Origin: Armatimonadota bacterium | Lineage (GTDB): Bacteria > Armatimonadota > Fervidibacteria > Fervidibacterales > Thermosaccharophagaceae | Length of the DNA: 37,611 bases | Reading direction: 5' to 3' | Assembly: GCA_025062195.1 (NCBI GenBank) | Contig: JANXAS010000031.1 | Location: 1-37,611 of the forward strand | In this document: positions 1 through 37,611 of the stretch, piece after piece | Position numbering within the stretch: the first letter of the stretch is position 1 | Layout: each line of letters opens with the position of its first letter | Position numbers and translations under genes: made by a program | The notes under the pieces: generated by a model | Told to the model about the DNA's origin: nothing | What the model saw: only the letters and a program-made list of their open reading frames with translations | Database searches by the model: none

Positions 1-140
1 GGAGGGCGAGGCTACCGCCGAGCCAAAAATTTGTTTAGGTTCGTAGTTAGCCACGAAGCGAAAGCGAAGTGGCGTCAAAATATGTCCTATGTTCCATGTC
101 CCATTTTTATGGCGCTCTACTTCGTGCCTTACTACAAACC
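1..140 (-). repeat. Composite hairpin repeat, inverted copy
   Basis: This is the reverse complement of the tail and last hairpin of the composite repeat at 15850-16095. It begins with the GGAGGGCGAGGCT tail (1-28). A hairpin follows with stem GCCAC (50-54) / GTGGC (69-73) and loop starting GAAGCG. A spacer recalling TGTCC/GTCCC comes next, then a second hairpin in opposite orientation ending in CTTACTAC (near 129-136). The two TTCGTAGT-like ends at about 40 and 136 face each other as imperfect terminal inverted repeats. Any open frame across it is repeat sequence, not a gene. From 140 to the next gene at 515 no gene or clear element was recognised. Confidence 0.8.
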
Positions 141-514
141 AACAAACTCTTGGGTAAAGAGCGAGATTTTTACCCTTCAACAAAATGGGGTGTATGGAAT
201 CCGCAGCAAATTTTTCGGGCAAGTTTTACTGCCCTATGAGTTTTTTCAATGTGGCTTAAAATCACGGTTGGTATAACTGCGAATTTTGTGTCGCTTAAAC
301 GTTTTCGTCATCATCTTTTACATCATCTTGAGTTAACGGACAATTTGGCAGCAATGTTGCAGTAAGATAGTCAATGTGATGCTAACACTGTGATGACAAA
401 AAGATTTGCAGTGATGGGATGAAATTTGGCGAAGTATCAGAAAAACACGGGGCATAGCTGCAAATTCTTCACTTATATCAAGTGCCGATGTCATAAGTAA
501 GGAGGTGTTTTCAA

Positions 515-2758
515 ATGCTCAGGAATGGAGCCATATGTTTGATTATATTCGCAACTTTCGGGCTTTTTATCCCATTCCTTGCAAAGCAGCCGACTGAAGC
601 GGTGGGTGTAAGAGTGGGAATTAAAGAAATCCAAAGAAAACCCATGAATGATGCCGAATTTTATGGTCCATTTGCGAGTTGGCTTGATGCCAAGCGTGAC
701 TTCGGCGCGAAGGGAGACGGTGTTTCAGATGATACCGAGGCATTGCAAAGGGCGCTAAGTGCAATTCGCCCACCAAATGCCAAATCTTCAGTCCTTTTCA
801 TACCGTCGGGTGTTTACCGCATCACCAAAACTTTAATGGTCATTCGCGAGGCTCACAGCGAATCTCAACACATAAGCATAATTGGGGAAGACCCAAAAAC
901 CACAATCATAAAATGGGATGGGGAGAAAGACGGGATAATGATGCAATATGGTGCATGGTATGCGAGGATGTGCCGGTTGACATTTGATGGCGCAGGCAAA
1001 GCAAAAACTGCAATTCTTTGTGGTCCTCGCTTTGCTACATACAATGAGTTCACCGACATAATATTTCGGGATGTAGGTTTTGGAATTGAAGCAGGTCGTC
1101 ATGGAACACAAGGCATTGCTGAGACTGTTGTAGCAAGAAGCCATTTTGTCAATTGCTCAACTGCTGGCATAAGCATTCAAAATTGGAATTCGCTTGATTG
1201 GTTCATTTGGAATTGTATCTTTGACAATTGCCGAATTGGAGTTACAAACTCTTTCGGGGCGGGCAACTACCATGTTTATGAGAGCATTTTCCGAAATTCT
1301 ACAGAGTCGGATATGAGCATGGGACATGCAATGTATTTCTCAATCCGAGGAAATTTGTCAATTGGTTCAAGGTCGTTCTTTAGAGCTGGATGGCTCGGTG
1401 CATGTGGCTTCGTCACAATTCAGGGAAATTTTGTGGCTGATACGAAAGATATTGCCATAGAAGTGAACAACTTAGGTCCGCTATTCCTCATTGACAACAT
1501 ATTTCGGACAAAATTTTTGCCAGTTATTCGAGTTCGCAAAGATGCTGCCCTTTTATCAATCAATAACACATTCGCAGAAAATGGGGCAATAGAAGCCGGA
1601 AATAATGCCATATTTATCTCCGACAGAATTATCGGCTACGAAAAGCTAAAAGTCCCCCAAATTGAACCTCCAAATTTCCCAAAAATTGAGGAAGTGCCGG
1701 TAATTGATTTACCACCTTCATGTAACGCAGAGGATATACAAAATGCAATAAATAAAGCTTTAGCAATGAGAGGCAAAAGACCAATTGTGCACCTTCCGCA
1801 AGGCATCTATGCTATTGACAGAACGATTTTGATCCCTCCATATTGTGACTTGCGCCTTGTTGGTGATGGGGGTGGTAATGGACGGGGAACAGTGCTGCGT
1901 TGGGTCGGAAAAGAGGGGGAACCACTCCTTAAGATTCTTGGTCCAGCTCACGCAAGAATTGACAGCTTAGCAATTGATGGCTCACGAAGGGCAGACGGCA
2001 TTGTTATTCAGGGATGCGACCAGGAAAATTCCAGAATAATTGCCGACCAGTTGAACATTGGTGGTGCTGAGAAAATTGGCTTACTTGTTGAACAAATTAA
2101 AAATGCGAATTTGAACTTGTTCAATATTAATCATGCGGGATGTAAGTTGGCAATCAAGGTTTCTGACGCTAAGTTGACAATCTTTTGCGGCGCATCATCA
2201 AACAACGAGTTAAGCTACGATGTTGACAATAATGGATCATTGCTTGTGAGAGATATTTGGTATGAAACTGGGCAATATCCTCGCTTTATGCTGCTTAGAG
2301 GGAGTGGGGAGTTCGTAATGCACGCGGCAAGGGTGGCAACACCGCAAAAGCCTTATGAAATTCCAGTTGTTGAAATTGAAAACTTTTCCGGGAAAGTCGC
2401 ATTTATTGGGACAAACTTCGTTACTGGTGATGAGAGGAGGACCAAAGTCCTTGTGAAAGGGAAAAGCAATGTTCTATTGCTTGGTTGCGGTGGGGATGGG
2501 GATACAGACCTGCTCAGTAGTGCCCCAGGTAATCCGAATGTTGCTTCAATTTTCCCATTCAGAATGCTTCCTGGTGGTGGATGGATGCATGCTAAGGGTT
2601 TTGGGGTCGTCTATGAAGACTTTTTGACAGAAATGCTTAAATTGACAAGGGAAGTTGAACCAATTGCGTTGAAGCCAGTCGGAGAAAATGTCACCGATTT
2701 AAGGTTGCACCGTGTCATTGTCGGTAATACAAAATTTGGCGTCAGAATATGCCGTTAA
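515..2758 (+). CDS. Secreted pectate-lyase-3-like beta-helix protein
   Basis: This is a predicted exported right-handed parallel beta-helix protein of 747 residues. A hydrophobic signal segment covers about residues 7-23. Residues 62-76 read DFGAKGDGVSDDTEA, the N-terminal signature of the Pectate_lyase_3 / GH28-like superfamily. A second, more diverged copy starts near residue 396 (DIQNAINKAL, then LPQGIYAIDRTI), so the chain probably holds two helix domains. A strong Shine-Dalgarno (AAGGAGGTG at about 500-508) fixes the ATG at 515. Family members cleave or bind polyuronides and other glycans outside the cell. No catalytic residues could be assigned, so the substrate is unknown. It stands alone, followed by about 700 bases of repeats. 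Confidence 0.75.
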   Translation: MLRNGAICLIIFATFGLFIPFLAKQPTEAVGVRVGIKEIQRKPMNDAEFYGPFASWLDAKRDFGAKGDGVSDDTEALQRALSAIRPPNAKSSVLFIPSGVYRITKTLMVIREAHSESQHISIIGEDPKTTIIKWDGEKDGIMMQYGAWYARMCRLTFDGAGKAKTAILCGPRFATYNEFTDIIFRDVGFGIEAGRHGTQGIAETVVARSHFVNCSTAGISIQNWNSLDWFIWNCIFDNCRIGVTNSFGAGNYHVYESIFRNSTESDMSMGHAMYFSIRGNLSIGSRSFFRAGWLGACGFVTIQGNFVADTKDIAIEVNNLGPLFLIDNIFRTKFLPVIRVRKDAALLSINNTFAENGAIEAGNNAIFISDRIIGYEKLKVPQIEPPNFPKIEEVPVIDLPPSCNAEDIQNAINKALAMRGKRPIVHLPQGIYAIDRTILIPPYCDLRLVGDGGGNGRGTVLRWVGKEGEPLLKILGPAHARIDSLAIDGSRRADGIVIQGCDQENSRIIADQLNIGGAEKIGLLVEQIKNANLNLFNINHAGCKLAIKVSDAKLTIFCGASSNNELSYDVDNNGSLLVRDIWYETGQYPRFMLLRGSGEFVMHAARVATPQKPYEIPVVEIENFSGKVAFIGTNFVTGDERRTKVLVKGKSNVLLLGCGGDGDTDLLSSAPGNPNVASIFPFRMLPGGGWMHAKGFGVVYEDFLTEMLKLTREVEPIALKPVGENVTDLRLHRVIVGNTKFGVRICR

Positions 2759-3476
2759 TGGCAAGTTTTTTCAAATGCAATGAAGGCTCCCAGATATCAT
2801 ATAGCAAAATAAAGCATAAAAATACGCAACCTTACAGCTGTTTCATGGTTTACTATTTGGAAACCGTCAGCGCTATTTGACTATTTCCCAATAATTTGGT
2901 GGCTTTTAAGCCAATGTTATAAAACCTTTTGCCTAAAATGCCTTTGAAAATAACATTTTATGCCGTAAACTATCACCACTGGGGACACGGGAAAAGGGGC
3001 AATTTTGACGCTACTCCGCTATCGCTTCGTGGCTAATTGCGAACCTGTTGTTTGGTTTGCAGTAAAGCACGGAACGAAGTGTGGTGCCGTAAAAATGGGG
3101 CAGGGGGCACGGGACAATGGACAATGACAATTTTTAACGCCACTTTGCTTTTGCTTTGCGGCTAACTACGAACTTTCTGTTTGGCTCGCAGTAAGGCGCT
3201 AAGCGATGCGGAGTGCCGTAAAAATAGGACAAGGACATGGGAAAAGAGACAATTGGGGACGCTACTTCGCTTTCGCTTCATGTCTAACTACGAACCTAAA
3301 CAACAGGGTTTGTGGTAAGGAATGCCCAAAATTAAGGTAAAATCAAACTTATGTAGCATCGTAGCTCGTCCATGATAATCACTTAGGTCTTTGTTGCCAC
3401 CGCTATGTGGTGCCGGGATTTATTCTCGGCGCTATTTAAAAAACAAAGTTTTTCCGAGAAAAATGGGGGCAGAGTT
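2759..3476. repeat. Gap with three hairpin-repeat copies
   Basis: This 718-base gap between two plus-strand genes holds no convincing gene. At about 2995-3045 lies a single B-type hairpin (GACGCTACTCCG ... TTCGTGGCTAA). At 3050-3172 and 3178-3298 lie two tandem composite units. Each starts with a GCAGTAA(A/G)GC hairpin ending in TGCCGTAAAAAT and ends in a CTAACTACGAA arm. The unit at 3178 keeps a stem GGCGC/GTGCC with one G-T wobble. Spacers are runs of GGGACA/GGACAA-like words. The first 230 bases (2759-2990) hold nothing recognised beyond a short TGGCTTTTAAGCCA palindrome. Confidence 0.7.
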
Positions 3477-5495
3477 ATGAAAGTAGCTGGGAAAGTCTTA
3501 CCGCTCTCTGGTATCGCACTAAGTTTGTTACTTTTGTTGATCAAACCGTCGGGGGAAAAGACACAAGTGAGGTCAATTGATGTCAATGCTTTGTTTGAAA
3601 TTGCTTTGAGGAAAGGTCCAATGAAAATTGATGAAACGAAGGAATTCATGCGCAAGCTTACCAATTTCGTCCTAAAATACCACCTCAAAAATAACAAAAA
3701 TTCCGAGCAATATGGCATGATTTATGAGTATGTTGACATGTCTCGTATTGGGCAATTTGACCAGTTCGTTCAAGGTGAGGCATTGGATACAATGCATGAT
3801 GGTGCGTGGTTTGCTGCTGCTTTAGTTAATGCGTATCGTGCAACGAATGATAATTTTTACCGGGATTCTTTGTCAAAACTTCTGTTGCCGTTTTATCTAA
3901 AAATGCTCAATCATAGCGATAAATTATTTTCAGCAAAATATGTGTATGTTAGACCGGAAAAGCAAAAGATATGGGAAAATTGGCTGAAAGGTGAGTGGGG
4001 TCTCCGTGAAGGTGAAAAGGGTTTTGTGCCTTACTGGTGGGATGATGGCAATTCTGTAAGTTTAGAGCGGAGATATGATAAAAACATATTGCCACCATAT
4101 CCTTGTTTTGATTTTTACCTGCACAATAACATTCCTAATCCAGAATTTAGGCTACATGGCTATTCTCTTGGCTCTTCCAATCATATGGCGCAAGATTTGG
4201 GAGTTATGCTGCTGCTATCATGGGCACTAATGAAAGATGGCAAAGATGAGGCAAGTATAAATCTGTCAAGAGAAATAGCAGAAGCGGCGAAAAATCTACA
4301 TCAATGCAGGTTAAATCATTTTGGTCACATACCGATTTGCTGTGTTGCGTATTCATTGTCAAATAATGATCTTGAAGATATAAAAAGGGTGCCAGATCCA
4401 AATAACCCGAAATACTTTGTCCCAAATAACCATTATTCTCGTGCACTTTATGACTTCCTACCTAACCAGCGCTATCCGTTCCCTACCTTTGCTGATGACC
4501 AACAGTATCGCTATTATTGGGGTATAGCAAAATGTTTTGGTAAGTTAGTTAAACCTTTAGCATTTAAAACAATTTATGATGCTTATACTGAGCGCTTGTT
4601 ATATCGTTACTATTTTGATGATGCTCCATTGCCACCCGGAATCAACATAGCTGAGATGAGTCATTATGCTCAAAATGGGAGGCTTTTAGATTACCGTTCT
4701 GACCGTGCCTTTGGCGGTCGCCCAAGACCGTTTGGTTCTCGTATGGGACCACAAAATATGATTTGTTGCGGTTGGGCATTGCAGATTTTGCGAGTATATC
4801 CGGGAATTTGGGAAGAACCATACAAGACTCAATATGCCGCCGATTATTTAAGGGTTTACATTCACGATCCGCCGCCAAATAATCCGAATATCCCACAAAA
4901 GTTAGCGGTTATAAAATTTGATGAGTTAACATTGAGGTTAATTGGAAAAAGGCTATCGTTCATTGTTGAGGGAGAAACAACCAAAGAATTCATCTCAATT
5001 AAATTGTTTTCTCGTCCTGGGGCAGTTGGGGATTATGCTGTAATCAGTATGAGAAGAGACGGGAGTTTAAACGCTACCAATTCTTTCAATGAATTGCTCA
5101 AAGTAATGCATGAAATCAAACCAACAGCGAATGGATTTCGGTTTCGTTTTGAAATTCCATACACTATTGCCAAAAATCAGAATTTATGGTTAAATGGGAT
5201 TGAACATGGAAGATATTCGGTAAAAGTTGGTGATAAGGTGGTCAATTTTTATCTTGCAAGTGACGAGGAACAAGTTATTTCGTGGCTTGAATGGGAGCTG
5301 GGTTATGGTCTTAGAGTTTGGGAAGAAATTTTCAACGAAATTGGGTATATACCCTGCGAAATTGATGGAAGGGATATATTTGAGCGCTTTTCTGACAGTG
5401 GCGGTTATGCACACCTTATAAGTGCATGTGCTCAATGGATACTGTATTTAAGTGATAAGTGTGATTGGAAAATTCATGGCTTTGAAAATAATTAA
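3477..5495 (+). CDS. Secreted protein of unknown function, possible alpha/alpha-toroid
   Basis: The product is 672 residues with an N-terminal signal-like stretch (GIALSLLLLLI at about 11-21). The ATG at 3477 was preferred because a GGGGG box lies about 7 bases upstream and the signal peptide follows at once; a start at 3405 would add 24 untypical residues. No family was recognised with confidence. A long helix-rich region with aromatic and His/Asp patches (DTMHDGAWFAAALVNAY, SSNHMAQDLG) recalls six-hairpin alpha/alpha-toroid glycosidases or polysaccharide lyases. The last 220 residues look beta-rich. Its location between a pectate-lyase-like gene and a secreted metallohydrolase supports a glycan role, but this is inference. 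The stop overlaps the stop of the convergent gene. Confidence 0.65.
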   Translation: MKVAGKVLPLSGIALSLLLLLIKPSGEKTQVRSIDVNALFEIALRKGPMKIDETKEFMRKLTNFVLKYHLKNNKNSEQYGMIYEYVDMSRIGQFDQFVQGEALDTMHDGAWFAAALVNAYRATNDNFYRDSLSKLLLPFYLKMLNHSDKLFSAKYVYVRPEKQKIWENWLKGEWGLREGEKGFVPYWWDDGNSVSLERRYDKNILPPYPCFDFYLHNNIPNPEFRLHGYSLGSSNHMAQDLGVMLLLSWALMKDGKDEASINLSREIAEAAKNLHQCRLNHFGHIPICCVAYSLSNNDLEDIKRVPDPNNPKYFVPNNHYSRALYDFLPNQRYPFPTFADDQQYRYYWGIAKCFGKLVKPLAFKTIYDAYTERLLYRYYFDDAPLPPGINIAEMSHYAQNGRLLDYRSDRAFGGRPRPFGSRMGPQNMICCGWALQILRVYPGIWEEPYKTQYAADYLRVYIHDPPPNNPNIPQKLAVIKFDELTLRLIGKRLSFIVEGETTKEFISIKLFSRPGAVGDYAVISMRRDGSLNATNSFNELLKVMHEIKPTANGFRFRFEIPYTIAKNQNLWLNGIEHGRYSVKVGDKVVNFYLASDEEQVISWLEWELGYGLRVWEEIFNEIGYIPCEIDGRDIFERFSDSGGYAHLISACAQWILYLSDKCDWKIHGFENN

Positions 5496-7504
5496 CCCTC
5501 CGATTTATAATCGCTTGACTTGAATTTCTCCCTTGCTTTCATCCAACCGCTTGCAAAATGATGCTTTGCATCGGTAAATATTGCCTCTAATTCCCAAAAT
5601 GAGTTTTTAGGATACCACCAATGATCACCGACAAATGGGATTTTTATCTCGTTAAGCGGCATTTCCTCCCCATAGCCTCTAAGTCGTAGCACAATTGCTT
5701 GCGACTTAAGGGAAAGTGCAGAAATTTGGTGACTGTTTGGGTTATTTTCGTCAAAATAGATCTCCTCCGATTGAAAGATGCAGCTGCCTTTCGTCACTAC
5801 TTCCACTTTATACCACCCTGACGCTTTCACCGGAAAATCTGCCAGAAAATGGAAACACTGCTCAGGTTTTGGATGCCAAATCCATCCCTCGCTATACTCA
5901 CCACCAAGTTCAATTACGGGTATTTTGCCAGATGGAGTATAATTTCCGTTTTGTGGGTTAAACTCGCAGATGACATTGCCATCCCGTAAAAGGGCAACTT
6001 TCTCTATCGTTGTTTGGGAGACTGTAACGATTATGTGAGCGAAGAAATTGCGCCTAAGTTCGGTTAATCTTGTGAAGTTTCCAATTTGTAGGGCAATTAG
6101 GCATGCAGTTGATGGTTTTACTTCCCTCCCCGAATTTAGATAAATTGGGCTTGTTATTGCCCAATTCCCCATTATATCCTCAGCTCGCGCTACATACCAA
6201 GCATCCTCTTTTTCAACAAAATCGTGCACAAAAATAGTTTTACTGGTGCTGGCATTTTGTGAAAATTTTTGAATAACTTTCCCGTTCCTGATCAGCTCGG
6301 CTGAGCGCAGCGGATTGAGGTGAAAAATAGTTATATTTGCCGAAAATTTTCCGTCCCCACTAAAACTTATTGTTTCCCCAACTCCCTTCCCATTAATTGT
6401 GAAAAATGTGAAGATTGGTCCGCCATTTGTGACAAATGTTCTTCCAGACCGGATTGCGTCAACAATTGCCCGATAATCAAGCTTACCAGAATAGGCATAG
6501 ACTCGCCTTGCACCAGGTGGTATTGTCCCTTTCCTTACCAATGCAGCATCAGTTGAACCACTTGCTGCAATTTTTGCCCCAAGATTTAATAGGGTGAACC
6601 AAATAATTTCTTCAGGTCTGTTTGAAATATCAAAAGCGTCGGCATAATTTCCAGTTATTGCATCAGATAGGCACTCAACCGAACCCATCCAATGAAGTCT
6701 CGGCGCTGGGAATGGATGAGTGTAGATGACAATCCCACCCAAATTGTGAACAATTTCACGGAGCGTTTGCATTGGGAAAACGCTCTTCATAATTTTAGCC
6801 AATTCTTCCCGGTATAATTGGCGATTTATCCCCGGAGTGTTGGCATGCCCAACGAAGCATCCGGGGCGTATCTCTGCAGCTTGCCTGTATAAAAACCAAG
6901 TTTTGCTCAATTTTTCCTCAATTTCCTTCTGACCTTTAGCATCAGCCTCTGTAATGTAATCTAATCCCTCAGCCCTTGCCTGGAGTGCTCCGTATTCTTC
7001 ATCCATCTTGATTTCACCAACCGGATCATGGCGAACATGAACATGATTATCACCGCAAAACCACCCAAAATCTTGCGGCGAAAACCACTTTAAAAGTTTG
7101 GCAATAATTTTCATCTCCTTGCCAGGCTTTGCTTCTACAGCGATTTTCAATGGGATATAGTTTGGACCGCAAGATAGGGAAATCTCTGTCTTTCCGGGCG
7201 GAACTTCGGCAATGAATTCTCCATCGGCATAAAAACGCCCATCTCTGTAAACACCGCGTCCACTGCCATCGTAGTATGAGCCATCGCTCACCTTGACAAT
7301 TACCCTTGCTGGAATCTTAATTTCTTTCCCGTTGGCAAAAGCCGATGCGTCCACAATTTTTACCCAAATCCTGCATTTCTCTTGGTTATGCCAATCCGCC
7401 ACCTCAAATATTTCAAAGTGGCTTGAAACTGTGGCAAGTTTAGCAGGGGTCAATCGCAAAAGAATTGAAATGGCTAATGGTGCCCAAAATTTGCTAATTT
7501 TCAT
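5492..7504 (-). CDS. CehA/McbA-type secreted PHP-domain metallohydrolase
   Basis: A 670-residue exported protein of the CehA/McbA branch of the PHP metal-dependent hydrolases. After a hydrophobic leader and a beta-rich N-terminal domain, the PHP metal motifs appear in order: GDNHVHVRHD near residue 151, ITEADAKG near 182, GHANTPG near 217, IVIYTHPFP near 260 and a later ASGSTDA. GRTFVTNGGPIF closes the PHP core, as is typical. The C-terminal third is beta-sandwich-like. The ATG at 7504 was chosen over GTG 7513 because AAAGGGTGATGACT gives a well-spaced ribosome site and the other starts lie inside it. PHP enzymes hydrolyse phosphoesters and, in CehA, carbamate esters; the substrate here is unknown. 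Confidence 0.8.
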   Translation of the reverse strand: MKISKFWAPLAISILLRLTPAKLATVSSHFEIFEVADWHNQEKCRIWVKIVDASAFANGKEIKIPARVIVKVSDGSYYDGSGRGVYRDGRFYADGEFIAEVPPGKTEISLSCGPNYIPLKIAVEAKPGKEMKIIAKLLKWFSPQDFGWFCGDNHVHVRHDPVGEIKMDEEYGALQARAEGLDYITEADAKGQKEIEEKLSKTWFLYRQAAEIRPGCFVGHANTPGINRQLYREELAKIMKSVFPMQTLREIVHNLGGIVIYTHPFPAPRLHWMGSVECLSDAITGNYADAFDISNRPEEIIWFTLLNLGAKIAASGSTDAALVRKGTIPPGARRVYAYSGKLDYRAIVDAIRSGRTFVTNGGPIFTFFTINGKGVGETISFSGDGKFSANITIFHLNPLRSAELIRNGKVIQKFSQNASTSKTIFVHDFVEKEDAWYVARAEDIMGNWAITSPIYLNSGREVKPSTACLIALQIGNFTRLTELRRNFFAHIIVTVSQTTIEKVALLRDGNVICEFNPQNGNYTPSGKIPVIELGGEYSEGWIWHPKPEQCFHFLADFPVKASGWYKVEVVTKGSCIFQSEEIYFDENNPNSHQISALSLKSQAIVLRLRGYGEEMPLNEIKIPFVGDHWWYPKNSFWELEAIFTDAKHHFASGWMKAREKFKSSDYKSEG

Positions 7505-7573
7505 AGTCATCACCCTTTAAATCCATAGAGTTATACAGCTAAATATGGTAGCTGTTAAGCCGTTAGCTTAACT

Positions 7574-7634
7574 CGCTTTTGAACGATTTCCAAACATAAA
7601 TGATGCATTATATGGGAGTAGCTTTAGCCACAAA
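7574..7634. repeat. Upstream repeat shared with 25234-25308
   Basis: A 60-base stretch (CGCTTTTGAA ... CATAAATGATGCAT ... GGGAGTAGCTTTAGC) closely matches 25234-25308. Both copies lie 70-170 bases upstream of minus-strand genes (the PHP hydrolase here, the SMP-30 gene there) in the same orientation. It may be a shared regulatory leader or just an interspersed repeat. The rest of the gap 7505-7857 shows no gene. Confidence 0.6.
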
Positions 7635-7823
7635 GTTCTTGAATCCAAGAAGCTATCTTGTCTGAGGCTAAAGCTCATACTGCCCATCCGAAGCACCAAC
7701 GAACTTTGCGGTAAATAGCGCAATTTATAATTCATCCTCGCCAATATTAAGGCACATTATTTTGAATTATCAGTGCAAAATCCCGCCACCTTCTGTCAGG
7801 AGCACAAAAATTTTACACCCAAA

Positions 7824-7846
7824 GTGTTATCTGGGATTGCTAACAC
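7824..7846 (-). terminator. Possible weak terminator after the SDR gene
   Basis: Twelve bases beyond the SDR stop, GTGTTA (7824-7829) pairs with TAACAC (7841-7846) across an 11-base loop. On the minus strand a T-rich run (AAAATTTTTG) follows about 10 bases later. The gap between stem and T run makes this a weak candidate. Confidence 0.25.
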
Positions 7847-7857
7847 CCGATTTCAAA

Positions 7858-8814
7858 TTATGCCCTAATCCTTTCCCGCCAATAGTTCAACATGTCAAGA
7901 AGGGTTTGCTCATAAGGAATTTCTGGCAACCATCCGGTTTGCTCACGGAATTTTGTATTATCGCCGACTAAAACTGGGACATCAGACGGTCTCATCCTTG
8001 CAGGGTCTTGGCGAACTTCTGCCCTAACTTTCGCCATATTTATGAGCATTTCCAAAACTTCTCGGATGCTGTGTGCTTTCCCGCTACAAATGTTATAAAC
8101 TTCGCCAGGTTGGCATTTATCCAAAGCCAACCAATATGCGCGAACAATGTCTCTAACATCCGTAAAATCTCGCTTTGCGTCCAAATTTCCGACATAAATT
8201 ATGGCATCTTGCAATCCAGCCTCAATCCTCGCAATTTGCCAAGCAAAGCCAGAATCTACAAACGCTTCCGGTCTGCGCGGTCCGCTGTGATTAAATGCCC
8301 TTGTTCTGACAATAAACATGCCATAACTGCGATAATATTGCCAACCAAGCAAATCTTGTGCAACCTTGCTAACAGCATAGGGTGAAAGCGGGCGCAACTG
8401 ATTTGTCTCTTTAATTGGCAACTCGTGCTCAAATTGCAGCCCATATTCCTCGCTTGAGCCAGCGTTCAATATTCGGCAATCCAACTCCAATTGGCGCACA
8501 GCTTCAAACAAATTGACAGTCCCAATGACATTGATATGCATTGTATCTACAGGTGCTGTCCAGCTCGTTGGCACATAGCTCTGTGCTGCAAGGTGAAAAA
8601 TTCGGTCAGGTTTTGCATCCTTTAGTGCATTTCTTATTGATGTGAGGTCTCTAAGGTCACATTCAACAAGTTTAATTTTGCCAATTAAATGTTCAATGTT
8701 ATCCATTCTTGAGCGCCAGCGATATGTCCCGAAAACTTCAGCGCCTATTCTTAGAGCATATTCGGCAAGGTGCGAGCCGACAAAGCCAGTTATGCCAGTG
8801 ATGAGAATTCGCAT
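7858..8814 (-). CDS. GDP-6-deoxy-D-mannose reductase / GMD-like SDR
   Basis: A 318-residue extended short-chain dehydrogenase acting on a sugar nucleotide. Residues 5-12 carry the NAD(P) loop TGITGFVGSH. The GSSEEYG signature and the SPYAVSK (YxxxK) catalytic pair follow, then NHSGPRRPEAFV and DAKRDFTDVRDIVRAY, which resemble GDP-4-keto-6-deoxymannose reductases (RMD) more than the 4,6-dehydratase itself. Arg/Thr-rich substrate positions would bind GDP. It starts at ATG 8814 behind GGAGGGTTATTGAG, one base after the stop of the histidine phosphatase gene, so the two are almost surely co-transcribed. The likely role is making a deoxy-sugar donor for surface glycans. A CDP- or dTDP-sugar epimerase remains possible. 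Confidence 0.85.
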   Translation of the reverse strand: MRILITGITGFVGSHLAEYALRIGAEVFGTYRWRSRMDNIEHLIGKIKLVECDLRDLTSIRNALKDAKPDRIFHLAAQSYVPTSWTAPVDTMHINVIGTVNLFEAVRQLELDCRILNAGSSEEYGLQFEHELPIKETNQLRPLSPYAVSKVAQDLLGWQYYRSYGMFIVRTRAFNHSGPRRPEAFVDSGFAWQIARIEAGLQDAIIYVGNLDAKRDFTDVRDIVRAYWLALDKCQPGEVYNICSGKAHSIREVLEMLINMAKVRAEVRQDPARMRPSDVPVLVGDNTKFREQTGWLPEIPYEQTLLDMLNYWRERIRA

Positions 8815-8815
8815 C

Positions 8816-9460
8816 TCAATAACCCTCCTTCCAGTGGGATGTGTCATTTAACCTGACAATTCTTGGGACTGCGTATCCTTTATACTCTTCCCAAACCAAT
8901 TCCGTCAAGCTACTTGGGTCACAAGAAAAATGGATATAGGAAAGTGGGAGAGGAATATTGACAATATAGCTCAAAAGAGTTAATATTGTGCCAGCATGCG
9001 AAACAAATGCAATTGTTAAATTGTTTGGCGAGATAACCCGATATCTCAAGCAATCCCTTATGTAGCCGAATTCCGAAAGGAATTTGTCAAAATTTTGGGC
9101 GAGAGTTTCCCATTGCGGCAGCATTTTCAACCCATATGGCACAATTTCATGCCAATTGTTCATTTCGGGCAAATTGCCAGATTGAAGTATCTCACTCCCA
9201 GAGACATTCCATGCCCATAAATCTGCGCCAAAATCACCATCCAACTCGGTAAGCCAATTCAAAGTTTCAAACTGCAAGCCTTTTGCATCGGCAATGTATT
9301 TTGCAGTTGCTTGGGCACGCCCAAGCGGGCTAACAAATAGCCTGTCTATTTGGATTTTTTCCAGACTATTTGCTAATGCTTTAGCCTGGCGGTGCCCAAC
9401 CTCTGTAATTGTGTCACGGCTATAGTCAGGTTCGGAATGCCTAATCAGCAAAATTCGCAT
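8816..9460 (-). CDS. Histidine phosphatase family protein
   Basis: A 214-residue cytosolic member of the phosphoglycerate-mutase-like (histidine phosphatase) superfamily. The phospho-acceptor motif is LLIRHSEPDY at residues 4-13 (RHS rather than the common RHG), followed by VSPLGRAQATAKYI and the second catalytic histidine in VSHAGTI near residue 155. The ATG at 9460 sits behind GGTGATTACT, and the longer TTG reading has no ribosome site. It is one base upstream of a sugar-nucleotide SDR, which suggests a phosphosugar or nucleotide-sugar-linked substrate, but members of this family are too diverse to name one. Confidence 0.8.
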   Translation of the reverse strand: MRILLIRHSEPDYSRDTITEVGHRQAKALANSLEKIQIDRLFVSPLGRAQATAKYIADAKGLQFETLNWLTELDGDFGADLWAWNVSGSEILQSGNLPEMNNWHEIVPYGLKMLPQWETLAQNFDKFLSEFGYIRDCLRYRVISPNNLTIAFVSHAGTILTLLSYIVNIPLPLSYIHFSCDPSSLTELVWEEYKGYAVPRIVRLNDTSHWKEGY

Positions 9461-9574
9461 AGTAATCACCAAACTTTGGCGGTGATTTCTAAATCGGCAT
9501 GTTTTTGTAAAGACGAGTGACGCCCCTACGAAATGGAAATCATTGGACAGCTTGTCAGATCCATTACCTTCAGT

Positions 9575-9675
9575 TTTTGTTAGTGACCGTTTTCCCAGCC
9601 ATAATATGGGCTTTAGCCCGTAGTCGCTGAGGAATTTTTGAGCGCCGTCTTCAGACGGCGTATTTTTTCGCTCAC
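9575..9675. repeat. Two-hairpin repeat, copy 1
   Basis: It matches 10212-10315 and 21660-21765. Hairpin one is TATGGGCTTTAGCCCGTA. Hairpin two is the perfect CGCCGTCTTCAGACGGCG at 9643-9660, directly followed by TATTTTTT, which has the form of an intrinsic terminator on the plus strand. The minus-strand phosphatase gene starts nearby, so the copy does not obviously end a plus-strand gene. Confidence 0.75.
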
Positions 9676-10211
9676 TACGAGCCTTTGAAACTTTGTTTGC
9701 AATCTGCCTTAAACAATTTTAGCGCACCACTTTTTGGCGATGGAAGTTTGAGAACCAAGTTTGCTCTCATCCCTTGCAAACAGTGAAGTTTCAAAATTTT
9801 GGCAGACTGTGGCGATAAAAATCCCCTCCTTCTTTGCTCAAAAATTTTTCGGTTTGTAGTAAGACACCAACAAAGCAGAGTGCCGTAATTGAGTGCTAAC
9901 TTCAAAATGGGACAAAAAGCTGCACCTGCCATTTTGCACTCCGCACCGATTTTAAGCCATCTCGCTTTAGCTTCGTTGCTGAATGCGAACCTAATCAACA
10001 AAGTTCGTAGTAAAAAGCGATTCTTTTTAACATCGCACACTGCATATGACTAAGTTCAAAGGAAGGCGTTTTAAAAGCAAAGGCGATAAACAGGGCAGAT
10101 TTTACCTCAATTTTTGGATGTTAGGAAGCTTTTTGTTTGCCAAAGTTCACTTTAATTCTTTCGTCAAGGATGATGGTCACGCCCTCATATTTTTAGTCGC
10201 TCTTTACCGAA

Positions 10212-10315
10212 AATTTTGTTGGTGACCATTTTTCCCAGCCATGCTATGGACTTTAGCCCATAGTAGTTGGCGAATTTTTGAGCGCCCTCTTCAGACGGCG
10301 TAATTTTTTTCGCCG
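10212..10315. repeat. Two-hairpin repeat, copy 2
   Basis: This is a direct copy of 9575-9675 with CTATGGACTTTAGCCCATAG as hairpin one and CGCCCTCTTCAGACGGCG (10283-10300, one mismatch) as hairpin two, followed by TAATTTTTTT. It runs straight into a second repeat module (10305-10372), whose GCCGAATAAATTCGGC and CCACTGGCTAAAGCCAGTGG palindromes recur in diverged form at 22068-22128. Confidence 0.75.
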
Positions 10316-10482
10316 AATAAATTCGGCGCTTGTAAACTCCTCATCAACCACTGGCTAAAGCCAGTGGCATGGAGTAAAGCAGCAACAAGCTTTGAAGTAA
10401 AGAGCGTTTTTGTTTTTTGAATCCACATTTCAAGCCGCAAACGATACTTTTTGGCAAAAATTAAGCAATTTTTGCGATGGGC

Positions 10483-13125
10483 TCATTTTTCCTCCAACAC
10501 AACAATGCTCAGCGGAGGTATGGAAACAGGCTCGTTGAGTGGGATATGGCTCTCAGTTATAGCATTAACGAACCATTGCAGTTTCATAGGCAAGCGCGCA
10601 GTCATAATGCGCACCTTTGCATCATGCACCGGGTCAAAGTTGAGCAGGAAAATAGCGAGTTTGCCTTTATACTCCCAAGCAATTGGCAAAACCATATCAG
10701 GAGAAATCAATGCGTCTTTAGGCAACTCTATCCTTTTTCCATCCAAAAACCAATCCTCAAATTTGGCGATGATACAGCTGGCACGGGCGACAGCATTGTT
10801 AAACCGACCGTCAAAACCACGATATGACCAAAAGTGAATCCCACGATAACCTATCGCTACATGCTGAACCATCTGCAATGTTGTTAGTTCAGGGTAGTGA
10901 TAGTTGTATGCGTCAACACGATTATATCCAACCGAAAGCATAGCCCAAAGTGGCGTGCCAATGTCGCCAACCATTTCCAGTGAACGAACCGATTCTTGAT
11001 GCAAAGTTGTTCGGCTTCTAATCGGTGAGTTGCAATATCTGAAGAACATCCCGCCTTTGATGTAAGGCAAAACCTTTCGCCAAGGCAAACGACCATCTGT
11101 GACTACACCATCATGCACGGGCGGACCACTGTTGATATAAAGACCCATCTTCGTATGTTCCTTTTCAATCCGCTCTGCCCACTTCTTCACCATTCTCTCA
11201 GTCTGGCTTAAGGCAAAATCAACCCATCTCTCCCTTAGCTTCGGATTGTTGTATATGGTTTCAAAGTCCAGTCTGTGTTGAAGTTTAACGGAAGAAAATC
11301 GCCCAAACGCTTCCATACAACGCTTGCAAAAGCAAACATGCCAAACACCAGGTCCTTCCAAATCCCAATTCCATCCAACTGGCGAGCCTTTTTCATTGGC
11401 AATGATGTTACAAAATGCCTCCTCAAATGCTTTGCTTCCTTCCGAGAGTAGAACCTCGGGACAAACCATACCAAGTTGCAAATCTGCGGGCTTTCCTTCG
11501 GCATTTATTGCGGCATCTTCTGGGTGCCTCTTCAAATGTTCAGGTGCCCACCAGAACCACCAAAAACTTCGCATCGTTGAAATTCCATACTTTTTCGCCA
11601 AAGCGTCAAAGCGTGCGTCGTGGATGCCTTCTTGCAATCCAGTTACGCCCAACTTTTGATAATGCGCCAACATCTCTTCCCACCCTGTTTTGGGCAAAGC
11701 AGGACCGTGAAGCCAGATATAAATTGGGATTCGCTTCGGTTGACGCCCAATTTCTGCTGGCAGAACTACCAAAAGAATCTTCCTTGTCGGCTCTGCCTCA
11801 TTATTTCGGCGGACAGTTGTGTAAAGCCATGTATTGTGAGGCAACTTCAACCATTTTGGGACTTTCGCCTTAAACCAGAGCAAAAGCGGCTGCATCCAAA
11901 GTTCAACTTTGTCAATTGAGTCACCCCAAGGTGGCGATGTGACTTTAATGGTGACCTTACGGTAGCGCTGACCGTCACGAACTGTCCAATCGCGCTTTAT
12001 TGCGCCAATCTCGGGGCAATTGACATGCTCTTTTTTGCTTGGTGGGTCCAAAATCTCCATCCACTCTGGCACTTCAATCACTGCCTCATAGCCCTGTTTC
12101 CTTCCATTTGTATCGCTGACCAGAAGCCAGAAGTAAGCCAGCTGCCCATTGGCAATGTAGAAGGTGTTGTTGTAAACTTCCACAGGCCAAAGGGCACTTG
12201 TTAAACCACCACGACCAGGATGGTAAATTGGTATAACAGTCTCAACTGTCGGCTGCTTGGGAACTGTCAGTCTGACGCCACAGCGATAAGGTCCTGCGGG
12301 TAGGTCTGTAGGGATAGTGTAGCGTAAAAAGTTAGTTTGCGCTAATGGCAATCTGAAAGGTTGCCCTGCAAGCGAAATCGTCACTTCCGCACCAGCTGGT
12401 ATTGGAATGTCTGAGTTTAGCGCAATAGTCAGCTGCTTCAATTGCCTCTGCTCTCCTTGTGCTTCAATCAACCCAATGCCTTTCAACCTAACATTAGCTA
12501 AGCCGAAGACGATTCGTCCAAAGCGTTCAGAGTCATGAAAATGACCTTTTACTGGCGCCCAACTGCTAAGTTCACCATGGGGTCGTTCCTCACGAGTGAA
12601 ATTTATGCCGAAACATTCACCTTGCTTTGGTGGCTTTGCGCCAATCGTGGCAAAGGGTATTGCCATTTCCACTGTCCAACCTTTTTCGCTTCTTTTCGCT
12701 GCACAGCGCCAGCGGCTATGATAACCGTAATCGTCCAAACCAACACCCAACGGATTGACAACGGCATGAAAGTAATAAAACCAGTGCTTGTCTACATCGG
12801 GCTGAATGAACACCTCTACACAATCGTCCTGCCAGACTGGACCTGAAGGGTCCTTATGAACGGTGCGAATTAAGTCCATTCTCTCCTCGTGACAATCAAA
12901 GGCTATGTAAATGTTCTCATTATCATAAGCAGCCTGTGCAGTCGTTGCCTGTTTTGGCGGCTTGTCTGTGCCAAGCTGATTCTCAAGCGTTACCTTTTGC
13001 GCGCTGCCCCAAATCGCATCGTCCAGTTTCCCATCCAAATTTGGCGCCATACCTTTCGGAACTTCAGTAGCGTAGATGAACGGAAGCAATTTTGGCTGTT
13101 GCCCTAACTTAGCTATAGGCTTCAC
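10483..13125 (-). CDS. CBM9-like plus glycosidase-like protein, lacks signal peptide
   Basis: This open frame encodes 880 residues. Residues about 25-215 resemble the CBM9-like domain (NLDGKLDDAIW, WQDDCVEVFIQP, GWTVEMAIPF, GINFTREE). The middle is beta-rich. From about residue 480 a TIM-barrel-like hydrolase region follows (VGWNWDLEGPGVWHVCFCKRC, then GYRGIHFWSYRGFDGR), with no family assigned. These are secreted-type domains, yet there is no signal peptide. The frame continues upstream without shift through a TAA at 13144-13146 into a laminin-G-like segment and then a signal peptide, so this is probably the 3' part of a broken 1112-codon gene. A GTG at 13125, with GAGG only a few bases before it, would allow weak re-initiation. 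Confidence 0.7.
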   Translation of the reverse strand: MKPIAKLGQQPKLLPFIYATEVPKGMAPNLDGKLDDAIWGSAQKVTLENQLGTDKPPKQATTAQAAYDNENIYIAFDCHEERMDLIRTVHKDPSGPVWQDDCVEVFIQPDVDKHWFYYFHAVVNPLGVGLDDYGYHSRWRCAAKRSEKGWTVEMAIPFATIGAKPPKQGECFGINFTREERPHGELSSWAPVKGHFHDSERFGRIVFGLANVRLKGIGLIEAQGEQRQLKQLTIALNSDIPIPAGAEVTISLAGQPFRLPLAQTNFLRYTIPTDLPAGPYRCGVRLTVPKQPTVETVIPIYHPGRGGLTSALWPVEVYNNTFYIANGQLAYFWLLVSDTNGRKQGYEAVIEVPEWMEILDPPSKKEHVNCPEIGAIKRDWTVRDGQRYRKVTIKVTSPPWGDSIDKVELWMQPLLLWFKAKVPKWLKLPHNTWLYTTVRRNNEAEPTRKILLVVLPAEIGRQPKRIPIYIWLHGPALPKTGWEEMLAHYQKLGVTGLQEGIHDARFDALAKKYGISTMRSFWWFWWAPEHLKRHPEDAAINAEGKPADLQLGMVCPEVLLSEGSKAFEEAFCNIIANEKGSPVGWNWDLEGPGVWHVCFCKRCMEAFGRFSSVKLQHRLDFETIYNNPKLRERWVDFALSQTERMVKKWAERIEKEHTKMGLYINSGPPVHDGVVTDGRLPWRKVLPYIKGGMFFRYCNSPIRSRTTLHQESVRSLEMVGDIGTPLWAMLSVGYNRVDAYNYHYPELTTLQMVQHVAIGYRGIHFWSYRGFDGRFNNAVARASCIIAKFEDWFLDGKRIELPKDALISPDMVLPIAWEYKGKLAIFLLNFDPVHDAKVRIMTARLPMKLQWFVNAITESHIPLNEPVSIPPLSIVVLEEK

Positions 13126-13143
13126 TTCCTCGCGGACATTCCC

Positions 13144-13821
13144 TTAAACGGCAACTTGCACAGAATCAACGGTGAGGGCGCCCCAGCAAGAAGCGATGTA
13201 AATACGCACCATTTTTGGCAAGTCGGCAGCACTGTAACGAAGCGTCGCCCAATCACTTCCATCCTTAGAAAATTGCAACTGGCAAAATGCTTTCCCTTCC
13301 CTTCGCCTGATGGTGATACGCAAGAACTCATAGTTTTTTATGCTGTTCGTGAACGGCTGTTTCGTTTGCACCCAATCGCCACCTGCTATTACTTTATACT
13401 TCCCGCCCTCACTGTATTCTGGCCATGTAAGCAAGAAGCCAAACTGCCTTTGCTTTTGGTTTTCAATCTCTTCCAACAGGGAGATTGATGAGTCATAGAT
13501 GTTGAGGGGTTTCCCGCCAACTCTGTGGAAAAATGACCGGATTTTGAAAGTGGCCCCAATTGTTCCATTTTCTCCTTCCTTTGGCAATCGCCAAACACTT
13601 GCACTTTTTATCCCGCGCCATTTGCCATTTCCAAAGACCTCTAAATGCCCATCGCGCACCCGAACAATTGACCATTGGTCAAGTTCCTTACAGAGCTGTC
13701 ATTTGCTATTGTCCAACTTGCCTTGATTGAAGTCGTCATAAGTTGCCTCACATACTTGCAAACCCGTTTGGACGAGAATCAAGCTGACCAAGACCATCAT
13801 CATTTTCCTCTTGCCCATCAT
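13144..13821 (-). pseudogene. Signal peptide and laminin-G-like domain, split by in-frame TGA
   Basis: Starting at ATG 13821 or 13818 behind AGGTGAATTA, a signal peptide (KMMMVLVSLILVQTG, then CEA) leads into YDDFNQGKLDNSK and stops at TGA 13701-13699. In the same frame the sequence goes on as QLCKELDQWSIVRVRDGHLE and through a concanavalin/laminin-G-like domain (WRLPKEGENGTIGATFK, YEFLRITIRRREGKAFC) to TAA 13146-13144. The word DNSK-W is a common start of such domains, so TGG (Trp) changed to TGA is the obvious reading. The codons after the TGA look fully protein-like. The frame then runs without shift into the 880-codon CBM9-like frame. An inactive split gene is most likely, and readthrough is the alternative. 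Confidence 0.75.
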
Positions 13822-13992
13822 TAATTCACCTACAAGTTCATTGGATTTATCACAAGCTATGGAAGCACTTACCTTGAAGATTGGAGAGTTTCCCTTACAG
13901 TTTTAAGTTTCGCCATCAACTGCTGACTAAAGCAAATGGAGTTGTGCCATAAACTGATGGCAATCCTGAAAGTCTTGTTTTCAACACGCAAA

Positions 13993-15567
13993 TTACAAAT
14001 TTTTCAGCCAATTTTGGAGATTAATTTGCCAATTCGCCTCACCCTGCCTAACAATAAAAGTCCTCCCTTTCTCAACAAATTTGCCCACAAGTTCAATACA
14101 GCCCTCACGCAAGCCATCGGCAAGAATGATGACCTTTTGGTAACGCTTGAGTTGCCTAAGCCACCTTTGGTCTCCAAGTAAGGCTTCAACAAAAATGACA
14201 TGATATGGCACAACATTGGCAGCTATTAGCAAATTAGAGATTGCAGCGAGGTCTCTTGGATCACCATATTGTGCTCGCCTTTCCTTCTCACAAATGACCA
14301 CAACTTTAGCATCAGCACTCGTTATGCTTATATTTTGGAACTTTGGCGCAAATTCCATCAAAACTTCGTGACCATGAGTTAAAGCGTATGTCCTTTCCCT
14401 AAAGGGTGCAGCCATCCCTGGTATGCCCTCCCACCATGCCCAATAAAATACACCTTGAACGCCCATTTTTAGCCATTGCTCAAGACAAGCCCGCAATACA
14501 TCGGCATAGAATGCCCCTATCATTGGTTTTTCTCCAAATAATTGGTATCTCTTTTGCAGGACTTCTTTGTTCCTTTCAAGCCAGCTTTTCCAATCCAATC
14601 CTGCAATGCCATACTCTCCAACGAGAACTGGCTTGCCATATGCCAAAAACCAACTCACCCAGTTTGCTGCCGCAGCATTTAAGCTAATTTCAAATGGCAT
14701 GTTTGGACAATGCATTCCAAAATAAAAGTGTGGGAAAAGAGCGTCAACTTCATCTGGAACACGCCAGCATGAAGAGGGTGGCAAGAAGTTGACACAAGCC
14801 CCCCAATCCTGAGTATCCATGAAGACAAGCCTATTTTTGTCCACTCCTTTTACTGCCGCTGCACAAGCTTTTACAAGCTTGAAATAACTCTCCTCCTCAT
14901 TTGCAAGCCCACCAATTGGTTCATTCCATGGCACTTCAATTGCTGCAACTATCGGATTGCCTTTATAACGCCTTGCCAGCCATGCTAATGCCTTTGGGAC
15001 ATGTTCAATGGCTTTTTCCCAATCAAGCTCAACCTTTTCAATTGTTCCATCCTCTCGCAATGTCAAATTTGCCATCCATGAGATTGCTCCACCATGCTTT
15101 CCAGTTTTTCGCAATTGCTCATTTCCACCCGCAAAATAGCGCCATGGATCGGAAGGAAGTTCATGGAATTCAAATATGACATAAAGCCCAAGTTCTCCGG
15201 CTTTCTTCACAAGCGCATCAAGGAATTTTGGAAAACCATCCTTGAGCCTATGCTTGTGCATTATCTCACTATATTGAGCGTCATCAGGGAAGACATTTGG
15301 TGCTGGCTCAATATAGCTCATGTTCATCGGCACTCTAATGGCATTAAACCCACACTTTGCAATTGCCTCAAGGTTTCGTTCCATTTCAGCCACATCTTGG
15401 CGGACTGCCCAGCCAAGGTGTGTCTCAAACAAATTGACGCCAAATAAGCCGATTGGCTTGCCAGTTTTGGCATTCACAAGTTTACCATTGCGGACTGCCA
15501 GCGGTGAGATTGCAAAAGCTAATGTGACAGTGGTAAGAAGCACAATGACGCTTACTACAACTCTCAT
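13993..15567 (-). CDS. Secreted GH5-type glycoside hydrolase
   Basis: A 524-residue exported retaining glycosidase of the GH5-like (clan GH-A) type. The signal peptide is VVSVIVLLTTVTLAFA at residues 3-18. The barrel starts at GVNLFETHLG, with RVPMNMSYIEP near residue 90. The acid/base glutamate is in VPWNEPIGG near residue 210 and the nucleophile glutamate in VLVGEYGIAGLDW near 308. Residues 410-524 form a separate alpha/beta domain (AKVVVICEKERR, VIILADGLREG) recalling the glutamine-amidotransferase-like domain of some beta-galactosidases. GGAGGTGAG just upstream fixes ATG 15567. The substrate is probably a beta-glucan or mannan; subfamily not determined. It lies 171 bases downstream of nothing on its own strand, so it has its own promoter. 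Confidence 0.8.
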   Translation of the reverse strand: MRVVVSVIVLLTTVTLAFAISPLAVRNGKLVNAKTGKPIGLFGVNLFETHLGWAVRQDVAEMERNLEAIAKCGFNAIRVPMNMSYIEPAPNVFPDDAQYSEIMHKHRLKDGFPKFLDALVKKAGELGLYVIFEFHELPSDPWRYFAGGNEQLRKTGKHGGAISWMANLTLREDGTIEKVELDWEKAIEHVPKALAWLARRYKGNPIVAAIEVPWNEPIGGLANEEESYFKLVKACAAAVKGVDKNRLVFMDTQDWGACVNFLPPSSCWRVPDEVDALFPHFYFGMHCPNMPFEISLNAAAANWVSWFLAYGKPVLVGEYGIAGLDWKSWLERNKEVLQKRYQLFGEKPMIGAFYADVLRACLEQWLKMGVQGVFYWAWWEGIPGMAAPFRERTYALTHGHEVLMEFAPKFQNISITSADAKVVVICEKERRAQYGDPRDLAAISNLLIAANVVPYHVIFVEALLGDQRWLRQLKRYQKVIILADGLREGCIELVGKFVEKGRTFIVRQGEANWQINLQNWLKNL

Positions 15568-15591
15568 TGAACTCACCTCCAACAGTTTGAA

Positions 15592-15720
15592 ATAGGATTT
15601 ACACAGTTAGCATCGCTTTGTAGAGGCAGATGATAGCCCGCCAAAAATGACAACAACCGATGCCACAAATGGCGTAAATGATAACCATAGGACTTACACA
15701 GTTAGATGTAGGGGCAGATG
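15592..15720. repeat. Direct repeat pair ATAGGAYTTACACAGTTAG
   Basis: The 19-base word occurs at 15592-15610 and 15687-15705 with one difference. In both cases it is followed by a version of TGTAG(A/G)GGCAGATGA, so the duplicated block is about 35 bases. It lies just upstream of the GH5-type gene and could be a duplicated promoter-side element or repeat debris. Confidence 0.6.
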
Positions 15721-15849
15721 AAATTCGCTCGAATTTTCTTTCCGGACAGGTTTCACCCGTCCCTACGGTTTTGTGGACTTGACATGATTTTTTCGGGCAG
15801 GCTTCGCCTGCCCTACATGGTATGCAAATCTTCGGCTCGGCATTAACCT
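15721..15849. repeat. GGGCAGGC palindrome repeat region
   Basis: The perfect hairpin GGGCAGGC-TTC-GCCTGCCC lies at 15795-15813, bounded by CTACA-type ends. Just before it a weaker GGACAGGTTTCACCCGTCC hairpin is seen. These GTAGGG/CCCTAC-flanked hairpins form a third repeat type, also seen at 34889-34951. Confidence 0.55.
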
Positions 15850-16095
15850 CGCCCTACGATTTCGTAGCTAATTACGAACATCCCCGTCAAGGTAGTTCGT
15901 AGTAAGGCACGAAGCGTAGTGCCGTAAAAATGGAACACGGGACACGAGACAAGGGACAATTTAGGACGCCACCTCGCTATCGCTTCATAGCTAACTACGA
16001 ACTTAACCGCATTTTTGACGCCACTTCGCTAACGCTTCGTGGCTAACTACGAACTTAAACAAATTTTGGCTCAGCAGTAGCCTCGTCCTCCAATT
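15850..16095 (+). repeat. Composite hairpin repeat, full copy 1
   Basis: This is the clearest unit. An A-type hairpin has stem GGCAC (15906-15910) / GTGCC (15919-15923) with loop GAAGCGTA, preceded by TTCGTAGTAA. A spacer of GGGACA words follows. Then come two B-type arms in the opposite orientation; the second has stem GCCAC (16020-16024) / GTGGC (16039-16043) and ends GGCTAACTACGAA. A TTTTGGCTC...AGCCTCGTCCTCC tail closes the unit. The whole is repeated at 21790-22025. The remainder of the gap to 16409 holds a single TTTCGTGGCTAACTA arm (about 16202) and no gene. Confidence 0.85.
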
Positions 16096-16409
16096 TTTTC
16101 CTAACGGATTTTCCATCAATTCGGAGGGCACGCCTACCGGCGTGCCGAATTTCAGTCGGCAGTAGCCCGACCATCCGATTTTTCATCACGAATTTTCCGC
16201 TTTCGTGGCTAACTATAAACCTGACTAACAAAGCTTAACTCACAAAGTCTAACCAGCAAAGTTTGTAGCAAATTAAACTCACACCTTATCTGTTGCACCT
16301 TTCGCACCGCACCATTTTGTAGTTCCTTAAAGCGACAAACCTTAGCAGTGAGCAAACTGTGGTGAACGGGATACCGTCTATCATTCTATCATTACATTTG
16401 TGATGTTAG

Positions 16410-17159
16410 TCACACTTCGTCATAGCGTTTTAGCAGGCGATACCAGATATTTCGGAAGCGCACCACATCTCCATGGTCTTGCAAGCGCAGCGGACCAATT
16501 GGCGGGTGTGGCTCATACCTTGGCAGTTGACGATGTCCTGTGCGCCCATAAAGTGGTGTGTGGTTGTGTATGACTACACCGTTGAAAAGCACTGTAATGT
16601 AGGCTGGTCTTATTAGCCTATCACCATCAAACCTTGGCGCTTCCCAAATGATGTCGTAAACCTGCCATTCACCTGGCGGTCGGCAAGCATTAACGAGTGG
16701 TGGATACTGACCATATATTGCGCCAGTCGTCCCATCGGGATAGGTGATATTATTGTAGCAGTCCAGGACCTGAACTTCGTATCGCCCCATGAGGAAGACA
16801 CCGCTGTTGCTCTTTGCCTGCCCTTCGCCAGATGATTCAGCTGGTGCCTGCCACTCAATATGCAGTTGGCAATCGCCAAAGTGCTCAATTGTTTCAATGT
16901 CGCCAGTTCCAGGGGCGACCTCCATGTAGCCGTTTTCAACTTTCCACCTTGCAGGTCCACCATCAACACAGCTTCGCCACTTTGATAGGTCAGTGCCGTC
17001 AAACAAGATGATTGCATCCGATGGTGGCTTTCCGGGCACATCCTGTGTGCTGAATGTCCCGGGACGCACAACTTTCGGTTGAGGGCGATTGCCGTCATGC
17101 ACACGCCACCTTGTTCCCGGGAGGAATGGAGTGTCATCATAGCCTATCTTTTTCGCCAT
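16410..17159 (-). CDS. DUF1080 (3-keto-disaccharide hydrolase domain) protein
   Basis: A 249-residue protein of the DUF1080 family, now called the 3-keto-disaccharide hydrolase domain. After a short N-terminal extension, the concanavalin-like fold starts at ILFDGTDLSKWRS. It continues with ARWKVENGYMEV, DCQLHIEWQAP, SNSGVFLMGRYEVQVLDCYNN (abridged pattern NSGVFL...YEVQ) and the closing GPLRLQDHGDVVRFRNIWYR, all hallmark motifs. No signal peptide is present, which is unusual because many relatives are exported. ATG 17159 sits behind GGGGGTGAGTGAGG. Characterised relatives cleave 3-keto-glycosides made by oxidising sugars at C3, but activity in this member is not shown. It is isolated between two repeat-rich gaps. 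Confidence 0.88.
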   Translation of the reverse strand: MAKKIGYDDTPFLPGTRWRVHDGNRPQPKVVRPGTFSTQDVPGKPPSDAIILFDGTDLSKWRSCVDGGPARWKVENGYMEVAPGTGDIETIEHFGDCQLHIEWQAPAESSGEGQAKSNSGVFLMGRYEVQVLDCYNNITYPDGTTGAIYGQYPPLVNACRPPGEWQVYDIIWEAPRFDGDRLIRPAYITVLFNGVVIHNHTPLYGRTGHRQLPRYEPHPPIGPLRLQDHGDVVRFRNIWYRLLKRYDEV

Positions 17160-17185
17160 CCTCACTCACCCCCACAATGTTCAAT

Positions 17186-17380
17186 TGAGGTTCGTTTCTA
17201 AAGCCACCGTATTGTGGCTCATACCTAAAGCCATCCCTACATTGTAGCATGGGCGTGTTAATGTTGCTTCTGCAAATATGGCTTGGGGGTCTGAGTTTGT
17301 ATGTTTCGTAGTGAAGCCATTCCTGTTTAAGTTCGTCTCTAAAGCTACTTGTGTTCAAGTTCGTGCCAAAAGCTACACCC
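17186..17380. repeat. Three copies of a 17-base word upstream of DUF1080
   Basis: The word TTCGTYTCTAAAGCYAC occurs at 17191-17207 and 17332-17348, with a diverged TTCGTGCCAAAAGCTAC at 17360-17376 and a possible fourth at about 17304. The first is followed by an AGCCAC/GTGGCT hairpin (17202-17219). They lie in the upstream region of the DUF1080 gene. Confidence 0.5.
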
Positions 17381-17394
17381 ACTGTTCGCTCTTT

Positions 17395-17580
17395 ACTACA
17401 AGCCTTGTTGGTTAGGTTCTTGTTAGCCGTGAGGCGAAAGCAGAGTGGCATAAAATCAGTGCGGGTGCAAAGTGCGGTGTTGTTTTTTACTCAGTGCCTC
17501 GCACTCCGCACATTGCACTCAATTATGGCACTTCGCTTCGCGCCTTACTACGAACAAATAAACTTTGGAGCAAAGAGCAT
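17395..17580 (-). repeat. Composite hairpin repeat, inverted copy
   Basis: The B-type arm near 17425-17455 (TGTTAGCCGTGAGGCG) faces an A-type arm at 17525-17555. Read on the minus strand, the A arm is TTCGTAGTAAGGCGC-GAAGCGAA-GTGCC, whose stem keeps pairing through a G-T wobble. Its outer flanks (CGCTCTTTACTAC and GAGCAAAGAGC) are like those at 140-150 and 9830-9850. It separates the DUF1080 and QueG-like genes. Confidence 0.65.
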
Positions 17581-17625
17581 CCACCATTTATCCGTCTATC
17601 TGTGAACTGAACTTTAGTCGCTAAA

Positions 17626-18594
17626 CTAAGATGCTTGATGCCACCATGGCTTTCGTCTTCGGAATGGTTGATGGAACTTGTTTTTTAGCTTGCCTTGAGA
17701 TTCAAGGTGTATCATGCATGCTCTTATGCAACCCATGCCACCACATATTGCCGATGGATGATGGTAGCTCTCCCATGCATTCCTGCTGTATGCTACCATT
17801 TGTCTTGCCTTGGAGAAGGCTTCTCCGGCTGACATTTTGGTTCTTCCCTCAATCAAATCCAGGACAAACTTTGCGGTGCCATCATCAAGGAATGGGCTGC
17901 AATTTGGCGTGCCAATTTGATATACTGCTGCACATTTTGTCTCATCAAATTCGCCCCACTCAATTTCTCTACCTGCGACCATGATCTTTACAGTCCTTGT
18001 TTTGCTTATTGCGCCAGCTGGGCATTCATTTGCGCATCGCATGCACCGGTCACATAAACCACCATCAAAGATTGGGTCTGGTTCAAGTGGTGCATCGGTG
18101 ATGAGGAAGGCAAACCTTTGCCTTGGTCCAAAGTGTGGTGTGAGCAAAAGCTTGCTATAGCCAATTTCACCCATGCCACAAATAAACGCAGCTATGCGGA
18201 AGTGAAGAAAGACATCGGGCTTTGGCAAACCCTCCGCCACCGGTTTTCCAACACCGCATCCGAGCCTAACGCTTGTGTTTTGATAAAGCAAAGCTTCATG
18301 CCCGTGATCCTCAATGAAGTTGCCGACGAACCTCAAAACCATTGGTGCAAACACATCGTTGATGCTTGCATAGCCCATTGCTGGATAGCCAGCAAAGTAA
18401 GTTCCCTCTTCAATTCCACGAAGCAGTCCACGATGTATCCTAAAGCCGAGCCCTATAATGGCTTTTGCGTCCGGAAAGATATATCTTGGGTCGCACTCTT
18501 TTGGGGCGCCCTCAAACCTGTCCATTGAACCTATGCCGACTATATCCGCACCGCACTCAAGTGCAAAGCGTTTAACCATCTCGGATGTGAGCAT
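17626..18594 (-). CDS. QueG-like 4Fe-4S oxidoreductase
   Basis: A 322-residue cytosolic iron-sulfur protein resembling epoxyqueuosine reductase (QueG) and related corrinoid/Fe-S reductases. The N-terminal half has GADIVGIGSMDRF and FPDAKAIIGLG, as in QueG. A first cluster motif CDRCMRCANECP is near residue 183, and a second group of cysteines (KCAAVY, CGGMGCIRAC) lies toward the end, so two [4Fe-4S] clusters are likely. It is shorter than classical QueG and lacks its C-terminal HEAT extension, so a paralogue with another substrate is as likely as tRNA queuosine synthesis. ATG 18594 follows GAGGTGACAACT. It is divergent from the acyltransferase gene. Confidence 0.7.
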   Translation of the reverse strand: MLTSEMVKRFALECGADIVGIGSMDRFEGAPKECDPRYIFPDAKAIIGLGFRIHRGLLRGIEEGTYFAGYPAMGYASINDVFAPMVLRFVGNFIEDHGHEALLYQNTSVRLGCGVGKPVAEGLPKPDVFLHFRIAAFICGMGEIGYSKLLLTPHFGPRQRFAFLITDAPLEPDPIFDGGLCDRCMRCANECPAGAISKTRTVKIMVAGREIEWGEFDETKCAAVYQIGTPNCSPFLDDGTAKFVLDLIEGRTKMSAGEAFSKARQMVAYSRNAWESYHHPSAICGGMGCIRACMIHLESQGKLKNKFHQPFRRRKPWWHQAS

Positions 18595-18824
18595 AGTTGT
18601 CACCTCACTTTGTTGGATGAGCGCAAAGCAAATCATCCCTTATCACAAAACATTGTCACCTCTTCCAGAAGGGAATTGAACATTTGAGCACACTTGAAGC
18701 TATGCCAGTCCGTAGGCAAACTATGTGATGTCACTGCTATGTCGCTTTCGGTTCGCTTTTTGTTACATGAGTTTGAAGCGCAGCGAAATTCAATTATGTC
18801 GCGGGAATTGGATGAGTGGTTGCA

Positions 18825-19955
18825 ATGAGCAGCGTCAGGGTCAGAGTGCTCAACAACTTTGACGAGTTCATTAATATGGCTGAATGCTGGAATGAGTGCA
18901 TCAGCAGCTGGGTGCCACCAAATAGAGCCATCTTTGTAACGAGCGAATGGCTCTCAACTTGGTGGAAACAATTCGGGCATGGCGAGTTGTTCATAACCTG
19001 TGTTGAACTTTTCGGTGAGCCGTTGGCATTTGCGCCGCTGTTCATCAGGCGTGTTTGTGCCCTTGGCAGCAACCTCATCAGCTTCATTGGGACGGGAATC
19101 TCGGATTACGGTGAGGTGGCTATAAAGCCGGGCATGGAACAGGTGGCAGTAGCTGCGCTGATGCGATACTTAGCCTCGCACCGCTACCTTTGGGATGTAA
19201 TTGAAATGCGTGAGCTCTCACTCACCTCAAGGATACCGTCATTGATAAAGGCGTGGTGTGAGGATGAGGGGCGGCAGTTTGGCATCGCATGTCATTTGAG
19301 CATCTCAGAAGTTTGCCCAGTGCTCAAGCTGCCATCATCATTTGAGCACCTTTTATCATTGGTGAGGGGTAACCTGCGTTCCAACCTGAAGAGAAGAGAA
19401 CGGCAGCTGCGCAAGTTGTTTGATGTGCAAGTTGGCGTCGTCGTTAATGAAGAACAACTCAACGAAGTGATTGAGCATATGTTCAACTTGCATGCGAGGC
19501 GCTGGCGGAAAAGATTACAGCCTGGTGTTTTCTTTCTCCCATCGGTGCAGTGTTTTCATCGTCGGTTCGCAAGCCTTGCCCTTAAAAATGGATGGCTCGC
19601 TATGCATTTCATGAAGCTGAACGGGACTTTTGCAGCTGTGCATTATTGCCTCAGGTTTGACAGCGCCGTATGTTACTATGGTGGTGGGTTTGCACCGGAG
19701 TTTGGAAAGTATAGCATTGGGACAGTCCTTATGGGTTACGCAATCAAGCACGCGATTGAATCAAAAGCGTTGTTGTTTGACTTCCTTCGTGGTTGCGAGC
19801 AATACAAGCTTCTTTGGGGTGCAAAGCCAACTCAAAATGCGACTTTGAGGCTGTTTCAAAAGGGTGATGCTCGCTCATTAGCCACGATGGCAATGCTGCG
19901 GCTGGTTGATAGGCTCAATTTTATAGCCAAGTGCGCTGCACAACGCATAGGTTGA
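18825..19955 (+). CDS. GNAT-fold CelD/BcsL-type acyltransferase
   Basis: A 376-residue cytosolic protein of the BcsL/CelD/FemAB-like double-GNAT group. Typical signs are FVTSEWLSTWWKQF near residue 40, PLAFAPLFIRR near 68, a basic RSNLKRRERQLRKL stretch near 190 and the C-terminal GKYSIGTVLMGYAIKHAIE followed by FDFLRGCEQYKLLWGAKP. That last block is the best conserved part of the family. Members acylate or add amino acids to polysaccharides and cell-wall precursors. The ribosome site is weak for both ATG 18825 and GTG 18816. A PIG-L deacetylase follows 116 bases downstream on the same strand, which suggests joint modification of an amino-sugar polymer: deacetylate, then re-acylate. Confidence 0.8.
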   Translation: MSSVRVRVLNNFDEFINMAECWNECISSWVPPNRAIFVTSEWLSTWWKQFGHGELFITCVELFGEPLAFAPLFIRRVCALGSNLISFIGTGISDYGEVAIKPGMEQVAVAALMRYLASHRYLWDVIEMRELSLTSRIPSLIKAWCEDEGRQFGIACHLSISEVCPVLKLPSSFEHLLSLVRGNLRSNLKRRERQLRKLFDVQVGVVVNEEQLNEVIEHMFNLHARRWRKRLQPGVFFLPSVQCFHRRFASLALKNGWLAMHFMKLNGTFAAVHYCLRFDSAVCYYGGGFAPEFGKYSIGTVLMGYAIKHAIESKALLFDFLRGCEQYKLLWGAKPTQNATLRLFQKGDARSLATMAMLRLVDRLNFIAKCAAQRIG

Positions 19956-20071
19956 TATCGAATTGCAGGGCAGTTGTTAAGCAGCCGGCGGCGAATGCTT
20001 TGCGAGGGGCATTGTCTGCCATGCAATAGTTGGTGGTGCGTTCGCTGCTGTGGTGCGAGGTGGTGGTTAAC

Positions 20072-21532
20072 TTGCGCGGGCTAATATGCCGCATCATCAG
20101 CATGTTCATCGCCATAATCTCGGCAGCTGTGCTTGCATCACAATTTGTGCAGTGTCATCGTTTCGTGGAGAAGGCAAATGCGTCAAATGCACATGAAATG
20201 AACCTCAGCGAACTTGGCGATAGAGTGCTAATCATATCACCGCATCCGGATGACGAAGTGTTGGCATGTGGCGGGTTGATTGCTTTGCTCTCAAGGAACA
20301 ATGCGCTTGTGAAGGTGCTCTTTGTGACGCTTGGCGAGGGCTTCACATTTGCTCTTGAGCAGGAGTTGCGAACTGTCTTTGTAAGCACACAGGATAGGTT
20401 GCGCTTTGCCAAAGTGCGTGCCAGTGAGGCAAGCAAAGCGTTGAGCATACTCGGGGATACAACGAGAAACATTGAGGTGGAATTCCTCGGCATCCCGGAG
20501 ACGGCAATGGGGCAGATGTGGCTCAGACATTGGGGAGAAGATAACCCGTGCGTGAAAAACGCGCTCAAGAGTTGCTACTCGCATCCATTCACCAACGGCA
20601 TAAAGCCATTTGCTCTCTGTGCTGATAAAGTCATTGATCAGCTTAAACGCTCCATAAGCGAATTCAATCCGACAAGCATATTTATCCCACACAGGCACGA
20701 TGACCACATTGTTCATTGGGCTACAAATGTGTTTTCTCTCGCAGCGCTAATGGAGTTGAGATATGAGGGCAAGTTGGATGGGCGTGTGGGTGTTTACGAA
20801 TACCTTGTGCATTTCGGTAGGTATCCGGAGCCGCAGGGCAACTTCCCTAAGTTGCCGTTATTACCACCGAAGATGTTGAGCGAGGGCGCATTTGAAGGCT
20901 GGATAATGTTGTCCTTGCCAAAGGACATAGTCACACTAAAAGCCAAAGCCATCAAGGCATATGAGTCACAGCGTTCCATCATGCCTCGCTTCATGAACAG
21001 CTTCGTTCGCTCAACGGAGGTTTTTGAGAAAGCCGATACAAGTGAGCACCTTGAAAATGGCATTTTAATTCATGACCGACTGTTTGAACCAGTTATGCCA
21101 GCTATCCGTCCAAGCGCCGATGTGAAAAGCATACTCGTTTTTTGCTCCGGTGAATCGCTCACGGTAACGGTCAACTTGCGCTCTAAGGCAAGTGAGCTTA
21201 TAGCATATCGCCTGCACATGTTCAAGCCAGCGTGCAGCGGTAATGCAAGATACAATTTAGTGGTCTCCGTAAGGGGCAACGGTGAGTTTCATGAGGTGGT
21301 AGGTATTTCCCAAGAGGTTGTCTTGTGCCAGCGGGTAAGTGAAAGCTTAGTGATTTCCTTCCCCAAGCAAGTGCTTGGAGGCTTTGCGACATGGCTTGTG
21401 ACATTTGAGGTCATCACTGGAGGAAGGATGGTTGACCGGACTGCCCCAATCATAATTAGCATTGAAGGTAAGCGGTGCGCTTCCCACAACGAAGCAGCAT
21501 TATCCATGAGTTGCTCTAAGGAGAGTTTGTAA
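20072..21532 (+). CDS. PIG-L (LmbE-like) deacetylase, membrane-anchored
   Basis: A 486-residue protein (from TTG 20072, placed 8 bases after GAGGTGGTGG; a start at 20030 would add 14 residues). A hydrophobic N-terminal segment (ISMFIAIISAAVLAS) suggests export or a membrane anchor. The zinc-dependent N-acetylglucosamine deacetylase motif HPDDEVLACGG lies near residue 63 and the second motif FIPHRHDDHIVHW near 207. The PIG-L domain ends by about residue 320. The last 160 residues are a beta-rich domain not recognised and make the protein much longer than the usual 220-280 residues. The likely role is deacetylation of N-acetyl-sugars outside or at the membrane, paired with the upstream acyltransferase. 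Confidence 0.82.
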   Translation: MRGLICRIISMFIAIISAAVLASQFVQCHRFVEKANASNAHEMNLSELGDRVLIISPHPDDEVLACGGLIALLSRNNALVKVLFVTLGEGFTFALEQELRTVFVSTQDRLRFAKVRASEASKALSILGDTTRNIEVEFLGIPETAMGQMWLRHWGEDNPCVKNALKSCYSHPFTNGIKPFALCADKVIDQLKRSISEFNPTSIFIPHRHDDHIVHWATNVFSLAALMELRYEGKLDGRVGVYEYLVHFGRYPEPQGNFPKLPLLPPKMLSEGAFEGWIMLSLPKDIVTLKAKAIKAYESQRSIMPRFMNSFVRSTEVFEKADTSEHLENGILIHDRLFEPVMPAIRPSADVKSILVFCSGESLTVTVNLRSKASELIAYRLHMFKPACSGNARYNLVVSVRGNGEFHEVVGISQEVVLCQRVSESLVISFPKQVLGGFATWLVTFEVITGGRMVDRTAPIIISIEGKRCASHNEAALSMSCSKESL

Positions 21533-21659
21533 GTTGACGCACAGGGAGTGCCGTTAAAGTTTTGCCTGTGCCTTTCAAGTTCGCTGGCAAGCGTGGAATG
21601 AGAGTTATACCGTTTCAAAAAGCTACGGTATGCAACCCAACTTATTGCGGAACAAACAG

Positions 21660-21765
21660 ATAAATGTTACTGGTAAGTGCTTTTTCCACAACCATGCTAT
21701 GAGCTTTAGCCCACAGTTGCTGATGAATTCTCTTAGCGCCGTCTTTAGACGGCGTAAAATTCTCT
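21660..21765. repeat. Two-hairpin repeat, copy 3
   Basis: It carries CTATGAGCTTTAGCCCACAG as hairpin one and CGCCGTCTTTAGACGGCG (21737-21754) as hairpin two, followed by TAAAATTCTCTC. The T run of the other copies is degraded here, so terminator function is doubtful for this copy. Confidence 0.7.
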
Positions 21766-21789
21766 CAAAAGCTTTTCGGCTCGGCAATA

Positions 21790-22025
21790 GCCTTGTCCTC
21801 CCAATTTCGTGGCTAACACGAGCATTCCCCTCAAGGTAGTTTGTAGTAAGGCACGAAGCGTAGTGCCGTAAAAATGGAGCAAGGGACAATTTAGGACGCC
21901 ACTTAGCTTTCGCTTCATGACTAACTACGAATTTAGCTGGATTTTTGACGCCACTTCGCTAACGCTTTGTGGCTAACTACGAGCTTAAACAAATTTTCGG
22001 CTCGGAAATAGCCTCGCCCTCCGAA
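21790..22025 (+). repeat. Composite hairpin repeat, full copy 2
   Basis: This is the same order as 15850-16095 and in the same orientation. The A-type hairpin has stem GGCAC (21850-21854) / GTGCC (21863-21867). The GGGACAATTTAGGACGCCAC spacer follows, then two B-type arms, the second with stem GCCAC (21950-21954) / GTGGC (21969-21973), and the TTTTCGGCTCGG...AGCCTCGCCCTCC tail. Confidence 0.85.
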
Positions 22026-22390
22026 TCTTCCGTTTTGACTCATTCGGTGTGGCAGAAAATTTTTCGCCAAATAAATTTTGCGCTCATTAATTCGCCATCA
22101 ACCGATGGCTAAAGCCGGTGGCATGGATAACTTAGCACGAACAAACTTTTGAGCGAAGAGTGTAGGCATATTTTAAGCATAGTTCACCCGTCCTTTCTGC
22201 GATTGGTTGTGTAGTATACTATAAAGTCATGATTGCCGTTTGAATCACGAAACGATAAAACTCTTACAATGCAGCGTTGCCACTTGTGGGACGACGGAAA
22301 AGGCTGTCGTGGACAAGTCATGACGCTACATAGGCTTGGTGTTACTTTTTTGAAAATGGTGTTATAGCGTGTGATGAAGAGGTGAGTCAG

Positions 22391-23701
22391 ATGGCTGAGT
22401 TGACCAAGGGTTCAAGTGAGATGGCTGAGTTGCTTCAGCGCCCGCTGCTCAGTCGTCTCTGGATATACTTCAAACTTTCCGGACCAGGATACCTGCAAAG
22501 CGCCTTCACGCTTGGCAGCGGCACGGCGAGCGCTTGTGTTTTGGCGGGTGCTAAATATGGCTATATGCTCCTCTGGGTGCACCCGCTTGCAATCATCATG
22601 GGCGTAATTATGCTTTCAGCAATTGCAAAGCAAACGCTTGCAACCGGTCTTCGCCCATATACAGTCTTTGCCGAGCGATTGCATATTGGCATGGCTTTAT
22701 TTTGGGGTGTGGCAGCTTTGCTTGCAAGCATCATCTGGCACTTCCCTCAATATGCGCTTGCCGGCTCTGTGATATCGGACTTGGCTGAGCTTGCCGGGAT
22801 AAGCATACCAAGGTGGCTTTATGGTGGTGCACTGCTTCTGCTCGCAATAGCTATCTCTTGGAGTTACAGCTACGGGATTAAAGGTGTTAGGCTGTATGAG
22901 CATTCGCTTCGCGCAATAGTTCTTGGGATATTGCTCGCCATGTTTTTAGTCGTGCTTAAGACGGGTGTGAATTGGGGCGAGGCATTGCAAGGCTTTTTAA
23001 TCCCCCGTTTGCCAAGCGACCCAAAAGGGCTCACGATAGTTATGGGTGGTATTGGTGCTTCAGTCGGAATAAACATGGTCTTCCTTTACCCATACTCGCT
23101 CCTTAAAAGGGGTTGGCGAAAAGAACATACGGAGCTTGCCTACTTTGACCTCTGGATGGGAATGGCATTGCCATTCATGATTGCAACATCGCTAATCATC
23201 ATCGCCACTGCAAATGTCATTCATCCAAGAGGCGTTGAAGTTAAGGGTGCAGGTGATGTGGCTCACATACTCGGCGAGTTGATGGGTGAAAGCGCCTCAA
23301 GGATTTTCATGGGGCTCGGGTTGCTCGGAATGGCTCTGTCAACGATAACGCTGCACATGTTGACAAGCGGTTTCATCGTCTGTGAGATGCTTAACCGTCC
23401 GCACGAAGGTTGGGTATACCGACTGAGCATGCTCATACCATCGGTTGGCGTTTTAGGTGTGGCGTATAGCGAGTTGCCATTTTGGGTGGCTGTATTCGCC
23501 TCTTCAATTTGCCTGCTCTTCATACCAGCCGTTTACATCGGCTTTTTTATCTTGCACAACAGCTTATCTTACATGGGCGAGGAAAAGCCAACTGGAGTCA
23601 GGGCGCTCGTTTGGAATGCGGCTATGTTGGTGGCGATTACCTTCATTGGTGGCGGTGCAGTCGCGCTTTGGGTGATGAGGGTATTTCTGACACCGCGCTA
23701 A
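22391..23701 (+). CDS. Divergent NRAMP-family transporter without canonical metal ligands
   Basis: A 436-residue polytopic inner-membrane protein with about 11 hydrophobic helices in the LeuT/NRAMP arrangement. TM1 starts LSGPGYLQSAFTLGSGTAS, where metal-transporting NRAMPs have GPGF...DPGN: the Asp and Asn ligands are replaced (GSGT). In TM6 the usual MPHN is replaced by MVFLYPYS. The other NRAMP features (GGIGASVGINM, the TM10-like HMLTSGF) are kept. ATG 22391 is set by GAGGTGAGTCAG; GTG 22382 lies inside that site. Loss of all four ligand residues argues against Mn/Fe transport. Members of the NRAMP-related magnesium or aluminium groups also vary here, so the substrate is open. Confidence 0.78.
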   Translation: MAELTKGSSEMAELLQRPLLSRLWIYFKLSGPGYLQSAFTLGSGTASACVLAGAKYGYMLLWVHPLAIIMGVIMLSAIAKQTLATGLRPYTVFAERLHIGMALFWGVAALLASIIWHFPQYALAGSVISDLAELAGISIPRWLYGGALLLLAIAISWSYSYGIKGVRLYEHSLRAIVLGILLAMFLVVLKTGVNWGEALQGFLIPRLPSDPKGLTIVMGGIGASVGINMVFLYPYSLLKRGWRKEHTELAYFDLWMGMALPFMIATSLIIIATANVIHPRGVEVKGAGDVAHILGELMGESASRIFMGLGLLGMALSTITLHMLTSGFIVCEMLNRPHEGWVYRLSMLIPSVGVLGVAYSELPFWVAVFASSICLLFIPAVYIGFFILHNSLSYMGEEKPTGVRALVWNAAMLVAITFIGGGAVALWVMRVFLTPR

Positions 23702-24179
23702 GAACTTCATTTCAAATCAAAAGTCGGTGCAGCATGGACATTGTGACCGTGAGAGCCACTTGAAAAACGCATTTACCGCCCAATCCGTATCGTGATGGAT
23801 TTGATTGCGTTGTAGCTTTTCACCGACAGTCGTTAAAAACAACCGCAAACTTGAAAGCGAGTTTGAAGCCTCTATGACCGTATTGTTTCAGCGGCTCGCG
23901 GGAGTCACCCACTAACTTGCCTCCCGGTTCAATTTGAGCGCTCTGCAGAAACACTTTGAGGTTGAGAGTCTAATTTGAGCATCGCTATGAGCAGAGGGTA
24001 GCTTGCGCCGGTGATGAACACATTGCAATCAGTAAGGGCATATTTCATGTGCCCTGAGGAAACAAGTTTGATTCACTCGCTCCAACATTGCGCCACTGCG
24101 GCCTTCAAGCTGTCCATGCAACATTGCGATCATTTGGGACACGCAGCTGTCTGAGCACCAACTGTCAGCAAAAAGACAA
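23702..24179. other. Intergenic gap with no recognised feature
   Basis: This 478-base gap lies between convergent genes. No hairpin repeat of the families in this window and no strong terminator was seen. A 39-codon minus-strand frame (start near 24048, containing CNVFITGASYPLLIAMLKLD) looks protein-like for a short distance but has no partner. It could be a gene remnant. Confidence 0.4.
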
Positions 24180-25142
24180 TCATGGCGCTATGCCACTCAC
24201 ACTTACCCTGAGCGCATACAGTGAGGTTCGCGCCGTCAAAAATAGCGTCCTTTTATCGTCATCGCCAAAGGCACAATTTGCGGGTATCTCTGGCAACTTG
24301 ATTCTGCCAAGCAGCTTCCCGTTGCCGTCAAAGACCCAAAGCCCGCCAGGCCCTGTGACATATAGATTGCCTTTAACATCCACTTTCATCCCATCCGGTG
24401 CCCCAGGTTCATCGCTTTTCAATTCAGCAAAAACTTCCCCACCCGACAGTGAGCCATCCTCGTTGACTTTGAAAACACGCACATGTCTTCTTGCCGAGTC
24501 GTCAACATAAAGTCGTTTGCCATCGGGTGAGAATGCCAAGCCATTTGGACGATCAAAGTCTTTTGCGAGGAGCGTTAATTTGCCATCCAATGAGATGCGA
24601 TATAGTCCTTGAAAGTCAAGCTCACGCTCGCTCGGCTTTACACCGTAAGGTGGGTCCGTGAAGTAGATGCTGCCGTCAGACCAAATCGCAACATCATTTG
24701 GGCTGTTCAGGCGTTTGCCCTCATAGCGCTCAGCGAGAACAGTTATCGTGCCATCTTTTTCCGTCCTCGTAACGCGCCTTGTGCGATGCTCGCATGCTAT
24801 CAAACGCCATTCGGAATCAAATGTCAAACCGTTGCTCTGTCCACTCGGCTTGCGAAAGATCTCAACTTTGCCATCACGAGTCCATTTGTAAATCGTGTCG
24901 GCTGGTATGTCGCTGAAAAGCAAGTAGCCATCACGATGCCAAACCGGTCCTTCGGTGAAGACGAAATTGGTTGCAAGCCTCACCGCTACAGTGTCCTTTG
25001 GGAACAGCTCAAGCAGGCGTTCGTCAATCACTTCAATTTGAGTTTGCACTGGTGTAGCATTTTCATACCTTTGAGTCAATGCCTCATGTTCACCGAGCGC
25101 CCCAAATGCAAAAAACAAGCGTGCCAGATTGAGCAGCACCAT
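24180..25142 (-). CDS. SMP-30/gluconolactonase-type beta-propeller, secreted
   Basis: A 320-residue six-bladed beta-propeller of the SMP-30/gluconolactonase/LRE family, which hydrolyses sugar lactones with a single divalent metal. Signature blocks in order are ATNFVFTEGPVWHRDG (metal-ligand Glu), QSNGLTFDSEWRLIACEH, RLNSPNDVAIWSDGSIYFTD (ligand Asn), RPNGLAFSPDGKRLYVDDS and EPGAPDGMKVDVKGNLYVT. A short N-terminal hydrophobic stretch (MVLLNLARLFFAFGA) suggests export. ATG 25142 follows GGAGGTGATGGAA. It is the last gene of the minus-strand run from 33.2 kb, separated from the UspA gene by 264 bases containing a repeat, so it may have its own promoter. It probably opens aldonolactones from oxidised sugars. 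Confidence 0.85.
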   Translation of the reverse strand: MVLLNLARLFFAFGALGEHEALTQRYENATPVQTQIEVIDERLLELFPKDTVAVRLATNFVFTEGPVWHRDGYLLFSDIPADTIYKWTRDGKVEIFRKPSGQSNGLTFDSEWRLIACEHRTRRVTRTEKDGTITVLAERYEGKRLNSPNDVAIWSDGSIYFTDPPYGVKPSERELDFQGLYRISLDGKLTLLAKDFDRPNGLAFSPDGKRLYVDDSARRHVRVFKVNEDGSLSGGEVFAELKSDEPGAPDGMKVDVKGNLYVTGPGGLWVFDGNGKLLGRIKLPEIPANCAFGDDDKRTLFLTARTSLYALRVSVSGIAP

Positions 25143-25233
25143 TTCCATCACCTCCACATCCTCTTCCCTCACAATTTTAGAATGGAATTCAGGGAGCTGA
25201 ATGCATGGGCAGCTTTAATCCGCCCGCATAATT

Positions 25234-25308
25234 CGCTTTTGAATGAGCCCACACCATAAATGATGCATCATGGGTGCATCATTTGGGGGTAGCTTCAGCT
25301 GCGACAAA
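25234..25308. repeat. Upstream repeat shared with 7574-7634
   Basis: It matches 7574-7634 (CGCTTTTGAA, CATAAATGATGCAT, GGGGGTAGCTTCAGC) but contains an internal duplication of TGATGCATCAT/TGCATCAT, about 14 bases. It lies 92-166 bases upstream of the SMP-30 start. Confidence 0.6.
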
Positions 25309-25406
25309 AATTGAGCGACACTAAAGCGGCGTCTTAAATTATCCCTCACCATTTGTCTGTTGCTCCCATCCTGATGGCACATCACTGCGCGCCTTAATAA
25401 ACTCTG

Positions 25407-26324
25407 CTACAAAGCCCTCTTGCTCAAAGCCCTCTCAAATGCCTTTGCCCTTGCGGCGATAACTGGCGCACTGCATTCTCTGATGACTCGCTCCGCAACG
25501 CTCCCCCAAAGGAAGCGTGCCAAGCCCGTGCGCCCGTGCGTCGTCATGATTACAAGGTCAATGTTGTTCTCATCAACGAATTCAAGTATGCCTTCAGCAG
25601 CGTGATGCCTTTTAAGAGCATGTATATGCGTCTTGTCGCTTATGCCATTTGCGGCTTCAGCCATCACCTCAAGCTTTGCCTTAACCATCACCTCAAGCCT
25701 GTTCACTGTCTCCCTTTCGCCGATGGCTTCAAGCAGCTCCATCACATGAAGGACATGCACAGATGCGCCAATCAACTTTGCGAGCGCTATCGCATACGAG
25801 AGCGCAAATGAGCTCGCTTCCGAAAGGTCTGTTGGGACAAGCATGCTTTCAAGCTTTGGCTTGCGTGGCTGGTTTATGGATAATACAGGCTTATCAGAGC
25901 CTTGTATGATGCGAGCTGTCGTTGAGCCAAGCAACTTCTCGCCGATGCCGCTAACGCCTTTTGTGCCTATGGCGATCAGGTCTGTTTCGGACTTGTGTGC
26001 AAATTCAATTACGGCATGATGCGCATCGCCTTGAAGGATGTGCACTTCAACACCTATGCCCATTGAACGGAGTTCGCTCGCCTTCGCCTCAAGCCTTTCA
26101 ATTGCTTCCTCTCTAATCTGCGCAAGCACATTGCCCATGAGTATCGGTATCTCGGCAGGCAATGGTTCAAGCAGCTGCCCACTGGTGTATGCCGCTGCAA
26201 TGTTCGGTATGCAATGCACAAGCGCCACATTTGAACCCATCTGTTTGGCAAGCGGCAAAACGAAATAAAGCGCTGCGTCAGAAAGCTCCGAGAAGTCAGT
26301 TGCCCATGTGATATGTCTCCACAC
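25407..26324 (-). CDS. Tandem universal stress protein (UspA domains)
   Basis: A 305-residue cytosolic protein with two UspA domains. Domain one starts at ITWATDFSELSDAA and ends with the nucleotide-binding pattern GVSGIGEKLLGSTTARII. Domain two starts near residue 155 (MLVPTDLSEASSFALSYAIAL) and ends with GRTGLARFLWGSVAERVI. Both keep the G-x2-G-x9-G-S/T pattern of ATP-binding Usp proteins. GTG 26324 was chosen because GGGGGTGA precedes it by 6 bases and the domain begins right after; the longer TTG start adds unconserved residues. It sits 75 bases downstream of the giant glycosidase gene in the same direction and may be co-transcribed. The trigger is unknown. Confidence 0.88.
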   Translation of the reverse strand: MWRHITWATDFSELSDAALYFVLPLAKQMGSNVALVHCIPNIAAAYTSGQLLEPLPAEIPILMGNVLAQIREEAIERLEAKASELRSMGIGVEVHILQGDAHHAVIEFAHKSETDLIAIGTKGVSGIGEKLLGSTTARIIQGSDKPVLSINQPRKPKLESMLVPTDLSEASSFALSYAIALAKLIGASVHVLHVMELLEAIGERETVNRLEVMVKAKLEVMAEAANGISDKTHIHALKRHHAAEGILEFVDENNIDLVIMTTHGRTGLARFLWGSVAERVIRECSAPVIAARAKAFERALSKRAL

Positions 26325-26398
26325 ATTTTTCACCCCCGTAGCACGCGCATCTTGCACATGTCTTTACGGGATGATGCCGCCCGCTTGCCATCCTCAAT

Positions 26399-29300
26399 TC
26401 AGCGCTCCAAAAAGAAGTTTACTGCCTCACCAAATGGCGAATTGCGCCACTGCAGCCTCAGTGTGATCTGGACTGCCAAAGCCTTCTTTGGCAACGGCAG
26501 CTTAATGCCATTAACCGCTACATCCTCAAATCGTTCAACCCTTTTCGTGATTGGCACGCGCATTGCCTCATTTCCATCTACGCCGATGGAAAGGACGATG
26601 CCGTTTAATTCATCCTTGCATTGGCTTGGCGGTAGCCATGCGGCTTCGCCTGTGTTGCCAAGCTCAACCTTGAGCCATAACGACTCAGCGTTGCCAAAAC
26701 CAAGCTCTTTCAACCTGACGGTATCACCATCGTTCACCTCGTGCCATCGCTTTCCATCCGGCGATATGAAGACAGCGTTGAATTCGCCATTGATGAACTT
26801 TGGCGGCTTCATAGGTTCCCATTTGGTGTTGCCGATCGCAAGACGCGGGACTTCATCGCAAGTCTTCCCTGTGCCATCGGTGCGCAACATAACGAGCTTA
26901 CCATCCCTTGAAAGCCTTGATGCCTCATCACCATGTTTTAACCATAGCGCCATCGGACCGCGGGCATTCTCATCTCGGTCAATCGTAATATAGGCAACTT
27001 GCCTGCGGTCAACCATCGGCATGTTCATGAAGGCTGTAGCCCATTTCCTTGCAACTTCAGCAGCCGGACGAATTGTCCCATCGGGGTTGACGAGACCAAA
27101 ATCGCTTCTCTCATCAACACGGTATCCTCCGGGAAACCACCATCCCATTGCACCATCGGCGTCGGTAATTCGTATTAGGCGATAGAACGCCTCGTAAAGC
27201 TTAGCTTGTGCCTTTAGTCTCTCTTCATCGTCATACCAATCAAGCGAAAATGAACCATGCCTGAGCGTCAATCCGAATTCAGCCCAGAACACCGGCTTAC
27301 CATTTCCAGCCCAACGGGCGTATGCAGTTATGAAGGCAGCACTTGCAAACTGTTCCTCGTCAGCCTGCCCAAGCCAACCGAGATTCCATCCCTCGGGCGA
27401 AATGAAGTCCAAATGCTTTGCGCCAGCAGTATGGTCAAATGGGAATGCCCCCTCTGCGCCGAATGGACCGCCACCATAGCCGGTGCGCGCGCCTATGAGA
27501 TGGTTTGGATCAAGATTGCGTATGAACCGACAGACCCTACGATAGCTGCGGCTGATGAAGTCGTCAAGGAAGCGCCTATAAGCAGCTGCCATAATTCGCC
27601 ACTCGCCATCCTTGAGCAGGTGCTCATCCATCGGCACAGTTACATTGCCCTTATCATCCCTGGGTAGTTTGAAGCCGAAGTCCCTCTCAGCTGCCTCAAT
27701 GTCCCCGTAGTTCTCAATTAGCCACTTACGCCATTCGGCATCGTGTGCACGCCTATTACCGTAGCCGCCAAGACGAGGTTCCCAAGCGATGTCATATGCA
27801 AACAATGCCGGTTGATTGGGTAGGTCAGCAGATTCAATGAGTTGCCTAATGATATTAGGATTGAATTCAAGCGGATGCGCACCGGAGATGAATAAGTTAA
27901 CTTTGATGCCATGCTCATAGCAGCGGCGAAGAAAATCGCGCAGCGGCAATGCCTGATTGGCATTGTAGAATGAAATGCTGACACAGTTCATCCCGATGGA
28001 CTTCAAAATGCGCAAGTCCTCCTCAACGACAGTTGGGTCGTAATTTATTGGGTCAAGCCAATGGCGACCGTAGTCAGTCGGCTCCTGTCCAGCGATGAAG
28101 CGCGGCCAGTAATTAAGTCCGAAGGCAAACCAACGCTTGCCGCGATGGACGAAGTGACCGCCGCGAATTGTGACCTTGTCTTCATCAGTTACTTTTGGGC
28201 GCATTGTGACAACAAGTTCGCTGCGCAACTCATCGTAAGTTACCTCAGCGCCGCCATAGGCGCTAAGCAACCTCACATCCACCTCGTATCGCCCACTTCT
28301 AAGCTTGGGCAGCTTCCATGTCACCGTCTCAATATCTCCCGATGTGAGCCTGATTTTCTCCTCAAATGATATGGCAGCTTTGGTTGTTGCCTTCGCGCCG
28401 GCTATCGCTTTGACTTCAACCCTAACTTTGATGTCTGCGGCATTGTCACTGAGGTTAGCCACCGTTGCGCCAAGCTTGATTGCCTCGTCTTCATATGCTG
28501 TGAACCTGTCTGCGCCCCCCTCAATCAGCACGATGCCATCAATCAACCGCTCAATCATCCTGCGGATTAGATTCAGGGATGATTTTGTGAGCCATAAGTC
28601 CTCGTCAGCACTCCCGAAGCAAAGCCACCAAGAGCGTGCATACGGCAAATCGGCATTCAGCATCAGCCAAGCAATTGGTGGGTTAGCCAACGGCACATAT
28701 CGTGATGGGCGCCCGCCAACGAAGCCGATGCCAGTGTGCCTTGGGACTGGTGCAACTGCGCGCTGTAGCGGCGCACTCAAAATTAACTTCTCCGGTTTGT
28801 GAGGCGGCATCCCGATAAAGTTTATGCTGCTAACTTTGCGCAACGGATAGAACTTGTAAGCTGGGCAGAGTGCCTCAAGTGATGGCGCTGCGAATTTGAC
28901 TTGCGCGCCTTCAACCGGGTCTTTTGCTGTGCCGATTCCGGCGACAAAAATTGTGTGCATGCCATGTGGCATAGGTCCTTCCATGCCAAGGACGAGCGTG
29001 CGTGCATTTTCAACTTTAAAGCAATCGCCGGCAAAGCCACGCTTGCCCGCAGTTGGACTATCCCTCCTAAAAATGAAGTCGTGCGGCGATAGGACAATCA
29101 GCTTCCATTCGGCGCTCAATGGGACATGCGCAAACCACCGTGAGCCGTCAACCTCGCGCCATTCAATCATGAGCGATTTAGTTTGCGGTGCACCTTTAGC
29201 CCACAGGCATGTGAGCACATGACCGCTCTCGAATGGCGATGAATCAAATGCCCGAGAGAATATGCCCCACCCCTTAAGCTCAAGGTCAATTCGCAACGCA

Positions 29301-30430
29301 TCAAGCGTAGTTCCGTTGGCTTTAAATGCGTAACGCTCAACGCCGAGCTTATCAGAAACACCGCTATGGCTTGCTGCATGCGTCCAACGCTTCAACTCCG
29401 CCTCATCAACTCGCTCGATGAGAAATCGCTCCGGCTTTGTCGCCCTGCGCAGCGCATCAATTTCGCCGGCTGTCATCCACCTCTCGCCAGTTTGGGTGCG
29501 GACACGAAATAGCACCTCTTCAAACAGTGGCACACCGAATGTGATTATCTTCCCGCCACACCTCAAAAATTCAAGCAAGCCATCCCTGCAAGCAGCTGGC
29601 ATGCGCCTGCCATTTGGTAGGACAGTAATCCCCGAGTCAATTGAGCGCCACCACTTATCATCGGAGAGTTCTTTTAGCGTTGCCAATCTCACCTTCAAGC
29701 CGATGCCATTCAGCTCATTTGCAAGCGCCCTGCTCAGATGCAGGTTGCCCATCACTTCATCCATCACCACGACAGCGCTTCGCATGCTTAGCACCACACC
29801 TATCTCTCCTTGAACTGATTGTCTTGCGCCGTCAAATGACGCATTCATGCCCTGCACATTCAATGCCATCCACCCGGAACGCACTATAGGAGTGTCATTG
29901 AGCGCATAGCATCTTCGCCACATCAGATTGCCATTCAAGTCAATCACTTGCCCTTCAATCTCCGAGCGAGTGAGCAAGATGCGCAATTGGTATCTTTGCC
30001 CCCATGACCATGAGAAAGTTGAACCGTGCTCAGCTATCACCTTTAACTTCAACTCGGTTTGTGCCTGCCATACGCCATCATTCATAGCCACGAGCTCTGC
30101 GTATCTTGTTTTGCCATCCGGCGCTTCAACGAGAGCTAACCGCCAGAAGTTGCCGCCATCTTGGTAAATGCAAATGCCTGCCGCTACCCAACCACCCGCG
30201 ATGCGTTCCTTGGGAAGCATTACAGCTTCCACAGTTTGCGCCCTACCATATCGGCTAAATGTTGGGATGGCAAATGCATGCCCACCGGTGCTCTCACCAA
30301 CAATTTGCCCATCCACAACCCTCCAACTACCACCGACGAAACGCCACCTCACATTTTGCTGAAGGCACATTGCTGAGTGAAATAGAGAGAGGGAAAGATA
30401 GATGCACAGCAGCATGTTAGTGCAACGCAT
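26399..30430 (-). CDS. Giant secreted multi-domain glycosidase-like protein
   Basis: A 1343-residue exported protein. The signal peptide is LLCIYLSLSLFHSAMC (residues 7-22). Residues 25-220 resemble a laminin-G-like domain (WRFVGGSWRVVDGQIVGES, FWRLALVEAPDGK). Residues about 230-330 resemble an alpha/beta amidotransferase-like domain (VVVMDEVMGNLHLSRAL, LLEFLRCGGKIITFG). A long beta-rich middle follows. From about residue 770 a clan GH-A TIM barrel begins (WFAFGLNYWPRF), with acid/base candidate in FAYDIAWEPRLGG (about 835) and nucleophile candidate in PVFWAEFGLTLRHG (about 1010). A C-terminal beta domain ends the chain. ATG 30430 follows GAGGTGAAGCAAAG. The substrate is unknown; GH5, GH42 and GH2 relatives are all possible. 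Confidence 0.75.
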   Translation of the reverse strand: MRCTNMLLCIYLSLSLFHSAMCLQQNVRWRFVGGSWRVVDGQIVGESTGGHAFAIPTFSRYGRAQTVEAVMLPKERIAGGWVAAGICIYQDGGNFWRLALVEAPDGKTRYAELVAMNDGVWQAQTELKLKVIAEHGSTFSWSWGQRYQLRILLTRSEIEGQVIDLNGNLMWRRCYALNDTPIVRSGWMALNVQGMNASFDGARQSVQGEIGVVLSMRSAVVVMDEVMGNLHLSRALANELNGIGLKVRLATLKELSDDKWWRSIDSGITVLPNGRRMPAACRDGLLEFLRCGGKIITFGVPLFEEVLFRVRTQTGERWMTAGEIDALRRATKPERFLIERVDEAELKRWTHAASHSGVSDKLGVERYAFKANGTTLDALRIDLELKGWGIFSRAFDSSPFESGHVLTCLWAKGAPQTKSLMIEWREVDGSRWFAHVPLSAEWKLIVLSPHDFIFRRDSPTAGKRGFAGDCFKVENARTLVLGMEGPMPHGMHTIFVAGIGTAKDPVEGAQVKFAAPSLEALCPAYKFYPLRKVSSINFIGMPPHKPEKLILSAPLQRAVAPVPRHTGIGFVGGRPSRYVPLANPPIAWLMLNADLPYARSWWLCFGSADEDLWLTKSSLNLIRRMIERLIDGIVLIEGGADRFTAYEDEAIKLGATVANLSDNAADIKVRVEVKAIAGAKATTKAAISFEEKIRLTSGDIETVTWKLPKLRSGRYEVDVRLLSAYGGAEVTYDELRSELVVTMRPKVTDEDKVTIRGGHFVHRGKRWFAFGLNYWPRFIAGQEPTDYGRHWLDPINYDPTVVEEDLRILKSIGMNCVSISFYNANQALPLRDFLRRCYEHGIKVNLFISGAHPLEFNPNIIRQLIESADLPNQPALFAYDIAWEPRLGGYGNRRAHDAEWRKWLIENYGDIEAAERDFGFKLPRDDKGNVTVPMDEHLLKDGEWRIMAAAYRRFLDDFISRSYRRVCRFIRNLDPNHLIGARTGYGGGPFGAEGAFPFDHTAGAKHLDFISPEGWNLGWLGQADEEQFASAAFITAYARWAGNGKPVFWAEFGLTLRHGSFSLDWYDDEERLKAQAKLYEAFYRLIRITDADGAMGWWFPGGYRVDERSDFGLVNPDGTIRPAAEVARKWATAFMNMPMVDRRQVAYITIDRDENARGPMALWLKHGDEASRLSRDGKLVMLRTDGTGKTCDEVPRLAIGNTKWEPMKPPKFINGEFNAVFISPDGKRWHEVNDGDTVRLKELGFGNAESLWLKVELGNTGEAAWLPPSQCKDELNGIVLSIGVDGNEAMRVPITKRVERFEDVAVNGIKLPLPKKALAVQITLRLQWRNSPFGEAVNFFLER

Positions 30431-30559
30431 CTTTGCTTCACCTCGCTGGCAAACATCCTTTGGTAACATGCCCGCTTTAAATGCAAGGCGAAACGCAATT
30501 GATGATGAGAAGTAAAATGCGTCGTTTTTGGCGCCCTCAAAAAATGCTAACTGCACTCC

Positions 30560-31864
30560 TCACAGGATGATAAAACACGAAATGTGTGGATGGAGTTTTT
30601 GCCCTTTATCCAAGCGCATGCAAGCTCCGATAGCTAAGTTGCGCGATACTTCCCATTGAATCGCGGCGTATATGCCACCTGTGGTGAAGTGAATGTCAAT
30701 TGAGGTTCTTCTTGCGCTGTCAATGTCGCACAGCTCAATTGCAACTCCAGCTCCAACATTGCCACCAACCGGCAGCATCAGTTCGGATTTTAAAGCGACA
30801 ATTGGCACCTGTTCAAGTTTTGAGGCAGCCTCCTCAGCGCTCTTGCTCTCAAACATCGTCATTTTGATGAAGCTAATGATGGCGTCTTTAAGTGCCGGTG
30901 CGCTGAATTGAGCGCACAGGTGACCGGTGTAAAGGCGAATCATTGGCGGTCGCCCAAAAGCTTCCCACAGTTTAATGCATGCTCTCCTTGGAACAAATAA
31001 ATCATATTCGCTCATGACCATCAAGATGTGCTTTCCCCTCGCCATTGCAGCATATGTTGTAGGGTTGATCCAGTATAGCATTGAGTGCAAGTCATCAAGC
31101 GTTACACCCTGCTTCTCAAGCGAACGCCTAAACTGCCTTGTGAGCCAGCTATCCCAAATCGTTAAAGCGATATCGCCACCAAGCACATTGACACAGACAG
31201 TCAATCGTTCATCTATGCCAGCAAGCAATGCAGCTATGATGCCACCAAGGCTTACACCGACGATGCCAAGCTTTGACTTGTTAACAAACGGTTGCATGCA
31301 TAGCCAATCAATCAGCCTCATTGCATCCATTGCGGCTTGCCTGAGAGCTTTTATGGCGTTCTCCGGTGTAGTTCGGAAAATGAACTCACCGCTACCCATG
31401 CTTATAGGAGCGCGATGCATATGGTATGGTAGCTCCATAGTTGCAGCCACAATCCCGATGGAGGCAAGTGACCTTGCAAGGTATCGTTCATTCGCTGCAT
31501 CTCGGACACCAAGTGGGTGAAGAATAACGACAGCTGGAACAGGCTCTTTTGCGGAAGAATTCGGGATGTAAACGAGTGAGTGAACAGTGTCATTTTCAAT
31601 CACACCCGACCTTAACGGCGTTGGGAAACGCAGCTTCAACACCCGCATATTGCTGTTGCCGCCGATTGCCTCCGTTTCAAATTGTCCCTCTTCAATCGGC
31701 TGCGGTTTGAATAGGGTAACAAGTTGCTCAGGTTGTTCATACTGCCCCAATGAACCTATGCTGCGTATGCTTCCTTCAGCTACGATTGGCTTAATAGCCC
31801 AGCTCAACCAAAGAGGCGCAAAGAGCCAACAAACTCTCACCAGCCGTATCTCTCTGGACCCCAT
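30560..31864 (-). CDS. Secreted alpha/beta hydrolase with beta-rich C-terminal tail
   Basis: A 434-residue predicted exported serine hydrolase, dienelactone-hydrolase/acetyl-xylan-esterase-like. Signal region: VCWLFAPLWLSWAIKPIVA. The fold begins at VPAVVILHPLGV. The nucleophile elbow is GIVGVSLGGI near residue 195, the acid Asp is in MVMSEYDLFVP near 280, and the His is in LYTGHLCAQF near 305. About 90 residues follow that are not part of the fold (PVGGNVGAGVAIEL ... GGIYAAIQWEVSRNLAIGACMRLD), resembling alternating strands of an outer-membrane barrel. It overlaps the 3' end of the nucleotidyltransferase gene by 28 bases (ATG 31864 after GAGGAAGGA); an alternative GTG 31840 overlaps the stop as GTGA. 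Tight coupling to that gene is certain. Confidence 0.75.
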   Translation of the reverse strand: MGSREIRLVRVCWLFAPLWLSWAIKPIVAEGSIRSIGSLGQYEQPEQLVTLFKPQPIEEGQFETEAIGGNSNMRVLKLRFPTPLRSGVIENDTVHSLVYIPNSSAKEPVPAVVILHPLGVRDAANERYLARSLASIGIVAATMELPYHMHRAPISMGSGEFIFRTTPENAIKALRQAAMDAMRLIDWLCMQPFVNKSKLGIVGVSLGGIIAALLAGIDERLTVCVNVLGGDIALTIWDSWLTRQFRRSLEKQGVTLDDLHSMLYWINPTTYAAMARGKHILMVMSEYDLFVPRRACIKLWEAFGRPPMIRLYTGHLCAQFSAPALKDAIISFIKMTMFESKSAEEAASKLEQVPIVALKSELMLPVGGNVGAGVAIELCDIDSARRTSIDIHFTTGGIYAAIQWEVSRNLAIGACMRLDKGQKLHPHISCFIIL

Positions 31865-33237
31865 TCCTTCCTCACCAACTCTTGCTTGACTAAAACAAGC
31901 GTTCGTGGCGGTAAGTCCTCGTATAGCACAACTCCCGGTCCGACAATGCTATAGCATCCAATTTTGCATCCCGGCATGATGATTGCATTTACTCCAGTTC
32001 GGCAGTAGTCACCGATGTAAGTGGCATTTGCACCGATATGAGGTATCTCCTTCCTTGAGCGAACTGTGTGCACCTTTTCTAAATCGTCAAAGCGCAATGT
32101 CCCACAAACTGTTGCAGCACCTATGTCAACAGAACTTCCGACAACACCAGCAACCTCGCAGTAGTGATAAAAATAAGCGCCGTCAAATGCGAGCCCATCA
32201 AATTCGGCTGCGTGTCCAATTATGCAGTTGTCGCCAAGAACCGAATTGCTCCCAAGAAGGCAATAATCCCGCACTTTGCAATTTCGCCCAATGATGTTGT
32301 GACCGCGAAGTATTGCACCGGTTGTTATGCTCGTCCCTGAGCCGATCCAAGCATGCCCTTGTATCACAACGCCTCTCCCAATTACGCAATCATCTCCAAC
32401 AACAATGTTGCCCATTATCTCAGCGCCATCTGAGACCTTAGCACTCGGCGAGATAACACTCCGCTCAAGCTTGCTCGCCATTTCACGGATGACATGCACT
32501 GTTGCTTCAATCATATGCCAAGGTTTATCCAAGTCAACAGCGAAACGGCGGACCTCAATTGCTTGCACTTCTTCGCCGCGCTCAATCATCATCTGCAGTG
32601 ACTGTGCCAGCTCAGCTTCCATAGGTGGCATCATGCCAACTTGAATGCTTGTCATAACACCCGGATTAGCGCGCATGTAGCTGATGGCTTTCTCATGAAA
32701 GACGAAAGCGCCAATAAGCTTGTGTGTCACTCCGCCCCTCGGATGCCCAAGGACACTCGTTAACTTGCCATCGTGCACCGATGCGCAAATCCATTCTCGT
32801 GGATCAAACTGCCCAATGGGTTGAACGAATGCCGATGCAATTGGCTGTGTCTCCTCATGGTGGCGAATCACTTCCTGTGCCCATCCATCAGCCATGACTA
32901 AGTCGCCATATACCACAAGGAAGCGCTCACCAACTTGCTCTTTTCCCAACTCATCAATGGCGCAAAGCAATGCATGTGCAGTGCCAGCCTGCTCGCTTTG
33001 CCTGATGAATGTGATCTGTGCTCCATCAAAGTCAAAGAGGGCATGCCTAACTTGATTTTCCAAGTAGCCAACGACAACAGCTATATGCTTTATGTCTGAG
33101 GAAGCAAGTTGCTCAACAAGCCTTCTTATGGCTGGCTTGTTTGCTATCGGGATGGCGCATTTCTGTCTTGTATCGCAATATGGAAACATCTTCTTGCCCA
33201 AGCCAGCCGCAAGCACAATTGCAGTTTGAACTGGCAT
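31837..33237 (-). CDS. GlmU-like sugar-1-phosphate nucleotidylyltransferase/acyltransferase
   Basis: A 466-residue cytosolic bifunctional protein. The N-terminal Rossmann-like nucleotidyltransferase begins IVLAAGLGKKMFPYCD, a variant of LAAGxGTRxxP in which the usual TR is KK, with KCAIPIANKP and the DxD-like VVYGDLV near residue 110. From about residue 255 to 440 a left-handed beta-helix of hexapeptide repeats follows (GNIVVGDDCVIGRGVVIQG, GDNCIIGHAAEF, GVNAIIMPGCKIG). The order is that of GlmU and archaeal sugar-1-phosphate nucleotidylyltransferase/acetyltransferases. AGGAGGTGAATCACT fixes ATG 33237. It heads the minus-strand run. Strict GlmU identity is unproven; UDP-GlcNAc or another NDP-sugar may be the product. 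Confidence 0.85.
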   Translation of the reverse strand: MPVQTAIVLAAGLGKKMFPYCDTRQKCAIPIANKPAIRRLVEQLASSDIKHIAVVVGYLENQVRHALFDFDGAQITFIRQSEQAGTAHALLCAIDELGKEQVGERFLVVYGDLVMADGWAQEVIRHHEETQPIASAFVQPIGQFDPREWICASVHDGKLTSVLGHPRGGVTHKLIGAFVFHEKAISYMRANPGVMTSIQVGMMPPMEAELAQSLQMMIERGEEVQAIEVRRFAVDLDKPWHMIEATVHVIREMASKLERSVISPSAKVSDGAEIMGNIVVGDDCVIGRGVVIQGHAWIGSGTSITTGAILRGHNIIGRNCKVRDYCLLGSNSVLGDNCIIGHAAEFDGLAFDGAYFYHYCEVAGVVGSSVDIGAATVCGTLRFDDLEKVHTVRSRKEIPHIGANATYIGDYCRTGVNAIIMPGCKIGCYSIVGPGVVLYEDLPPRTLVLVKQELVRKEWGPERYGW

Positions 33238-33463
33238 AGTGATTCACCTCCTAAGATGAATGCAGTTCACCATTAATTGTGGCAGACAAACAAAGCATCT
33301 TGAAGAGCCAATACCATTTAAGCGGTGTCATGCCAACCGTGCTTTCAAGCGACCTTAATTTGTTATCCCTCTCGTTAAAGTGAGAGCCGATTGAGACGCA
33401 TAGCTTTGCGATTTAATGGCAACATAGCCGACAAGAACTCTATCACGCTTAGTGGAGTAGAAG

Positions 33464-33718
33464 ATGAAGTCGCTTGGAAACCCGATTGGTATTAGTATCT
33501 GGTTTGCAAATTCAAGCTTTCGCGTGGGACTCAAGATGATGATTCAAATTCTGAATAGCGGCAGTGAATTTGATATGGTGGGATAAATCGCCCGAATGCT
33601 TGGTTATTTTGAGGTAACTTGGGGGGTTGACAAGATTTGCCAAATGCAGTATGATGATGGTGTCGTTGGCAAACCTGTTATCGTGATAGGTGGCAATGGT
33701 GAGTATGGCAATGCTTAA
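33464..33718 (+). pseudogene. Remnant of an unrecognised gene with in-frame TAA
   Basis: From ATG 33464 a frame encodes KSLGNPIGISIWFANSSF and reaches SEFDMVG, then TAA 33584-33586. Still in frame it continues IARMLGYFEVTWGVDKICQM and ends GGNGEYGNA at TAA 33716-33718. The second half is strongly protein-like. The 3' end overlaps the start of the next remnant by 23 bases, as in intact operons. No family was recognised. The 226 bases upstream (33238-33463) show nothing clear besides a protein-like stretch near 33410 in another frame, perhaps the same gene before a frameshift. Confidence 0.5.
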
Positions 33719-34870
33719 CTATCAGATGTGTCCTCGTTGCAGTTAGGACAACCAACAGGTTGCCCGTCGTTGCATACACTGTGGCAAACCACTTTCCGAT
33801 CGGCGTCGCAGACACAGTGGGTGGATTTTTGGCATGGCTTTTGGCAGAACTTTTGCTTGGCAAGGCTCTGGCTCAGCGAGGCATTGCGCTTTACCTCACC
33901 GATGCCAAGTTTGGAGCCTTAGTCGGGGTTGTGCTTGGGGTTGCTTTTGGATTGACAGTAGGCAAAGCAGGCAGTGTCTTTTTGCAGCATTGCTCAGCAG
34001 TGGGTTAGGGTTGGTTGGTGGTTGTGTTGACGTCCTGTGGGGCGAAGTGTTATTTCAGTTGCTTTCGCCCATCGCTTTGATTGCCTGCCCGACGGAGTGG
34101 GCATTGTTCGGCTGTGTTCTCAGCTCATCACAGGGAATAGCCCGTGGCTCAATGAAGGGCGCAAAAAGGACAGCCTTCGGTGGAGGCTTAGGTGGCTTGA
34201 GTTTTGAAGTTCTGCAAATGAGCACCAACCTTCCCGACAGCGTTTGCCGCGGTATAGCTGTGGTTCTTATTGGAGCACTCATTGGGACATTTGCCTCACT
34301 ATTTGAACGCCTCTTCGCTTTGGCAACCATTAAGATTGCCTCAGGCAAACTGGAAGGAAAAGAGTTCATTTTGGACAAGCTTGTTGTTATTATAGGACGG
34401 GATGAACGGTGCGATATCCCGATTTACTATGACAGAGCAGTTTTGCCCCAACATGTTCGGTTGTAAGCAACTGGTCAAGGCTACCGGCTTCATACTTTGC
34501 CCAATGCATCTGTTTTGGTGAGAGGATCTGTGAGCACTTTCTTTGGCTTGTGGCGAGAAACAGACTCACATCTTCTGATGTCCTTCCCTTACGGCAAAGG
34601 GTTCGTCATCTAAACTGCTTTTCATAATAAAGCGCAGCCATCAGAACAGGAGCGGGAGTTGATTGAGGTCTTAGCGTTGCGCCCTTTGACGATGAACCTG
34701 TCTCAAGATGTTGCCAAGGAGATTGAAAGTCAACCCATTGAAGTAGGGACACTGGGTGAGAAGCCACCTGCTGGGCTTCTATCAGGCGTGCGACTGACAA
34801 TGCAGCGAGAGATTGTGGGCACAATCGGCACAGGACAGGCTTCGCCCGTTTACCAGTTCACCTTATACCG
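33696..34870 (+). pseudogene. Broken zinc-ribbon, membrane and FHA-domain protein
   Basis: Reading with repairs, the chain starts at ATG 33696. It has a zinc ribbon MCPRCS-(TAG 33747)-DNQQVARRCIHCGK (C-x2-C-x10-C-x2-C), then shifts frame near 33795 to a hydrophobic stretch (GFLAWLLAELLLGKAL, GALVGVVLGVAFGLTVG). It shifts back near 33985 (SSGLGLVGG ... VVLIGALIGTFASLFE), then enters an FHA domain (GKEFILDKLVVIIGRDERC). In-frame TAA codons lie at 34465 and 34611, with protein-like codons on both sides (GYRLHTLPNASVLVRG; then NKAQPSEQERELIEVLALR). FHA domains bind phosphothreonine, so the intact protein was probably a membrane signalling protein. Two shifts and three stops make it clearly non-functional as one chain. 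Confidence 0.65.
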
Positions 34871-34888
34871 TTTTAAAGAATTGTCGTT

Positions 34889-34951
34889 ATGTAGGGCGAG
34901 ATTTCATATCCCGCCGACAATTTCTTCGGCTCGGTATAAAACCGCACCCTA
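34889..34951. repeat. TGTAGGGCG palindromic repeat
   Basis: TGTAGGGCG at the left faces CGCACCCTACA at the right, with ATTTCATATCCCGCC and TTCTTCGGCTCGG between. The same TGTAGGG/GGCTCGG words occur in the repeat fields at 15705-15850. From 34952 to 35047 nothing was recognised. Confidence 0.5.
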
Positions 34952-35047
34952 CAAACAACAATTTTTCAGCGTAGGCAGTGCCTTCACCCTAAAACATTTT
35001 ACGAAAATTTTCTGAAATGGTATTACTTTATGGTCTTTGTATTTGTC

Positions 35048-35872
35048 TCAATAATCGTCAAGGAAATGAAAGACAAATATATCCCTACGATTTGCATCAA
35101 AATCATTGGCACGGGCATTAAAATCCTTTGCTTTGAGATAGATTTGAATCAATGGTCTTTGCGTAAATAGTTCAAAATACTTTCCCTTGTTGGACGCTTT
35201 TCTTTTGGTAATTCCCACTACCATTTGATACTTCCTCTCCAATCTCTTTGAATGCCAGGTATTTTCTCAAGAAAGTAATTCGGAAGGTTCTTCCTTCAAT
35301 TTAGCTATCCAAAGCGGGATAGAAAAAATCCCTAAGTTAAGTAACATTTCAAAATCGCTGTCTTTCGTTGTCCTCCTCCAGGCACGATATCTCTCTTCAA
35401 ACTACTTCGGCAATTCCTTGTCTTTTATCTCCAACCAGTGCAGTCAATATTTTGCATATTGCTTTCGCCAATCTGGTCTGGTTAGTTGTATTTTCAGGCT
35501 AAACTCTGGGAACTCTTCAATCGCTACTCGCATTCTTCTTGAATGAGGATCATAAACCTGTATAACCTCAAACCTTGTCTTGGTCAATTCTGAAATTGTA
35601 TAAACAATCCCAAAAGGACCAGCAAAATCAAAAATCTCCCCCTCTTTGATCTTCTCAATAAAGTAGACCACTGCCTCTCTACCTTTACGCCTTAGTTTGG
35701 CAAAAGATTCGTGCATGAAATAAGGTTTGAAATCGCAGAACGCCTGACCATGTGTCAAACAATACTTTTTCCATTGCTCATACAACTATTCCACCGTCTC
35801 ATCCTTTGTCTTCGGATAAGAAGTGCTCATCAAAACTGCCAGTGTGATAAACAATATTGAGCAATGCCGCAT
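35048..35872 (-). pseudogene. Secreted protein gene with four in-frame stops
   Basis: One uninterrupted frame runs from ATG 35872 to TGA 35048, containing stops TAG 35788, TAG 35404, and TGA at 35446 and 35269 (5' base on the minus strand). The start has a good ribosome site (AGGAAGAGATGAACTGCT) six bases after the previous gene's stop, and a signal peptide CSILFITLAVLM. Between stops the codons remain protein-like: AKLRRKGREAVVYFIEKIKE, LHWLEIKDKELPK, FEERYRAWRRTTKDS, RPLIQIYLKAKDF. All four stops differ from TGG by one G-to-A change, and Trp fits each context (KELPK-W-FEERY). No family recognised. It appears to have been the last gene of an operon with the HEAT-repeat and DUF7689-like genes. 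Confidence 0.7.
35444..35785 (-). CDS. Longest open segment of the broken secreted-protein gene
   Basis: This 113-codon segment lies between the first (TAG) and second (TGA) stops of the gene at 35048-35872. A TTG at 35785 could nominally start it, but no ribosome site is present and the upstream codons encode the signal peptide in the same frame. If translated alone it would be cytosolic. It is listed so that it is not mistaken for an independent gene. Confidence 0.3.
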   Translation of the reverse strand: MYEQWKKYCLTHGQAFCDFKPYFMHESFAKLRRKGREAVVYFIEKIKEGEIFDFAGPFGIVYTISELTKTRFEVIQVYDPHSRRMRVAIEEFPEFSLKIQLTRPDWRKQYAKY

Positions 35873-36146
35873 AGCAGTTCATCTCTTCCTGTAGAATTTA
35901 GTGGGATAGCCATAAGACCCACCATCTAACAAGATGTCTCTATGTTCAATGAGTGGACCACCTCCGCACTTACTTTCTTTCGAGCATAATCCATCGCCTT
36001 GCTCCACATCTGCAATTAGGCGACTCACGCCTCTTTGCAGCGTGAAACTTTGAGTAATAGATAATATCCGCCGAATCTTTGTCATTCGTCCCATAATAAT
36101 CCTGTTTTTTATCCTTGTTTGGGTCTTTGTAAAACTCATCCACCTC

Positions 36147-36422
36147 TCAATCCTCTAACTTCTCGTTCCCGTTGCCATACCTTTCATCAATGTCCATGTA
36201 AAGGATTTTTGTAACTGGATCTCTCCAAACACCATCCACAGTCCCTGGCTTGTCAATCTCGCCATCATTCTGCTTATCAAGCTCATCAGGCAGCACACTT
36301 ATAATCCACACATCTGTTCTGCCTATTGACCATGCAATGCAGTTATAAGATGGGTCTGCTCCTTTCAAGATACTCCATTCGCAGCGGGCCGACTTCTCGT
36401 TTGCAAATATACGTTCATCCAC
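36147..36422 (-). CDS. DUF7689-like open segment of the broken gene
   Basis: This 91-codon segment between the second and third TGA carries CEWSILKGADPSYNCIAWSI and an Asp/Gly-rich part (NDGEIDKPGTVDGVWRDPVT). The GTG at 36422 has no good ribosome site. It is in the same frame as the segments on both sides, so it is probably not an independent gene. Confidence 0.35.
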   Translation of the reverse strand: MDERIFANEKSARCEWSILKGADPSYNCIAWSIGRTDVWIISVLPDELDKQNDGEIDKPGTVDGVWRDPVTKILYMDIDERYGNGNEKLED

Positions 36423-36425
36423 AAA

Positions 36426-37049
36426 TCATTGACGCTCACTTGTCCTTGGTTGGTTGCCACAATCCGCAGCAATGAATGTGTATTTGACCTTCTCCCATGC
36501 CACAACTTGCCACTTTCTGTTAATCTTCTTTTTATATCCAACTTCTAACAAACAAACGCTATTGTTCTCCATACCTTCAACCCACAAGTTATCTTTTATC
36601 TCCAAAAAGGCTTGCCTTTGAACTGGGTCAGATAAATCCCAACTCTTCTCATAAACTCCTACCAAAACTTTATTGCCTTCCCCTTTCTTTTGACTTTTCC
36701 ATACCCTTGCATGATTTCTTCCAGAAACTAATCTCACTTTGAGCAAAATTTTCCCTCCATTTGGAACTACACCCCTAATTCTTGGAAAGAGAATTCTGGC
36801 TTTCTTAAGATCTTCTTCCCCAACGACACTTGCTTTTATTTGAAGACAATCTCCACCCGGATGCTTTGTAGCACCAACTTTATTATCGCTACTATCATCG
36901 TTATCCAAGTTGAAATGAACGAAAACGCCGGGATTTTCCTCCTCATCCTCTGGAACAGGCGATTTGAATAAATCTGTGGAAACGAGATTGATTATTGCTG
37001 AAGACTCCCTTGCATTCAATTCCAAAACAGGCTTTTCTTTTTGCTCCAA
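36426..37049 (-). CDS. N-terminal open segment of the broken gene
   Basis: This 207-codon segment lies between the first and second TGA of the gene at 35879-37115. It starts nominally at TTG 37049, without a clear ribosome site. It looks beta-rich and secreted-type (ESSAIINLVSTDLF, GKILLKVRLVSGRNHARVW, WQVVAWEKVKYTFIAADCG). No family recognised. It is the longest intact piece and could conceivably still be translated. Confidence 0.4.
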   Translation of the reverse strand: MEQKEKPVLELNARESSAIINLVSTDLFKSPVPEDEEENPGVFVHFNLDNDDSSDNKVGATKHPGGDCLQIKASVVGEEDLKKARILFPRIRGVVPNGGKILLKVRLVSGRNHARVWKSQKKGEGNKVLVGVYEKSWDLSDPVQRQAFLEIKDNLWVEGMENNSVCLLEVGYKKKINRKWQVVAWEKVKYTFIAADCGNQPRTSERQ

Positions 37050-37111
37050 TAAACTAACTCATTCACATTCCAACTCAAATTCAAACCTTATTAATGGTGC
37101 AACATAAATTA

Positions 37112-37611
37112 TCACCACAATGTCTCTGGTGGGAATTCTTCCAACTTTTTAATTTCTTCTGGTGACAGTTTACCACCCAATTTCTTGATAGCACTAAGAA
37201 TTTCCACCTCCATCCTCAATCTATCAGCCCCATGTGCCGGTCTCACCTTCTCAAGAGCTTTCATTAAGGTAGGTAAGGCTTCCTTTAGTCCTAATTGGGC
37301 AATTTTTTGAATTGCCCAACAGGCAAGTTCCTTATCCTCGCTAAAAATTGCTGCTTCCAATTCCTTATTTCGCTGTGGAGAGTTCCAAATATTAACCCTC
37401 CGAATAGCCCTCTCTATCCCGGGGCGATTATAAGCAGGAGTCTTGGCAAGCATTTTCTTCAAAACTGGTAAAGCTTCAATGCTACCAATATAACTAAGCG
37501 CTATTGCAGCCACAAACCTAACAAAAGGATCTTTATCTTGAAGCATTTGTTTTAGCATAGGAACATCACTTTCATCACTAATACAATACAATGCCCTTGC
37601 TGCTGCTGCTT
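37112..37611 (-). CDS. HEAT-repeat protein, C-terminal part (runs off window)
   Basis: The frame is open to the window edge, so the start lies beyond 37611. At least three HEAT/PBS-lyase-type helix pairs are visible: MLKQMLQDKDPFVRFVAAIA with LSYIGSIEALPVLKKML, an ELACWAIQKIAQLGLKEALP unit, and ALEKVRPAHGADRLRMEVEI. HEAT repeats form protein-binding solenoids; partner unknown. The stop TGA at 37112 is followed directly by TAA and overlaps a possible start (GTGA) of the next gene, so they were coupled. Unlike its two downstream neighbours, this gene shows no internal stop within the window. Confidence 0.8.
   Translation of the reverse strand, partial: AAAARALYCISDESDVPMLKQMLQDKDPFVRFVAAIALSYIGSIEALPVLKKMLAKTPAYNRPGIERAIRRVNIWNSPQRNKELEAAIFSEDKELACWAIQKIAQLGLKEALPTLMKALEKVRPAHGADRLRMEVEILSAIKKLGGKLSPEEIKKLEEFPPETLW

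Follow-up and report, generated by a model that had tools for sequence, protein, structure and literature searches.

Two adjacent genes at the right end of the window, by which we mean the whole analyzed stretch of 37,611 nucleotides (contig C95 of a 3.42-Mb draft genome that is 97% complete), are interrupted as assembled by seven in-frame stop codons, five TGA and two TAG, plus one frameshift. They raise the question of whether such codons are translated in this bacterium or whether the genes have simply decayed. The original prediction favored recent pseudogenization, with suppression, import from a host that decodes these stops, and assembly error as alternatives. A check of the sequence placed all seven stops where that prediction had them, and the single frameshift and the GTGA overlap at 37112-37115 are present as well. 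The features of the locus are the following.

37112-37611, minus strand: 3' end of a HEAT-repeat gene, open and cut by the contig end; GTGA overlap with the remnant of gene A
35879-37115, minus strand: pseudogene A, what remains of a gene for a putative secreted or surface-type protein ending in a DUF7689 domain; 5'-truncated, with three in-frame TGA and one frameshift
about 35978 (35976-35980), minus strand: frameshift in A, at an E / SKCGG junction; the tail beyond it ends at a stop at 35879-35881
35048-35872, minus strand: pseudogene B, homologous over its N-terminal and central portions to the gene that follows A in relatives

Intact relatives provide the reference against which both genes are disrupted. 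The homologue of A in G001, a genome of the same order, shares 63% identity with it and contains no stops, and further stop-free homologues are found in L006, from a Sedimentisphaerales MAG, and in G270 and G290, from the same phylum. The open frames of the latter three comprise 639, 673, and 815 residues, respectively. A and B form a conserved pair, since a homologue of B directly follows that of A in G001, L006, and G270. The intact homologues of A are located as follows.

L007:2789-4024 (G001), intact homologue of A
L006:5545-7464, intact homologue of A
L093, L094, and L095, intact homologues of A

The C-terminus of A matches DUF7689, a family of unknown function. No family match was found for the B protein of G001, PDB searches with the profiles of A and B returned no meaningful match, and structure prediction for the C-terminal region of the L006 protein from one sequence was uninformative (mean pLDDT of 32). 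A search of the same draft genome yielded no second copy of the locus. In G001, the intact pair is preceded by a weakly DUF6345-like gene and a propeller-like gene (L007:576-4744), an order that suggests a larger secreted or surface unit, which is absent upstream in the window.

Comparison with these relatives reveals more than one kind of lesion, as A has also lost its 5' part and B its C-terminal homology. The start of A, which had been described as intact, turned out not to be ancestral. Homology starts at once from its GTG, which falls inside the homologous region, and where the relatives extend upstream, by approximately 45 residues in G001 and by up to 200 or more in others, the window has the end of the HEAT-repeat gene. 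In B, no recognizable homology was detected beyond position 35267 or so, where the relatives carry a WWE...IP motif. The remaining part of A differs from its G001 counterpart at 28, 23, and 60% of first, second, and third codon positions, and because third-position differences far exceed those at the other two, A was under constraint for a long time and until recently. Synonymous sites are saturated between the two sequences, so that dN/dS is not computable.

The residues found in homologues at the positions of the stops are given here for each site.

37059-37061, minus strand: stop A1, TGA; D (G270), N (G001), or S (L006) in relatives, weakly aligned
36426-36428, minus strand: stop A2, TGA; R in five of six homologues and A in the sixth, in a partly ambiguous local alignment
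36147-36149, minus strand: stop A3, TGA; T, S, D, or A in homologues, Trp in none
35786-35788, minus strand: stop B1, TAG; Q, A, W, E, and A in homologues
35444-35446, minus strand: stop B2, TGA; within an alignment gap or indel, with L or A nearby
35402-35404, minus strand: stop B3, TAG; W in the nearest relative, G001, and R, K, and R in others
35267-35269, minus strand: stop B4, TGA; mixed, non-conserved residues, at the point where homology fades

Trp had been thought to read naturally at each stop, and a G-to-A change from TGG had accordingly been proposed as their common origin, with glutamine as another fit at the TAG sites. The homologues lend little credit to these proposals, as they mostly have Arg, Ser/Thr, Asp/Asn, or mixed residues at these positions. 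Trp is present in G001 at one of the seven sites only, the B3 TAG at 35402, and at B1 in one distant relative. None of the aligned relatives has it at A1, A2, or A3, and no version of the ambiguous local alignment around A2 yields it. Glutamine fares no better, being one of several residues at B1 and missing from those at B3. Likewise, no Cys was found at the aligned stop positions among the relatives of A and B. A single amino acid shared by all stops, Trp or Gln, is thus without support in view of this heterogeneity, and the alignments indicate that the stops mostly occupy variable positions. The related claim that the frame remains protein-like on both sides of every stop stands in part: flanking residues align with homologues across A2, A3, and the B2/B3 region, B2 itself is unalignable, and homology is fading at B4.

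Decay is not limited to the two genes. On the opposite strand, the adjacent gene is broken as well.

33714 to about 35015, plus strand: third decayed gene, with a zinc ribbon, a glycine-rich membrane stretch, and an FHA/Yop-YscD-like domain; its pieces, over 33714-34990, alternate between two frames
33744, plus strand: TAG stop in the third decayed gene
34464, plus strand: TAA stop in the third decayed gene
34611, plus strand: TAA stop in the third decayed gene

The Yop-YscD/FHA match (E value of 1e-7) spans the first of the two TAA codons. Three adjacent genes are therefore broken, and the stops cluster in one 3.4-kb block, most of the contig being open, with genes of up to 1385 codons. An intergenic repeat near 34.9 kb was also considered and was set aside, as it has one copy only within the window.

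Two other frames of the window deserve mention in their own right. On the minus strand at 10483-13812, the frame of a CBM9-containing gene runs upstream through a TAA (13144-13146) and a TGA (13699-13701) to a signal-peptide-like start, and this is possibly another broken gene. PDB and plasmid searches found no relative of its N-terminal part, and Trp would, we presume, be plausible at the TGA, the asterisk in DDFNQGKLDNSK*. At 26399-31864, also on the minus strand, the 434-codon frame of an alpha/beta hydrolase is closed by a TGA at 30560, beyond which a 1385-codon glycosidase-like gene follows without a change of frame; these are probably two adjacent genes.

The identity of the stop codons had been taken as a sign against random decay, which should also have produced TAA. 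That all seven lie one step from TGG is true and at the same time uninformative, as this holds for every TGA and TAG and says only that TAA is lacking. If these or comparable genes acquired stops by neutral point mutation, 28-37% of the new ones would be expected to be TAA, and the probability of finding none among seven is approximately 0.04-0.10. The absence of TAA from A and B is thus real but weak evidence, as it would be for any such handful of stops, and TAA does occur in the adjacent decayed gene. When that gene is included, two of ten stops are TAA (P = 0.26-0.41), a mix compatible with neutral mutation.

The amount of amino acid change in A and B was also compared with the number of stops. 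In columns where L006 and G270 agree, relative-rate counts were 19 for the window versus 17, which represents little excess of amino acid change and depends on the outgroup. When stops and missense changes were fitted jointly, 2 x delta lnL came to 6.9 if the stop share was that of all point mutations (even spectrum) and to 2.7 if it was taken from C>T/G>A changes alone, both values being outgroup-dependent; over the four outgroup sets tried the statistic ranged from 0.4 to 11, and the fit is not decisive. The data thus hint at a modest shortfall of missense changes relative to what the seven stops would imply. Any such excess of stops over neutral drift could stem from a very recent loss under a transition-rich mutation spectrum, from inactivation favored by selection, or from some errors in the consensus.

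If the stops were read as Trp or as another single amino acid by means of a suppressor tRNA or a reassigned code, A and B would be functional. The slight shortfall of missense changes and the Trp residues at B3 in G001 and at B1 in a distant relative would fit such readthrough, which is nevertheless very unlikely in view of the residues at A1-A3, the truncation and frameshift of A, and the decoding capacity of the genome. With the Rfam tRNA model, 44 tRNAs plus tRNA-Sec were found in the draft (97% complete), including a single tRNA-Trp (CCA). None of the 44 has a CUA or UUA anticodon, and the proposed search for UCA or CUA anticodons returned only the canonical tRNA-Sec, the sole UCA tRNA (73.8 bits). 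RF-1-family release factors are present in two copies, taken as RF1 and RF2, and conserved genes end in both codons, TGA for SelA, SelB, and one release factor gene, and TAG for other frames of that sample. Suppression as originally envisaged finds no support in these results, and the shortfall of missense changes is no rescue for readthrough, given the residues at the stops and the other lesions. A weaker version, in which low-level readthrough keeps A and B partly functional and so explains the missense lag, with a Sec-like tRNA-Cys possibly joining in leaky UGA decoding, is just as doubtful. Still less probable is that the TGA sites encode selenocysteine, or cysteine via a selC*-like tRNA-Cys. 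The genes for SelA and SelB complete the selenocysteine machinery together with tRNA-Sec, and the genome has an extra Sec-like tRNA with a GCA anticodon; however, the residues in relatives exclude selenocysteine in practice, folding downstream of all seven stops revealed no hairpin beyond those of shuffled sequences and no SECIS-like element, and the TAG sites would be left unexplained. Apart from this standard selenocysteine machinery, the genome decodes its stops normally.

Apart from the stops themselves, nothing favors the idea that the locus is an insert, mobile or viral, whose host of origin used a different code. Phage and viral-contig searches with gene A found no relatives, and the nearest homologue belongs to a bacterium of the same order, in which the pair is conserved and stop-free. 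Together with the two release factors and the lack of a matching tRNA, this makes the imported element that had been suggested scarcely credible. The main rival, improbable but less so than the others, is that errors of assembly or consensus calling produced the stops and the frameshift in genes that are actually intact. Low-coverage assemblies commonly contain spurious internal stops (PMC11017572), and the position of the block near the contig end and the missense deficit would fit point errors. Such errors would have to cluster in A, B, and the FHA-like gene while genes as long as 1385 codons stay open in the same window, and neither the 5' loss of A nor the missing C-terminus of B is a point error.

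We therefore favor, with a probability of roughly 0.87, a block of recently inactivated genes comprising A, B, and their FHA-like neighbor, because the relatives have open frames in which the residues at the stop positions differ, A is frameshifted and lacks its 5' part, B has lost its C-terminal homology, and the neighbor is broken, with TAA among its stops. The first choice of the original prediction is thereby upheld. A conserved two-gene unit, with A of the DUF7689 type and B as its downstream partner, would have lost its function in this lineage. The stops would represent ordinary nonsense mutations in genes released from selection, and translation would presumably end at the first of them.

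The extra Sec-like tRNA is more unusual than the pseudogene block. Encoded at G000:C84:57108-57199 (L042:1409-1500), it comprises 92 bases, with a GCA anticodon, U73, a 4-base D-loop, a long variable arm of 7 bp, and a 7/5 fold, and it coexists with a normal tRNA-Cys and the canonical tRNA-Sec (UCA). That it might be a sense-recoded tRNA-Sec was dropped when the canonical UCA tRNA-Sec was found, and U73 indicates a tRNA-Cys. A similar tRNA-Cys, selC*, has been described in Firmicutes, Thermodesulfobacteria, Nitrospirae, and Proteobacteria, but its reported fold is 8/4 rather than 7/5 (PMC7609411).

What looked like a candidate recoding signal is thus most likely the result of ordinary decay in a small, conserved pair of genes, and the residues in homologues together with the decay of a neighbor settle such cases quickly. 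With bacterial selenoproteins, the genome has the SelA/SelB/selC machinery in common, whereas the stops of A and B are without a Cys or Sec position and without a hairpin. With reassigned codes, such as TGA read as Trp (of the NCBI table 4 kind) or TAG read as Gln, A and B share in-frame TGA and TAG codons in a protein-like context; in contrast to such codes, a matching tRNA is lacking here, the release factors are present, TGA and TAG end conserved genes, and the residues at the stop sites vary. Recent bacterial pseudogenes with multiple lesions are the closest match, being alike in their nonsense changes, frameshift, end truncation, intact orthologues, and decaying neighbor. There is no essential difference from them; the stop count in A and B is only slightly high relative to their missense changes.
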